Below are positions 1 to 64,000 of a stretch of 64,000 nt of DNA, one piece after another. Numbering within the stretch: position 1 is the first letter of the stretch; the number at the start of each line of letters is the position of its first letter. The notes under the pieces are model-generated. The model was not told the DNA's origin. It did no database searches and saw only the letters and a list, made by a program, of their open reading frames with translations. The DNA comes from Streptosporangium sp. NBC_01495 (lineage in GTDB: Bacteria; Actinomycetota; Actinomycetes; Streptosporangiales; Streptosporangiaceae), in contig NZ_CP109430.1 of the NCBI RefSeq assembly GCF_036250735.1, positions 7,502,001 through 7,566,000 on the forward strand. Reading direction: 5' to 3'. The translations under genes were made by a program, and so were the position numbers.

Positions 1-324
1 GGCCCGCACGTACAGCCCGGATCCGCCCACCAGGATCGGCGCGATCTCCCTGGCCCGGAGGTCGTCGATGATCGGCCGGACCAGCGACTGGTACTCGGCC
101 ACGCTGGCGGCCCTGGTCACGTCCCAGATGTCCAGCAGGTGGTGGGGCACCCCCCTGCGCTCCGCCACGGAGAGTTTCGCCGTCCCGATGTCCATTCCTT
201 GGTAAAGCTGCATGGAGTCGGTGTTGATCACCTCACCCCCCAGTCGGAGGGCGAGATCCACGGCCAGGTCGGACTTTCCGGCCGCGGTCGGGCCGACAAC
301 GGCGATGACGGGTAGCTGAGGCAC
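1..324 (-). CDS. miaA: tRNA dimethylallyltransferase MiaA, N-terminal part (cut by window start)
   Basis: This encodes the first 108 residues of the enzyme that transfers a dimethylallyl group to A37 of tRNAs reading UNN codons; MiaB, encoded at 3273-4766, then methylthiolates the same base. The start GTG gives a protein opening with [20 protein letters not shown], in which GPTAAGKS is the family P-loop. It continues with the family stretch [18 protein letters not shown], the PHHLLDI segment and GGSGLY near the cut. The frame is open to base 1, so the C-terminal two thirds lie outside the window. The neighbour across the start is divergent. Identification is secure; only the exact start codon is slightly open because no strong ribosome site is visible. 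Confidence 0.96.
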
Positions 325-397
325 GGGGTAAGTCTGCCAACTCCCCGGGTATGGATGAGAGGCGATGCGTCCTCGCATCGGAATTGGGGGATTCACC

Positions 398-733
398 ATG
401 TCGATCCTCGACAAGGTCAAGCACATGCTGGGTGGCGGCGCCAGGACCGAAGAACTCGCCAAACAGGGTATCGACAAGGCGGAACAGTTCGCCAAGAAGA
501 GGCTGGGCGGAAAGCACGCCCGGCAGGTCGACACCGCCGCGCAGAAGGCCAGGGAGATGGCCGACAAGATCGACGAGCCGGGCACCACACCGCCGGACAC
601 GACACCCGCGCCCGGCCGCACCACGCCGCCGGGTACGACACCCGCGCCGGGCCGCGCCTCACCTTCCGGGCGGGACGACACCGCACCCGGTCCCGGCCAG
701 CCCGGCACCACACCACCGCCCTACGGGCCGTAG
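398..733 (+). CDS. MT0933-type antitoxin-family small protein
   Basis: A 111-residue protein starting at an ATG preceded by a GGGGG ribosome site about seven bases upstream. Its N-terminal half is lysine-rich and probably helical ([13 protein letters not shown], then a segment with [12 protein letters not shown] and ADKID). This is the pattern of the mycobacterial MT0933/Rv0909 antitoxin-like family. The C-terminal half is a Pro/Thr/Gly-rich tail built from repeats of TTPAPGR, probably disordered. No toxin gene sits beside it: miaA is divergent upstream and ogt converges downstream. In actinomycetes this family is common and often orphan, so a true antitoxin role is unproven. Family assignment is from recognition of the N-terminal pattern only. 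Confidence 0.7.
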
Positions 734-762
734 GCGATCGGCGGGGCCGATCGCGGTCCCGG

Positions 763-1290
763 TCAGTCCCAGTCGAGCATCGGCTGCAGGTAACCCTCCA
801 GGGTCAGCAGCCAGCGCTTCGACTCCACGCCGTCGCCACCGCTGAACCCGCCGAGCCCGTTGCCCGCGACCACCCGGTGGCACGGCACGATGACGGGGAT
901 CGGGTTGGCTCCCATGATCGACCCGATGGCCCGCGCCGGAACACCCGTCCCGCTGCGGGCCGCCAGCTCCCCGTAGGTCACCGCCCTGCCGTACGGAACC
1001 GTCTCGTACAGCGTGCCGAGCACCCTGCGCTGCACCGGCGAGGTCAGCCGCCAGTCCACCGGCACCCCGAAGACCTTCAGCCTGCCCGCGTAGTAGTCGC
1101 CCAGCTCGCCGAGCACGGGCGCCGTCATGCCGGGATCGTCCGCCTCCTCCAGCCCCAGCCGTTCGAGCAGGCGAGCCCTGAACCGGGCCGGGTCGCCCCA
1201 GCCCACGCTCACCACGCCGTCCTCGGTCACGGCGACGGCCATGTCCCCCAGCCGCGTCGGAACGCTCCCGAACGCCACGGTCCCCGCCAT
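763..1290 (-). CDS. ogt: Methylated-DNA--protein-cysteine methyltransferase
   Basis: This suicide DNA-repair protein moves the alkyl group from O6-alkylguanine to its own cysteine. The active-site block VPCHRVV is present, preceded by the helix-turn-helix part (YGELAARSG, AIGSIMGANPIPVI) and followed by GGFSGG, all typical of Ogt/MGMT. The chosen ATG gives about 175 residues, the normal family length. An upstream in-frame start would add 25 residues rich in Arg and Glu that do not resemble the family. It follows the LigB-like gene on the same strand with an 87-base gap and converges with the antitoxin-like gene. No Ada N-terminal metal-binding domain is present, so it is the stand-alone repair enzyme and not an Ada regulator. 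Confidence 0.95.
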   Translation of the reverse strand: MAGTVAFGSVPTRLGDMAVAVTEDGVVSVGWGDPARFRARLLERLGLEEADDPGMTAPVLGELGDYYAGRLKVFGVPVDWRLTSPVQRRVLGTLYETVPYGRAVTYGELAARSGTGVPARAIGSIMGANPIPVIVPCHRVVAGNGLGGFSGGDGVESKRWLLTLEGYLQPMLDWD

Positions 1291-1377
1291 CGGCCTCGTG
1301 TCCCCTTCGCGAACTCGTCGTTCCCGGCGCCCCTGGGCGCCGTCCTCACCCGCCACCGTAATCACTTCCGGGCGGGA

Positions 1378-2046
1378 TCACTCCGTCCAGCGGGCCACGA
1401 AGTAGCCGACGCCGTAGGGCGCGTCGTCGTAGAGGATCTCGCCGCGCAGGGCGCCTCCGCACCCGCCGAGGACCTGCAGGGCCGCGCGGCCCGCGACCCA
1501 CAGCTCGGCGGCCTCGCCGGGGTCGAGCGCCGGGACCTCGGCGCGGGCGAGCGCCTCGACGATCGCCCGGTCGTACGGTTTCGCGCGAGGGTCCAGGTAT
1601 CCGGGGGACTTCTCGGTGAGGCAGGCCGAGCCGTCGGCCATGACGAGCATCGCCACGCGACCGGCCGTGGCCGCCAGCCGGCCGCCCAGGGACGCGCACT
1701 CCCCCGGGGCCGCGCCGAAGGAGATCGCGTGGAATCCCGAGGCGGTCAGGCGCCCTCTTCCGAGGAGCCAGCGGCCGACCGACAGGGACAGCGGCAGGAC
1801 GGGCTCCCCCACTCCGCTCCGGACGTCGACGCCCCAGGGCGCGAGGCTCCCGGCGGCGTCCGCGCCGTACGTCGCGGTCCGGTCCGCGCCTCCCACCACC
1901 ACGATCTCGTCGGCTCCGGCGTCGCGCAACACCCCGATCGCGGCCGCGCAGGCCGTCCTGAGGTCGTCGAGCTCCGAGGCCGCGGTCCCGGCCAGCTCGG
2001 GGACCAGCAGCGGGGGATGCGGGCACACGGCCGCGGCGACAAGCAC
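1378..2046 (-). CDS. Class III extradiol dioxygenase-like (LigB-fold) protein
   Basis: A 222-residue protein from a GTG start, opening with MLVAAAVCPHPPLLVPEL. The CPHPPLL motif places the expected His ligands near the N terminus, as in LigB-type ring-cleavage dioxygenases and the related AmmeMemoRadiSam/MEMO fold. A second conserved block, GDARHG-like in other members, is here represented by AMLVMADGSACLTEKSPG. Proteins of this type are commonly encoded near miaA/miaB in actinomycetes, where no aromatic-degradation genes are found, as is the case here. The true substrate is therefore unknown. It is probably co-transcribed with the upstream membrane-anchored protein gene and ogt on the minus strand. 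Fold assignment is fairly sure; activity is not. Confidence 0.8.
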   Translation of the reverse strand: MLVAAAVCPHPPLLVPELAGTAASELDDLRTACAAAIGVLRDAGADEIVVVGGADRTATYGADAAGSLAPWGVDVRSGVGEPVLPLSLSVGRWLLGRGRLTASGFHAISFGAAPGECASLGGRLAATAGRVAMLVMADGSACLTEKSPGYLDPRAKPYDRAIVEALARAEVPALDPGEAAELWVAGRAALQVLGGCGGALRGEILYDDAPYGVGYFVARWTE

Positions 2047-2212
2047 CTCGCCAGACTAACGGAGCCCTCCCCGGGAACCGCCCCGGCGTCTCGCGGCGAG
2101 GGCGGCCGTACGGGGTCCGGAAACGCGTCGGGGCACGGTGATCCTCTCACCGTGCCCCGACGTGCCGATCGTCTCCGGCGGGCCAGAGACGCGCGGCTCT
2201 CCGGTCCTTGGG

Positions 2213-2746
2213 TCAGTAGCCGCCGACGGGCCCCTGGGGATGGACGTAGCCGGGAGGGCCGTCGTTCAGATAGCCCTGCTCGGTGTCCTGCGGCTTCTGC
2301 GGGCCGCCGCTCTGCCGCTGCTTCGACGGCTTGTCCTCCGCGGGCCTCCCGGCGGCCGACTCGGCTCCCGGCTCGCTCTCGTCCGCCCCGCCGGTGCCGG
2401 CTCCGGAGTCGCCGCCTCCGGTGGACGTGTCGCCGGCTCCGGAGGCGGCGTCCGCCCCCTTCTCCGGCTTCTGTTTCTTGGCCTGCGGCGGGCTCTGGTC
2501 CGGCTCGGGCTCCTGGGACGCCTCTTGGGCGCTGTCCGGCACCGGCGGCACCCGGGGGTCGTCGCCTCCGGCGTTCACGAAGGCGAAGACGGCACCTCCG
2601 CCCAGGAGGGCGGCGGCGAGGACGGAGAAGACGGCTATGGCCAGGCCGCTTCTCCGCTGGGGCTTACGACGTTTCCTGGGCTCGCCGGCGGGGCCGGCGA
2701 GGATCTCTGGCTCTCCGGGACTGCCCGGGGATGGAGGGACGTGCAT
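2213..2746 (-). CDS. Membrane-anchored protein with long disordered tail, unknown function
   Basis: About 177 residues from the ATG at 2744-2746, which has an AGGGAG ribosome site; an earlier in-frame ATG would add 40 Cys-containing residues and has no such site. The protein has a short Pro-rich N terminus, a basic stretch (EPRKRRKPQRRSG), one clear transmembrane helix (LAIAVFSVLAAALLGGGAVF) and then roughly 120 residues rich in Pro, Gly, Glu, Lys and Gln that end in tyrosine-containing GYLNDGPPGY and GPVGGY. The positive-inside rule suggests the tail lies outside the cell. No enzymatic motif is visible. It is the first gene of a minus-strand group with the LigB-like gene and ogt. I do not recognise a family. 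Confidence 0.65.
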   Translation of the reverse strand: MHVPPSPGSPGEPEILAGPAGEPRKRRKPQRRSGLAIAVFSVLAAALLGGGAVFAFVNAGGDDPRVPPVPDSAQEASQEPEPDQSPPQAKKQKPEKGADAASGAGDTSTGGGDSGAGTGGADESEPGAESAAGRPAEDKPSKQRQSGGPQKPQDTEQGYLNDGPPGYVHPQGPVGGY

Positions 2747-3124
2747 GGGGAAAACTCCCTGCGGTTCTCGGGGGGAAACCTCCACGGCTTCCGAGGGTGC
2801 TGAACCACAGTAGCCACAGCAGGGAAATGCTTGCACATCAATCACAGATGAATCACGAAATATCATCCGTTAGGGGACTGGCGGCGTCGCCGCACGCATA
2901 CCCCCTGGCAGGAGCGGTGACGTCGCCGGAATCGCCGTCCCCGTCGGGGATTCCGGCGATTCGATCATGGACTCGCGCCGCGCGGGAAAACGCCTTCGGA
3001 AAGGACATCCGGAAGGCCTCGCCCGGAGGAAAAACCCCGGGGGCATCCGGGGTCCCGGGTCCCGGTGGGAGCGCGTCACGGGAACCGGCCCGGAGGGGAC
3101 ACCTCAAAAGGGCGCCCCGCGAAA

Positions 3125-3167
3125 CCCGCCGGCGAGGAACACCTCGGGGAGGTGTTCCCGGCGGGTC
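3125..3167. terminator. Strong hairpin 3' of miaB
   Basis: An inverted repeat with the core GGAACACCTC / GAGGTGTTCC around a 3-base loop is extended outward by CCCGCCGG / CCGGCGGG with a three-base bulge. It has no U-tract, as is usual for actinomycete terminators. It lies about 105 bases past the miaB stop codon and can terminate that transcript. The remainder of the 526-base gap between the hypothetical at 2213-2746 and miaB holds the direct repeats described separately and no convincing gene. Confidence 0.55.
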
Positions 3168-3280
3168 ACCCGGAGGGACGGGACCTCAGGAGAGGTGCTT
3201 CAGGTGGGCCACCCCCGGAAGGACGGACCTCAGGAGAGCCGTTCCCGGCGGGTCATGCCGGAAGGACGGACCTCAGGAGA
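3154..3280. repeat. Three imperfect 40-bp direct repeats overlapping the miaB 3' end
   Basis: Units at 3154-3193, 3198-3237 and 3241-3280 each end in GGACCTCAGGAGA; the first and third also begin with GTTCCCGGCGGGTCA. The period is 43-44 bases. The last copy runs into the last miaB codons (stop at 3273-3275). A more decayed copy may lie near 3090-3110. The function is unknown. Confidence 0.7.
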
Positions 3281-4766
3281 CGGAGCAGCCCGAGGTCTCG
3301 GGGAGCGGGGCGGGGCGGCCGACCGAGGGCATGCCGAGCATGACCCCGGAACCGGCTCCGGCCGGGGCGCCCTGACGGGCCTGCCAGGCGTCGCCCGCGC
3401 GGGTACGGCGGAGCCTCAGGGCGGGACCGTCGGCGACCAGGTGGTGCGGTGCCGCGTACGTGACCTCGGCGCTCACCACGTCGCCCGGCCGCGGGGCCTC
3501 GGCACCGGGGGCGAAGTGCACCAGGCGGTTGTCGGGGGCCCGCCCCGACATGCGGTGGGTCGCCTCGTCCTTGCGGCCCTCGCCCTCGGCGACCAGCACG
3601 TCGAGCGTCCGGCCGACCTGCTTCTTGTTCTCCGCCCAGGAGATCTCGGTCTGCAGGGCGACGAGCCGCTCGTAGCGCTCCTGCACGACCTCCTTGGGAA
3701 CCTGGTGGTCCATGGTGGCGGCGGGAGTGCCCGGCCGGATGGAGTACTGGAACGTGAAGGCGTTGGCGAACCGCGACTCGCGCACCACGTCGAGGGTGCC
3801 CTGGAAGTCCTCCTCGGTCTCGCCGGGGAAGCCCACGATGATGTCGGTGGAGATCGCCGCGTCGGGCATGGCCGCGCGGACCCGCTCGATGATGCCCAGG
3901 TAGCGCTCGGCCCGGTAGGAGCGGCGCATGGCCTTGAGGACCCGGTCGGAGCCCGACTGCAGCGGCATGTGGAGCTGGTGCATCACGTTGGGCGTCTCGG
4001 CCATGGCCGCGATGACGTCGTCGGTGAACGCCGCCGGGTGCGGGCTGGTGAAGCGGACCCGCTCCAGCCCCTCGACGTCGCCGCAGGCCCGCAGCAGCTT
4101 GCCGAAGGCCAGCCGGTCGCCGAACTCCACGCCGTACGTGTTGACGTTCTGGCCGAGGAGGGTGATCTCCAGCACGCCCTGGTCGACCAGGGTGCGCACC
4201 TCGTTGAGGACGTCGCCGGGGCGGCGGTCCTTCTCCTTGCCGCGCAGCGCGGGCACGATGCAGAACGTGCAGGTGTTGTTGCACCCCACGGAGACCGACA
4301 CCCAGGCGGCGTAGGCGGACTCGCGCTTGGTCGGCAGCGTGCTCGGGAAGGTCTCCAGGGATTCCTTGATCTCGACCTGGGCCTCCCGCTGGACGCGCGC
4401 CCGCTCCAGCAGCACCGGCAGCGAGCCGATGTTGTGGGTGCCGAACACCACGTCCACCCAGGGCGCCCTGCGGACGATCTCCCCCTGGTCCTTCTGCGCC
4501 AGGCAGCCGCCCACGGCGATCTGCATGTCGGGGTTGCCCACCTTCGAGGGGCGCAGGTGGCCGAGGTTGCCGTAGAGCTTGTTGTCGGCGTTCTCCCGTA
4601 CGGCACAGGTGTTGAACACGACCACGTCGGCCGTCTCCCCCTGGGCGGCCGGGACGTATCCGGCGTCTTCCAGCAGGCCCGACAGGCGCTCGGAGTCGTG
4701 CACGTTCATCTGGCACCCATAGGTACGGACCTCGTACGTGCGGGCGCTCTCCACGGTGACAGTCAT
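3273..4766 (-). CDS. miaB: tRNA-2-methylthio-N6-dimethylallyladenosine synthase MiaB
   Basis: A radical-SAM methylthiotransferase that adds a methylthio group to i6A37 of tRNA, acting after MiaA. The N-terminal UPF0004 domain carries the three cluster cysteines in [23 protein letters not shown] and VGGCLAQK. The radical-SAM domain has [11 protein letters not shown] (CxxxCxxC), and a TRAM-like C-terminal part follows (DVLVAEGEG, ending in a Pro-rich tail). The start chosen is the ATG giving [19 protein letters not shown], about 497 residues, the usual length; the longer frame adds 16 residues without family support. The last two dozen residues vary and coincide with a repeat array. Downstream lie a hairpin and the LigB-like/ogt group on the same strand. 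Confidence 0.97.
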
Positions 4767-4884
4767 CTCGAGACAAGGGTAGGCGCTCCGCTGAACCTTC
4801 AGGTACGCCCTCACCCCATCGAACCACAGGTAATCAATCGGTCACCCAACGTCAACGAACTCGCCGAGCCGGGGCTCCAAAGCC

Positions 4885-5139
4885 CCGTACGAGAATGCTG
4901 TGGATCGGATCGTCAAACCGGTGAAGTACGCGGAGGCCGGGATACCCCGCTTCCGGCGCGTCGAGATGAACCCGTTCCGGGGACAGGGATCCGACGAGCT
5001 TCCCGTGATCTTCACGTACGCCCTCGACGAGAACGACGAGCACCAGCTCATCCATCGTGTCGCCACCGGAACGACCGTGAACCTGAGGGAATCGTTCGCC
5101 TTCAAGGTTGATCCCGAAGCCTTGAGCAGGATTCGATGA
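4885..5139 (+). pseudogene. 3' fragment of an Uma2-family (DUF820) endonuclease-like gene
   Basis: The translated stretch VDRIVKPVKYAEAGIPRFRRVEM matches the conserved 'K..YAEAGIP.(Y/F)W.V' block of Uma2-type PD-(D/E)XK-fold proteins. It is followed by a C-terminal tail of the right size. The first half of the domain, including the acidic catalytic residues, is missing upstream; the sequence between the miaB start and this point does not encode it in any frame. A GTG at 4900 could start a 79-residue peptide, but it would lack the active site. The usual Trp in the 'FW.VE' position is replaced by Arg. It is best read as a decayed remnant. Confidence 0.6.
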
Positions 5140-5208
5140 TCAAGCCGTGATCCGATCGGTACCGCAGGGTTAGCCCCAGGTGCCCTTTACAGAATTACCT
5201 TGTCCACC

Positions 5209-5964
5209 ATGACGGAGAACGGGGACAAGACTCCTCTGGTCGTGCTTGAAGGTGTCAACAAGCACTACGGCAGCCTGCACGTCCTTCGGGACATCAATCT
5301 GACGATCTCCCGCGGCGAGGTTCTCGTCGTCATCGGCCCATCTGGCGGCGGCAAGTCGACCCTCTGCCGGACGGTCAACCGGCTGGAGGCGATCGACGAG
5401 GGGACCATCACCTTCGACGGGCAGCCGCTCGCGGCGGAGGGCAGGGCCCTGGCCAAGCTCAGGTCCGAGGTCGGGATGGTGTTCCAGTCCTTCAACCTGT
5501 TCGCCCACAAGACGATCCTCGAGAACGTCACGCTCGGGCCGATCAAGGTTCGCGGCATCGCGAAGGGCGACGCGGAGCGGCGGGGCATGGAGCTGCTGGA
5601 GCGCGTCGGCATCGGCGCCCAGGCGTCGAAGTATCCCGCGCAGCTCTCGGGAGGCCAGCAGCAGCGCGTGGCGATCGCCCGCGCCCTGGCCATGGATCCC
5701 AAAATGATCCTGTTCGACGAGCCGACCTCGGCACTCGACCCGGAGATGGTCCAGGAGGTGCTCGACGTCATGATCGGCCTCGCCCTGGAAGGCATGACGA
5801 TGATGGTCGTCACCCACGAGATGGGCTTCGCCCGCCGCGCGGCGAACCGCGTGGTGTTCATGGCGGAGGGCCAGATCGTGGAGGAGAACACCCCCGAGGA
5901 GTTCTTCACCAACGCCCGGACCGACCGGGCCAAGGATTTTCTTTCCAAGATCCTCACTCACTGA
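5209..5964 (+). CDS. gluA: Glutamate-type ABC importer, ATP-binding subunit
   Basis: The ATPase of a polar amino-acid importer, energising uptake through the two permeases encoded downstream. Walker A is GPSGGGKST (residues 43-51), the signature is LSGGQQQR, Walker B is [12 protein letters not shown] and the H-loop is VTHEMG. The length of 251 residues is standard for the GlnQ/GluA group. I use the ATG at 5209; an in-frame TTG nine bases upstream is possible, and neither has a strong ribosome site. It is followed after 39 bases by the binding protein and forms the first gene of gluABCD. Assignment to glutamate over another polar amino acid rests on the four-gene order found in Corynebacterium and Streptomyces and is less certain than the transporter class. 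Confidence 0.9.
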
Positions 5965-6003
5965 CGGCTCTGCTCATCCCTGACGAAAAACGAGGTAGCA
6001 AGA

Positions 6004-6822
6004 ATGCGTGTACGTCGTATTGGAGCCGTGGTCATCGCAGCCGCAGCGGCGATGGCCGGTCTGACCGCGTGCGGTGACAGCGGCAGCGGAAGCGACAAGT
6101 TCGTCGTGGGCATCAAGGTCGACCAGCCCGGCCTCGGGCAGAAGCAGCCCGACGGCTCCTTCAAGGGTTTCGACGTCGACGTGGCCAGGTATGTCGCCAA
6201 GGAGCTCGGCTACACGGACGACAAGATTGAGTTCAAGGAGGCCATCTCGGCCAACCGCGAATCTTTCATCCAGCAGGGCCAGGTCAACACCGTGATCGCG
6301 ACCTACTCGATCACCGACGACCGCAAGAAGAAGATCTCTTTCGCCGGCCCGTACCTGGTCACCGGCCAGGACATCCTGACCCGCGCGGACGACACCACGA
6401 TCAACAGCGTCGAGGACCTCAAGACCAAGAAGGTCTGCGGCGCCCAGGGTTCCTCCTCCCCCGCCCGCCTGGTCGAGAAGTTCGGCGACGAGTGGAAGAG
6501 CGGGTTCCTCACCGAGCAGCAGGGCTACGGCGCCTGCCTGCCGCTGCTGGAGAACAAGCAGGTCGACGCGATCTCCACGGACGCGACGATCCTGGCCGGC
6601 TTCGCCACCCAGTCCCCCGGCAAGTTCCGCCTCGTCGGCAAGCCCTTCTCCGAGGAGAAGTACGGCATCGGCCTGAAGCTGGACGACAAGGCGACCCGCG
6701 ACAAGGTCAACGCGGCCGTGGAGAAGATGTTCACGGACGGCAGCTGGAAGAAGGCCATCGACGCCAACTTCGGCGAGTTCAGCAAGTTCTTCACCACCCC
6801 GCCGGCTGTCGAGCGTTACTGA
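6004..6822 (+). CDS. gluB: Glutamate-type ABC importer, substrate-binding lipoprotein
   Basis: The extracellular solute-binding protein of the importer, anchored to the membrane by lipid. The N terminus is a lipoprotein signal: MRVRR, a hydrophobic Ala-rich core and the lipobox LTAC with Cys23 as the lipidated residue. The mature part has the family blocks FKGFDVDVARYVAKELGY, FKEAISANRE, TYSITDDRKKKISFAGPY and the closing C-terminal helix. Residues KKVCGAQGSSS and DAISTDATIL line the usual ligand cleft in this family. A GAGGTAG ribosome site precedes the ATG. A large hairpin separates it from gluC, which would favour higher expression of the binding protein than of the permeases. Confidence 0.92.
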   Translation: MRVRRIGAVVIAAAAAMAGLTACGDSGSGSDKFVVGIKVDQPGLGQKQPDGSFKGFDVDVARYVAKELGYTDDKIEFKEAISANRESFIQQGQVNTVIATYSITDDRKKKISFAGPYLVTGQDILTRADDTTINSVEDLKTKKVCGAQGSSSPARLVEKFGDEWKSGFLTEQQGYGACLPLLENKQVDAISTDATILAGFATQSPGKFRLVGKPFSEEKYGIGLKLDDKATRDKVNAAVEKMFTDGSWKKAIDANFGEFSKFFTTPPAVERY

Positions 6823-6824
6823 CC

Positions 6825-6868
6825 GGTCACACCCCGGCCGGGGCGTACGGATGCCCCGGCCTGTGACC
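6825..6868 (+). promoter_or_regulatory. Intercistronic hairpin between gluB and gluC
   Basis: The arms GGTCACA...GGCCGGGGC and GCCCCGGCC TGTGACC can form a 16-bp stem with a four-base bulge and an eight-base loop. It begins immediately after the gluB stop codon and ends 13 bases before the gluC start. Such elements usually attenuate transcription or protect the upstream mRNA end, which fits the higher stoichiometry needed for a binding protein. Confidence 0.65.
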
Positions 6869-6881
6869 ACTGGAGGGATGA

Positions 6882-7550
6882 GTGCAGGCACTCTTCGATG
6901 AGTTCCCGATGATTCGGGACGCTTTCTGGTTGACGATACGGCTCACCCTCGCCAGCGGGCTGGTGGCGCTCGTGCTCGGGACGATCCTCGCGGGCATGCG
7001 GGTCAGCCCGCTGCCGATCCTGCGCGGAATCGGCACGACGTACGTGAACGTCCTGCGGAACACCCCGCTGACCCTGGTGATCGTGTTTTGCGGGCTGGGC
7101 CTCGGCCTGGTCCTGGACGTCTCGTTCTCCGAGAGTCTGTCCACCAACTACCTGTGGCTCTCCATCATCGGCCTGTCCGCCTACACGGCGGCGTTCGTCT
7201 GCGAGGCGATCCGGGCCGGGATCAACACGGTCCCGGTCGGCCAGGCGGAGGCAGCCCGCGCCATCGGGCTCACGTTCGGCCAGAACCTGAGGCTGATCGT
7301 GCTGCCCCAGGCGTTCCGCGCGGTGATCGCCCCGCTGGGCAGCATCCTGATCGCGCTGATCAAGAACACCACGATCGCCGCGGCCATCGGGGTGGGTGAG
7401 GCGTCCCTGACCATGAAGACGCTGTTCGAGGCGCACGGCGACGCGGTCATCCAGATCTTCGCCGGGTTCGCGCTGGGCTTCCTGATCCTGACCCTGCCGA
7501 CCGGACTGCTGTTCGGCTGGCTGGCCAAGCGCTTGGCGGTGGTCCGATGA
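6882..7550 (+). CDS. gluC: Glutamate-type ABC importer, permease subunit 1
   Basis: The first of two membrane permeases that form the translocation path for the amino acid. It starts at a GTG with a TGGAGGGATGA ribosome site. At 222 residues it has about five transmembrane helices and the EAA-loop sequence typical of the HisM family (VPVGQAEAARAIGLTFGQNLRLIVLPQAFR), through which it contacts GluA. The N-terminal stretch WLTIRLTLASGLVALVLGTILAGMR is also characteristic. Its stop codon overlaps the gluD start (ATGA), so the two permeases are translationally coupled. It is shorter than gluD because gluD has an N-terminal cytoplasmic extension. Confidence 0.92.
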   Translation: MQALFDEFPMIRDAFWLTIRLTLASGLVALVLGTILAGMRVSPLPILRGIGTTYVNVLRNTPLTLVIVFCGLGLGLVLDVSFSESLSTNYLWLSIIGLSAYTAAFVCEAIRAGINTVPVGQAEAARAIGLTFGQNLRLIVLPQAFRAVIAPLGSILIALIKNTTIAAAIGVGEASLTMKTLFEAHGDAVIQIFAGFALGFLILTLPTGLLFGWLAKRLAVVR

Positions 7551-8494
7551 CCGCGGTGACCACAGAGCGGCCCCCGGCGCGCAAGCGGCGCGTCGAGAGT
7601 TCCGAGCGCGTCAGCGTCCTGTACGACATTCCCGGCCCCAAGGCCCGGATACGCAACAACGTGCTCACCGTGCTGGCCGTCCTCGCCGTGCTGTTCGCGG
7701 CGTACGTGCTCGTGACCAAGCTCGGCGAGAAGAACCAGCTCAACGCCGAGTTGTGGACACCGTTCCTGCGCGGCGACGTGTGGATCAACCTGATCCTGCC
7801 CGGCCTGCTGAACACACTCAGCGCGGCCGCGGTCGCCGCCGTGATCGCGGTGCCGTTCGGGTTCGTCTTCGGTATCGGCCGGCTCTCGACGAACGTCTGG
7901 ATCCGCCGTTCCTCGGGTGCGGTCGTCGAGTTCTTCAGGGCGATCCCACTGCTGATCATGATCTTCGCGGTGATGTTCGGCGGGAGCGCGGTCTTCGGGC
8001 TCACCGTGACGCCGTTCTCGGCGGTGGTGATCGGCCTGGTCCTGTACAACGGCTCGGTGCTGGCGGAGATCGTACGGGCGGGCATCCTGTCCATCCCGCG
8101 GGGACAGAGTGAGGCCGCACTCGCAGTCGGCCTCCGTCCGGGCCAGGTGATGCGGATGATCCTGCTGCCGCAGGCGGTCACGGTCATGATGCCGGCGATC
8201 GTCGCGCAGCTGGTGGTGCTCCTGAAGGACACCGCCCTGGGCTTCATCGTGTCGTTCGAGGACCTGCTGAACGCGGGGGCACGCGTGCTGCCCTCCAACT
8301 TCAACAACATCATTCCCGCTGTGATCGTCATCGCGATCATCTACATCATCATCAACGTGATGGTGGGCGCCGTCGCCACCTGGCTGGAAAGGCGGAGCCG
8401 CCGCAGTAGGAAGACCTCGGCCAAGCCGATCGCCCGGCCCGACTCGCCGACCGCGGTCGAGGGCGGCGTCGGAACCCCCACCCCCGCACCGTAG
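7547..8494 (+). CDS. gluD: Glutamate-type ABC importer, permease subunit 2
   Basis: The second permease, 315 residues, beginning inside the gluC stop codon. It has an N-terminal cytoplasmic stretch of about 45 residues (including PARKRRVESSERVSVLYDIPGPKARIR), then roughly six membrane helices. The EAA-loop is SIPRGQSEAALAVGLRPGQVMRMILLPQAV, and the C terminus is a basic, Pro-rich tail. The extended N terminus and the block DIPGPKAR are as expected for the GluD members in actinobacteria. A perfect palindromic terminator lies 15 bases after the stop codon, closing the operon. Confidence 0.92.
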   Translation: MTAVTTERPPARKRRVESSERVSVLYDIPGPKARIRNNVLTVLAVLAVLFAAYVLVTKLGEKNQLNAELWTPFLRGDVWINLILPGLLNTLSAAAVAAVIAVPFGFVFGIGRLSTNVWIRRSSGAVVEFFRAIPLLIMIFAVMFGGSAVFGLTVTPFSAVVIGLVLYNGSVLAEIVRAGILSIPRGQSEAALAVGLRPGQVMRMILLPQAVTVMMPAIVAQLVVLLKDTALGFIVSFEDLLNAGARVLPSNFNNIIPAVIVIAIIYIIINVMVGAVATWLERRSRRSRKTSAKPIARPDSPTAVEGGVGTPTPAP

Positions 8495-8508
8495 AAGTAC
8501 GGCGGTCG

Positions 8509-8540
8509 AAGGGCGGTCACCGGATCCGGTGACCGCCCTT
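8509..8540. terminator. Terminator after gluD, perfect 32-bp palindrome
   Basis: The two halves AAGGGCGGTCACCGGA and its exact complement form an uninterrupted palindrome, followed by CCTC and no T-run. It lies 15 bases past the gluD stop. It can fold on either strand and so would also stop any antisense transcript. Confidence 0.85.
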
Positions 8541-8719
8541 CCTCGTGAGGGGCGGGTGAAAACATCCGCAGGGCCGGCTTATGGCGGAGACCGGGCCAAC
8601 CGCCCTCATCTCATCATTCCCCCTGATCTCACGGCTCGCGCGGTTCACCGGCGGTATATCTCGGGTGACGCGAGCGTGATACCGGCGACACGCGGCGGGT
8701 TATCGGGCAGGATTGCGCC

Positions 8720-10597
8720 ATGTCCCCCGAGCAGGTCGTCCTGCCGTACGCCACCTGGCCGTCGCCGGTCTCCACCTCCGACGTCGCCCGTTCCGGGCTG
8801 CGCCTCGGATATCCGACGGTGCTCGGCGAGGAGGTCTGGTGGACCGAGGACCGTCCCGCCGAGGGCGGGCGGACCACCATCGTGCACCGGAGCGCCGACG
8901 GCGCCCAGCGCGAGCTGCTGAGCGCGCCGTGGAGCGCCAGGACCAGGGTCCACGAGTACGGCGGACGGTCGTACGCGGTGGTGCCCGGCGAGGGTGTGGT
9001 GTTCACGAACTTCGCCGACCAGCGGCTCTACCTGCTGCCCACCGGCGGCGAGCCCCGGCCGCTCACGCCGGAGCCCGAGGAGCCGACGGCCCTGCGCTAC
9101 GCGGACCTGGTCGTCCACGACGGGCAGGTCTGGTGCGTCAGGGAGCGCCACGACGACGGCCGGGTGAGCCGGTCGATCGTGTCCATCCCGCTGTCCGGCG
9201 AGGGCGAGCCGCGCGAGCGGGTCGGCGGCCACGACTTCTACGCCGCCCCCACCATCTCCCCCGACGGCGAGCACCTGGCCTTCATCTGCTGGGACCACCC
9301 CCGGATGCCGTGGAACGGCACCGAGCTGTGGATCTCCCGGTTGGCCGACGACACCTCCTGGAAGGTCAAGGGCGGCACCTCCGAGTCGGTGCTCGCCCCG
9401 CGGTGGCGCGACGGGCAGAGCCTCTACCTGATCTCCGACTGGTCGGGCTGGTGGAACCTCTACCTGGTCGGGATATACGGCACCTCACCGAGAGCGCTCT
9501 ACCCGGCGGAGCAGGAGTTCGCGGGTCCGCTGTGGCAGCTCGGCGCGGTGCCGTACGCGCCGATGGCCGACGGGAGCCTCGCGGTCCTGCACGGGCGGGG
9601 CGACCTGCGGCTGGGGGTCTTCGACCCGGACAGTGGCGTGCTGAGCGACCTGGACGTGCCCTACAAGGGCTGGGACGCGGTGCTGGCCACCGACGGGCAC
9701 ACCCTGGTCGGGATCGGGTACGGCCCGGCGCTGCCCCGGTCGATCGTCAGGGTCGACACCGTGACCGAGCGGGTGGAGGAGCTCCGCCGGGACGTCAACG
9801 AGCTGCCCGACCCCGGCTACCTGCCACTCGCCAGGCCCGTGGAGTTCGAGACCCGGTTCGGGCGCGAGGTGCACGCCTTCCTCTATCCGCCGTCCAACCC
9901 CGTGGCGCGCGGCGAGGGCCCCGCGCCGTACGTCGTGTTCGTGCACGGCGGGCCCACCGGGCACAGCGTCGGCGCGCTCGACCTGGAGAAGGCGTTCTTC
10001 ACCAGCAGGGGCATCGGCGTGCTCGACGTCAACTACGGCGGTTCCACCGGTTACGGCCGCGTCTACCGCGAGCGGCTGCGCGGCCAGTGGGGCGTGGTCG
10101 ACGTCGAGGACTCGATCGCCGGCGCCGAGTGGCTCGCGGCGGAAGGGCTGGGCGACCCGGCGCGGATCGCGATCCGGGGCGGCAGCGCGGGCGGATGGAC
10201 GGTGATGGCGGCCTGCTGCGCGTCCGACACGTTCGCCGGGGGCGTCTCCTACTACGGCGTGAGCGCGCTCGCCAACTTCAGCGCGACCACCCACGACTTC
10301 GAGTCACGCTACATCGAGTGGCTGATCGGCCCGGAGGACCCCGCCCTGTACGCCTCGCGCGAGCCCGTCGGCCGGGTGGCGGGGGTGAGCTGTCCCATGC
10401 TGCTCCTGCAGGGCCTGTCCGACCCGGTGGTCCCTCCGGCGCAGTCGCAGGCCTTCGTCGACGCTCTCGCCGAACGCGGCGTTCCCTGCACCTACCTCAC
10501 GTTCGAGGGCGAGGCCCACGGCTTCCGCCGCGCCGAGACCCGCAGCGCGGCCCTGGCCACCGAGCTCGCCTTCTACCAGCAGATCTTCCACTCCTGA
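8720..10597 (+). CDS. S9 family (prolyl oligopeptidase-type) serine peptidase
   Basis: A 625-residue cytosolic peptidase with no signal peptide. Residues 1 to about 370 form a seven-bladed beta-propeller (repeated blocks such as ISPDGEHLAFICWDHPRMPW and LYLISDWSGWWNLYLV). The C-terminal alpha/beta-hydrolase domain has HGGPTGHS for the oxyanion region, the nucleophile elbow RGGSAGGWT, the Asp in LSDPVVPP and the His in EGEAHGF. This is the arrangement of acylaminoacyl-peptidase/dipeptidyl-peptidase-like members of S9C, which cleave short peptides. The ATG follows a GGGCAGG sequence. The gene stands alone, with terminators on both sides. The precise peptide substrate cannot be read from sequence. 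Confidence 0.93.
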   Translation: MSPEQVVLPYATWPSPVSTSDVARSGLRLGYPTVLGEEVWWTEDRPAEGGRTTIVHRSADGAQRELLSAPWSARTRVHEYGGRSYAVVPGEGVVFTNFADQRLYLLPTGGEPRPLTPEPEEPTALRYADLVVHDGQVWCVRERHDDGRVSRSIVSIPLSGEGEPRERVGGHDFYAAPTISPDGEHLAFICWDHPRMPWNGTELWISRLADDTSWKVKGGTSESVLAPRWRDGQSLYLISDWSGWWNLYLVGIYGTSPRALYPAEQEFAGPLWQLGAVPYAPMADGSLAVLHGRGDLRLGVFDPDSGVLSDLDVPYKGWDAVLATDGHTLVGIGYGPALPRSIVRVDTVTERVEELRRDVNELPDPGYLPLARPVEFETRFGREVHAFLYPPSNPVARGEGPAPYVVFVHGGPTGHSVGALDLEKAFFTSRGIGVLDVNYGGSTGYGRVYRERLRGQWGVVDVEDSIAGAEWLAAEGLGDPARIAIRGGSAGGWTVMAACCASDTFAGGVSYYGVSALANFSATTHDFESRYIEWLIGPEDPALYASREPVGRVAGVSCPMLLLQGLSDPVVPPAQSQAFVDALAERGVPCTYLTFEGEAHGFRRAETRSAALATELAFYQQIFHS

Positions 10598-10626
10598 GCG
10601 AAAGACCGGGACCGGACCGCCGGACG

Positions 10627-10641
10627 AGGGGCTGCGCCCCT
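10627..10641 (+). terminator. Short hairpin after the S9 peptidase gene
   Basis: AGGGGC and GCCCCT pair around a three-base loop, 30 bases past the stop codon. The remainder of the 326-base gap to rny holds only the tandem repeat described next. Confidence 0.5.
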
Positions 10642-10794
10642 GAAGGCCCGAAGGAGGGAACGGGCTGGACGGATCGGCGTGCCGGGCGATCGAACGAGCT
10701 CGCCCGGTTCGGCGGGCTCACCGGTGAGGCGGGGTCAGTGGGTTCGACGAGGCCGCCTGCTTCGGTGAGGGCGCCCGGCTCTGCGAGTGCGGTG

Positions 10795-10929
10795 GATTCG
10801 GCGGGTTCGGCGGGTTCGGCGGGTTCGACGGGTTCGACGGGTTCGACGGGTTCGACGGGTTCAGCAGGTTCAGCAGGTTCAGCAGGTTCGGCGGGTTCGG
10901 CGGGTTCGGCGGGTTCAGCGGGTTCAGCG
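10795..10929. repeat. 9-bp tandem repeat, 15 units, abutting the rny stop codon
   Basis: Units follow GGTTCGGCG with variants GGTTCGACG and GGTTCAGCA in blocks: 3 of the first type, 4 of the second, 3 of the third, then a return to the first. The blockwise variation suggests growth by slippage. The last unit contains the rny stop codon (minus strand), so the array is the start of the rny 3' untranslated region. In the plus-strand frame it would encode a Ser-Ala/Thr-Gly tripeptide repeat, but no gene there is credible. Confidence 0.9.
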
Positions 10930-12540
10930 GGCGAACTCGGTGGCCCGCGATTCGCGGACGACCGTGATGCGGATCTGGCCGGGGTAGGTGAGCTCCTCCT
11001 CGACCTGCTTGGCGACGTCGCGGGCGATCACCTGGGCCTGGATGTCGTCGACCGCGTCGGGCTTCACCATGACCCTGATCTCTCGCCCCGCCTGCATCGC
11101 GAAGACCTTCTCGACGCCCTCGTAGGAGGTGGCGATCTCCTCAAGGCGCTCCAGTCGCTTGACGTAGGCCTCCAGCGACTCGCGGCGGGCGCCGGGGCGG
11201 CTGCCGCTGATCGCGTCGGCGGCCTGGGTGAGGACGGCCTCGACGGTCTTGACCTCGACCTCGTTGTGGTGGGCCTCGATGGCGTGGACGACATCCTCGT
11301 GCTCGCCGTACCGTCTGGCGATCTCGGCGCCGATGAGCGCGTGGCTGCCCTCGACCTCATGGGTGAGCGCCTTGCCGATGTCATGCAGGAGCGTGCAGCG
11401 CTTGAGCAGCGTCGTGTCGAGCCGCAGCTCGGCCGCCATGATTCCGGCGATGTGGGCGGACTCGATGAGGTGGCCGAGCACGTTCTGCCCGTAGGAAGTG
11501 CGGTAACGGAGCTGACCGAGGAGGGTGACCAGCTCGGGATGCATGTCGGTGATGCCGAGCTCCACCAGGGCGTCCTCGCCCGCGCGCACGCACAGCTCCT
11601 GGACCTCGGCCTTGCTGCGCTCGTGGGCCTCCTCGATGCGCTGCGGATGGATACGGCCGTCGAGGACGAGTTTCTCCAGGGTCAGCCGCGCGGTCTCGCG
11701 GCGGACCGGGTCGAAGCACGACAGCAACACGGCTTCCGGCGTGTCGTCGATGATCAGGTTGACGCCGGTGGTCGACTCGAAGGCGCGGATGTTGCGACCC
11801 TCACGGCCGATGATGCGCCCCTTCATCTCGTCGCCCGGCAGGTGCAGGACGCTCACCACGGACTCGGCGGTCTGTTCGGTGGCCACCCGCTGGACCGCCA
11901 ATGTGACGATCTTGGTGGCGCGCTTCTCGCCCTCCTTACGGGCCTCGCCCTCGATCTCCCTGATGATCAGCGCGGCCTCGCGCTTGGCCTGGTTCTCGAT
12001 CTCCCGGACCAGCTCGGCCCTGGCCTGGTCGCTGGTGAGCCCGGACACCCGTTCCAGGATGGCTTTGCGCTCCTCGGCTACCCGTTCGAGATCCTCGCGG
12101 CGGTCGGCCAGCTCGGTCTCCGTCTCGGCGAGCTTGCGGGCCCGGTCGGCCTGGCGCCTGGCCTCCTCGTCGAGGCGCTGCTCCCGCTCGGCCAGCCGGT
12201 TCTCCCTGCGTTCGAGGTCGGACCGGAGCTCCTTGAGCTCGTACTTCAGGATCTTGCCCTCGGCCTCGGCCTCCTTGCGCATCTCGGCCGCCGCCTCGAC
12301 CGCCGTCTCCGACCTGCGCAGGAGCTCTCCGGCCTCGTCCTGGGCCTTCGCCCGGATGTCGGCGGCCTCGTGCCTGGCCTCCTCCAGGTGGGCCTCGGCC
12401 TCGGCCTCCTGCTCGGGGGTGGGGCCCTTCGGCACCGCCCCGACTCCACCGATGCGACGCAGCAACACGACCAGCACGGCTGTCATCACGGCGAGAGCCA
12501 CAACCGCCACTACCAACATGACGACCACGACCGGATCCAT
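10924..12540 (-). CDS. rny: Ribonuclease Y
   Basis: A membrane-tethered endoribonuclease that starts mRNA decay. From the ATG (ribosome site GGAAGGTGAGG) the protein is 538 residues. It has an N-terminal membrane helix ([24 protein letters not shown]), a long charged coiled coil to about residue 200, a KH RNA-binding domain with [11 protein letters not shown], and an HD domain with [14 protein letters not shown] giving the metal-binding His-Asp. The C terminus is the conserved QIRITVVRE region. Position next to recX-recA is usual in actinomycetes. The repeat array begins right at its stop codon. The alternative start nine codons upstream is less likely because it puts charged residues ahead of the membrane anchor and lacks a ribosome site. 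Confidence 0.95.
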
Positions 12541-12826
12541 GCGCGCCTCACCTTCCTCGCGTCGCAAATATCAGGCACACGAGGGGTCACACGCACGGCA
12601 CGGAAAGCCCAAGAGGCGGCGCTGTCGGGACAGTGGTGAACCCAGAGGGGATCACCCACCGGCTGTTCCCGCCGGTCCGTCGTCCCGTCCTCATCCGTCA
12701 AGCCTGCTTGTCCGTATTACACCGCTATGACAATCCGCGCTGCGCGGAGTAACTCCTCACTGCCGTTGAGATTAAGCGTCAGAGAGGTAACGAGCAAGCA
12801 AAGACCCGCTGTCAAGCCGCTTTGAA

Positions 12827-13678
12827 CTAGTCGAGGGGATAGCCCGGATCCTCCGCGAATGGCGATGTTTCCGCCCCCTCGTCCTCCAGCACTTCGCGGA
12901 TGACGCGAAACGCCAGGCCCGGACCGTATCCCTTACGGGCGAGCATGCCCGCCAGTCTGCGGGTCCTGACCGCGGGCTCCAGGCCCCGGGTCGAAGAGAG
13001 CTTGCGTCGCACAAGGCGACGGGCGGTCTCCGCCTCCTCCTCGGGGTCGAGCTGATCCACCGCCTCATTCACGGTCTCCTCGTCCACCCCTCGGTGGCGG
13101 AGCTCCGAGGCGAGGGCCTTTCTGGCGAGCCCCCGCCCGGCGTGGCGCGAACTCACCCACGCGGCGGCGAACGCCTCGTCGTCGATGAGCCCGACCTCGG
13201 AGAAGCGGTCCAGCACGGCGTCCGCCGCCTCCTGGGGCACCTCGCGCTTGCGCAGCGCCTCCGCGAGCTGAGCTCGGGTGCGCGGCGCCATGGTCAGCAG
13301 CCGCAGGCAGATGCCTCGCGCCACCGCCTGCGGATCGGCCCCGGACCTCCGGCTCGCCGGAGCCCCCTCGGCCGACCCGCCGGACCCACCGAGTCCGTCG
13401 GATCCATCGGATCCATCCGGTCCGTCAGGCAGGAAGCCGGGGGAGGCATCCCCGGACCGCCGCCCGCCACGCCGGGAGGCACGCTTCTTCCGGCCTCGCG
13501 GCGCGTCATCCGCGGGTTCCGCGATCTCCTCGCGGAACCCTCCTTCCGGGACGGACGGACCGTAGTCGCGCCCGCGCCCACGCCTGCCCGGTGAGCCCGC
13601 CCGAGGTTCGTCGGGCCAGGCACCCCAGTCTCTCGGCCCGGCCTCGCCGGCCGGACCGGAGTCAGGTCCCGTCGTCAT
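12827..13678 (-). CDS. recX: RecA regulator RecX with long disordered N terminus
   Basis: RecX modulates RecA filament growth. The conserved three-helix repeats run from about residue 110 (DPQAVARGICLRLLTMAPRTR) to the end, with LIDDEAFAAAWV, LARKALASELRHRGV and ARKGYGPGLAFRVIREVL, all typical. The first ~110 residues are a Gly/Arg/Asp/Ser-rich extension with short repeats (GPDGSDGSDGLGGSGG), much longer than in Escherichia coli RecX. It starts 14 bases after the recA stop on the same strand, so the two are co-transcribed from the SOS-controlled promoter. The exact start is uncertain because of the low-complexity N terminus. Confidence 0.92.
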   Translation of the reverse strand: MTTGPDSGPAGEAGPRDWGAWPDEPRAGSPGRRGRGRDYGPSVPEGGFREEIAEPADDAPRGRKKRASRRGGRRSGDASPGFLPDGPDGSDGSDGLGGSGGSAEGAPASRRSGADPQAVARGICLRLLTMAPRTRAQLAEALRKREVPQEAADAVLDRFSEVGLIDDEAFAAAWVSSRHAGRGLARKALASELRHRGVDEETVNEAVDQLDPEEEAETARRLVRRKLSSTRGLEPAVRTRRLAGMLARKGYGPGLAFRVIREVLEDEGAETSPFAEDPGYPLD

Positions 13679-13692
13679 CGATCAGCCCGGAT

Positions 13693-14835
<1,143 letters not shown>

Positions 14836-14942
14836 GGGAGCCCCCTGAAGGGTCGCGGGTTGGATCGGTTGCCAGAAAGCTACGGGGTGCCGCCGACAAT
14901 TTCGGGAGGGCACGCCAGGAGCGACGGCCTGTTCAATATAGC

Positions 14943-14956
14943 CGAACGACTGTTCG
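14943..14956. promoter_or_regulatory. LexA-binding SOS box of recA
   Basis: CGAAC-GACT-GTTCG fits the actinobacterial and Gram-positive LexA consensus CGAAC(N4)GTTCG exactly. It lies 108 bases upstream of the recA start. The 316-base gap between recA and the divergent gene at 15152 contains this site and no other gene. Confidence 0.9.
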
Positions 14957-15151
14957 ATCGCCGCCCGTTGGCACCACGGGTTACGGGAGTCGCGAACCAC
15001 CACGGAGGCCCCCGCGCATGACCGGGCACGACCGGCGGGTCACCGCCCCGAAGAGTACGGAACCCATCCGGGAGGCGACATTTCCGAGAATTACCTTGGG
15101 CCTGTTGTAACCAGGCTGACCTGGGGTGATCCTGAGGGGAAACGACCCGAG

Positions 15152-15439
15152 GTGCCCAACGTGCCCAACGCGTTCACGCAGCAACGCCTAGCCCATCTCG
15201 ATTCCCTCGCCACCGAACTGCGACAACGGGGGCTGGCGAGCCGCACCCTCGGCGGCACCGCCCCGGTGCTGTGGGTATGGCATCCGGACAGCCTCCGGCA
15301 GACCATCGTCTTCGCCACCCCGGTCAGGGACGGCTGGCTGTTCCTGTGGTCACCGGACGGCGAGGAGAGCGCCGACGATCCCGCGCACGCGGCCGACTCG
15401 GTGGAGAAGCTCCTCGCCCCGCTCCCGGGGCCGTCCTGA
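15152..15439 (+). CDS. Small conserved hypothetical protein
   Basis: A 95-residue soluble protein from a GTG start, with AGGGGA about 12 bases upstream; a second GTG three codons later is equally possible. The sequence has a helical N-terminal half (TQQRLAHLDSLATELRQRGL) and a beta-rich middle with several aromatic residues (PVLWVWHPDSLRQTIVFATPVRDGWLFLWSPDG). No catalytic or binding motif is visible. It is divergent from recA, and codon use is normal for the window, with strong GC bias at third positions. Proteins of this size and pattern are common in actinomycete genomes, but I do not know a function. Confidence 0.7.
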   Translation: MPNVPNAFTQQRLAHLDSLATELRQRGLASRTLGGTAPVLWVWHPDSLRQTIVFATPVRDGWLFLWSPDGEESADDPAHAADSVEKLLAPLPGPS

Positions 15440-15465
15440 CCGGCCCTCCCCCGGTCTCCCCGGCC

Positions 15466-15478
15466 GGGGCTTCGCCCC
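15466..15478 (+). terminator. Small hairpin after the 15152-15439 gene
   Basis: GGGGC-TTC-GCCCC lies 27 bases after the stop codon. The stem is short, so confidence is low. The region from here to 15620 contains further C-rich tracts and no gene. Confidence 0.35.
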
Positions 15479-15620
15479 AACCCCGGAAAACCTTCGGGCT
15501 TCACTCCGGCACTCCGGGCTCTCACGTACTCCCCGGCTCCCCGGTCCCCGGACTTTCGGGTACTCCTCGGATCTTCGCGTTCCTCTCCGGGCTCACCGGC
15601 CCCCTCGGGCTCATCGGCCC

Positions 15621-15815
15621 TCAGCGGAGCCTGGGCGAGACGTCGGTCACCCCGCACACGGCGCGCCAGACCTCCTTGGTCCCGACGCCTTCGGCCAGTG
15701 CCTGGATCACGGTCCGGCCGCCGAGATCGGCGATGACGTAGTCGCGGGCCCACGAATCGGCGTACTGGTCGCCGAAGTGTGACTTCATCCGCTTCCAGAA
15801 TTCCGACAGGCGCAT
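15621..15815 (-). CDS. DUF3046 family protein
   Basis: A 64-residue protein (MRLSEFWKRMKSHFGDQYA...) that matches the actinobacterial DUF3046 family along its full length: a conserved N terminus with LSEFW.RM...FG, the central WA.DYV...LGG.T and the C-terminal region with VWRAVC. This family is typically encoded near recA in actinomycetes, as it is here. Its molecular function is not known. It faces the hypothetical gene at 15152-15439. Confidence 0.92.
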   Translation of the reverse strand: MRLSEFWKRMKSHFGDQYADSWARDYVIADLGGRTVIQALAEGVGTKEVWRAVCGVTDVSPRLR

Positions 15816-15995
15816 GCCCCAAGTATGGATCCACTCCGGTGTGCCATGGCCCGTCCCGGCACGACTCCGGGCCGTCGGCCGCCCCGCGTCCAGGTCCCAC
15901 GGCCCGACGGGACCGGGACGGGGACGGGAGACGTACGGGGGAAGGACCGCCGCAGATGGGAGCCCGGACGGCCGGGGAGGTCGGGTACGGAGTCG

Positions 15996-16484
15996 TCAGA
16001 GCACGCGGGAGCCGTACATCTCGCCGAGGGGGTCGGCGAGCAGCTCCAGGCGGGCCCCGTCGGGGTCGGCGAAGTAGATGGACGCGCCGCTCTCGACCGT
16101 GTGCGGCACGCCCGCCGCCTCCAGCTTGCCCCGCAGGCGCTCCCACGTGGAGGGATCGACGGAGATCGCGACGTGGTGGAGCCCGCCGAGGACCTCTTTG
16201 TAGGGGCCGAGGTCCAGGCCGGGGAAGTCGAAGAAGGCGAGGAGGTTGCCGTTGCCGATGTCGAAGAAGAAGTGGTTCGATCCCCGGTAGTCACGGTTCT
16301 CGAAGATCTCCGTGAGCGGGAACTCCAGGAGGTCCTGATAGAACGCGATCGTCGTCTCGACGTCGGAGGAGATCAGCGCGAAGTGGTGCAGCCCCCTCGC
16401 GCTGCTCGGCGGGCGGTGTGCCCTGAGGTGCTCCGCCTTGATCCGCTCACGTGTCGCCTCGATGGCCTGATGATCGATGCTCAC
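15996..16484 (-). CDS. VOC (glyoxalase/extradiol dioxygenase superfamily) protein
   Basis: About 162 residues with two beta-alpha-beta-beta-beta modules. The first begins at GLHHFALISSDVETTIAFYQDLLEFPLTEI, the second at GGLHHVAISVDPSTWERL. Likely metal ligands are the His of LHHFAL, the His of LHHVAI and the Glu of GARLELLADP. The chosen GTG (VSIDHQAIEATRER) has a GGTGAG ribosome site; a TTG six codons upstream is the alternative. Members of this superfamily act as lyases, dioxygenases or resistance proteins, and the substrate cannot be deduced here. It is a single gene, with the lhr gene divergent from it. Confidence 0.85.
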   Translation of the reverse strand: MSIDHQAIEATRERIKAEHLRAHRPPSSARGLHHFALISSDVETTIAFYQDLLEFPLTEIFENRDYRGSNHFFFDIGNGNLLAFFDFPGLDLGPYKEVLGGLHHVAISVDPSTWERLRGKLEAAGVPHTVESGASIYFADPDGARLELLADPLGEMYGSRVL

Positions 16485-16769
16485 CGTTAGCTCACCACTC
16501 AATGCGTCGTGTGTTCGTCAAAGCCATGTCCGTGACGACAGGGAGCCAACCTATCCCGGACGTCATGTCCCGGTGGCGAGGCCTCGGGAACGCCTCGGGG
16601 CGCGGTCTCCCGAGGTCCGGCCGCGAGATCGGTGGATCATTTATCCGCAGGTGACGCACGGGCCGTCCGCTCCCGTCCGCCGGTCGGCGGTGGCGGGTTC
16701 TGTCGGTGGTGCCGTGCAGTATGGGCGGTGACCCGGTTGGTCGGCCGGACCGGGAGTCAGGGGGCGACG

Positions 16770-19700
16770 ATGAGTGAGACGACGGGCGCGGGCGGAGCGC
16801 TCGACCACTTCACCCGGATGACCAGAGACTGGTTCACCGGGGCGTTCGCCGCGCCGACGGCCGCGCAGGAGGGGGCGTGGGCGGCGATCGCCCGGGGTGA
16901 CAACACCCTGGTGGTCGCGCCCACCGGCTCCGGCAAGACGCTCGCCGCCTTCCTGTGGTCGCTTGACCGGCTCGCCTCCTCCGCTCCCGGCTCCCCCTCA
17001 GGCGCCGGAGGCGCCATCGCGAGCGCGGACACCCCGGCGGGCGGCGCCGTCACGGGCGTCCCGGGCACCCGCGCGGGCTCGACGGACGGCGGGAGTTCGG
17101 CGGATACGGACACGGCGGGCGGTGCGGGCACCCGAGGCGGGCGGAGGCGTTCGCGGGGGGACGGCGAGCCGGTGAGGCGGTGCCGGGTCCTGTACGTGTC
17201 GCCGCTCAAGGCCCTGGCGGTCGACGTCGAGCGCAACCTCCGGGCGCCGCTGGCCGGGCTGGGGCAGACCGCGCGGCGGCTCGGTCTCCCGGTGCCGGAC
17301 ATCTCGGTGGCGATCCGGTCCGGCGACACCTCCCCCGAGGAGCGGCGCCGGTTCGCGACCAGGCCGTCCGACATCCTGATCACCACCCCCGAGTCGCTGT
17401 TCCTGCTGCTCACCAGCCAGGCCCGCGAGGCGTTGCGCGGCGTGGAGACGGTCATCGTCGACGAGGTGCACGCGGTGGCGGCCACCAAGCGCGGCGCGCA
17501 CCTGGCCCTCAGCCTGGAGCGGCTCGACACCCTCCTGCCCCGGCCCGCCCAGCGGATCGGCCTGTCGGCGACCGTGCGGCCGGTGAGCGAGGTGGCCGCC
17601 TTCCTGGGCGGGGCGCGCCCGGCGACCGTGGTCCAGCCGCCTTCCGACAAGGAGATCGAGGTCGAGGTGGTCGTCCCGATCGAGGACATGACCGAGCTCG
17701 ACACGCCTCCCGCCTCCCCCGCCCCCGACGACGACCGCTGGCTGACCGAGACCCCGGCCAGGCGGTCGATCTGGCCGCATGTGGAGGAGCGACTGTTCGA
17801 GCTGATCCGGAGCCACAATTCCACGATCGTGTTCGCCAACTCCCGGCGGCTGGCCGAGAGGCTGTGCACCCGCCTCAACGAGCTGGCGTGGGAGCGGCGG
17901 GAGGACGGCGGGGAACGCGCCGGGGAGAGCGCGGAGGCGGATCCGGTGCACTGGGCCGAGGGGTTCCCCGGGCCGCCGGCCTCCGTCTCCACCCCGGCGG
18001 CGATGATGGCGCAGGCCGGCGCGGCCAAGGGGGTCGTCCCGGAGATCGTGAGGGCCCACCACGGTTCGGTGTCGAAGGAGGAGCGCTCCCAGATCGAGGA
18101 GGCGCTCAAGTCCGGGCGGCTGCCCGCCGTGGTCGCGACCTCCAGCCTGGAACTCGGCATCGACATGGGCGCGGTCGACCTGGTGGCCTGCGTCGGGGCG
18201 CCGCCGAGCGTGGCGAGCGGCCTGCAGCGGATCGGCCGGGCCGGGCACCAGGTGGGGGCCGTCTCGCGCGGCGTGATCTTCCCCAAGTACCGGGGGGACC
18301 TGGTCCAGACGGCCGTGGTGGCCGAGCGGATGAGAAGCGGGGAGATCGAGGACCTGCGTTACCCGCGCAACCCTCTCGACGTGCTCGCCCAGCAGATCGT
18401 GGCGATGACCGCGCTGGACGAGTGGACGGTCGACGAGCTGGAGGAGGTCGTGCGGCGAGCCGCCCCCTACCGGACGTTGCCCAGGAGCGCGCTGGAGGCG
18501 ACGCTCGACATGCTCGCCGGGCGCTACCCGAGCGAGGAGTTCGCCGAGTTGCGGCCGCGCATCGTCTGGGACCGGGTGACCGGCACCCTGCGGGGCCGTC
18601 CCGGGGCCCAGCGGCTGGCGGTCACCAACGGCGGCACGATTCCCGACCGGGGGCTGTTCGGCGTGTTCCTGGTCGGGGAGAAGTCCTCCCGGGTGGGTGA
18701 GCTGGACGAGGAGATGGTCTACGAGTCGCGGGCCGGGGACGTGTTCGTGCTGGGCGCGACCTCCTGGCGGATCGAGGAGATCACGGCCGATCGGGTGCTG
18801 GTCACACCGGCCCCCGGCCAGCCGGGAAAGCTCCCGTTCTGGCACGGCGACACCGCCGGGCGGCCGGCGGAGCTGGGGAGGGCCATCGGCGCGTTCCTCC
18901 GCGAGATGTCGGCGGCGGGCGCGGACGCCGAGGCGGGAGGCGGGGGCACCCGAGGCGCGAGGACGGGTGAGGCGAAAGCGGGAGTCACGGGAGCGGGACG
19001 CGGAGAAGCCGGGAACCCGGGGACGGGAAACGGGGAAGCGGGGAACACGAAGGCGGGACGCGGAGAAGCGGGACACGGGGAAGCGGGAGCGGGGAACGCG
19101 GCGCGGGAGGTCGCCCTGAAGCGGATCAGGGCGGCGGGGCTGGACGAGTTCGCCGCCGCCAACCTGCTCTCCTACCTGGCGGAGCAGCGGCAGGCGACCG
19201 GTTACGTGCCGGACGACAGGACGTTGCTGGTCGAGCGCTTCCACGACGAGCTGGGCGACTGGCGGGTGGTGGTGCACTCCCCGTACGGGGCGCGGGTGCA
19301 CGCGCCGTGGGCGCTGGCGATCGGGCGGCGGCTGCGGGAGCGCTACGGCGTCGATGTGCAGGCCGTGCACTCCGACGACGGGATCGTGCTGCGTATCCCC
19401 GACACGCTCTCCGACCCCCCGTCCGATGTCGCGGTCTTCGACGCGGACGAGATCGAGCGGATCGTCACCGAGGAGCTGGGCGGCTCGGCGCTGTTCGCGG
19501 CGCGGTTCCGCGAGTGCGCGGGGCGGTCCCTGCTGCTGCCGCGCCGCGTGCCGGGCAGGCGGTCGCCGCTCTGGCAGCAGCGGCAGCGCGCCTCCCACCT
19601 GCTGAACGTGGCGGGCCGCTACGGGTCGTTCCCCGTGGTGCTGGAGACGATGCGCGAGTGTCTCCAGGACGTGTTCGACGTGCCGGGGCTGGTCCGGCTG

Positions 19701-21776
19701 ATGCGCGACATCGAGGCACGGCGGGTCCGGCTGGTGGAGGTCGAGACCGACAAGGCGTCGCCGTTCGCGGCGTCGCTGCTGTTCAACTACATCGGCGCGT
19801 TCATGTACGAGGGGGACGCCCCGCTGGCCGAGCGCCGTGCCCAGGCCCTCGCGCTCGACACGAGCCTGCTGGCCGAGTTGCTGGGCCAGGCGGACCTGCG
19901 CGAGCTGCTCGACCTCGACGTGATCACCGACACCGAGCGGGAGCTGGCCCGGCTCGACCGGCCGCTGCGCGACGCCGAGGACCTGGCCGACCTGCTCCGC
20001 TCCCACGGCCCCCTGGTGGCCGAGGACGTCGGCGTGCGCGAGGGCGACCCGGCGTGGCTGACCGCGCTGGAGGGCTCCCGGCGGGCCATCAGGGTGCGGG
20101 TGGCGGGGCAGGAGCGGTGGGCGGCGATCGAGGACGCCGCCCGGCTGCGCGACGCGCTCGGCGTGCCGCTGCCCGTGGGGGTGCCGCACGCGTTCCTGGA
20201 GCCGGTCGACGACCCGCTGGGCGACCTGCTGGCCCGGCACGCCCGTACGCGCACCCCCTTCCTCGCGAGCACCGCCGCGGCCAGGTTCGGCCTCGGCCCC
20301 GCGGTCGTCACCGACGCGCTGCGCCGCCTGGCCGTCTCCGGGCGGGTGGTGAGCGGGGAGTTCAGGCCGGGTGGCCGGGGCGAGGAGTGGTGCGACGCGG
20401 GAGTGCTGCGGATGCTGCGCCGCAGGTCCCTGGCCAGGCTCCGCAAGGAGGTGGAGCCGGTCTCCCCGGAGACCCTGGCCGCCTTCGCGCCCGCCTGGCA
20501 CGGCGTCACCGGCTCCCCGCAGCGGGGCAGGCCGCCGATCGACGCGCTGGTGGGCGCGATCGAGCAGTTGCAGGGCGCGGCGGTGCCCGCGTCGGCGCTG
20601 GAGACGCTCATCCTGCCCTCGCGGGTGCCCGGATACGACCCGTCTTTCCTGGACGAGCTGACGGCCTCCGGCGAGGTGATCTGGATGGGTCAGGGGTCCC
20701 TGCCGGGCGGCGACGGCTGGGTGTCGCTCTACTTCGCCGACACCGCGCCGCTGCTGATGCCCGACCCCGGCGACATCACCCTGACGCCGGTGCACGAGGC
20801 GGTGCTGGAGGTTCTGAGCGGCGGGGGCGCGCTGTTCTTCCGCGAGCTGGGCGGCCGGGTCGGCGCCCTCCTGGCCGGTTCCGTCCCGGACGACCGTGCC
20901 CTGTCCGCCGCCGTGTGGGATCTGGTGTGGTCGGGCCGGATCACCGGTGACACGCTGGCGCCGCTGCGCGCCGTCCTCGGGACGGGGCGCCCCGCGCACC
21001 GCCCGGCCCCGACCCGGCGACGGCGGGCGGTGCTGCCGACCAGGAGCGGCCCGCCCACCGTGGGCGGGCGCTGGTGGGCGCTGCCCGCCCTCGCGGAGGA
21101 CACCACCCAGCGCGCCCGCGCCCAGGCCGAGGTGCTGCTGGAGCGGCACGGCGTGGTGACCAGGGGCGCGGTGACCGCCGAGCGGCCGCCGGGCGGGTTC
21201 GCCGCCGTCTACCAGGTGCTCCGTGCCTTCGAGGAGAGCGGCCGGTGCCGCAGGGGCTACTTCGTGGAAGGGCTGGGCGGCGCCCAGTTCGCCCTCCCCG
21301 GCGCCGTCGATCGGATGCGCGCCACGTCCCCCTCGCCCGCCCAGCCGGACACGGTCCCGGAGCCCGACCCGTGGAGCACGCGGAAGCCGGAGCGGCCGGA
21401 GGGAAACACCCGGCGGGCGGTGGTGCTGGCCGCCGCCGACCCGGCCAATCCGTACGGGGCGGCCCTGCCGTGGCCCGCCCACCCCGGGGAGGTGTCCCAC
21501 AAGCCCGGCAGGAAGGCCGGATCCCTGGTCGTGCTCGTCGACGGGCACCTGGTCCTCTACGTCGAGCGCGGCGGCAGGACCCTGCTGTCCTTCTCCGGCG
21601 ACGACCGCCTCCAGCCCGCCGTCGACGCCCTCGCGCTCGCCGTGCGCGACGGCGCCCTGGGCAAGCTGACCGTCGAGCGGGCGGACGGCACCGCGATCAA
21701 CGACTCCCCTCTGGGCGCCGCCCTGGAGTCCGCCGGGTTCCACCCGACCCCGAGAGGGCTGCGCCTGCGGGCCTAG
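16770..21776 (+). CDS. lhr: Lhr-type DEAD/DEAH helicase
   Basis: A 1668-residue large helicase-related protein, an ATP-dependent 3'-5' helicase with roles in DNA repair. The motor domains show APTGSGKT (Walker A), VIVDEVHAV (DEVH box), GLSATVRP (motif III), GIDMGAVDLV and RIGRAGHQ (motif VI), followed by the winged-helix and Lhr core and the long C-terminal extension of the long Lhr form. Two low-complexity insertions are present: one just after Walker A (residues ~75-125, Ala/Gly/Thr) and one around residues 725-775 with repeated GEAG/GNGEAG units. The ATG has a CAGGGGG ribosome site; a longer frame lacks support. It stands alone. Confidence 0.95.
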   Translation: MSETTGAGGALDHFTRMTRDWFTGAFAAPTAAQEGAWAAIARGDNTLVVAPTGSGKTLAAFLWSLDRLASSAPGSPSGAGGAIASADTPAGGAVTGVPGTRAGSTDGGSSADTDTAGGAGTRGGRRRSRGDGEPVRRCRVLYVSPLKALAVDVERNLRAPLAGLGQTARRLGLPVPDISVAIRSGDTSPEERRRFATRPSDILITTPESLFLLLTSQAREALRGVETVIVDEVHAVAATKRGAHLALSLERLDTLLPRPAQRIGLSATVRPVSEVAAFLGGARPATVVQPPSDKEIEVEVVVPIEDMTELDTPPASPAPDDDRWLTETPARRSIWPHVEERLFELIRSHNSTIVFANSRRLAERLCTRLNELAWERREDGGERAGESAEADPVHWAEGFPGPPASVSTPAAMMAQAGAAKGVVPEIVRAHHGSVSKEERSQIEEALKSGRLPAVVATSSLELGIDMGAVDLVACVGAPPSVASGLQRIGRAGHQVGAVSRGVIFPKYRGDLVQTAVVAERMRSGEIEDLRYPRNPLDVLAQQIVAMTALDEWTVDELEEVVRRAAPYRTLPRSALEATLDMLAGRYPSEEFAELRPRIVWDRVTGTLRGRPGAQRLAVTNGGTIPDRGLFGVFLVGEKSSRVGELDEEMVYESRAGDVFVLGATSWRIEEITADRVLVTPAPGQPGKLPFWHGDTAGRPAELGRAIGAFLREMSAAGADAEAGGGGTRGARTGEAKAGVTGAGRGEAGNPGTGNGEAGNTKAGRGEAGHGEAGAGNAAREVALKRIRAAGLDEFAAANLLSYLAEQRQATGYVPDDRTLLVERFHDELGDWRVVVHSPYGARVHAPWALAIGRRLRERYGVDVQAVHSDDGIVLRIPDTLSDPPSDVAVFDADEIERIVTEELGGSALFAARFRECAGRSLLLPRRVPGRRSPLWQQRQRASHLLNVAGRYGSFPVVLETMRECLQDVFDVPGLVRLMRDIEARRVRLVEVETDKASPFAASLLFNYIGAFMYEGDAPLAERRAQALALDTSLLAELLGQADLRELLDLDVITDTERELARLDRPLRDAEDLADLLRSHGPLVAEDVGVREGDPAWLTALEGSRRAIRVRVAGQERWAAIEDAARLRDALGVPLPVGVPHAFLEPVDDPLGDLLARHARTRTPFLASTAAARFGLGPAVVTDALRRLAVSGRVVSGEFRPGGRGEEWCDAGVLRMLRRRSLARLRKEVEPVSPETLAAFAPAWHGVTGSPQRGRPPIDALVGAIEQLQGAAVPASALETLILPSRVPGYDPSFLDELTASGEVIWMGQGSLPGGDGWVSLYFADTAPLLMPDPGDITLTPVHEAVLEVLSGGGALFFRELGGRVGALLAGSVPDDRALSAAVWDLVWSGRITGDTLAPLRAVLGTGRPAHRPAPTRRRRAVLPTRSGPPTVGGRWWALPALAEDTTQRARAQAEVLLERHGVVTRGAVTAERPPGGFAAVYQVLRAFEESGRCRRGYFVEGLGGAQFALPGAVDRMRATSPSPAQPDTVPEPDPWSTRKPERPEGNTRRAVVLAAADPANPYGAALPWPAHPGEVSHKPGRKAGSLVVLVDGHLVLYVERGGRTLLSFSGDDRLQPAVDALALAVRDGALGKLTVERADGTAINDSPLGAALESAGFHPTPRGLRLRA

Positions 21777-22334
21777 ACGTCGTCTCCTGTCGAGTCTGCG
21801 GTGACAAACGAGGGCAGCGACGATCGCGATAGATGATGCCAATTCCCCATTTTCGGATTGCCCAAAATGCGTGATCAACAACCTATATCATCCAGTTACA
21901 TGTGAAATCTTGTGACAATCGCGAGAATATGACTACTCTGCGATTGTGTCCGGGGAGAAAGACACACAAAAGGGCAGGATGGCACGCGGGGAACCGAACG
22001 CTGGTCACTTGACGAGGTCGGCTGCGCCCGCGCCGTCCACTCCCGCCCTTCGCCGGGAACAGGCATTCGAGAGAATTCTCGACGGTGGCGGCTTCCGATC
22101 CAGGGGATCACACAGGATTACTCCACGGTCCGCGAAAATCGCCTTGAGCTGCCGTCACAGTGCGCCCAGGCCTCGGCGAACAGGTCGACCGGCTACCGCC
22201 TTCCGCTTACGCGCCGCAGGTGACCTGGCGGGTCCAAACGGCCTCTCCTTCTTCGTAGCCGCGAGTGACGCCATGACAACGCACATCGAGCATTCCTCCG
22301 GCACGATCCGGGCGACCCAGGGGCGACAGAGATT
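21777..22334. other. Intergenic leader of the 22335-26908 operon
   Basis: A 558-base region, lower in GC than the flanks for its first 200 bases. It contains an inverted repeat with promoter-like hexamers (see 21911-21947). A GTG-started frame of 146 codons (21946-22386) runs through it but has an Arg/Ser/Pro-rich product without conserved features and overlaps the next gene out of frame, so I do not call it a gene. A long 5' leader is the simplest reading. Confidence 0.5.
21911..21947 (+). promoter_or_regulatory. Putative promoter with an overlapping inverted-repeat operator
   Basis: TTGTGA (21910-21915) and TACTCT (about 21934-21939), 18 bases apart, resemble -35 and -10 elements. The half-sites ACAATCGC (21915-21922) and GCGATTGT (21940-21947) are exact complements separated by 17 bases and flank the would-be spacer and -10, as an operator would. 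Both calls are by eye. Confidence 0.4.
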
Positions 22335-22718
22335 ATGGGTGAAAACATCGCAGCCGATGTGCCGCACAGGCAGGCGCGAATTCTAATGGCGGGTGCCGTC
22401 AGCGGCGCATTGCTGCTGGCCGCGTCTCTCACCGTCGTTCTGACCGGAATTTCTGAACCGGAATCCCCTCGACTACCTCCGAGGTTTCCGTCTCTCCCGA
22501 CCGGGCTGCCGAGCGGTTTCCCCACGGATTTCCCGTCAGGATTCCCGACGAGCCTGCCCTCGGACTTTCCCACAGACTTTCTGACGAACTTCCCCACGAA
22601 CTTCCCGAAAGACTTCCCGACGAGCCTGCCCTCGGGCCTCCCCACAGACTTCCCGACGAGCCTGCCGTCGCTCCCTGACCTGCCGGTCCCGAAACCCGTC
22701 CCGGAGGACGTCCCATGA
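22335..22718 (+). CDS. Membrane-anchored proline-rich repeat protein
   Basis: A 127-residue protein with one transmembrane segment near the N terminus (ILMAGAVSGALLLAASLTVVLTG, residues ~16-38). After it come about 80 residues made of LPSGFPTDFP-like units, in which Pro recurs every four residues. Hydrophobic, polar and Asp/Lys residues alternate in that stretch, which would form an extended rod on the outer face of the membrane. No known domain is recognised. Its stop codon overlaps the start of the next gene (ATGA), tying it to the operon. The start is not certain: an internal ATG at 22386 is the alternative. The repeats also exist at DNA level (GACTTCCCGACGAGCCTGCC-type units). Confidence 0.65.
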   Translation: MGENIAADVPHRQARILMAGAVSGALLLAASLTVVLTGISEPESPRLPPRFPSLPTGLPSGFPTDFPSGFPTSLPSDFPTDFLTNFPTNFPKDFPTSLPSGLPTDFPTSLPSLPDLPVPKPVPEDVP

Positions 22719-24217
22719 CCGATGCACCGGCGACCGGCGAACCGGCATCAGCGACTGTTTCCCGCCCCCTGTCCGATGACGAGGTGGCCAGAGCCCGCAC
22801 GATCCTGATCGCCCGGGTGCTCATCGGGGCCTACCTGGCGTACGTGCTTCTTGACCTGTTCCGGCCACGTACGGTGCCGAACGAGCCAACGCTGACGATC
22901 TTCTGGCCGCAGCCCCCGTTGCCGGGCATGCTCGGCCGGATGCTCTCCATGTCGCCGGCAGTCTTCTGGACCGTCCTGGCAGGCATCGTGGCGGGCGTGG
23001 TACTGCAGTTTCCGGCCACGACCGCCAGGTTCGCGGAAGGTCGCCGGGCCACCGTCCTGACGTGGGTGACCCTGGCGGTCATGCTCGGGCCGTTCGCCCT
23101 GATTCCCCTGACGGTCATCGGCTCCTCCCCACTGGCCGCTCTCGCCTGTGTCCCCGGCAGCGCCTTCGTCCTGTGGCTGCTCTATCTCTTCCACTGGTTT
23201 CCCCGGTTGCCCATCCGCATGCTGCTGGCCGCGTTCGGCTGGGGGGCGCTGATCATGTTCGGCCTTGGCCGCGCTTACAACAGCCTGGCGGTCGGCACCA
23301 TCATCGGATTCACGACCGGGACACAGGCGCCCGGCCTCGGCGGGCTGACAGGGGCGTTGTACCGGATGCTCTCTTTTTTCGTGTTGCATATGAAGATCGT
23401 GAGCCAGCTGGCTGCGGCGGCCGGTGTGATCCTGTTGCTGCTCTGGTACCGGCACCGCGTCACCGACGCTATGACCGGTTTGGTGCTCGGGGCGGCGGTC
23501 GGACTCGGATACGCCTTCACAGAAAGCGTGGGGTTCATCCAACTCGCCGATCTGCTGGGGGGGATCACCGGCGTGACCGGTGGCTTCGAGTACTGGATCC
23601 GGCAGTCAATTGGTCTGGTCGGCGGGCCTGTGACGTTCGGAGCCCTGCTCGGGGCCGGGCTGGGGCTGGCCGCGCAGGCACGTCGGCGCGGGCAACGCGT
23701 GCTCATAGCGGGGGCGGGCCTGCTGGCCGCGGCCGGTGGCGCCGTGGGCACCGAACTGCTGTCCCCCTGGCTCTTCAAGCTCGCCGCACCTCATATCGAG
23801 GTCGGCGGACCGGCCGACACACTACTCGTCTCGCCGTTCCTCTGGCTGCTCGTGCAGCTGCCGTTCATCGTGCTCGCCCTGATGTTGTTGCGGAACGGGG
23901 CGTGTGCGAGGGCAGCGGCCGCGCGAGCCGCCGTACCGGAGGCGGTGGGTGAGGCCATCACCGAGCGGGAGGTGCCGTTCCTGGTCGACCCGGCGCTTCG
24001 CCTGTGGGCCGTGGCGAGCACCTGGCGCCGGCACGGCGGGCACGCGGCGCTCGCCCTGAGCCGCCTGCAGTCCGCTCAGCTGGACCTGGCCGCCTGGCGT
24101 TGGTGGCAAGGTGCCCGTTCCGACCCGAATCAGGCCCAGAAGGAAGGCGAGAAGTTGCATGCCAGGGTGATCCTGCTGAAGTCGCCGAGCGGCGCCGTCC
24201 CGGAGACGACCCCATGA
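22715..24217 (+). CDS. PrsW-like polytopic membrane protein, catalytic motifs incomplete
   Basis: A 500-residue protein with about nine or ten membrane helices and a soluble C-terminal tail of ~100 residues. The segment VGLGYAFTESVGFIQL matches the second PrsW motif (FA.tEN..Y) in position and form, and GGPVTFGALLGAGLG lies where the third motif (H......G...G) is expected. However, the EE..K motif of the first conserved helix is not visible, and the third motif lacks His. It is therefore either a diverged PrsW-type intramembrane protease or a non-catalytic relative. A GGAGG ribosome site precedes the ATG. It overlaps the previous gene and the next one by four bases each. Family assignment is tentative. 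Confidence 0.6.
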   Translation: MTDAPATGEPASATVSRPLSDDEVARARTILIARVLIGAYLAYVLLDLFRPRTVPNEPTLTIFWPQPPLPGMLGRMLSMSPAVFWTVLAGIVAGVVLQFPATTARFAEGRRATVLTWVTLAVMLGPFALIPLTVIGSSPLAALACVPGSAFVLWLLYLFHWFPRLPIRMLLAAFGWGALIMFGLGRAYNSLAVGTIIGFTTGTQAPGLGGLTGALYRMLSFFVLHMKIVSQLAAAAGVILLLLWYRHRVTDAMTGLVLGAAVGLGYAFTESVGFIQLADLLGGITGVTGGFEYWIRQSIGLVGGPVTFGALLGAGLGLAAQARRRGQRVLIAGAGLLAAAGGAVGTELLSPWLFKLAAPHIEVGGPADTLLVSPFLWLLVQLPFIVLALMLLRNGACARAAAARAAVPEAVGEAITEREVPFLVDPALRLWAVASTWRRHGGHAALALSRLQSAQLDLAAWRWWQGARSDPNQAQKEGEKLHARVILLKSPSGAVPETTP

Positions 24218-24630
24218 GGGGCCGCGGGTTCGGCGTCGTGCCGGTACGCACAGTCCGTGTCGCTCTCGGCGCGCTGCTCCTCGCGTGCCTCATGTTGCCG
24301 CTGGCCCCACAGCAGGCCCTGGCCTGCGGCGTCAGCTACGGGCACATGCCTTCCTTCCGGTTCGACCTGCCCCGTCTCGGGCTCGACAGGCGGTGTTCGA
24401 ACGCGGCGTCGCTCACGGGCGCCGGCATCGTCGCCATGTTGACGATCTCCGGTGTGGTCATCGTCGGCGCCCGTGCCTTCAGACGCGGCGAGGCGGTCGC
24501 ACGAAAAACCCTCTCGAGATGGGGCGAACCTGCGGAGGTCCTGTCGGATTACCTGACCGTGACGGGGTCGGTGAAATCCGGCCCCGAGCCGGGACCTGCG
24601 GAGGGTGAGGATGCGCGCACCGGTCCATGA
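24214..24630 (+). CDS. Small exported membrane protein, unknown function
   Basis: A 138-residue protein that starts inside the stop codon of the PrsW-like gene. It has an N-terminal signal sequence (VALGALLLACLMLPLAPQQALA), a short extracytoplasmic part with two Cys residues (ACGVSYG and RRCSNA), then a membrane helix (LTGAGIVAMLTISGVVIVGARAF) and a basic cytoplasmic tail ending in a Pro/Gly/Glu-rich stretch. The two cysteines could form a disulfide outside the cell. Its 3' end overlaps the start of the next gene by 20 bases. I do not recognise a family. Its role is presumably tied to the large exported protein that follows. Confidence 0.65.
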   Translation: MRGRGFGVVPVRTVRVALGALLLACLMLPLAPQQALACGVSYGHMPSFRFDLPRLGLDRRCSNAASLTGAGIVAMLTISGVVIVGARAFRRGEAVARKTLSRWGEPAEVLSDYLTVTGSVKSGPEPGPAEGEDARTGP

Positions 24631-26908
24631 GCCGCGAGGGGAGAAGGAGGCCCCGGCGGACCGGGCCAATCGTGACGCACGCTCCCACCGGTGGCGGCAC
24701 CTCGCCATCCTCATCATCATGGTGGTCGGCGTCACCTCGCTCTCAGTACCGGGAACGCTGGCGGCGCCGACGCCGCCGGGCACCGGGGCACCGATGGCCC
24801 CGGGGCCCTCGCCCACCGTCTCGGGCCGCTTCACCGTCCTGCTGCCGCCCGGGACCACGGCCGAAGACGATCAAGCTGCCGAGAAGGCCGCCAGGGAACT
24901 GCTCGAGAACCCGGCGGGACGGGAACTCGTCAAAGCCGACAGAGAGTTCGTCAAACCCACCAAGCCACAGCTTCCTGGATCGGTGGGAAACGTCTCGGTC
25001 GAGTGGTTCGATCTGGGCTGGATGAAACACGCGGACGATCTCCCCGACTGGCTGAAGCCCGAAGACCTGCTCACCCGCCTCCTGGAGGCCAGAGAGACCC
25101 CGGCGGACACCGACAGGTATAAGACCGCGACGAAAATCGTAAAGCACGAAGGAAACCAAGAGCTTCACCAGCAGATCGGCGCGACACCGAGCAGCCTGTT
25201 GTTACAGGTATCCACCAGCAGTGAGTACCGGACCAGACACTCCGAGATCATCCCCCTCGACTGGCTTGGGTATGTGGTTCCTCTCATCCTTCAGCGGATG
25301 GCCAAGGCAGGCGACGTATACATCGCCAGCAAGAAGGCGGGCAGCCTGAGCGAAAGGATTCTGCGGGAATCGCCTCTCTATATCGCGAGCCAGCGGACGC
25401 CCTGCCTCGATGCGTGCGATGAGGAAACCGAAGCATTTCCCCACGGTCTGGCGATCGCCTATTACGGCACGAACAACAGTGAGCACGCGCAACGCGCCAA
25501 GCTGCTCGTACCGAAGGTCATGCAGAAGGCGGAGGCGGCACTACGCAGGCAGGAAAGCGATCAGGCGTGGCGGCGACGCCAGGCGAATCTCGGATTCTGT
25601 GACGGGGTCGGCGCGCCGCCCGGCCATCGCGAGGCCGGCAGAGGAAAGGTCCTTGCGATGGCGGCGCCCCTTCCGGCCACGCCGTGCGCCGGAGGCGAGC
25701 CGGGCGGGGTCACCGGGGCGTTGTTGGCGGACGACTACGGCGGTGTCGACTTCTCCACCCTGGAACTGCGCTACATGTCCGATCGCCCCCACTCCGGTGA
25801 TGTGCGGTACTCCTTCTCCGCGCGCCCCGCGGCCCCGGGCCTCCGCCAGAGCCCGGAGTCCCGCCTGCAGGCGGCCACGGACGCGACCGCGGACCTCCGG
25901 ACCTGGCTGGTGCTGAACCCGAACCTGTTCTGGGTGAACCTCCATCCGACGCAGCCCGACCGCATCATCGACCCGGAGCTGGGGCGAACGAAAGCCGGCC
26001 GGGCGATGCTTGAGGCGGACCTGCAGATGAAGCGCACCGAAGGGAAGCTGCTGAACCCGAACAGCAAATTCGGGGCGAAGTACTGGAAGGCCGCGCTGAG
26101 CCGCGGTGTGGACAGGGCGTGTTTCTCCGCCCGGATGTGGATCGTCCCCGGCCGGGTTGAGGTACACGAGGACGAGGATTCGCTCTACGTCCTGAAAGCC
26201 CCTCTTGCCGTGAAACTGAAGGCCGAAGACATCGGCGGCTCTTACTCGTGCCCGTCCCCGAACCAGGCAGCCGACGCCCGCAACGAGGAACTCCACCGGT
26301 CGACAGTGCTGCCGAAGATCGTGAAAGCGGTCAACACCGCGCCGGAGTACGCCCCGCTGCGCCGGGCGTTCACGGCCCGGGTGATCGCACAGTGGATCCG
26401 CGAACGACACCGGAAGGGCCACCGAACATCGTTCGACCGGCTGATCGACTCGGGGAACATCGGCGGCGCGAAACTTACGGACGATTGGAGGCCTCGGCAG
26501 GTGTTCGACGCCTACCTCCGCTCGATCAGAGACGGTGAGTTCTCCGTCAAGCGGACCGTCCGCAAGAAAGGAGCCGTCTTCATCTATCAGATGAGGTTCG
26601 GGGGCGTCGACTTCAGCGACGTGCCCATGACCGCCGTCGGCGTCGCCGAGATGGGCCGGCGGCACCCGCGACTGACGCAGACCGTGGAGGCCTCGGTAAA
26701 ACACCCGGAAAAGGGCATGGACGGTTCCACCTGGCTCGGAGAGGCCGGCGGGCCGCCACCCCCCGGTCCGTGGCTCCGGATCACCGATGGGATAGGCGGT
26801 CTTGTGGAAGGCCGCGTCGGCGTCCTGGCCCTGATCCTTGTCGCGCTCGGAGCGATCGTCTTCGGCTTCCGCGGCGGGTCCGCTCGCAGGCGACGGCCGA
26901 CACCGTGA
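24611..26908 (+). CDS. Large exported protein with C-terminal anchor, unknown conserved domain
   Basis: A 765-residue protein from the ATG at 24611 (GGAGG seven bases upstream). A signal or anchor helix is at HLAILIIMVVGVTSLSVPG, followed by a Pro-rich linker, a large extracytoplasmic region and a C-terminal membrane helix (GVLALILVALGAIVFGF) before a basic tail. The centre (about residues 435-680) has a distinctive series of blocks: LFWVNLHPTQPDRII, LGRTKAGRAMLEADLQMK, the WIVPGRVEV strand and GGVDFSD near the end. I associate this series with an uncharacterised domain of large secreted proteins in other phyla (from memory, not checked). Cys residues are few. No catalytic motif is evident. 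It closes the four-gene operon. Confidence 0.7.
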   Translation: MRAPVHEPRGEKEAPADRANRDARSHRWRHLAILIIMVVGVTSLSVPGTLAAPTPPGTGAPMAPGPSPTVSGRFTVLLPPGTTAEDDQAAEKAARELLENPAGRELVKADREFVKPTKPQLPGSVGNVSVEWFDLGWMKHADDLPDWLKPEDLLTRLLEARETPADTDRYKTATKIVKHEGNQELHQQIGATPSSLLLQVSTSSEYRTRHSEIIPLDWLGYVVPLILQRMAKAGDVYIASKKAGSLSERILRESPLYIASQRTPCLDACDEETEAFPHGLAIAYYGTNNSEHAQRAKLLVPKVMQKAEAALRRQESDQAWRRRQANLGFCDGVGAPPGHREAGRGKVLAMAAPLPATPCAGGEPGGVTGALLADDYGGVDFSTLELRYMSDRPHSGDVRYSFSARPAAPGLRQSPESRLQAATDATADLRTWLVLNPNLFWVNLHPTQPDRIIDPELGRTKAGRAMLEADLQMKRTEGKLLNPNSKFGAKYWKAALSRGVDRACFSARMWIVPGRVEVHEDEDSLYVLKAPLAVKLKAEDIGGSYSCPSPNQAADARNEELHRSTVLPKIVKAVNTAPEYAPLRRAFTARVIAQWIRERHRKGHRTSFDRLIDSGNIGGAKLTDDWRPRQVFDAYLRSIRDGEFSVKRTVRKKGAVFIYQMRFGGVDFSDVPMTAVGVAEMGRRHPRLTQTVEASVKHPEKGMDGSTWLGEAGGPPPPGPWLRITDGIGGLVEGRVGVLALILVALGAIVFGFRGGSARRRRPTP

Positions 26909-26980
26909 AGACCGGCTGCACACGCGCGTCTCGCCACGACGATGTGGCCCGGGCCGAGACCCCGCCAGGACGAGGCCAAG

Positions 26981-26998
26981 GCCCGGCCGGCACCGGGC
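26981..26998. terminator. Hairpin between convergent operons
   Basis: GCCCGG and CCGGGC pair around a six-base loop in the 100-base gap between the end of the membrane operon and the end of the leftward synthetase gene. It could serve both strands. Confidence 0.4.
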
Positions 26999-27008
26999 GA
27001 GGAAGGGG

Positions 27009-30000
27009 TCAGCCCCCGACGGGGACCGCCTCACCTCGTTCCTCGCGCTCCCGCTCCTGGCGCCGCTGGATGGTCTGGAAGCCGACCAGGTCGTCCGGGA
27101 GCGCGTCGGGGACGTCCACGTCGAACCTGGACAGCGTGCGGGTCCGCATCGCGACCAGCGCCGTGACCGCGATGGCGACGGCGAACAGCACGTACATCAG
27201 GCCGACGCCCCGGCCCTCTCCGGTGCCGAGCACGAGGCCGACCGTGTCGGCCAGCGGCCCCCCCGGAACCAGCAGCGGTTCGAACAGCGTGCTGCCGTAC
27301 GGGGCGACCAGGCCGAAGCCGATCGGCAGGGTGGACCAGGCGATGAGCGTGTTGAGCGCGATGACGCGGCCGTGGAAGCGTTGCGGCACCTTGACCTGGA
27401 TGATCGTCGCGTAGACGCCGTTGAGCATGGTCAGCCAGAACGACATCCCGAAGGCGCCGACCGCGATCAGGACCAGGTTCTGCTGCAGGCCGGTGACCAG
27501 GCAGAAGAGACCCAGCACGAGGGTGGAGAGCATCACGCCGCGCAGCCGCCGCCGTCGCGGGCCTCCCCAGACGGTCATGGTCAGGCCGCCGAGGAATACC
27601 CCGAGGCCGCCGAAGAAGGAGATCCGGCCGACGTCCTCCAGGGTGGCGAAGCCCAGGACCAGCGGCGAGATGAGCAGGAACAGCGGGGACAGGAAGATGT
27701 TCAGCACCGCGAAGAAGAACAGCATGCCGCGGAAGCCCCGGTTGCCCCAGGAGAACTTCCAGCCCTCGACCATCTCGGCGACCAGCGACTCCCTGCGCTT
27801 CCACGCCATGGTCTTCGGGAAGCGGACGAAGATCAGCACCCCGATCGCGAAGACGTACGAGACGACGTCCAGGACGAGGATGCCCTCCAGCCCGATCACG
27901 GTCATCAGGCCGACCGCGACCAGCGGGACGACCAGCTGGGCGGTACCGGTCACCATCTGGACCACGCCGTTGGCGTGGCCGAGGAAGCGCTTGGGGACCA
28001 GCTGCGGGATGGCGGAGTTGTAGGCGAGGCGCTGGAAGGTGAGCGCGACCGACAGCAGCACCAGGAGTGGGTAGATGTGCCAGATCTGCAGGTTGCCGGT
28101 CCACAGCAGGACGCCCAGTGCCAGCTGGGTGCCGAAAGCGCCGACGTCTCCGGCGAGCATGACCTTGCGCCGGTCGTAGCGGTCGACGAGGGCACCGGCC
28201 AGCGGGGACACCAGCATGCCGGGGACCAGCGCGAGGACGGCGAACAGGGCCATCATGGGGAGCGAGCCGGTGGTGATGTAGATCCACAGCGGGATGGCGA
28301 ACTCGGTCAGCGACGACCCGACGATCGAGATGAGCTGTCCGGCCGCCACGGCGGCGAACCGCTTCATGCTCGGCGGAGGGCCGGAGCGCGCCGGGGGATC
28401 CGTCGCGACCGGGCGTCCCGTCTCCGGTGGCGCGCCACCCGTGCCCGAACCGACGAGGGTGGGGGCCGGTCCCGCGCCGGTGACCGCGGGTGTCATCGTC
28501 GCCGGGAGGATCTCCGCGGCGGCGTCCTGGGTGGAGACGCCGCCGAGCCACCAGGTCGATCGGTCGGTACGGGCCAGCTTGGCCGTGTCGCCGGAGGCGA
28601 TGGCCCGGTGGGTGCCGGTGACGATGGTGGCGAGCTCTTCCGCCCGATATTTCAGGAAAAAGTGACCGGCCTCGTCGAGGACGACCACGGCCGTGGAGCC
28701 GGTCAGGAGATGCCACTCGCGGTAGCGCTCCTGGTAGAACTCGGTGGCCGGGTCCCGGTCGCCCGCCACGGAGATGATCGGTGCCCTGAGCGGCTCGACG
28801 CCCTCCTCGAAGAGGCGGGTGAAGTAGCGTTCCGCCTCCTTGGTGCCCTTGCGACGGTTGTCGATCATCAGCTTGAGCTGGTCGCGTTCCAGGTCCTCCA
28901 CGTCGAGACCCGCGGCCTGCAGGGCGTTGGCCCAGACCTGGTCGCTGCGCAGGCGGTCGGTCAGGTTCGACAGCTTGGCCAGCACCGAGGTGGGACGCGC
29001 GAAGGGGAAGATGCCGCCGAGGTAGATCGCCTCGACCGGGCGGCCCGCGGCCTCCAGGCGGCGGGCGATCTCCACGGTCAGCATGACGCCGAGCCCGCAG
29101 TGCCCGTACAGCGCGAGCGGGCCGCGAATGTCCTTGAGGATCTCCTCCACGCAGCCCTGCGCGACCTCCGCCACCGGCCGGGTCTCCTCGATCAGCCCCA
29201 TCTCCTGGCCGGGGACGGCGACCGCGTGCAGCGCCCAGTTCTGGGGCAGTGTGTCGGCCAGCGGCTGGTAGATGGCCGCGCTGCCGCCGCCGTACGGCAC
29301 GCAGACCAGGGTCGAGGTGGCCGTGCGGGCCGGGGTGAGCCGGTGCAGGAGCATGCGCGGGCCGTCGTCGGCCGTCTCGACGAGCCGCGCGAGCTCGCGG
29401 ACGGTCCGGTTCTTGAACAGGTCCAGGATGGTGACCTGGCGCCCGCCTTCAGGAATGGCTTTCCGAAGGCGGGCGACCACCTGCGCGGCGAGCAGCGAAT
29501 GACCGCCCAGGTCGAAGAAGTCGTCCAGCACGCCGACCTGGACCAGTCCGAGCACCTTCGCCCACACCGCCGCGATCGCCTCTTCGAGAGGCGTCTCCGG
29601 CGGGACGAATCCGGCTTCCTGGTCGGGTCGTGCCTCGTCGGGCTCGGGCAGCCTGGCCCGGTCGACCTTGCCGTGCGACTTCAGGGGCAGCTCGTCCAGC
29701 CAGACGAACCGCCCGGGGATCATGTACTCGGGGAGCCGTTCACCGAGCCGCGCCCGCAGCTCACTGACGCTGACCCGCTCTCCGCCGACCTCGCCGACCA
29801 CGTACGCGACCAGCCGGTCCCCGCGCAGGTCGACGACGGCGTGGGCGACTCCCGGCTGGCCGGCGAGCACCGACTCGATCTCCGGCAGCTCCACCCGGTA
29901 GCCCCTGACCTTGACCTGCAGGTCGCGGCGGCCGAGAAAGCACAGGTCGCCGGAGGGCAGCCACCGGCCGAGGTCACCGGTCCGGTACATGCGGGCGCCG

Positions 30001-32666
30001 GGCCCGCCGTACGGGTCGGGCAGGAATCTCTCGGCCGTCAGGCCGGGCCGCCCGAGGTATCCGCGGGCGAGACGGTCGCCGCCGAGGTAGATCTCGCCGG
30101 TCATGCCGGGCGGGACCAGCCGCAGGTGCTCGTCGAGCACGTAGACCCCGGCGCCGGGCAGCGGCCTGCCGATCGGCAGGTTCAGCGCCCGCTCGCGCTC
30201 GCCGGTGACGGCGTGGGTGGAGATGCCGACCGTGGCCTCGGTGGGGCCGTAGTGGTTGACCACCGTGGTGTGCGCGGTCAGCTCGCGGGCCCAGCTCCAC
30301 CTGGACGCCTCGCCGCCGAGGACGAGGAGCTTGCGCGGGAGCAGTTCGGCGGGATCGTCCACCGCGGCGAGCAGCGAGGCGAGGTGGGAGGGGGTCATCT
30401 TCAGGTAGTCGGTGCCGCTCAGCAGCCCGGCGAGCTCCTCGGCGGGGGCCTGGGGATCGGCCAGGTGCAGCTCTCCGCCGGTCATGAGCGACAGGTAGAA
30501 GATCGTCACCCCGAAGTCGAACGAGAGCGACTGCAGCAGCGTGTAGACCGCGCCGGGTTCGACCTCGAAGCGCTCCCTGACCCCGGCGAGGTAGTTGAGC
30601 ACCTGCCGGTGCTGCACCCCGACGCCCTTCGGCCGTCCGGTGGTCCCCGAGGTGTAGATCACGTACGCGAGGTCGCCGGGCGAGACCTCGGGGGGCTCGA
30701 ACCCGGTCTCGTCCAGCGCCTCGGAGTCCAGGCAGATCACCGGCGCCCCGGGAAGGTCGGGAAGCAGGTCGCGCAGCGCGGAGGTGGTGAGGACGGCGAC
30801 GGCCCCGGCGTCGGCGAGCATGTACGCCAGCCGGTCGCGGGGCTGCTTGGGGTCGAGGGGCACGTAGGCGCCACCGGCCTTCAGCACGCCGACGACGGCC
30901 GCCGCCAGGTCGGTGGACTGTTCGAGGAAGACGCCCACCCTGGTGTCGGGGCCCACGCCGTGCCGGTTCCTCAGCAGGGCGGCGATCCTGGTGGAGCGCT
31001 CGTCGAGCTCGGCGTACGTCAGCGAGCCGCCGCCGGCCGCGGACGCCGTACCCGGACCCGAGCCGCCACGCGCCCCGGACGCCGTACCCGAACCGCCGCT
31101 CACCGCGGACGCCTTCCGCGGACCGGAGCCGCCACGCGTCGCGGGCGCCGTCCCCGAGGCGGGCGAGCCCTCGTGGACCACGGCCGTCGCGCCGGGGGTG
31201 AGCGCGGCCTGCGCGGTGACGAGGTCGTGCAGCAGGTCGTGGCCGGAGGGCCGCAGGGCGGGTCCCGAGCCGAAGCCCAGGACCAGGTCGCGCTCGTCGT
31301 CGGAGAGCAGCGACAGCTCACCCACCCGCGTGTCCGGGTCCGCCACGATCGAGCGCAGCAGCGTCTCGAAGCGCGCCGCCAGCAGCTCCACGGTCTCCGG
31401 GTCGAACAGGGCGGTGCTGTGGGCGAGGTGGCCGACCAGCCCGCCGTCCGGGCTCTCGAACAGGTAGAGGCCGAGGTCGAAGCGGGTGGTCCTGGCCGGG
31501 AGCGTGAGGTAGGAGACGCGCCCGTCCTCCTCGCCCGCCTTGAAGTTCTGCAGCGCGAACGTGACCTGCGCGAGCGGCGACCGGCTCACGTCGCGGACCA
31601 CGTTCAGCTCGTTGACCAGCTGGTCGAACGGGAGCTCCTGGTGCGCGTAGGCGTCCAGCGCGGCCTCGCGCGTCCGGGCCAGGAAGGTGGTGAACGACGG
31701 GTCGTCGGCGAGGTCGGCGCGCAGGACCAGGGTGTTGACGAACATGCCGACGACCCCGTCCAGCTCGGGCAGCCCGCGCCCGGCGACCGGGGAGCCGACC
31801 GCGAAGTCAGTCTGCCCCGAGTAGCGGGCCAGCAGCACCTGGAAGGCCGCCAGCAGCGTCATGTACGGCGTGGCACCGGCCGCGGCGCCCAGCTCGGCGA
31901 GCCGCCGGGCGAGGTCGGCGTCCACCCTGACGTCGAGGGCGGCTCCCTCGTGGCGCTGCTCGGCGGGGCGCGGCCTGTCGGTGGGCAGCTCGATGGCGGG
32001 CAGCCCGGCGAGCCGGTCGCGCCAGTGGTCGATCTCGCGGCGGTGGTCGCGGCCCCGCTGCCAGAGGGCGTAGTCGCCGTAGCCGACCGGCGCGGGCGGC
32101 GGGGTCCCGCCGTCGTGCAGGGCGAGCAGCTCGCGGATGAGCAGGTCGCTGGACCAGCCGTCGATGACGGTGTGGTGGGCGGCGATGAGGAGGACGTGGT
32201 CGTCGGGCGCGATCCTGACCAGCACGGCGCGGAAGAGCGGGCCGTGCTCCAGGTCGAACGGGACGGCGAGGTCGGCGTCGAGCAGCTCGATCGCGGCGTC
32301 CACGCCGTCCGCCTCGGCGACGCGCAGCGCGGCGGGCCCCGGCTCGTCGATGACCAGCTCGGGGGTGCCGTCGTCGGTGGTGAGGAACCGCGTCCGCAGG
32401 GCCTCGTGGCGTGCGACGATCTCGTCCAGCGCCCGGCGCAGCGCGTCGGCGTCCAGGTCCCCGCGCAGGCGCACCGCGACGGGGACGGTGTAGGTGGTGG
32501 TGCCCGGCCGGTACTGCTCGAGGAACCACAGGCGTTCCTGGGCGTGGGACAGGGGTGGGACGGTTCCCGGGGCGCGGCGGACGACGGCGGCCCGCGACTC
32601 CCCCCGGCTCTTGAGCCGCTTGGCGAGCAGCGCCTTCTTGGCGTCCGACAGCGTTGTCTCGGTCAC
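27009..32666 (-). CDS. NRPS C-A-PCP-TE module fused to an MFS exporter
   Basis: An 1885-residue terminal synthetase. The C domain has HHTVIDG (164-170). The A domain (about 530-1010) has A3 YTSGTTGRPKG. The pocket residues I extract by eye are D-F-T-K-V-G-H-V-G-K, nearest to Asp codes. The PCP attachment site is Ser1057 (LGGHSL). The thioesterase domain (about 1120-1370) has the elbow YGHCGLG, putting Cys1190 where Ser is usual, with Asp in AGDRDP and His in EAGHFF. After a ~60-residue Pro/Ala linker an MFS domain with about 12 helices (1434-1850) follows, with DRYDRRKVM in the 2-3 loop. A Gly/Ser repeat insertion precedes A3. Its GTG overlaps the E2 stop codon. It is the last gene of the leftward operon. 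Confidence 0.93.
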   Translation of the reverse strand: MTETTLSDAKKALLAKRLKSRGESRAAVVRRAPGTVPPLSHAQERLWFLEQYRPGTTTYTVPVAVRLRGDLDADALRRALDEIVARHEALRTRFLTTDDGTPELVIDEPGPAALRVAEADGVDAAIELLDADLAVPFDLEHGPLFRAVLVRIAPDDHVLLIAAHHTVIDGWSSDLLIRELLALHDGGTPPPAPVGYGDYALWQRGRDHRREIDHWRDRLAGLPAIELPTDRPRPAEQRHEGAALDVRVDADLARRLAELGAAAGATPYMTLLAAFQVLLARYSGQTDFAVGSPVAGRGLPELDGVVGMFVNTLVLRADLADDPSFTTFLARTREAALDAYAHQELPFDQLVNELNVVRDVSRSPLAQVTFALQNFKAGEEDGRVSYLTLPARTTRFDLGLYLFESPDGGLVGHLAHSTALFDPETVELLAARFETLLRSIVADPDTRVGELSLLSDDERDLVLGFGSGPALRPSGHDLLHDLVTAQAALTPGATAVVHEGSPASGTAPATRGGSGPRKASAVSGGSGTASGARGGSGPGTASAAGGGSLTYAELDERSTRIAALLRNRHGVGPDTRVGVFLEQSTDLAAAVVGVLKAGGAYVPLDPKQPRDRLAYMLADAGAVAVLTTSALRDLLPDLPGAPVICLDSEALDETGFEPPEVSPGDLAYVIYTSGTTGRPKGVGVQHRQVLNYLAGVRERFEVEPGAVYTLLQSLSFDFGVTIFYLSLMTGGELHLADPQAPAEELAGLLSGTDYLKMTPSHLASLLAAVDDPAELLPRKLLVLGGEASRWSWARELTAHTTVVNHYGPTEATVGISTHAVTGERERALNLPIGRPLPGAGVYVLDEHLRLVPPGMTGEIYLGGDRLARGYLGRPGLTAERFLPDPYGGPGARMYRTGDLGRWLPSGDLCFLGRRDLQVKVRGYRVELPEIESVLAGQPGVAHAVVDLRGDRLVAYVVGEVGGERVSVSELRARLGERLPEYMIPGRFVWLDELPLKSHGKVDRARLPEPDEARPDQEAGFVPPETPLEEAIAAVWAKVLGLVQVGVLDDFFDLGGHSLLAAQVVARLRKAIPEGGRQVTILDLFKNRTVRELARLVETADDGPRMLLHRLTPARTATSTLVCVPYGGGSAAIYQPLADTLPQNWALHAVAVPGQEMGLIEETRPVAEVAQGCVEEILKDIRGPLALYGHCGLGVMLTVEIARRLEAAGRPVEAIYLGGIFPFARPTSVLAKLSNLTDRLRSDQVWANALQAAGLDVEDLERDQLKLMIDNRRKGTKEAERYFTRLFEEGVEPLRAPIISVAGDRDPATEFYQERYREWHLLTGSTAVVVLDEAGHFFLKYRAEELATIVTGTHRAIASGDTAKLARTDRSTWWLGGVSTQDAAAEILPATMTPAVTGAGPAPTLVGSGTGGAPPETGRPVATDPPARSGPPPSMKRFAAVAAGQLISIVGSSLTEFAIPLWIYITTGSLPMMALFAVLALVPGMLVSPLAGALVDRYDRRKVMLAGDVGAFGTQLALGVLLWTGNLQIWHIYPLLVLLSVALTFQRLAYNSAIPQLVPKRFLGHANGVVQMVTGTAQLVVPLVAVGLMTVIGLEGILVLDVVSYVFAIGVLIFVRFPKTMAWKRRESLVAEMVEGWKFSWGNRGFRGMLFFFAVLNIFLSPLFLLISPLVLGFATLEDVGRISFFGGLGVFLGGLTMTVWGGPRRRRLRGVMLSTLVLGLFCLVTGLQQNLVLIAVGAFGMSFWLTMLNGVYATIIQVKVPQRFHGRVIALNTLIAWSTLPIGFGLVAPYGSTLFEPLLVPGGPLADTVGLVLGTGEGRGVGLMYVLFAVAIAVTALVAMRTRTLSRFDVDVPDALPDDLVGFQTIQRRQEREREERGEAVPVGG

Positions 32667-33910
32667 GCGTGTAACTCCATCCGGAGGGCCGCGAGGAAGA
32701 GCGCGGCGTCCCGGCCGTTGATCAGCCGATGGTCGTAGGCGAGGCCGATGTTGGCGACGGTCCTCGCGGCCACCGTGCCGTCCTCGGCGAGTACCAGCTC
32801 GGGCTGCGGCGAGGTGATCGCGAGGGCGCAGACCGTACCGGGGAAGATGAGGGGGATCGCGAGGATGACGTCGGCGTCGGTGTGCAGGGTGACGGCGATG
32901 TTGGCACCGGTGAGGTCCTTCTCGCGGAAGTCGCCCTCGGTGGCGGCGAGCCGGTAGCGCATGAGCGCGTCGGCGATGGCCTTGAGCGAGCCGGTGTCGT
33001 GGACGACCGGCACGTACAGGCCCTCGCCCATGTCGAACGTGACGCCCACGCGCGGGGCGTCGGCCGGACGCGCCCGGTCCCCGTCGAGCGAGGCGAAGAA
33101 CAGCGGGAACGCCGGATGCAGCGCGGCCACGGCCTGGACGAACAGCTCCGCGAGCCCGACCGGCCTGCGTACCTCCCTGCTCAGTCCCCTGGCCCGCTCC
33201 AGCAGCGGGCCCACCTCGAACCTCACGACGGTGTACGCGGCGGGGATCGTGCCGTGCGAGGTGGTGACGGCGCGCGCGACGGCCCGTTGCACCCGCGAGA
33301 GGCGGTGCGCTCCCGCGACCGCGACCGGTTCCGGCACGTCCTCCAGCACGTCTCCCGGCACGACCTCCGGCGCGCTCTCCCGCACGTCTCCCCGCACGTC
33401 TCCCTGCACGTCTTCTCGTACGTCTTCCCGCGCGTCTTCTCGCACGTCGGCGGCCGTCCGCCCGGTACGGCGGGAGGCCAAGGCCTCCACGTCGGTTCTG
33501 CGGATGACGGCCAGGCCCAGGGACGCGACCTCGGCGTGGGAGACGCCGAGCTCCTCCATCGCCGCGCGGGCGGGAGCGGTGACGACCGGCTCGGCCACCG
33601 GCGCGTCCTCCTGTCCCGATGCGTCTTCCGAGGCCACGGGCTCGGGCGCGTCGGACACCGGGGCGGGCGGCGGGGCCGCCTCAGCCGTGATGCGGGCGAG
33701 GAGCGCGCCGGGAGCGATCAGGGTGCCGAGGGCGGCGGCGTGGTGCAGGTAGCCGGTCTCCCCCGCCTCCAGCTCGTCGGTCGCCTTGGAGGTCTCCAGG
33801 ACGGCGATCGGCTCCCCGGCGATGACGGGCTTGCCGTTCCCCACCAGCCACTCGACGATCAGGTACTCGGTGTCGTTGTTGTTGAGCTTGGGGACGTGGA
33901 TGTCAGCCAC
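32663..33910 (-). CDS. 2-oxoacid dehydrogenase E2-like acyltransferase
   Basis: A 415-residue E2 component that carries acyl groups on a lipoyl arm. The N-terminal lipoyl domain has the modifiable Lys42 in LETSKATDE. A short peripheral-subunit-binding-like segment (ELGVSHAEVASLGLAVIRRTDVEA) and a linker with Asp-Val repeats (REDVREDVQGDVRGDV) follow. The catalytic domain ends in YDHRLINGRDA, in which His394 is the catalytic residue; the usual DG is NG, a variant also found in working E2 proteins. It overlaps E1beta upstream by eight bases and the synthetase gene downstream by four. Being between E1 genes and an NRPS module, it probably hands an acyl group to the peptide pathway and not to central metabolism. 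Confidence 0.88.
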   Translation of the reverse strand: MADIHVPKLNNNDTEYLIVEWLVGNGKPVIAGEPIAVLETSKATDELEAGETGYLHHAAALGTLIAPGALLARITAEAAPPPAPVSDAPEPVASEDASGQEDAPVAEPVVTAPARAAMEELGVSHAEVASLGLAVIRRTDVEALASRRTGRTAADVREDAREDVREDVQGDVRGDVRESAPEVVPGDVLEDVPEPVAVAGAHRLSRVQRAVARAVTTSHGTIPAAYTVVRFEVGPLLERARGLSREVRRPVGLAELFVQAVAALHPAFPLFFASLDGDRARPADAPRVGVTFDMGEGLYVPVVHDTGSLKAIADALMRYRLAATEGDFREKDLTGANIAVTLHTDADVILAIPLIFPGTVCALAITSPQPELVLAEDGTVAARTVANIGLAYDHRLINGRDAALFLAALRMELHA

Positions 33911-34886
33911 GCAGAGCCTCCCGTACGGCGTGGTGGATCGTGGACTCCCCGACCAGGACCTCGTTCTCCAGGTGCGCGGCGGTGGGGATCACGGAGGCCC
34001 GTGAGTGGACGAGGCGGACGGGTCCGCGCAGGCGGTCCCAGACGCGGGCGTGCAGCAGGTGGGCGACCTCGCTGCCCCAGGTGCCCCCGGCGGTGCTCTC
34101 CTCCGCGACCAGGACGACGTCCCCCAGGTGGGGCAGGAGCGCGTCGGCGTCCAGCGGGTAGAGCCGGGAGGGGACCAGCAGCCGGACGGAGATCTCCTCC
34201 TCCATCATCAGGGAGCGCATCGCGCCCAGCACCCGGTGGGCCATCCCGCCCGGGGCGATGACCACGCAGTCGGGGCGGTCGCCCGCGTCGCGGATGTCCA
34301 CCACGGCCAGGTCCCCGTCGCGGCGCACCAGGAACAGCGGGTCCACCCGCTCCATCTGCCGGGTGTAGAGGACCTTGTCCTCGAAGAACACGCACGGCTC
34401 GCCTTGTCCCAGCATCGCCGCGAACACCGCGCGGTTGTCGTGGAAGGGGGACATCTCGTACAGCGACAGCCCCGGCATGCCGACGAAGTGCTTCTGCAGG
34501 CTCTGGCTGTGGGTGGGGCCATAGCCCCGGCCGCCACCGGTCGGGCAGCGCACCACCATCCGCAGCGGCAGCCGCTTGCCGTACATCGACACCGACTTGC
34601 TGGCGAAGTTGCACAGCTGGTCGAAGGCGAGCGCCACGAAGTCGCCGAACATGATCTCGGCCACGGCGGTGTTGCCGGTGAGCGCCAGTCCCGCCGCGAC
34701 GCCGGTCAGCGCGCCCTCGCTGATCGGGGTGCCGATCACGCGCTCGGGAAAGCGGGTGGACAGCCCCTTGGTGACCTTGAAGGCGCCGCCGTACGGGTCG
34801 AGGATGTCCTCGCCGAGCACGTAGGCGGTGGGGTCGTCGTCCAGCAGCCCGTGCAGGGCCGCGTTGAGGTTCTCCGCTACGCGCAC
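33903..34886 (-). CDS. 2-oxoacid dehydrogenase E1 beta-subunit-like
   Basis: A 327-residue transketolase-like protein that pairs with E1alpha to form the thiamine-diphosphate enzyme. Family blocks are LGEDILDPYGGAFKVTKGL, GTPISEGALTGVAAGLAL, MVVRCPTGGGRGYGPTHSQS and VEDSTAGG-like VAEESTAGGTWGSEV near the end. The glutamate in ISEGAL is the residue that activates thiamine diphosphate in this family. It starts at a GTG with GGGAGG four bases upstream, overlapping the E1alpha stop by ten bases. Its stop overlaps the E2 start. Acetoin- or pyruvate-type substrates are possible; the sequence alone does not tell them apart. Confidence 0.9.
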   Translation of the reverse strand: MRVAENLNAALHGLLDDDPTAYVLGEDILDPYGGAFKVTKGLSTRFPERVIGTPISEGALTGVAAGLALTGNTAVAEIMFGDFVALAFDQLCNFASKSVSMYGKRLPLRMVVRCPTGGGRGYGPTHSQSLQKHFVGMPGLSLYEMSPFHDNRAVFAAMLGQGEPCVFFEDKVLYTRQMERVDPLFLVRRDGDLAVVDIRDAGDRPDCVVIAPGGMAHRVLGAMRSLMMEEEISVRLLVPSRLYPLDADALLPHLGDVVLVAEESTAGGTWGSEVAHLLHARVWDRLRGPVRLVHSRASVIPTAAHLENEVLVGESTIHHAVREALRG

Positions 34887-35800
34887 GGTCCCTCCCAGCG
34901 GGAGAGGGGGCGCGCGGCCACCTCGTCGGCGACGGCCTCGACCTCGGCCTTGACGGCACCGTCGAGCCGGTGGAACTGCTCGGGGTGGTCGTGGGCATAG
35001 TGGGTGTACCAGTCGTTGTCCCTGGCGGTCCGTACGACGTCGGCCGGGCGGATGTCGTCGCCCTTGCTGTGCGGTCCGAGGCGGTGGGTGACGAACTCGA
35101 CCACCAGCGGCCGCCCCTCGCGCACCCGCGCGATCTCGCGTTCCAGCGAGATGCGGATCTCGTTGACGTCGGTGGAGACGACCAGCCGGTGCGGGATGCC
35201 GAAGGCCGCCGCCCGGTCGGCCACCGTACCGGCCATCTGCGAGGCGGTCGGGGTGGACTGGGCGATGCCGTTGTTCTCCACCACGACGAGCAGCGGGAGC
35301 CGCCAGAGCGCGGCGAGGTTCAGCGCCTCGTAGACCGCGCCCTCGCCCCAGGTGCCGTCGCCGATGTGCACGCAGGCCAGGGTGCCGGGCTCGGAGCGCT
35401 TGAGGTGCAGCGCGACACCGGCGGCGACCGGCATGCTCTCGCCCTGCACGCCGGTGGACATGTAGCGGTCGCGGTGGATGTGCTGGCTGCCGCCGACACC
35501 CCCGCAGACCGCGCCCTCCCTGCCCATGATCTCGGCGAGCAGGCCGTGTGGGTCGCGGAACCTGGACAGGTAGTGGCCGTGTCCCCGGTGGTTGCTGAAG
35601 ACGTGGTCGGCCGGGCCGAGCAGGGATCGCAGCGCGACCGGGACGTACTCCTGGCCCAGGCAGGTGTGCGTGGTGCCGTTGAGGTCGCCCCTGCCGTACA
35701 GCTCCAGGAGCTTGAGCTCGAAGTGCCTGACCAGGAGCAAAAGCTCCAGGTCCTCGTCGGCGAGGGGGGAGAGACGGAGCCCGTCGAGGGTCTCAGTCAT
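34877..35800 (-). CDS. 2-oxoacid dehydrogenase E1 alpha-subunit-like
   Basis: A 307-residue protein with the thiamine-diphosphate-binding motif GDG...NN in HIGDGTWGEGAVYEALNLA, ending at VVVENNGIAQST. Other conserved blocks are GQEYVPVALRSLLGPADHVFSNHRGHGHYL and GGSQHIHRD. It decarboxylates a 2-oxo acid together with E1beta. It overlaps the C-PCP gene upstream by eight bases, so expression is coupled to the synthetase parts. It is short, like acetoin-dehydrogenase and other stand-alone E1alpha proteins. No E3 (dihydrolipoamide dehydrogenase) is encoded in the cluster, so either a housekeeping E3 serves it or the reaction does not need re-oxidation. Confidence 0.9.
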   Translation of the reverse strand: MTETLDGLRLSPLADEDLELLLLVRHFELKLLELYGRGDLNGTTHTCLGQEYVPVALRSLLGPADHVFSNHRGHGHYLSRFRDPHGLLAEIMGREGAVCGGVGGSQHIHRDRYMSTGVQGESMPVAAGVALHLKRSEPGTLACVHIGDGTWGEGAVYEALNLAALWRLPLLVVVENNGIAQSTPTASQMAGTVADRAAAFGIPHRLVVSTDVNEIRISLEREIARVREGRPLVVEFVTHRLGPHSKGDDIRPADVVRTARDNDWYTHYAHDHPEQFHRLDGAVKAEVEAVADEVAARPLSRWEGPCA

Positions 35801-37802
35801 CGCCGAGGGAGTCCACGATCCCGGCGATCGTCGGGTTGTCGAAGAAGGCGTCCAGGGAGACCTCGACGTCCAGGCGCTTGCGCATGCGGGCGATGATCTG
35901 CGTGATGGTGAGGGAGTGGCCGCCCAGATCGAAGATGTCGTCGTCGTCGGCGATCGGTGAGATGCCCAGTACTTCCTCCCAGATCTCGCGCACCTGGTCG
36001 GTCAGCGTGGTGACGGAACCCATCTCGTTCTCCAGAATTTCGTGCAGTGACAGGTCGGGGTCGTGAGTGGCGCGTTCCAGAAGGAGACGCAGGTCGTCGG
36101 CGACCCGGGCGGCGTCGGGCACCGTCTCGGGGTCGTGGCGCAGGCTGATCTCCAGCCCGCCGGGGCCGTCCACGCACTGCAGGTGCAGCGCGCCGCGTAC
36201 CGCGTGGTTGAAGACGGTCCACTCCACCGATGCGTCGAGCCCGGTGAACACCGGGTCGGCGTCGCGGCGGGTGCGGTAGCTGACGGAGACGGGGACCAGC
36301 GCGGCGTGCGGCCGCAGGCGGGGCATCGCCCGGGAGAGCGGTACCCGGCGGAACCGGTAGACCTCCCGCAGCTCGGCGCGCAGCGCGGTGGCGAACTCGC
36401 GGAAGGTCGCCTCCGGGGACGGGCTGGAGGCGACCGGGAGCTCGTTGACGAACAGGCCGATGTGTCCGGCGGCCTCGGGGGGCCGGGTGGACAGGTCGAC
36501 GGCGGTGGTCACCGCGGTGTTGCCGTAGCCGAGGAGCAGGGTGTGCAGCGCGGCGAGCAGCACCTCGAACCGGGTCAGGCCGGGGGCCGGCGCGTCCGGG
36601 CCGGCAGACGTACCGGACGGCAGATCCGGAGACGTGCCGAACGGCGCACCGGAAGACGTGCCGGAGGGCACATCCGAGGCCGGACCGGAAGACGTGCCGG
36701 AGGGCAGGTCCGAAGCCGGACCGGACGGCGTACCGGAGGGCAGGTCCGAGGCCGGACCGGAAGACGTGCCGGAGGGCAGGTCCGAAGCCGGACCGGACGG
36801 CGTACCGGAAGACAGGCTGGGAGACGGACGGGACGGGATCGACGGGTTCACGGTGAACCGCAGCACCCGGCCCTCGCCCGCCCGCCGGGATTTCAGCGCG
36901 CGGCCGAGGACGACGGTCTCGCCGGGATCGCGCCAGCGGGGCTTCCAGAACTCCCGCGCGCCGGGAAGCACGGCCGCCACCCGCTCGCGCTCGGCCCGGC
37001 CGTGGTCGATGCCGGGCAGCGGGGGCGGCGGCTCGCCGTTGTGGAAGGCGGCCAGGTCGCGCACCAGGATGTCCTTCGACTGCCCGTCGAAGACCAGGTG
37101 GTGGGCGACGAAGAGAAGCAGGTGCCGTCCGGGGCCGGCCTCGAACAGGGTGAACCTGGCCAGCGGACCCTTCTCCAGGTCGAACGCGCGCAGGATCTCC
37201 TCCCGCACCGCCGCCCGCACGGCCGGCCCGTACCGCTCGCCGCTCCCGCCGTTTTCGCGGTGTTCACCGTGCTCGCCGTTCTCACCGTGTTCACCGCTCT
37301 CGGACGGCGAGTCCGGCGCACTCGGTGACTCCGGAAGATCTTGCGTGCCCGGCGGGGACCCGCCGGTGGCGTCGTCGGAGGAGTCAGAGGAGTCGGAGGA
37401 GATCGTCACCTGGCGTACGGGAACCGGAGCGCCGGGCACCAGCCGCAGCTCGTTGTCCACCTCCGCCACCACGCTGCCCAGCATCGGGTGCCGGGCGACC
37501 ACCGCCGCGCAGGCCGCCAGGAGCGCACCGGTGTCCAGGTCGCCGCGCAGGTGGACGAGTATCGGCATGTGGTAGGCGGCGCCCCCGCCCACGGTCTGCT
37601 CGGTCACCCACATCCCCTGCTGGGTGAACGTGACCTCCGGCATGCTCGCGGACACGGGACCGGACGCGCTCCCGGGCACAGGGACAGACGCGCTCCCTGA
37701 CACGGGACCGGACGTGCCTTCACCTGGCGGTCCGGGGGTGAGCCGGGACGTGGCGTTCCCCGGCGCCGGTTCGGAGGCGTTCTCGGACGGGAGCGGGGTC
37801 AT
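35793..37802 (-). CDS. NRPS condensation-carrier didomain protein
   Basis: A 669-residue C-PCP protein. An N-terminal Pro/Gly/Ser-rich stretch of ~50 residues leads into the C domain, whose catalytic HHLVFDG is at 234-240, and the C-terminal PCP has Ser630 in DLGGHSLT. Two low-complexity insertions interrupt the C domain: an acidic/His-rich one (SDSSDSSDDATGG to HGENGEHGEH) and a Ser/Gly/Pro one made of 12-residue tandem units (see the repeat at 36600-36810). No adenylation domain is present, so its carrier must be loaded by the adenylating enzyme encoded just upstream or by the E2 protein. It overlaps its neighbours on both sides, and an internal ATG at residue 54 is an alternative start. 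Confidence 0.88.
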   Translation of the reverse strand: MTPLPSENASEPAPGNATSRLTPGPPGEGTSGPVSGSASVPVPGSASGPVSASMPEVTFTQQGMWVTEQTVGGGAAYHMPILVHLRGDLDTGALLAACAAVVARHPMLGSVVAEVDNELRLVPGAPVPVRQVTISSDSSDSSDDATGGSPPGTQDLPESPSAPDSPSESGEHGENGEHGEHRENGGSGERYGPAVRAAVREEILRAFDLEKGPLARFTLFEAGPGRHLLLFVAHHLVFDGQSKDILVRDLAAFHNGEPPPPLPGIDHGRAERERVAAVLPGAREFWKPRWRDPGETVVLGRALKSRRAGEGRVLRFTVNPSIPSRPSPSLSSGTPSGPASDLPSGTSSGPASDLPSGTPSGPASDLPSGTSSGPASDVPSGTSSGAPFGTSPDLPSGTSAGPDAPAPGLTRFEVLLAALHTLLLGYGNTAVTTAVDLSTRPPEAAGHIGLFVNELPVASSPSPEATFREFATALRAELREVYRFRRVPLSRAMPRLRPHAALVPVSVSYRTRRDADPVFTGLDASVEWTVFNHAVRGALHLQCVDGPGGLEISLRHDPETVPDAARVADDLRLLLERATHDPDLSLHEILENEMGSVTTLTDQVREIWEEVLGISPIADDDDIFDLGGHSLTITQIIARMRKRLDVEVSLDAFFDNPTIAGIVDSLGDD
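36600..36810. repeat. 36-bp tandem repeat inside the C-PCP gene
   Basis: Several units of 36 bases encode DLPSGTSSGPAS-type 12-residue repeats in the condensation domain. Copies are nearly identical, with Ser/Pro alternation at one position, suggesting recent expansion. The frame is preserved throughout. Confidence 0.85.
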
Positions 37803-39256
37803 CGCGCGCCCTCCGTCGTCCGGCGCAGGGCCTTCTTGTCGACCTTGCCGCCGGCGTTGCGCGGCAGGGCGTCGACCGTGACGACGTGCGCGGGCAGTTC
37901 GTGCGGGGCCAGGCGATCCTTGAGGAAGATCCGCAGGTCCTCGGGGGTGAGGGGCTCCCTGGTGACGAGGGCCACGGTGACGACGGTCCCGAGCACGGGG
38001 TGGGGAACCCCGAACGCGGCGGCCTCGACCACGGCCGGGTGCCGGTAGACGACCTCCTCGATGTGGATCGTGGAGACTTTGAAGGCCCCGGACTTCACCA
38101 CGTCGCTCTCGCGGTCGACGAGGTAGAGGTAGCCGTCGGCGTCGATGTAGCCGAGGTCGCCCATCCGCACCCAGCCGTCGCGGAAGGTCCCGCTGTCGGG
38201 GTCGCCGTAGTAGGCGCGCGGCGCCGCGGGGGATCGCATCCAGACCTCCCCGGTCTCCCCCGCCGCCAGCGGCTCCCCCTCCACGGTGGCGATCCTGACC
38301 CGTCCCCCGGCGATGGCTCGGCCGACGCTTCCCGGCCGGTCGGGGTCGAACATCATGACCGTCTGAGCCGGGGCGGCCTCGGTCGAGGTGTAGTAGTTGG
38401 TGATCGTCGCGTTGGGGAAGGCCATGGTCAGCGCCTGGGCGACGGCCGAGGGCAGCGGCGCGGCGGCCGAACCGAGCAGCAGCACGCTGGACAGGTCGTG
38501 CCGTTCGGCCACCCCCGCGTTGACCAGCTCGATGGCCATCGCGGGGACCAGGAAGACCGTCCCCGCGCGGTACGACTCGATCAGCGAGGCGAAACGGGCC
38601 GGGGTGAAGCGCGGCAGCGTCACGACGGCCGGCTGGGCGTCGAGCGCGTTGATCAGCATCGCCTGCCCGGCGTTGGTCCCGATCGGGAAGGCGTGGACGA
38701 GATGCCGGGAGTGCGCGAACGGGCGGCGTTTGGCACCGCAGCCGTAGGCCAGATTGGCATGGGTGGCCGAGACGCCCTTGGGACGGCCGGTCGTACCGGA
38801 GGTGTAGAGGATCTGGGCGAGATCTCCGGGCTCCGGAGGCGCGATATCGGCCTTGTCGTAGGACGTCTCGACGTTCAGACCGTCGACCGTGGCGCTCCAG
38901 CCGACCTCGGGCACGGCGAGACCCGCGGCGTGGACGACGCCGGTCGCGCGGCAGTTCTCCAGCATGAAACGCAGGTCATCGAGGGTGAGGCGGTCGGAGA
39001 GCGGTACGGCCACCCCTCCGGCCGCCAGGACCCCGCAGAACGCCACGGCGTAGTCCGCCCAGTCCGCGGCCCCGAACACCAGACCCACCCGGTCGCCCCG
39101 GGCGACACCCCGCGCGACCAGGCTGTTCGCGAGCGCGGTGGACCGCTCGTGCCACTGGCGGTAGGTGAGCTGAGTCGAGCCGTGCACGATCAGCGCGACC
39201 CCGTCGGGGTCGGTGAGTGCCCGGTCTCTGAGCAGTTGGGGGACGGTCAGGTTCAC
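37799..39256 (-). CDS. Stand-alone adenylating enzyme (acyl/aminoacyl-AMP ligase)
   Basis: A 485-residue ANL-superfamily ligase that activates a carboxylic acid as its adenylate and passes it to a carrier or CoA. Motifs are YTSGTTGRPKG (A3), YYTSTEAAP in the place of A5, GDLGYIDADGYLYLVDRESD (A7/A8) and the C-terminal Lys in GGKVDKKAL (A10). The overall form is closer to CoA/acyl ligases than to amino-acid A domains, so the substrate may not be an amino acid. The start chosen is a GTG eight bases after GGGAGG; a TTG one codon earlier is possible. It is first in the leftward operon and overlaps the C-PCP gene by four bases, so that protein's carrier is the likely acceptor. Confidence 0.87.
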   Translation of the reverse strand: MNLTVPQLLRDRALTDPDGVALIVHGSTQLTYRQWHERSTALANSLVARGVARGDRVGLVFGAADWADYAVAFCGVLAAGGVAVPLSDRLTLDDLRFMLENCRATGVVHAAGLAVPEVGWSATVDGLNVETSYDKADIAPPEPGDLAQILYTSGTTGRPKGVSATHANLAYGCGAKRRPFAHSRHLVHAFPIGTNAGQAMLINALDAQPAVVTLPRFTPARFASLIESYRAGTVFLVPAMAIELVNAGVAERHDLSSVLLLGSAAAPLPSAVAQALTMAFPNATITNYYTSTEAAPAQTVMMFDPDRPGSVGRAIAGGRVRIATVEGEPLAAGETGEVWMRSPAAPRAYYGDPDSGTFRDGWVRMGDLGYIDADGYLYLVDRESDVVKSGAFKVSTIHIEEVVYRHPAVVEAAAFGVPHPVLGTVVTVALVTREPLTPEDLRIFLKDRLAPHELPAHVVTVDALPRNAGGKVDKKALRRTTEGAR

Positions 39257-39622
39257 CAAGTGAACCTCCCACTAAAGATCGGATGTATATGCCTTCGGTG
39301 TGTGCGAGCACCGAGGGCACTACAGGAAAGAATCTTTACTATTTAAAATCGAGCGTCAGTCTTACATGATCGTAAGGGTCGCGCAAGACTTTGGGGAGAG
39401 GTTCACAGAGGCAACAAAACCCGCGCGAAAGTGACCCTTGCGCCCTCAGGGCGAAGGTGTAACACTGACGACCGCAGAACTAACTGGAAAGTTTCTTTCC
39501 AAAAAGAAACCTTCTCAATGCCCGCCCAACTGGGCAAATGTGCACAGAGCGGGCTTTTTGCGTACCAACCTCCAACGCGATTGCGTGAACTACCGGGCCC
39601 GCGGCCGACAAAGGAGCCCTGC
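39257..39622. promoter_or_regulatory. Divergent intergenic region controlling both halves of the NRPS cluster
   Basis: A 366-base region distinctly more A+T rich than its flanks. It must hold promoters for the leftward operon and the rightward one. At its left edge GTTCAC-CAA-GTGAAC (39251-39265) is a perfect small palindrome over the leftward start. The right half has several alternative hairpins, listed separately. I cannot assign -35/-10 elements with confidence. Confidence 0.6.
39486..39559 (+). promoter_or_regulatory. Leader hairpins, possible attenuator of the rightward NRPS operon
   Basis: Two pairs of mutually exclusive stems are visible. GGAAA/TTTCC (39486-39500) competes with GTTTCTT/AAGAAAC (39491-39510). 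GCCC/GGGC (39524-39535) competes with GCCCGC (39520-39525) pairing to GCGGGC (39549-39554), which is followed directly by TTTTT. The last is terminator-like, with a rare U-tract for this genome. It lies 64 bases upstream of the synthetase start codon. Confidence 0.45.
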
Positions 39623-46129
<6,507 letters not shown>

Positions 46130-46130
46130 G

Positions 46131-46304
46131 ATGGGTTACCGCGTCGTGGTCAACCACGAGGAGCAGTACTCGATCTGGCCGGACGGCCGGGACCTCCCGG
46201 ACGGCTGGCGGGAGGAGGGCGTCTCCGGTACCAAGGAGGACTGCCTCGCCCACATCGACCGCGTCTGGACCGATCTGCGCCCGCTCAGCGCGAGAAGATC
46301 GTGA
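46131..46304 (+). CDS. MbtH-like NRPS accessory protein
   Basis: A 57-residue protein that binds NRPS adenylation domains and supports their folding and activity. The family pattern is complete: [31 protein letters not shown] and [10 protein letters not shown], with the conserved Trp residues at the A-domain interface. It starts one base after the synthetase stop codon and so is made together with it. Its presence implies that at least one A domain in the cluster is MbtH-dependent. Confidence 0.97.
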
Positions 46305-46379
46305 AAGATGCTGAGATGTCCGACGGCTGGATCCGGATCCCGGCGAGAGGCGCCGGAGACCGTACGAGAGGGGCTGGCA

Positions 46380-46631
46380 ATGGTTAGGGAACGGCTCGCG
46401 GCGATGGTGGCCTCGGCCTCCGACGGAGCGGTCACGGCCAGGGAGGCACTGGCCGCCACGGTCCCGCTGTCCGCGCTGGGGGTCACCTCCCTGGCGCAGA
46501 TGCGGCTGATCGACGCGGTGGAGACCGAGTTCGGGGTGGAGATCGACCTGTCGGGCGACGGGTTCGACCTGCTGGACGACCTCGACGCGCTGGAACGCCA
46601 CATCAACGAGGCGCGGCGCGCGCATTCCTGA
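46380..46631 (+). CDS. Stand-alone peptidyl/acyl carrier protein
   Basis: An 83-residue carrier protein. The phosphopantetheine site is Ser37 in LGVTSLAQM; the surrounding LSALGVTSL...LIDAVETEFGVEIDL is typical of free-standing carriers. The ATG chosen has GAGAGGGG about seven bases upstream; the frame extends 24 codons farther without family likeness. It lies between the MbtH-like gene and a free condensation protein. A free carrier next to a free condensation enzyme suggests that these two act together, in trans to the modular synthetases. It has no loading enzyme of its own nearby except the adenylating enzyme at 37799-39256. Confidence 0.88.
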   Translation: MVRERLAAMVASASDGAVTAREALAATVPLSALGVTSLAQMRLIDAVETEFGVEIDLSGDGFDLLDDLDALERHINEARRAHS

Positions 46632-46656
46632 ACGCATTTCCGAACGGGGGAAACAC

Positions 46657-48075
46657 ATGGACATCCGGTTCTCGGGGAGCCGATCGGGGACGGCACCGCT
46701 GACCTGGGGGCAGCGGGCCATCTGGGACACGATCCAGAAGACGGCACCGGACGACCACTACTTCAACTTCGGCCGCGTGCTCGCCGTGCCCAGGCGGGCC
46801 AGGCCGCTCACCGTGGCGGGGGCGGCCGAGGTACTGCGCACGCTGGTGGAACGGCACGAGTCCCTGCGCACCAGGCTGGGCGAGGCGCCGTACGGGAAGG
46901 CCGTCCACGCGAGCGGCACGGTAGCCGACGGGAGCGGCCTCCACCCGGGCGGCACGGCACCGTACGGAGGCGGTGCCCGGGAGGGCGGCGGCGCGGAGCC
47001 GTGGCAGGTGCTGGCGACCGGCGGCTCCATCCCGGTCACCGTGTCGGAGGGCGACCCCGAGCGGCTGCGGGACGCGCTGGCGGAGACCGCGTTCGACTAC
47101 GGGAACGAGTGGCCGCTCAGGATCGGGCTCGTCGTCGACCGCGACGAGGTCACCCACATCGTGCTCGTCTTCTGCCATCTGGCCGCCGACGGCCTCGGGG
47201 CCGAGGTGACGGTCACGGACCTGCGGCTGCTCCTGCTGCGCGGTTCCGTACCCGGACCGCCCCCGCCCTCGCCGCTGGAGCTGGCCCGCTGGCAGGGCTC
47301 GGAGCAAGGCTTGAAGGTCGCGGCGGTGGCCGCGGCACACTGGGAGAGCGAGTACCGGCGCATCCCCCCGACGATGTTCGACCGGCGGGCGGACGCCCCC
47401 GCGGACCCCCCGATCTGGCGGGCCCACCTCGTCTCCCGGGCGATGGACCTGGCCGTGCAGCGGATCGCCGCGTTGAGGGGCGCGAGCACCTCGACCGTCC
47501 TGCTCACCGCCGCGTCCGTGCTGGCCGGGAGGGTGAACGGCCACGACATGAGCGCGATGCTGCCGATCGTGGGCAACCGCTTCCGGGGAGACACCGTCAA
47601 CGCGGTCACCACGCTCTCCCAGGAGGGCCTGTTCGTGCTGGACCTGCGCGAGGGCGGTTTCACCGAGCTGCTGCGCGCGGCCAAGCCCGCCGCGCTGCGC
47701 GCCTACCAGTCCGCCTATCACGACCCGGACGACCGGGACCGGCTCACCGAACGGGCCAGCCGGGAGCGGGGCGTGCGGATCCACCCGTACTGCTGCTTCA
47801 ACGACATGCGCTTCACCGACCGGGTGGACGCCTCCCCCGACGAGCCGAGCGTGCGGCGGGCACTGAACGAGACGACCCTCACCTGGCCGCTCAGCCAGGA
47901 GCGGCTCAACTGCCGGTTCTGCCTGCACGTGACCGGCGAGCCCGGCGGGCTGGGCGTCTCGCTCACCGCCGACACCGGCTACCTTTCCCGCCCCGCCATG
48001 GAACGCTACCTGCTCGACCTGGAGTCCTTGCTGGTCGAGGCCGCGTTCCGCGAGGTGCTGGAGCCGGTCGGTTGA
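46657..48075 (+). CDS. Free-standing condensation-domain protein
   Basis: A 472-residue protein built as a single condensation domain of the chloramphenicol-acetyltransferase-like fold. The N-terminal block LTWGQRAIWDTIQ corresponds to the C1 motif, and RHESLRTRLGE to C2. The catalytic motif is CHLAADG (173-179), so the second His and the Asp-Gly of HHxxxDG are kept while the first His is Cys. A Gly-rich insertion (SGTVADGSGLHPGG...) lies near residue 90. It starts 25 bases after the carrier gene, with GGGGGA upstream. It may form an amide or ester between the free carrier's cargo and an acceptor, or act in chain release. Confidence 0.85.
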   Translation: MDIRFSGSRSGTAPLTWGQRAIWDTIQKTAPDDHYFNFGRVLAVPRRARPLTVAGAAEVLRTLVERHESLRTRLGEAPYGKAVHASGTVADGSGLHPGGTAPYGGGAREGGGAEPWQVLATGGSIPVTVSEGDPERLRDALAETAFDYGNEWPLRIGLVVDRDEVTHIVLVFCHLAADGLGAEVTVTDLRLLLLRGSVPGPPPPSPLELARWQGSEQGLKVAAVAAAHWESEYRRIPPTMFDRRADAPADPPIWRAHLVSRAMDLAVQRIAALRGASTSTVLLTAASVLAGRVNGHDMSAMLPIVGNRFRGDTVNAVTTLSQEGLFVLDLREGGFTELLRAAKPAALRAYQSAYHDPDDRDRLTERASRERGVRIHPYCCFNDMRFTDRVDASPDEPSVRRALNETTLTWPLSQERLNCRFCLHVTGEPGGLGVSLTADTGYLSRPAMERYLLDLESLLVEAAFREVLEPVG

Positions 48076-48124
48076 GCGTCCCACCCACGACCGGGGCCCG
48101 AAGACCGCACTCTGGAGGTATCCG

Positions 48125-49957
48125 ATGACGGTCCACGCCTACGCCGAGTCGACGTCCTGCGTCCAGGGCGGCGCGCTCCGCTTCCACCTCGCCCGCGCCT
48201 CCCGCGCCCCGCTGCGCGGCTCGGTGCTGGTCGAGGACGTGGCCGCGGACCTGGCCGTGCTCGACGGGGAGTTCACCGGGCCGGTGTGGACGCTCGACGT
48301 CCCCCCCGGCTGGCGCAGCTCGCTCTACCGCGCGATCTTCACCACCGACGAGGGCACCTGCGAGGTCTACTTCGTCGTACGGGCTGCCCGTCCCCGCTCG
48401 CCGATCCTGCTGTCGATCCCGTTCCCGACCTGGCAGGCCTACAACCGGGCGGGTATCCCCGGCGAGTCCATCTACTGGAGCGAGCAGCCGACCCGCGCCT
48501 CGCGCGTCTCCTTCGACCGGCCCGGCGGCGGGCCGCCGCCCGAACGCTGGGAGGAGGGCATGATCCGCTGGCTGGGTCCGGCCGGGTACGACGTCGACTA
48601 CTGCTCGGCCCTGGACCTGCACGAGGGGCGCGAGTTGCTCTCCGGCTACCGGCTGCTGATGGTCAGCGGGCACGACGAGTACTGGTCGGCGGGGATGCGC
48701 GACAGCGTCGAGGAGTTCGTCCGACGGGGCGGCAACATGGCCGTCTTCTCCGGCAACACCTGCTGGTGGCAGTTCCGGCTGGAGGACGACGGGCGCACCA
48801 TGGTCTGCTACCGCGACGCGATCGCCGACCCGATGGCCGCCGTGGACCCCGCCCTCACGACGGTCGAGTGGTCCAGCGCGCCGGTGAACCGCCCGGAGAA
48901 CGGCCTGACCGGGGTCAGCTTCCGGCGCGGCGCCGGGACCTGGGGCCCGTACATGCAGCTCATGCACGAGGAGTCCTACACCGTCCGGTTCCCCGAGCAC
49001 TGGGTGTTCGAGGGCACCAAGATGGACGAGGGCGACACGTTCGGCAGGGGGGCCATCGGCTACGAGACCGACGCCTGCGACTTCGTCGAGGAGGACGGCG
49101 TCCCGGTGGCCACCGGGCGCGACGGCACCCCGCCGTCCTTCGTCATCCTGGCCACCGCCGACCTGCGGCACTGGCACCGGTACGGCCAGGGCGGCATGGC
49201 CACCATGGGCGTCTTCGGCCTCGGCGCCGGGACGGTGTTCACCGCCTCCACCGTGAACTGGGGCAACACCCTGCACGACCCGGTCGTGGACCGGATCACC
49301 CGCAACGTGCTGGACCGGCTGTCGGTGCGCGCGGGCGGCTGGGAGACCATCGGCGGCGCGGACGAGGTCGGCGCGCTCACCGTGTTCGACTCCCTGCTGT
49401 ACGGCGTCACCCCGGGCGGCTCGCTGCTCACCCGCGAGGTCTCCGACCAGAACCTGCGCTGGCGCCCCGCGGGCACCGCCCCCGCACTGGTCGCCCTGGC
49501 CACCCCCAGGGAGGCCACCGCCGTCCACCCGATCGGCCTGTACGGCCTCACCGCCGACGACCGGCTCGTCTACCGCGACCCCGAGGACGGCTGGACCACC
49601 CTCGCCGACGGGCCCCGCGGCGGGGTCGGCCTGGGCATGGTGAACGGCGAGCTGTTCGCCGCCGCCGCGGAGGGCCTGTGGCTGCTCGACCCGGAGACCT
49701 CCTCCTGGAGCCTGGTCGAGGCCGGCGCCGGCGCCGTGGCGCTGGCCGCGATGAACGGCCGGCTGTACATGGTGGACGCGGACGGCCGGATCAGCACGCG
49801 GCTGCCGGTGGCGACCCCGGCCGGATGGGCCGACCTGTGCGACGCGGGCGGCTGCACCGTACTGACCGGGCACGCGGGCACCCTGATCGGCACCGCCCCC
49901 GACCGCCCCCTGCTCCGGCGCTCGAATCTCCTGAGGGAGGCGGCGCCCACGCCATGA
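48125..49957 (+). CDS. N,N-dimethylformamidase large-subunit-like protein with C-terminal propeller repeats
   Basis: A 610-residue protein. The first ~390 residues contain the domain known from the catalytic subunit of dimethylformamidase: YFVVRAARPRSPILLSIPFPTWQAYNRAG, the block YDVDYCSALDLHEG, VSGHDEYWS, and the GTVFTASTVNWGNTL region before the C terminus of the domain. About 200 residues of short beta repeats follow (LYGVTPGGSLLTRE, LYGLTADDRLVYRD, LWLLDPETSSWSLV, LYMVDADGRISTR), likely a propeller. There is no signal peptide. The gene follows the condensation gene by 49 bases, with CTGGAGGT upstream, so it is likely the last gene of the rightward operon. A hydrolytic or amide-cleaving tailoring role is an inference from the family name only. 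Confidence 0.8.
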   Translation: MTVHAYAESTSCVQGGALRFHLARASRAPLRGSVLVEDVAADLAVLDGEFTGPVWTLDVPPGWRSSLYRAIFTTDEGTCEVYFVVRAARPRSPILLSIPFPTWQAYNRAGIPGESIYWSEQPTRASRVSFDRPGGGPPPERWEEGMIRWLGPAGYDVDYCSALDLHEGRELLSGYRLLMVSGHDEYWSAGMRDSVEEFVRRGGNMAVFSGNTCWWQFRLEDDGRTMVCYRDAIADPMAAVDPALTTVEWSSAPVNRPENGLTGVSFRRGAGTWGPYMQLMHEESYTVRFPEHWVFEGTKMDEGDTFGRGAIGYETDACDFVEEDGVPVATGRDGTPPSFVILATADLRHWHRYGQGGMATMGVFGLGAGTVFTASTVNWGNTLHDPVVDRITRNVLDRLSVRAGGWETIGGADEVGALTVFDSLLYGVTPGGSLLTREVSDQNLRWRPAGTAPALVALATPREATAVHPIGLYGLTADDRLVYRDPEDGWTTLADGPRGGVGLGMVNGELFAAAAEGLWLLDPETSSWSLVEAGAGAVALAAMNGRLYMVDADGRISTRLPVATPAGWADLCDAGGCTVLTGHAGTLIGTAPDRPLLRRSNLLREAAPTP

Positions 49958-50002
49958 CGGGGGCGGCGCCCACCTCGTGTCGGAGGCGGGGTGCCTACTC
50001 CG

Positions 50003-50021
50003 TGACTCTCCCGTCCGGGAG
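50003..50021. terminator. Weak hairpin between convergent genes
   Basis: CTCCC and GGGAG pair around a four-base loop in the 146-base gap between the dimethylformamidase-like gene and the FAD monooxygenase gene. It is the best candidate stop signal there. Confidence 0.25.
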
Positions 50022-50103
50022 TCCCCTCGTGGCGGGTTCGAAGCCACCGCTCCTCGGGGCGCGTTCGTGCCGCCGTCGTCAACCGCGGTGAAACCTCCGC
50101 TTC

Positions 50104-51270
50104 TCAGGGCGCGGCGGAGGTCCCGGTGAGCGCCGGGTAGTCCTTGAGCTCGATATCCGTGGCGAACCTGTCCGTCACCCTGAGCATCGCCCGCAGCAGG
50201 AACCGGCGCTTGAAGACCCAGTTGCGCATCCTGATCCGCCGCCACGTCGCCGGGGCGAGAAAGGGACCGGCGCTACCCTGTTTTGCCACCTTGGCGTAGC
50301 CGCGGAAGGCCTCCTCGTACTCGCGGAACGCAGTCCGGTGGTCGCCACCGGCCGCCGCCAGCTCCCCGGCCAGCACGTACGCGCCCACGACGGCCAGGCC
50401 GGTGCCGAAGCCGCCCAGGGTGTTGCCGTAGGCGGCGTCGCCGAGCAGCACCACCCTGCCCCTGGCGTAGCGGTCGATCTCGACCCGGCTGAGCGAGTCG
50501 AGGTAGAGCTCGCGCGCCTCCGGCAGCCTGGCCATGAGCTCGGGGATCCGCCAGCCCATCCCCCGGTAGGCATCGGCCAGGACGCGTTTGTGCTGCTCGA
50601 CGTCGTCGCGGTCGAGGTCGAGCGGCTCGGAGGCGAAGACGAGGAACGCGGGCGACTTGGGGCCGCCGAGCGCCGCCATCCGGCCGGGCTCGTTGTACAT
50701 CACATTGCCGGAACCGGCACCGAGGTCGGCCAGCGCGTAGTAGTGACCGAGGAAGCGCACGTAGTCGGACTCGGGGCCGAAGGCGAGCCGCCGCACGTTG
50801 GAGTGGATGCCGTCGGCGCCCACCACGAGGTCGAAGGTACGCGGCGCGCCGCGCTCGAAGGTGACGTGCACGCCGCCCGCCGTGTCGGTCAACGAGGTGA
50901 TGGAGTCGCCGAAGACGTACTCGCAGTCCGCCTCGGTCCTCTCGTACAGCAGGGCGGCGAGGTCGCCGCGGAGGATCTCGATGTCGCCGCCGGTGAACTC
51001 ACCGGGCATGACCGCCAGCCGCCTGCCGTCCGCGTCGACGATGGTCTGGTCGGTCCCGCCGGTCTGGCGCCTCCGCACCTCCCGGAGGATTCCCATCCGC
51101 TCCAGCACGACGCGGTGGGTCTCACCCTTGAAGTCGACGGCCTGGCCGCCGGGACGGAGCGCGGGCGCCCTCTCGACGACGGTGACGGTGTGGCCGGAGC
51201 GGCTCAGCCAGTGGGCGAGCGCGGGCCCGGCGATGCTCGCACCGGAGATGAGGACCGTGGTGTTCTTCAT
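50104..51270 (-). CDS. FAD-dependent monooxygenase (group A)
   Basis: A 388-residue flavoprotein hydroxylase. The dinucleotide-binding fold is at the N terminus (VLISGASIAGPALAHWL, with the later Glu in VVERAP), the DG motif is VVGADGIHSNVR and the GD motif is GRVVLLGDAAYGNTLGGFG. It would use NAD(P)H and O2 to hydroxylate or oxidise a small molecule. The ATG giving MKNTTVLISGA is preferred over one 23 codons upstream. It converges on the NRPS operon and lies downstream of the regulator on the same strand, so it may tailor the peptide or be unrelated. The substrate cannot be read from the sequence. Confidence 0.9.
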   Translation of the reverse strand: MKNTTVLISGASIAGPALAHWLSRSGHTVTVVERAPALRPGGQAVDFKGETHRVVLERMGILREVRRRQTGGTDQTIVDADGRRLAVMPGEFTGGDIEILRGDLAALLYERTEADCEYVFGDSITSLTDTAGGVHVTFERGAPRTFDLVVGADGIHSNVRRLAFGPESDYVRFLGHYYALADLGAGSGNVMYNEPGRMAALGGPKSPAFLVFASEPLDLDRDDVEQHKRVLADAYRGMGWRIPELMARLPEARELYLDSLSRVEIDRYARGRVVLLGDAAYGNTLGGFGTGLAVVGAYVLAGELAAAGGDHRTAFREYEEAFRGYAKVAKQGSAGPFLAPATWRRIRMRNWVFKRRFLLRAMLRVTDRFATDIELKDYPALTGTSAAP

Positions 51271-51348
51271 GTTCACGAGCTTCGGGGGGAGCGCTGACAG
51301 CTCGCCGACCGTCGACTGACAGCCGAGCGCCCTCCACACCGAACACCG

Positions 51349-54300
51349 TCAGCCGTCGTCCGGATCGAGCGCCGCGAGCACCTCGTCGTGGCGCATCGCG
51401 GCCCCGCGGGCGTACGCCGACGCGAACACCTCCGCACCGACGAGGTCGCGGGCGCCCGCGGCGACTCCGGCGACGTCGCGGTCACCGGCCACGGCCGTCC
51501 CGCGCAGCGCCACCGCCATGCCGAGCAGCAGTGCCGCCCGTGTCCCCGTCCCCTCGAGCAGGGCGGCTCCCGCCCGGCCCTCGACGGCGTCGGCGAGGTC
51601 CACCGCCAGTGGCGACCTGCGCGCGCGGGCCTGCGCCCGACGATGGTGGAGCAGGGCCCCGGCGAGGTCGCCCTCGGCCTCGGCCAGCCGTCCCAGCGCG
51701 GTGAGCGCGCGCGCCCGCGCCGACTCCGCGCTGAAGGCCCCGGTCTCCGCCTCTCGAAGCGCCAGGTCGATCCGGTGACGGGCCTCGATGCGATCGCCTT
51801 CGAGCCGCGCGATCTCACCGAGCCCCAGATGCGTCGCGGCGGGCACGCCCGACGCACCCGCTTTCCTGGCGAGTTCCCCGGCGCGCCGGTAGTCGGCGGC
51901 AGCGGCGGCGAGGTCGCCCGCACGTACCAGCGCCTCGGCCCGGTGCCCCAGCACGTCCGCGGTCTCCTCAAGGGCACCGAGCTCCTCCAGCAGCTCCAGC
52001 GCCTCCCGCCACAGCTCCCGGGCACGCGCCCACTCCCCGCGCCAGCCCGCGACCAGGGCCAGCCAGTCGAGTCCCTGAGCCGTCCCCCAGCGTTCCCCCA
52101 GGGACCTGAAGCGAGCCAGCACCTCCTCCAGCTCCCGCTCGCCCCCGGCCGGATCACCGCCGAGCACCTTCAGCAGGGCGCGGCTCAGCCCGGCCAGGGC
52201 CAGGCTCCACGGATCAGAACCGAACAGCCGGTCGGTCTCGGGCCCGGCGGGCGGCGCCGGCTCCGGCGGCCCGGCGGACATGCCCCACAGTGCCACGGCG
52301 AAGGGGTGGCGCAGCGGCCGGTCCCGCGACCACATGATCGCCTCGGCCCGTTCCCAGTGTTCCGGCGGCGGCCGGGGTACGGCGTGCGCCACGCACATGA
52401 CGTACTCCTCCTCCAGCCCGGCGAGGGGACGACCGGTCGCCTCGAGCAGCTCGGCCGCCGCCTCCCCCGCGTCGCCGCGCCGGCCGCCCAGCCACCAGTA
52501 CGCCGCCAGCGCGGCGACCAGCCGCAGCCCCGTCTCCCTGTCGTCGCGCACGGCCCAGCGCAGCGCGGCCGTCAGGTTGCCGTGCTCGGCGGAGAGCCTG
52601 GCCAGCCACCTGAGCTGTTCGGCCCGGCGCAGGTGGGGATCGGCGCGCCGGGCCAGGTCGAGGAAGTGGCGGGCGTGGCCGCCGCGCAGGCGGTCCTCCT
52701 CCCCCGCCTCGGCCAGCCGTTCCGCGCAGAACAGCCTGATCGTGTCGAGCATCCGGTAGCGGTCGCCGTCCGTCTCGACCAGCGACCTGTCCACCAGGTC
52801 GGCCAGCAGCCCGGCGGCGTCCTCCACCTCGCAGACCGCCTCGGCGGCCTCCAGGGACGCGCTTCCCGCGAACACGGAGAACCGCCTGGCCAGCACCTGC
52901 TCGCCGGGCGAGAGCAGGTCCCAGCTCCACTCCACCACCGCGCGCAGGGTCCGGTGGCGGGCCGCCGCCGTGGGGTCGCCGCGCGACAGCAGCCGGAACC
53001 GGCCGTGCTCCGCCAGGCGCGTGGCGATCTCCTCGACGGTGAAGGAGCGCAGTCGCGCGGCCGCCAGCTCGATGGCCAGCGGCAGTCCGTCCAGCGCCGC
53101 GCAGATCCGGATGACCGTCTCCACGTTGGCCCGCCGTACCTCGAATCCCGGCCGTACGGCCGCCGCCCGGTCGGCGAACAGCCGCACGGCCGGGCAGGCC
53201 AGGGCGACGGACGGCGGGGAGTCCGGCGGCGGGGTCTCCAGCGGTGCCAGCGGCACCAGCGTCTCGCCGGTGATGCCGAGGGGTTCGCGACCGGTGGCCA
53301 GGACGGCCAGTCCGGGGCACTCTCCCAGCAGCCTGCGGGCCAGCGTGGCGGCGGCGGCGTTCACGTGCTCGCAGTTGTCGAGGACCAGCAGCAGCTCCTG
53401 CCCGGCGAGTGCCGCCACCAGGTGCTCCACGAGGTCGGCGGGGCGCGGCGCGTGGAAGCCGGGCTCGCGCAGCCCGAGCGCGCCGAACACCGCCCGCGCC
53501 ACCTGGTCACCGCCACCGGCCGGGGAGAGATCGACGAAGCACACCTCGCGCCGCCCGCGTCCGGCCGCCTCGATCGCCAGCCGGGTCTTGCCGGTGCCGC
53601 CGGGCCCGGTGATCGTGATCAGCCGCGAGTCGCGCAGCGCGTCGATCCGCTCCAGCTCCCGCTCGCGTCCCACGAAACTGGTGAGCTGGGCCGCGGGCCT
53701 CCGCCGTGGCGGCGGCGCGGGTCGCTCGGCGCGCAGGACGGCCAGATGGATCGCGGCGAGCTCGGGCGAGGGATCGACACCGAGCTCCTCGGCGAGCAGC
53801 CGCCTGGCCTCCTCGAACACCGCCAGCGCCTCGGCCTGCCGCCCCGCCGCCCGCAGGGCGAGCATCAGCTGCCCTCTGAGCCGCTCCCGCAACGGATGCG
53901 CGGCCACCAGCCGCTGCAGCTCCGCCACCGAAACCGCCGAAACCGCCGAAGCCGCTGAAGCCGCTGAAGCCGCCGAACCGCCCTCGGGAAGAGCCGACTC
54001 CGCCTCGGCGAGGTCCTCCGTCGCCGCCAGCCGGAGCTCCTCCAGCCGGGCCGCCCGCGCCCGTCCGAAGGGCAGGTCGGCCAGCGCGGGCCCGTGCCAC
54101 AGGGCGAGCGCCTCCCGCAGCGGATCGACGGCGACCGCGTGACGGCCAGCCGCCAGCAGCCGCCGCCCCTCGCGGGCCAGTCGTTCGAACCGGTGGGCGT
54201 CGACATCGTCGGGATCGGCCACGAGCCGGTAGCCGGTCCCGTGGAACTCGATCACCTCGCCGGGCAGGCTCCGGCGGAGCCGGGAGACCTGGGCCTGCAC

Positions 54301-54486
54301 CGCGTTGGCGGCACCGGCGGGGGGATCGTCACCGTACTGGCCGTCGATCAGACGCTGGACGCCGACCACCCGGCCCGCGTCGAGCAGCAGCATCACGAGC
54401 AGGGCACGCGGCCGGGGCCCGCCCACGGAGATCTCCTCACCGGTGGGGGACCGCACCTCCAGGGGACCGAGGACACCGAACCGCAT
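51349..54486 (-). CDS. AfsR/SARP-type transcriptional regulator with NB-ARC and TPR region
   Basis: A 1045-residue regulator. Residues 1-95 are an OmpR-like winged helix (MRFGVLGPLEV, GGPRPRALLVMLLLDAGRVV), and about 95-250 the bacterial transcriptional activation domain. The STAND ATPase follows with Walker A GPGGTGKTRL and Walker B LLLVLDNCEHV, then a long alpha-helical TPR-like C-terminal half rich in Ala/Leu/Arg. Such proteins activate antibiotic clusters in actinomycetes, and the position beside the NRPS genes makes it the best candidate pathway activator. An Ala-Ser repeat (AASAASAASAVSAVSV) sits in the activation domain. The FAD monooxygenase starts 78 bases after its stop codon on the same strand. 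Confidence 0.93.
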   Translation of the reverse strand: MRFGVLGPLEVRSPTGEEISVGGPRPRALLVMLLLDAGRVVGVQRLIDGQYGDDPPAGAANAVQAQVSRLRRSLPGEVIEFHGTGYRLVADPDDVDAHRFERLAREGRRLLAAGRHAVAVDPLREALALWHGPALADLPFGRARAARLEELRLAATEDLAEAESALPEGGSAASAASAASAVSAVSVAELQRLVAAHPLRERLRGQLMLALRAAGRQAEALAVFEEARRLLAEELGVDPSPELAAIHLAVLRAERPAPPPRRRPAAQLTSFVGRERELERIDALRDSRLITITGPGGTGKTRLAIEAAGRGRREVCFVDLSPAGGGDQVARAVFGALGLREPGFHAPRPADLVEHLVAALAGQELLLVLDNCEHVNAAAATLARRLLGECPGLAVLATGREPLGITGETLVPLAPLETPPPDSPPSVALACPAVRLFADRAAAVRPGFEVRRANVETVIRICAALDGLPLAIELAAARLRSFTVEEIATRLAEHGRFRLLSRGDPTAAARHRTLRAVVEWSWDLLSPGEQVLARRFSVFAGSASLEAAEAVCEVEDAAGLLADLVDRSLVETDGDRYRMLDTIRLFCAERLAEAGEEDRLRGGHARHFLDLARRADPHLRRAEQLRWLARLSAEHGNLTAALRWAVRDDRETGLRLVAALAAYWWLGGRRGDAGEAAAELLEATGRPLAGLEEEYVMCVAHAVPRPPPEHWERAEAIMWSRDRPLRHPFAVALWGMSAGPPEPAPPAGPETDRLFGSDPWSLALAGLSRALLKVLGGDPAGGERELEEVLARFRSLGERWGTAQGLDWLALVAGWRGEWARARELWREALELLEELGALEETADVLGHRAEALVRAGDLAAAAADYRRAGELARKAGASGVPAATHLGLGEIARLEGDRIEARHRIDLALREAETGAFSAESARARALTALGRLAEAEGDLAGALLHHRRAQARARRSPLAVDLADAVEGRAGAALLEGTGTRAALLLGMAVALRGTAVAGDRDVAGVAAGARDLVGAEVFASAYARGAAMRHDEVLAALDPDDG

Positions 54487-54637
54487 CGCCTCGATTGTCT
54501 CCCCCCGTACAGCGGGGCCGTAACGGGATGACCTCCCGATTCACCGACCGGACCGGAGCAAGGATATGGACGAATCCGAAGAAGGCCGTTGGTAAATCAA
54601 TGGCTTTTCCCGGGCGACCGGACTCATCCTGTCCGCC

Positions 54638-55231
54638 ATGGAAGAACCGAAGCACAGGATCCGGGCGGTCCACAGCGCGTCCACGATCACCGTCTACCAG
54701 GCCTACACTCCGGAGATCGGTCTCCCCGCCGCTCGTCACGGCCGTTTCCCCGCCGCCTGGAAGCGAGACCGGATGACGTGGATCAAACCATCGTTCCTGT
54801 GGATGATGTACCGCTGCGGCTGGGGCACCAAGGAGGGACAGGAGACCGTCCTGGCCATCGAGATCACCCGTGAGGGGTTCGAATGGGCCCTGCGCCACGC
54901 GTGCCTGTCGCACCACGAGCCTGGGCTTCACCCTGACCAGAACACCTGGAAGCGGCAGCTGCAACACGCGCCGGCCCGGGTGCAGTGGGATCCCGAACGC
55001 GATCTCCGCCTGCAGCGACTGCCCTACCGCTCACTGCAGCTCGGCCTCTCGGGTGAGAGCGCACGCCGGTACGCGGACGAGTGGACGGTCGCCATCACCG
55101 ACGTCACTCCGCTCGTCCGCGAGATTCACGCACTCCTGCGTGAGGGCGAACCGGATACCGCTGCCCGGCTCCTGCCCGAGGAGCGCCCCTACCCCGCCGG
55201 AGACGACCTTCTGGCTCACCTGCGTCCGTAA
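54638..55231 (+). CDS. DUF4291 family protein
   Basis: A 197-residue protein with the DUF4291 pattern: an N-terminal IRAVHSASTITVYQAYTPEIG, the block RMTWIKPSFLWMMYRCGWGTKEGQE, LAIEITREGFEWAL and the central VQWDPERDLRL....YRSLQLGL. The Arg/Trp/Tyr-rich core suggests binding of a phosphate-containing ligand, but the family has no established function. It is a single gene, divergent from the SARP regulator with a 151-base gap. Confidence 0.93.
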   Translation: MEEPKHRIRAVHSASTITVYQAYTPEIGLPAARHGRFPAAWKRDRMTWIKPSFLWMMYRCGWGTKEGQETVLAIEITREGFEWALRHACLSHHEPGLHPDQNTWKRQLQHAPARVQWDPERDLRLQRLPYRSLQLGLSGESARRYADEWTVAITDVTPLVREIHALLREGEPDTAARLLPEERPYPAGDDLLAHLRP

Positions 55232-55442
55232 GTGGTCATGAACGCCAGGCGCCGGCTCGCTTCGATCACGGCCGCGTAGTCCGGCGGCGGAAACAGGTCC
55301 ACGCCGAGTACGCCGCCCTCCGATCGCCGACTCGCTCCGATCGGCTCAGCCGTTCTGTGCCCGGCCTGAAATTCTGCCGTCGCCCGCGGACACGTAGGAG
55401 TTGAAAGCCCGCAGCGTTCGGAAGGTCTGACGAGGATGACGC

Positions 55443-55994
55443 GTGAGTGAACAAGACGACCGGTCCCGGTTCGAGGCGGTGTACCGGCGAACCCATGAGC
55501 AGATCCTCGGATACGCCGTGCGGCGGTGTTCCTCTCCCGAGGACGCCGCCGACGTCGTGGCCGAGACCTACGTGATCGCCTGGCGGCGGATAACCGAGCT
55601 CCCCGACGGTGAGGGCGGCAAGCTGTGGCTGTACGGCGTGGCCCGGCGGGTCCTGGCCAACCACCGCCGGAGCGAGCGGCGCAGACTCACCCGGCACACC
55701 GAACTCACCGCCGAGATCGAACACCTCTACACCGCTCCCTCCCACCACGGTGAGCAGCACGGCGTGGACGAGGCCATGGGCATGCTCTCCGACGGAGATC
55801 GTGAACTGCTGGCCCTGGCTCTCTGGGAGGAGCTCGATCCCGGCGAGATCGCCACGGTGCTGGACTGCTCCCGCAACGCCGCCCGTATCCGCCTGCACCG
55901 GGCCCGCAGGCGCTTCGCCAAGGCCCTGGAGAAGACCCGCCCATCGGCCGCCCGTTTCGTGTCACGGCCGCTCGTCGAGAAGGAGTCACGGTGA
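55443..55994 (+). CDS. ECF-type RNA polymerase sigma factor
   Basis: A 183-residue sigma factor from a GTG start. Region 2 is at FEAVYRRTHEQILGYAVRRCSSPEDAADVVAETYVIAWRR, with the -10-recognising helix, and region 4 (ALWEELDPGEIATVLDCSRNAARIRLHRARRRF) is the helix-turn-helix for the -35 element. Regions 1 and 3 are absent, as usual for the class. Its last codons overlap the start of the next gene (GTGA), which encodes a membrane protein that probably holds it inactive until a signal arrives. The signal is not known. Confidence 0.94.
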   Translation: MSEQDDRSRFEAVYRRTHEQILGYAVRRCSSPEDAADVVAETYVIAWRRITELPDGEGGKLWLYGVARRVLANHRRSERRRLTRHTELTAEIEHLYTAPSHHGEQHGVDEAMGMLSDGDRELLALALWEELDPGEIATVLDCSRNAARIRLHRARRRFAKALEKTRPSAARFVSRPLVEKESR

Positions 55995-56872
55995 ACAACG
56001 ACCAGATCTTCAAGGACCGGGCGAGGGTGCTGGACGAGAGCCTGGCCGGCCGGGCGTCCACCACGGGGGCGGACGCGCTGCTGGCGGAGATCGTCTCGCT
56101 GGAGCGTGTTCCGGCCCGGCGGAGGCTCATGCGCTCTCCCGGCCGCGCCCTGCTCGGCCTGGCCGCGGCCGCCGTCCTGGCCGGAGCCATTGTCGTCGGG
56201 CCGTCCCTGTTCAAGGCGTCCGAGCAGGTGTACGCCAGTCAGGCCGTGACGATCGACCGGGTCGGCGACGAGTACGCCTTCTACTTCACCGAGGGCGATC
56301 CCGATCCCGTCGAGCTGCGGAAGGCCTTCCGCAAGGTCGGCCTGGACAATCTCACGGTGACGCTGATCCCCGTCTCACCGCAACTGCCGCCGGGCTCCGT
56401 TTTCGGCTTCGAGAAGACCGACCCCGACGCAATAGCGAGGTTCACCGGGGGTGACTGCCTTCAACGGGTCGAAACCTGTCTGACGGCCTTCAGTATCACC
56501 GCGGACATCGAGGGACCCGCGGAGGTCAACCTGAGCCGCCCGGCGAACCCCGGCGAAAAGTACGCCTTCCCCGCTGACGCGAGCCTGCCAGGTGAGGCGC
56601 TGGCCGGGGTGAAGCTGCGGGGACGTTCGGTGGCCGAGGCGGCACGCGTCGTGCGCGAGCACGACCTGAAGGTGGCCTACGGCCTCGACTGGCCGCTGCG
56701 AGGTGCCGAGGGAGTTCGCTTCGAGGATGACGTTCCCGCCTCCCGCGTCGATCCCGGCTGGTCGGTGACGACGGCGCAGACCTACAACGACGGCGTGATC
56801 GTCCTACGCGCCGAACCGGGCCCGGACGCGACCCCGCCCCCCGGATTCTGCGTCGACCCGGTCTGCCCTTAA
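55991..56872 (+). CDS. Membrane protein coupled to the sigma factor, possible anti-sigma factor
   Basis: A 293-residue protein with ~50 cytoplasmic residues, one transmembrane helix (ALLGLAAAAVLAGAIVVGPSLF) and a 225-residue exterior part. The short cytoplasmic domain has no HxxxCxxC zinc-binding anti-sigma motif. The exterior has four Cys residues, two in GGDCLQRVETCL and two close to the C terminus (FCVDPVCP), and a region resembling a PASTA repeat (LAGVKLRGRSVAEAARVVREHDLKV). The gene overlaps the sigma gene by four bases. The topology and coupling favour an anti-sigma or sensor role, but no direct motif proves it. Confidence 0.7.
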   Translation: MNNDQIFKDRARVLDESLAGRASTTGADALLAEIVSLERVPARRRLMRSPGRALLGLAAAAVLAGAIVVGPSLFKASEQVYASQAVTIDRVGDEYAFYFTEGDPDPVELRKAFRKVGLDNLTVTLIPVSPQLPPGSVFGFEKTDPDAIARFTGGDCLQRVETCLTAFSITADIEGPAEVNLSRPANPGEKYAFPADASLPGEALAGVKLRGRSVAEAARVVREHDLKVAYGLDWPLRGAEGVRFEDDVPASRVDPGWSVTTAQTYNDGVIVLRAEPGPDATPPPGFCVDPVCP

Positions 56873-57013
56873 CGCCCGTACGGACCTGACATCCCCCGGG
56901 CGGTCGGCTGGACCGGCGAACGGGAACCATCCGCGCGGCGGAGCCGAGCCGCCCACCGATCCGCGCGAGGCTAGGCAGAGGGCTCGGCGGCGCGTGGTCT
57001 TCCTGTTGATCAC

Positions 57014-57045
57014 CCGCCGCCGACTCTCGCGGGGGCCGGCGGCGG
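57014..57045. terminator. Hairpin between convergent genes
   Basis: CCGCCGCCG and CGGCGGCGG form a 9-bp stem with a 14-base loop. It sits in the 300-base gap between the sigma-associated gene (+) and the cupin gene (-) and could end both transcripts. I see no gene in the rest of that gap. Confidence 0.45.
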
Positions 57046-57172
57046 ACGAATCCGTGAGACGAGCCGGTACCGGCAGATTCCGGGCTTGAGAAACGTCCGT
57101 ACAAACACGGGTTCCTGGCCCGTCATGGCTGTTCCTCCACCGCGAAACCGACTACTCGCGGGCACTCTCAGC

Positions 57173-57505
57173 TCAGTACGCCTGGCGCCGGGGGATGCTG
57201 ATCCCGAGCATGCGCGCCCCGGTCTCCGTGCGCGGGCGGTGGGTGCTGCCCGGGGCGAACACCACGTAGCTGCCCGGCCCGAGCCGGTGACCCCTGTCGA
57301 TGAACTCGCCGGACACGACGTAGTAGCGCTCCTCCCCGTCGTGCACGTCGATCTCCGGCCATTCACTGCCCGGCGCGAAGTCGTAGACCCAGCCACGAGC
57401 CGACTCGGTGGTGGGCAGCAGCCGCCGGAAGATGCCGGAGGCGACCTCAACGGGTTCGATCTCATCGACGTTCAGGATCTGTACGTCGTCGTGTTCTTCG
57501 TTCAT
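57173..57505 (-). CDS. Cupin-domain protein
   Basis: A 110-residue single-domain cupin. The two conserved blocks are WPEIDVHDGEERYYVVSGEF, containing the His/Glu pattern of motif 1, and GPGSYVVFAPGSTHRPRTE, with the motif 2 His. The usual two-His start of motif 1 (HxH) is reduced to one His, so metal binding may differ. The chosen start (MNEEHDDVQILNV) fits the family; a longer frame would overlap the neighbouring gene's promoter region. It is divergent from the AraC-type regulator with a 70-base gap and is a plausible target of it. Confidence 0.85.
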   Translation of the reverse strand: MNEEHDDVQILNVDEIEPVEVASGIFRRLLPTTESARGWVYDFAPGSEWPEIDVHDGEERYYVVSGEFIDRGHRLGPGSYVVFAPGSTHRPRTETGARMLGISIPRRQAY

Positions 57506-57575
57506 GAGCCCATCGTGGCCGGGCACGGTCAAGCCGCCCAGTGTCCAGAATGACATCCTCCGGTACTTTCCTGCC

Positions 57576-58541
57576 ATGGCCGTTCATCGCGTCGTCGCCC
57601 TGGCCCTCCCGCCGCAGTCAACCTTCGAACTCGCATGCGCCGCCGAGGTCTTCGGTGTGCGCCGTCCCGGCCTGCCCGTCCGCTACGAGTTCGAGGTCTG
57701 CGCCGAGCACCCGGGCAGGCTGCCCACCCTGGCCGGTTACGACATGGCGGTGACCGCGGGCCTGGCAGCGCTCGACGCCGCGGACACGGTCGTGATCCCC
57801 GGCTGGCAGCGACCGGACACGCCCGCCTCGCCCGCCGTGGTGCGCGCGCTGCGGCTGGCTCATCGGCGCGGGGCCCGGATCGTCGCGATCTGCTCCGGCG
57901 CCTTCCTGCTGGCCCAGGCCGGTCTGCTCGACCACCGCCGGGCCACCACGCACTGGCGAATGGCCGCCGAGCTGGCGGCCCGCTTCCCCGACGTCCAGGT
58001 CGATCCCGACGCCCTGTACATCGACCACGGCGACGTCGCCACCAGCGCCGGCACAGCCGCCGGTATCGACCTGTGCCTGCATCTGGTCCGTGCGGACCAG
58101 GGGGCCGCCTATGCCGCGCAGGTCGCCCGGCACATGGTCATGCCGCCACACCGTGAAGGCGGGCAGCTTCAGTACGCCGCACCCCCTCCCGCCGACCACC
58201 TGCTCGGCTCCCTGGCCTCCGTACTCGACTGGATGACCGAACGACTCCACGAACCCCTTTCGGCCAATGACCTCGCCTCTCAGGCCGGGGTCTCCGCTCG
58301 CACCCTCGCCCGCCGCTTCGCCGAACAGCTCGGCGTCAGTCCCGGTCAGTGGCTGCTCGGCAAGCGGATCGCGGCCGCCCAGGCCCTGCTGGAGGAGACA
58401 GACCTGCCCGTCGAGGCGATCGCCGTCAGGGTCGGCCTCTCCTCGGCCACCAACCTCCGCCGACGATTCCACCGCGCCCTGCGCACCACCCCCACCGCCT
58501 ACCGGCGCGCCTTCCGCGGCGGTGAGCCCTCTCCCCCGTGA
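57576..58541 (+). CDS. GlxA/FtrA-type AraC-family transcriptional regulator
   Basis: A 321-residue regulator. Residues 1-170 form a DJ-1/PfpI-like sensor domain (MAVHRVVALALPPQSTFELACAAEVFG...), with a Cys at the nucleophile position in AICSGAFLLAQAGLL and the THWR segment after it. The C-terminal 100 residues are the AraC DNA-binding domain with both helix-turn-helix parts (LASQAGVSARTLARRFAEQLGVSPGQWL and IAVRVGLSSATNLRRRFHRALRTTPTAYRRAF). A frame extending further upstream is not supported. The divergent cupin gene is the probable target. The sensed ligand is unknown. Confidence 0.92.
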   Translation: MAVHRVVALALPPQSTFELACAAEVFGVRRPGLPVRYEFEVCAEHPGRLPTLAGYDMAVTAGLAALDAADTVVIPGWQRPDTPASPAVVRALRLAHRRGARIVAICSGAFLLAQAGLLDHRRATTHWRMAAELAARFPDVQVDPDALYIDHGDVATSAGTAAGIDLCLHLVRADQGAAYAAQVARHMVMPPHREGGQLQYAAPPPADHLLGSLASVLDWMTERLHEPLSANDLASQAGVSARTLARRFAEQLGVSPGQWLLGKRIAAAQALLEETDLPVEAIAVRVGLSSATNLRRRFHRALRTTPTAYRRAFRGGEPSPP

Positions 58542-58554
58542 CACGGACTCAAGG

Positions 58555-58646
58555 TCAGACGGAGACCGGCCCGTAGAGGGCGGCCGGGGAGCCGGTGGTC
58601 AGGGCCCAGTAGCGGTCGCAGTAGAACCAGTGCCACCACTCAGAGG
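58555..58646 (-). pseudogene. 3' remnant of a VanX-like D-Ala-D-Ala dipeptidase gene (M15D)
   Basis: The minus-strand frame ends in SSEWWHWFYCDRYWALTTG, then a short Pro/Ala-rich tail and a stop codon. The EWWHW.Y.DRYWAL block is the C-terminal active-site signature of M15D dipeptidases, where Glu is the catalytic base and His a zinc ligand. Upstream of SSEWW the frame shows no further likeness to the family, so the first ~85% of the gene is gone. The usual Gly in 'YGDRYW' is Cys here. The neighbouring transposase remnant suggests that the loss came with an insertion and deletion event. Confidence 0.75.
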
Positions 58647-58835
58647 ATCCGAGAGCGACCTGCTGGCACGTGGCCTCATCAACGGCGGAACGCTGGATTC
58701 GTACAAGGCGCGCCTTCTCCTTCTCGCGTGCCTGCGCACCCGAGCGGACCTTACGGTGATCACGGACGCCTTCGAGGTCAGGCGCTGAGCCACCCGCGAG
58801 AGATCTGGAGCACTTTTCTGAACTAAGACAGTGAC

Positions 58836-59008
58836 TCATTTGGCGAGTCGGCGGTAGCAAATGAGGGCCGCAGCGAGGGCAACGAAGGACGCGAAGTGGT
58901 CGGCCCGGCGCTCGTAGCGCCGGCGTAAACGGCGGCAGCCAGCCAGGAGACGGTGCGCTCCACCACCCAGCGGTGACGTCTCAGGCGCTGGCTGGACTCG
59001 ATACTCAT
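58836..59008 (-). pseudogene. IS5-type transposase 3' remnant with a frameshift
   Basis: Reading the minus strand, SSQRLRRHRWVVERTVSWLA is the typical IS5-family C-terminal block. The frame then breaks: continuing in the +1 frame restores GCRRLRRRYERRADHF, then a hydrophobic Ala-rich helix and YRRLAK with a stop. A deletion of about four bases near 58943 explains the shift. All upstream transposase sequence is missing. The element is inactive; possible terminal sequence of the insertion lies just past the stop (58800-58835). Confidence 0.85.
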
Positions 59009-59089
59009 TTCTGGTATCGACAGGCGACGCTAATCGACGTAATATCCGGCGATTGGTTCAGGAAATCTATATTTTTCTACAGTCGCAGC

Positions 59090-60163
59090 TTATCGCTTAC
59101 ACGCGGGTAGTTGAACGGCGATGCTGAGGCCCCCCGCGGGACGCGCGACGATAGTGAGTGTTCCGTCGTGCGCGTGGGTGACGCTCTTGACGATTGCCAG
59201 GCCGAGTCCGACGCCTGCGTGGTCGTTGCGTATTCTTCCCGTGCCGCGCTGAAACGGTTCTGTGAGTGCAGGGACCACCTCTGGGGACAGCTTCTCGCCG
59301 GTGTTCTCGACGGTGAGCGCCTCGGGGCCGATGCCGGTCTTGATCCACACGGTTCCCTGTACGGGCAGGTTGTGCACGATCGCGTTGTGCACCAGGTTCG
59401 TCGCCAGTTGCAGCAGGAGCGCCTGCGACCCCTCAACCGGGGTGATCTCACCTGAAGTCTCGATGGTGACACCGCGTTTCTTTGCGAGCGGGAGCAGTGT
59501 CTCGACGGCCTCTTCCACGACCAGGGACAGGTCGACGCGTTCCCGTGCGAAGGATCTCTGGTCGGCGCGGCTGAGCATGAGGAGCGCCTCGGTGAGGTCG
59601 ATCGCCCGGGTGTTGACGGCGTGAAGGCGTTCGACGAGTTCGCCGATGTCACGGTCGGGATCGCGGCGGGCCACGTCGAGAAGCACCCGTGAGATCGCCA
59701 GCGGGGTGCGGAGTTCGTGTGAGGCGTTGGCCGCGAATCGCTGTTGCTCGGCGACGTGTGCTTCGAGCCGCACGAGCATGGCGTCGAAGGCGTCGGCGAG
59801 TTCGCGGAACTCGTCCGCGCGGCCGGGCAACCGGATCCGGTGGGAGAGCGATCCGTTCGCGGCCATGCGCGTGGCGTCGGTGATGCGGGTCAGGGGGGCG
59901 AGCATGCGTCCGGCGAGAATCCATCCTCCCAGCAGGCCGAACACCAGCAGGAACGCCATCACCGCGGCCGCCGCAGGGGCGAAGGCGCCCAGGAGGAGGA
60001 TGCGGTTGGGCGCCACGTAGAGAAGGGCGGGCCAGCCGTCGGGTACGTACCGCAGGAGGAACACCCACACGGTGGCGAGCAGCAACGCGCCCGCGAGCAT
60101 GAGGAATCCGGCGTAGCTGAGGGTGAGCTTGAGCCGGACGCTCATCCCGCGCGCCCTATCCAC
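59090..60163 (-). CDS. Two-component sensor histidine kinase
   Basis: A 357-residue membrane kinase. Two transmembrane helices (LTLSYAGFLMLAGALLLATVWVFLL and FAPAAAAVMAFLLVFGLLGGWIL) enclose only about 25 extracytoplasmic residues, so it probably senses inside or at the membrane, or through a partner transporter. A HAMP domain, the H-box NASHELRTPLAISR, the N-box LVHNAIVHN and the G-boxes (NDHAGVGLGLAIVKS) follow. I prefer the GTG at 60161-60163 because AGGAGG lies five bases upstream; the ATG six codons later is the alternative. It overlaps the response-regulator gene by eight bases. Confidence 0.92.
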   Translation of the reverse strand: MDRARGMSVRLKLTLSYAGFLMLAGALLLATVWVFLLRYVPDGWPALLYVAPNRILLLGAFAPAAAAVMAFLLVFGLLGGWILAGRMLAPLTRITDATRMAANGSLSHRIRLPGRADEFRELADAFDAMLVRLEAHVAEQQRFAANASHELRTPLAISRVLLDVARRDPDRDIGELVERLHAVNTRAIDLTEALLMLSRADQRSFARERVDLSLVVEEAVETLLPLAKKRGVTIETSGEITPVEGSQALLLQLATNLVHNAIVHNLPVQGTVWIKTGIGPEALTVENTGEKLSPEVVPALTEPFQRGTGRIRNDHAGVGLGLAIVKSVTHAHDGTLTIVARPAGGLSIAVQLPACKR

Positions 60164-60830
60164 TCTCGCCTCCTGCGTCGATGCGGTAGCCGACGCCGGG
60201 CACGGTGGCGATGAGCCACGGTTCGCCGAGCCGTTTGCGCAGCGCCGAGACCGTGATGCGGACGGCGTTGGTGAAGGGGTCGGCGTTCTCGTCCCACGCC
60301 CGCTGCAGGAGTTCTTCCGCGCTGACGACACCGCCTTCGGCGGCGACGAGGACTTCGAGCACGGCGAACTGTTTGCGGGTGAGCGCGACGTAGCGGCCGT
60401 CGCGGTAGACCTCGCGGCGGAACGGGTCCAGGCGCAGGCCGGCGATCTCGCGTACGGGCGGCCTGTTGTGCGCGCGCCTGCGGTCGAGTGCCCGGAGGCG
60501 GAGCACGAGTTCCTGGAGATCGAAGGGCTTGGTGAGGTAGTCGTCGGCCCCGAGCCCGAACCCGGAGGCCTTGTCGTCGAGCCGGTCGGCGGCGGTGAGC
60601 ATGAGGATGGGCATGCCGCTGCCGGAGGCGATGACGCGTTTGGCGATCTCGTCGCCCGAGGGGCCGGGGATGTCGCGGTCGAGGACGGCGATGTCGTAGG
60701 CGTTGACGCTCAGCAGCTCCGTCGCGGTGTCGCCGTCACCGGCGATGTCGGCGGCGATCGCCGCCAGGCGCAGCCCGTCGCGGATGGCCTCTGCCAGGTA
60801 GGGCTCGTCCTCGACGATCAACACACGCAT
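60156..60830 (-). CDS. OmpR-family response regulator
   Basis: A 224-residue regulator. The receiver domain has the acidic pair in VEDEP, the phosphorylation site Asp51 in VLDRDIPG and the conserved Lys in DDYLTKPFD. The winged-helix output domain contains LTRKQFAVLEVLVAAEGGVVSAEELLQRAWDENADPFTNAVRITVSALRKRLGEPWLI, with the recognition helix in the latter half. The longer upstream frame runs through the divergent promoter region and is rejected. Paired direct repeats that suit this regulator lie between it and the ABC transporter genes. Confidence 0.95.
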   Translation of the reverse strand: MRVLIVEDEPYLAEAIRDGLRLAAIAADIAGDGDTATELLSVNAYDIAVLDRDIPGPSGDEIAKRVIASGSGMPILMLTAADRLDDKASGFGLGADDYLTKPFDLQELVLRLRALDRRRAHNRPPVREIAGLRLDPFRREVYRDGRYVALTRKQFAVLEVLVAAEGGVVSAEELLQRAWDENADPFTNAVRITVSALRKRLGEPWLIATVPGVGYRIDAGGESG

Positions 60831-60851
60831 GCACTCGATGCTAGGAGCCCG

Positions 60852-60871
60852 GGCGTATCGTCGGCGTATCG
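60852..60871. promoter_or_regulatory. Direct-repeat operator in the divergent RR / ABC promoter region
   Basis: GGCGTATCG occurs twice, at 60852-60860 and 60863-60871, with an 11-base period, one turn of the helix. OmpR/PhoB-type regulators bind head-to-tail repeats of this spacing. The site lies 22 bases upstream of the regulator's own start and about 75 upstream of the transporter, so it may control both. Confidence 0.6.
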
Positions 60872-60946
60872 AAAATTCCATACGTGCTGACAACACCGCG
60901 CCGCCTTGACTGCGGGCATGGCCTACAGCGAAGCGAGGACCCAGCA

Positions 60947-61677
<731 letters not shown>

Positions 61678-61678
<1 letters not shown>

Positions 61679-64000
61679 TGCGTACCGTCTTCCTCGCGTC
61701 GCTGCGCACGTACATCCGCAGGTACGTCGCGGCGGCGGTCGCGGTCACCGTCGCCGTCGCCTTCGTCGTCGTGGTCGGCATGCTCACCTCCGGCGCGCAA
61801 AGCGGGCTCATGGACGGCCTGGGGGCGCCGTACCGCAATGCCGAGCACGTGGTCTCCCCCGAGGGGTGGCCGTCGTCCGAGCTGGACCCGGAGGCCGTGA
61901 TCGCCTTCACCGAGCGGCACGGCGAGAACGCGTCCGCGATCGGCCGGGCGACGCTTCCGGCGCGCGCCGGGAGCCGGCAGCTCTCGGACACGACGACAGT
62001 AGGGCCGATCGCCACCTCGCAGGTGTGGCGCTGGCAGGAGCTCAGCTCGGGCCGTTTCCCTTCACGTACGGGCGAGGCCGCGGTGGACGTGTATGTCGCC
62101 TTGGCCGAGGACATCGCGGTCGGCGACCGGATCAGGATCGGGGTGGGAGCCGCCGCGGCCGACGTCCAGGTGGTCGGTCTCGTGGAGTCGCCCTCTCCCC
62201 CGGCCCAGGCCTCGATGTACGTCACCTGGCCCCAGTTGCTGCTGTGGCGCGACCACCTCCATCTGGGCTCGGTGGCGGTGCGCGGCGAGGTGGGCCCGCT
62301 CCCTGAAGGCGCGAAGGCGCTGTCGCCGGAGGCGTTCACCGCTGAGCGGCTGACCCACGTGCAGAACAGGGTCGACAGCCTGTCGGTGATGTTGCTGTTG
62401 TTCGCCGGCATCGCGCTCTTCGTCTCGATCCTCGTCATCGCGAACACCTTCTCCATCCTGTTCGCGCAACGACTCCGCGACTTCGCGCTACTGCGCTGCA
62501 TCGGCGCGACCCGGCGGCAGGTGGTGCGTTCTGTACGCCGCGAGGCGGCCGTCGTCGGCGTGCTCGCGTCGCTGACCGGGACACTGGTCGGCGTCGGTCT
62601 CGGCTACGCGCTGATCGCCCTGATCAGCGCCCTCGCGCCGGCCGTCCCGATGGGTGCCGCCGAGCTGCCCACGCTCTGGCTGCTGGGGGGGTTCACCATC
62701 GGCCTGGTGGTCACCATGGTCGCGTCCTGGTTGCCGACCCGGCGCGTGGTCCGGGTGAGCCCGCTGGCGGCGCTGCGCCCGGATGGCGCGGTCGACGCGC
62801 ACACGGCCACCGGCCTGGTGCGGCTGGCGCTCGCCGCGCTCCTCCTGGTCGCCGGGCCGGCCCTGCTCGGGGTGGCGATGGTCCGGGGCAGTACGGCGCT
62901 CATGGTGGCGGGCGGAGGATCGGTGTTCACCGGCGTACTCCTCTTCGGGCCGGTGCTCGTTCCCCGCCTGGTCCGGATCACCGGCGCGCTGCTCGGCCCC
63001 GCCGGGCGGCTGGCGACCAAGAACGCCGTGCGCAATCCGCGGCGGACCGCCACCACCACCGCTTCCCTGCTGGTCGGCGTCACCCTGACGACCGCCGTAC
63101 TCACCGGGATGACCACCTGGCGTACGTCCTTGAATGAGCAGATCGGCAGAGACCACCCCATAGACATCACGCTCACCTCGCCCAAGGGCCCGCTCACCAC
63201 CGACCTCCTCACCCGGATACGTCGCACTCCCGGTGTGGAGCGGGCGATTCCCGTGTATGGCGCCGTGGCCCAGGTGGCCGGGCTCCACGACCCGATCCCG
63301 GTCGTCACCGCACCCTCCGCCGGTCAAGTGGCCCGCGACGGCGGAGTGTTCGCACGGGTCGAGCCAGGGAAGATCAGAATCGATTCCGACGCCTTCGGTA
63401 AGGGCCTGATTCTGCGGCCGGGTGACCGGGTCACGGTGCGCGTCGGCGACCGGCGAGCCCAGCTGCAGGTGGCCGTCGGCACCGGCTGGGGCCCGGCGGG
63501 CGTGGTCGCGCCCGAGACGCTGGCGACGCTCACCGACGCCCCCGAGCCGCGTGCCGTCTGGATCCGCGCCTCCACCGGCGCCGACCCGGCTCGGCTCGGC
63601 GCCGACCTGGACGAGCTGGCCGATCCCGTCGGCGCGACGATCGAGAACGGGTTGCGGACCTGGGAGTCGCTGGACCAGCAGCTGCAGATCTACACCTGGT
63701 CAGCGCTCGGCCTGCTCGGCATCGCCATCGTGATCGCCCTGATCGGAATCGCGAACACTCTCGGGCTCTCCGTACTCGAACGGGCCCGCGAACACGCGAT
63801 GCTGCGCGCGCTCGGGCTCACCCGCGGGCAGCTCCGGCGGATGCTGGCGGCCGAGGCCGTCCTGCTGTCGCTGGTGGCCACCGTGCTCGGCACCGTGCTC
63901 GGCGTCGGTTTCGCCTGGGTCGCCTGCGAGACGATCGTGAAACGGGCCCTCCGCGACGCCACCATGCACATCCCTTGGCTGTCGCTCGGCGTCGTCGTCC
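61678..64000 (+). CDS. FtsX-like ABC transporter permease (3' end outside the window)
   Basis: Open from the ATG at 61678 to the window end, at least 774 residues. It has the two-half MacB/FtsX plan: an N-terminal helix (VAAAVAVTVAVAFVVVVGML), a large exterior domain, three helices with the FtsX block (ILFAQRLRDFALLRCIGATRRQV), then a middle membrane section and a second exterior domain followed by another FtsX block (LERAREHAMLRALGLTRGQLRRM). No stop codon occurs in this frame before base 64000, and only the last membrane helix should be missing. It forms the transporter with the ATPase gene, whose stop it overlaps. Confidence 0.92.

What the first reader, a model, noticed from the sequence alone, without database searches (positions are those of the whole stretch)
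22335..26908. Four-gene operon for an uncharacterised cell-surface system
Four coupled or overlapping genes encode an exported rod-like Pro-repeat protein, a PrsW-like polytopic protein, a small two-Cys membrane protein and a ~765-residue protein anchored at both ends. All products are membrane or exported proteins, no known enzyme domain is found, and a long regulated-looking leader precedes them. The central blocks of the large protein (WVNL.P...DRII, then G.T..GR.ML..DL.MK, WIVP..V.V, GGV.FSD) recall an unnamed domain of giant secreted proteins in Omnitrophota and Chlamydiae-like bacteria. That link is from memory only. A domain of this kind in an actinomycete, in an operon with a PrsW-like protein, is a good candidate for an undescribed surface or signalling system.
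Basis: partly seen in the sequence, partly recalled or inferred. Interest (0 to 1): 0.75.

Follow-up and report, generated by a model that had tools for sequence, protein, structure and literature searches.

The report
Surface-tethered deaminase with PrsW-like operon
A soil actinomycete carries a four-gene set that seems to display on its surface a predicted deaminating enzyme, built on a scaffold that in related bacteria carries a predicted DNA-cutting enzyme instead, which looks like an undescribed kind of bacterial weapon.

Summary
The four genes are real, coupled and conserved together: B, C and D in 14 further loci, A in 13 of these. A sister clade has an A-B-C set by its D in 7 more loci (A seen in 6, C in 7). 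The large protein D is not featureless. In 15 operon D proteins only five head positions are kept in 14 or more; four of them, H212, E214, C267 and C271, form a zinc-deaminase signature. Cytidine-deaminase structures lead the fold list, at modest scores, and relatives weakly match Pfam XOO_2897-like deaminase. The C-terminal domain of D has no significant Pfam or NCBIfam match; elsewhere in Actinomycetota it carries a PD-(D/E)XK nuclease-like head, often beside a putative immunity gene (26 of 40; 0 of 41 for deaminase heads). D is best read as an exported, C-terminally tethered, toxin-like protein with a variable N-terminal head, the reverse of classical polymorphic toxins. The PrsW-like B lacks catalytic residues in 15 of 15 operon copies. 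Activity, toxicity, delivery and self-protection are inferred. The Omnitrophota link could not be tested.

The parts
22335..22718 (+). Gene A: hydrophobic helix (residues ~16-34), then a Pro-rich xPT/xPS tail, probably facing outwards
   Evidence: Pfam PT repeat 9.8e-9; hydropathy; A-like ORF upstream of B in 13 of 14 operon loci
22715..24217 (+). Gene B: polytopic PrsW-family protein, predicted catalytically dead (motif-1 Glu and Lys, motif-3 His and motif-4 His absent; motif-2 Glu270 kept)
   Evidence: Pfam PF13367 1.8e-14; residue counts; hydropathy
24214..24630 (+). Gene C: small protein with signal-like segment, short two-Cys stretch, membrane helix and tail
   Evidence: C-like ORF directly after B also in 7 of 7 sister-clade loci
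24605..26908 (+). Gene D: 767 aa (GTG start) or 765 aa (ATG 24611): signal-like N-terminus, variable head, conserved C-terminal domain, C-terminal helix
24812..25579 (+). D residues ~70-325: deaminase-like head; H212 (25238-25240), E214 (25244-25246), C267 (25403-25405), C271 (25415-25417)
25697..26749 (+). D residues ~365-715: conserved C-terminal domain (GGVDFS, FWVNLxP, T.AGR.(M/L)L motifs) with two invariant Cys (C506, C549 in alignment A1)
   Evidence: no PDB sequence relative at E up to 5
26816..26872 (+). C-terminal membrane helix of D (residues 738-756), followed by an Arg-rich tail

Best explanation
The operon builds a surface-displayed, toxin-like enzyme. D is exported by Sec, its deaminase-fold head and conserved C-terminal domain end up outside the membrane, and the C-terminal helix tethers it. 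The head is the exchangeable business end of a family whose other main head is a PD-(D/E)XK nuclease. A (Pro-rich rod), B (dead PrsW relative) and C (small membrane protein with a probable disulphide) form an envelope module that, among the loci seen, goes only with deaminase-headed D: B would descend from a protease that cut the tether, and in this clade would hold, fold or position D without cutting it. The head would deaminate bases in nucleic acids or nucleotides of a competing cell that it reaches. Shown by sequence: gene linkage, variable head on constant base, conserved zinc-site signature, loss of catalytic residues in B. Supported but modest: the deaminase fold. Inferred: topology, complex formation, enzyme activity, substrate, delivery, antagonistic role.
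For: In 15 D proteins chosen by their neighbours, not by motif, only five of head positions 60-339 are kept in 14 or more: L187, H212 (14; the other has Asp), E214 (15), C267 (15), C271 (15). In 37 deaminase-type D proteins E, C and C are invariant and H and S are at least 90% (rows chosen mostly by an H-E pattern, so only the Cys are a free result). VIA ranks 1-9 and 11-13 for the D model are cytidine-deaminase-superfamily chains (best 4ld2_A, Z 4.8, rmsd 3.9, 113 aligned). Pfam XOO_2897-deam matches 7 of 37 (best 2.2e-5). Profile against profile: operon heads with sister-clade heads 98.7%, with other deaminase-type heads 94.9%, HSE on HSE and PC..C on PC..C; with nuclease-type heads 0.6%. 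The head is less alike than the base in 105 of 105 pairs (median identity 20.7% against 56.4%). Nuclease type: most of the top 29 VIA rows for the L084 model are PD-(D/E)XK nucleases, among them CdiA-CT 4g6u (Z 6.1, rmsd 3.6, 113 aligned) and the effector TseT 7dym (Z 5.8, rmsd 4.0, 102 aligned). A putative immunity gene stands by 26 of 40 nuclease-type and 0 of 41 deaminase-type D (Fisher p 2e-11), with three copies in tandem in L072. PrsW-family genes stand by 20 of 41 deaminase-type and none of the nuclease-type D loci. Exchange: L032, nuclease-type by motif, lies inside the operon clade. Accessory: the D family is in 2 of 16 genomes of the genus, the window's own included, and absent from the same lhr-NRPS site in G196 and G071.
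Against: The window D itself matches no Pfam family. The deaminase Pfam scores I saw (15.7, 24.6, 24.9 bits) are under the cut-off of 27 (one search gives no scores). The fold match is weak: no Foldseek E under 0.001, no Z of 5 or more, an unrelated chain at rank 10 with Z 4.5, and six of the twelve deaminase rows are one protein, yeast cytosine deaminase. P266 is not conserved, Cys spacing varies, and one of 15 has Asp for His. No recurrent immunity gene was found by deaminase-type D. Linkage is not complete: in the operon clade L033 and L035 have no B or C in the stretch held, and L032 starts at a contig end; 21 of 41 deaminase-type loci showed no PrsW neighbour. No toxicity, secretion or cleavage was measured. 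An N-terminal head on a C-terminal tether is the reverse of known polymorphic toxins, so delivery is unexplained.
Confidence: 0.52

Rival explanations
1. A surface barrier or scavenging system rather than a weapon: tethered deaminases and nucleases modify or destroy extracellular nucleic acid (environmental DNA, incoming phage or plasmid DNA) at the cell envelope.
For: Both heads are of kinds that act on nucleic acids or their parts, and both are predicted to face outwards on a membrane helix or LAxTG-type anchor. The operon is accessory. No immunity gene was found by deaminase-type D.
Against: Nuclease-type D often has an adjacent gene family without an export signal (by eye), in tandem copies in L072, as expected of cytosolic immunity. 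No PADLOC model matched B or D at E up to 1. Heads diverge fast.
Confidence: 0.2
2. A metabolic enzyme: the head deaminates free bases or nucleosides outside the cell for salvage.
For: The nearest solved folds include cytosine, guanine and dCMP deaminases.
Against: Patchy distribution (4 of 396 genomes of the phylum sample, own included), head exchange with a nuclease type, Pfam similarity of relatives to a toxin-type deaminase family.
Confidence: 0.1
3. A regulated-proteolysis signalling system: the PrsW family member senses or cuts, D is a structural surface protein, and the deaminase fold is vestigial or binds a ligand.
For: Some PrsW proteins act in signalling (PMC3482391, passage). Sister-clade B keeps most catalytic residues.
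Against: Operon B has lost motif-1 Glu and Lys and motif-4 His in 15 of 15 and motif-3 His in 14 of 15, while the zinc-site residues are the best kept part of the D head, the opposite of a vestigial enzyme. No regulator family recurs in the operon loci among the largest neighbour clusters listed.
Confidence: 0.1
4. The four genes are neighbours by chance, or the deaminase signature is coincidental.
For: Weak fold scores and sub-threshold Pfam matches.
Against: Linkage and exactly the zinc residues are conserved across several actinomycete families.
Confidence: 0.04

Closest known systems
Polymorphic toxin systems (Zhang et al. 2012, PMC3482391; abstract and found passages seen)
   Same: Constant region joined to exchangeable nuclease or deaminase domains; adjacent immunity-like gene for the nuclease type; PrsW family involved; XOO_2897 deaminases listed there as toxins
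   Different: The head is N-terminal and the constant part C-terminal and anchored; the PrsW relative is a separate gene and, in the operon clade, lacks catalytic residues; no immunity gene found for the deaminase type
XOO_2897-like deaminases (PF14440), cytidine-deaminase superfamily
   Same: HxE and paired-Cys motif; some relatives match the Pfam model at about 2e-5
   Different: The window D itself has no Pfam match; its Cys pair is spaced C-x3-C; the Pfam scores seen are under the cut-off
PrsW glutamic-type intramembrane protease (PF13367 / NF033739)
   Same: Pfam score above cut-off
   Different: NCBIfam equivalog 13.4 bits against a cut-off of 225; catalytic residues missing in the operon copies
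LAxTG sortase-anchored Streptomyces surface proteins (NF041528)
   Same: Several nuclease-type D proteins end in an LAxTG-type motif, a helix and an Arg tail; L084 scores 24.8 bits on NF041528, cut-off 30
   Different: The window D ends in a membrane helix without such a motif

Membership tests
Polymorphic toxin system | Constant region with variable toxin region | tested here: met
   Head median identity 20.7% against 56.4% for the base, lower in 105 of 105 pairs; head type changes on the tree of the base
Polymorphic toxin system | Toxin domain at the C-terminus | tested here: not met
   The head is N-terminal in D and its aligned relatives
Polymorphic toxin system | Immunity gene beside the toxin gene | tested here: inconclusive
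   For the deaminase type 0 of 41 have the one family found, and no other recurrent neighbour but A, B, C was seen; any of these might protect. Nuclease type 26 of 40
Polymorphic toxin system | Inhibits other cells | not testable with these tools
   needs an experiment
[quoted passage not shown]
   Separate gene
PrsW protease | Sequence family | tested here: met
   PF13367 54.2 bits against 23.5
PrsW protease | Catalytic residues (motif-1 EExxK, motif-2 E, motif-3 H, motif-4 H; read from 27 ordinary homologues) | tested here: not met
   Operon B: motif-1 second E 0 of 15, K 0 of 15, motif-3 H 1 of 15, motif-4 H 0 of 15; motif-2 E 14 of 15
Cytidine-deaminase superfamily | HxE and paired-Cys zinc motif | tested here: met
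   H 14, E 15, C 15, C 15 of 15 operon D proteins
Cytidine-deaminase superfamily | Deaminase fold | tested here: inconclusive
   12 of the top 13 VIA rows are deaminases, but Z is at most 4.8 and the margin over an unrelated row is 0.3; no Foldseek E under 0.001
XOO_2897-like deaminase (PF14440) | Profile match | tested here: inconclusive
   None for the window protein; 7 of 37 aligned members, scores seen under the cut-off
Domain of Omnitrophota/Chlamydiae giant proteins | Sequence relationship of the C-terminal domain | not testable with these tools
   No search of those phyla was possible

The most novel reading that the evidence does not exclude
A so far undescribed class of surface weapon in Actinomycetota with reversed architecture: an exchangeable N-terminal nucleic-acid-attacking head (deaminase or nuclease) on a constant C-terminal domain tethered to the attacker, the deaminase heads served by a module of Pro-rich rod, PrsW relative and small two-Cys membrane protein in which the protease became a pseudo-protease, turning a released weapon into a contact-dependent one.
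Probability: 0.3. Interest if true: 0.82.

Novelty: new variant of a known kind. Interest (0 to 1): 0.63.

Why it matters
If right, it adds a family in which toxin heads sit on the opposite end of the protein from known polymorphic toxins, present in many genera of Actinomycetota, and a natural set of deaminase domains that might serve as base-modifying tools. It also offers a clear case of a protease family turned pseudo-protease inside a conserved operon, with a sister clade that keeps most of the active site for comparison.

Tried and rejected
Led nowhere: Rfam on leader and operon (two matches far under the gathering score); sigma-70 scan (no promoter-like site, 5 terminator-like sites against 2.5 in shuffles); PADLOC on B, D, L084 and two immunity-like proteins; PHROGs (only 0.2 for B); PDB by sequence for D (Filamin-B at 0.24) and for the C-terminal domain profile (none at E up to 5); the C-terminal domain in IMG/VR (24 pattern matches, no relative) and in plasmids at E up to 10 (six Streptomyces and one chance-level match). 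DUF1598 matched single members at 0.05-0.28; I treat that as chance.

Considered and rejected: B as an active PrsW; D with two uncleaved membrane anchors and C as a lipoprotein (both by eye only).

Cautions on counts. Deaminase-type and nuclease-type labels came from regular expressions, so motif statistics on those sets are partly circular: for H and E, for D, E and K. One search uses the neighbour-defined set instead. A4 holds the window, L025 and 35 of the 37 loci labelled deaminase-type (L042 and L060 left out). A5 holds 31 of the 35 labelled nuclease-type (L032, L073, L075, L078 left out). L046 was labelled nuclease-type by pattern, but on reading shows neither motif clearly. Three rows were of no type (L047, L053, L091). 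Ordinary PrsW controls had to pass a pattern holding motifs 1 and 2, so only motifs 3 and 4 (27 of 27 His each) are free controls; L110 of 28 loci did not pass. In one search the rule missed five loci where the immunity-like gene overlaps an over-long D start or ORF (L015, L047, L069, L075, L094); I left the counts as computed. Rows dropped before the tree: L017, L018, L020 and L090 as duplicates, L083 as a fragment. L071 had one spurious row dropped from the immunity model. Of the six plasmid records, H3 was not fetched. Gene calls are ORFs with a simple codon-composition rule, not a trained gene finder.

Literature: seven searches answered. Only PMC3482391 held both PrsW and polymorphic toxin; I saw its abstract and found passages, not the whole text. 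The other papers I saw only as listings with abstract starts. That the architecture is undescribed rests on these searches of an open-access library.
Full report
What is there. The window lies in an 11.1-Mb genome of the same genus group as G218, whose contig has the length and D locus of a Streptosporangium saharense contig. Between a gene that reads like the helicase lhr (16632-21776) and, on the other strand, one that reads like an NRPS joined to a transporter (27009-32666; both named by reading) stand four coupled genes, A to D. A has one hydrophobic helix and a Pro-rich xPT/xPS tail; B is polytopic and matches Pfam PrsW (E 1.8e-14); C has two hydrophobic segments around a two-Cys stretch; D has a signal-like N-terminus and a C-terminal helix with an Arg-rich tail.

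Linkage. Homologues of B, C and D lie together in 14 distinct further loci: a Streptomyces plasmid (L012) and L022-L031, L034, L036 and L051, from Actinoallomurus, Streptosporangium, Actinomadura, Streptomyces and Streptacidiphilus. An A-like gene precedes B in 13 of the 14 (not found in L030). A sister clade has the same set, as A-B-C-D or D-A-B-C: PrsW and A-like genes in 6 of 6 loci and a C-like two-Cys membrane protein directly after B in 7 of 7, G286 included. A search of 394 genomes with B gave 37 matches, of which one besides the window was strong (G286, 1.3e-37; next 1.2e-10). A search of 396 with the D domain gave three besides the window, among them G286, on the same contig less than 1 kb from B. 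Linkage has gaps: L033 and L035, in the operon clade, have no B or C in the stretch held, L032 starts at a contig end, and 21 of 41 deaminase-type loci show no PrsW neighbour.

The head of D. The window D matches no Pfam family at E up to 1 and no PDB sequence better than 0.24. In 15 D proteins defined by their neighbours, of head positions 60-339 only L187, H212, E214, C267 and C271 are kept in 14 or more. H-x-E with a Cys pair is the deaminase signature; Zhang et al. give [HCD]xE and CxxC (passage), and the one exception to H212 is Asp. In a wider set of 37, E, C and C are invariant (H and E partly by selection). Pfam XOO_2897-like deaminase matches 7 of 37 (best 2.2e-5); the scores I saw are under the cut-off. 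Profile comparison joins operon heads to sister-clade heads (98.7%) and to other deaminase-type heads (94.9%) with the motifs in register, and not to nuclease-type heads (0.6%). The AlphaFold2 model (mean pLDDT 77.5) puts HSE between a strand and a helix and PC..C just after a strand, as I recall for deaminases. VIA ranks 1-9 and 11-13 are cytidine-deaminase-superfamily chains, six of them yeast cytosine deaminase; the best Z is 4.8 (rmsd 3.9, 113 aligned), an unrelated chain has 4.5 at rank 10, and Foldseek has nothing under 0.001. Taking motif, profile and fold together I hold a deaminase-like head for likely, about 0.85.

The base of D and its other heads. A scan of GTDB genomes found 169 stretches that encode relatives; 79 loci were kept, all Actinomycetota by their titles. 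The C-terminal domain is constant; heads differ. In 31 aligned proteins the head has G, D and K invariant and E and Q at least 90% (D, E and K partly by selection). The model of one of them (L084, mean pLDDT 78.8) has as most of its top 29 VIA rows PD-(D/E)XK nucleases: EndoMS (2vld_A, Z 7.4, rmsd 2.5, 95 aligned), Can2, Card1, restriction enzymes, the CDI toxin CdiA-CT (4g6u, Z 6.1, rmsd 3.6, 113 aligned) and the type VI effector TseT (7dym, Z 5.8, rmsd 4.0, 102 aligned). No Z reached 8. Many of these proteins end in LAxTG-type motifs. By 26 of 40 nuclease-type genes, and 0 of 41 deaminase-type, stands one small gene family without an export signal by eye (Fisher p 2e-11), in three tandem copies in L072, as expected of immunity genes; it gave no Pfam match above cut-off (DUF6278 at 0.001). 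A DUF6333-type family occurs in four other such loci, next to D in L014 and L016.

Exchange. On a tree of the base, L032, nuclease-type by motif and with a weak Ntox3 match (0.016), lies in a group with L026 and L034 (support 100) inside the operon clade. L051 has operon-type A, B and C but a D base from the sister clade. Across 105 pairs of operon D proteins the head is always less alike than the base (median 20.7% against 56.4%). This is a constant part with a fast-changing, exchangeable head.

B. Beside 27 ordinary PrsW homologues, operon B has lost the motif-1 second Glu (0 of 15) and Lys (0 of 15), motif-3 His (1 of 15) and motif-4 His (0 of 15), and keeps the motif-2 Glu (14 of 15). The sister clade keeps all of these except the first Glu of motif 1 (6 of 6). 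The control set had to hold motifs 1 and 2, so only motifs 3 and 4 are free controls. By sequence, B in the window is a pseudo-protease.

Distribution, the window's own genome counted each time. The D family is in 2 of 16 genomes of the genus, 4 of 396 of the phylum sample and 9 of 250 of the family sample, three of them marginal. The lhr-like gene is in 16 of 16. In G196 it is followed after about 440 bases by the NRPS region (87-93% identity) with no operon between, and in G071 after about 1.3 kb of other sequence; the other congeners showed no such junction in the 1.5 kb held. The operon is accessory.

Mechanism. Shown by sequence: linkage, exchange, motif conservation, loss of catalytic residues in B. 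Inferred: D is exported, displayed head-out and tethered; A, B and C make a module that handles deaminase-headed D; an ancestral PrsW cut the tether and the present B only holds or positions it; the head acts on nucleic acids or nucleotides of a competitor. The weapon reading rests mainly on relatives (nuclease heads with immunity-like neighbours, similarity to a toxin-type deaminase family). Against it: no immunity gene for the deaminase type and no known way in. Rivals are a surface nucleic-acid barrier, a salvage enzyme and a signalling system.

Comparison. Zhang et al. 2012 (abstract and passages) describe polymorphic toxins with C-terminal toxin domains and PrsW fused N-terminally. Here the polarity is reversed and PrsW is a separate gene, in this clade without its catalytic residues; so it may work like such a system but does not have its defining layout. 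The C-terminal domain has no significant Pfam match in the members scanned and none in NCBIfam for those given to it. The link to Omnitrophota or Chlamydiae could not be tested.

Noticed in passing
window 27009-32666 (-): A single 1885-aa frame that reads like NRPS condensation, adenylation, carrier and thioesterase stretches joined to an MFS-type transporter; named by reading only.
   Followed up: no
L139 (G196), between the lhr-like gene and the NRPS region: Where the window has the operon, this congener has ~440 bases with a short ORF that looks like a peptide natural-product precursor; G071 (L142) has ~1.3 kb of other sequence there. The site may take different cargo.
   Followed up: partly
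L072 1306-4583: Three tandem copies of the immunity-like gene upstream of a nuclease-type D in Mycobacterium colombiense.
   Followed up: partly
L063 5074-7794: A Nocardioides D relative continues past its membrane helix into a second hydrophobic segment, a further stretch and an A-like GLPTDFPT-rich tail: a possible D-A fusion.
   Followed up: partly
L032 49-2724: Nuclease-type head by motif (weak Ntox3 match) on an operon-clade base in Streptomyces sp. 8L; the gene starts near the contig start, so A-C could not be looked for.
   Followed up: partly
L046 219-2465 and L053 5152-7287: D relatives whose heads show neither the deaminase nor a clear nuclease motif; possibly further head types.
   Followed up: partly
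L014, L016, L088, L092: A DUF6333-type gene family occurs in four nuclease-type loci that lack the usual immunity-like neighbour; adjacency to D was seen for L014 and L016 only.
   Followed up: partly
L051 3655-8097: Streptacidiphilus operon with operon-type A, B and C but a D whose base falls in the sister clade: D replaced within an A-B-C set.
   Followed up: yes
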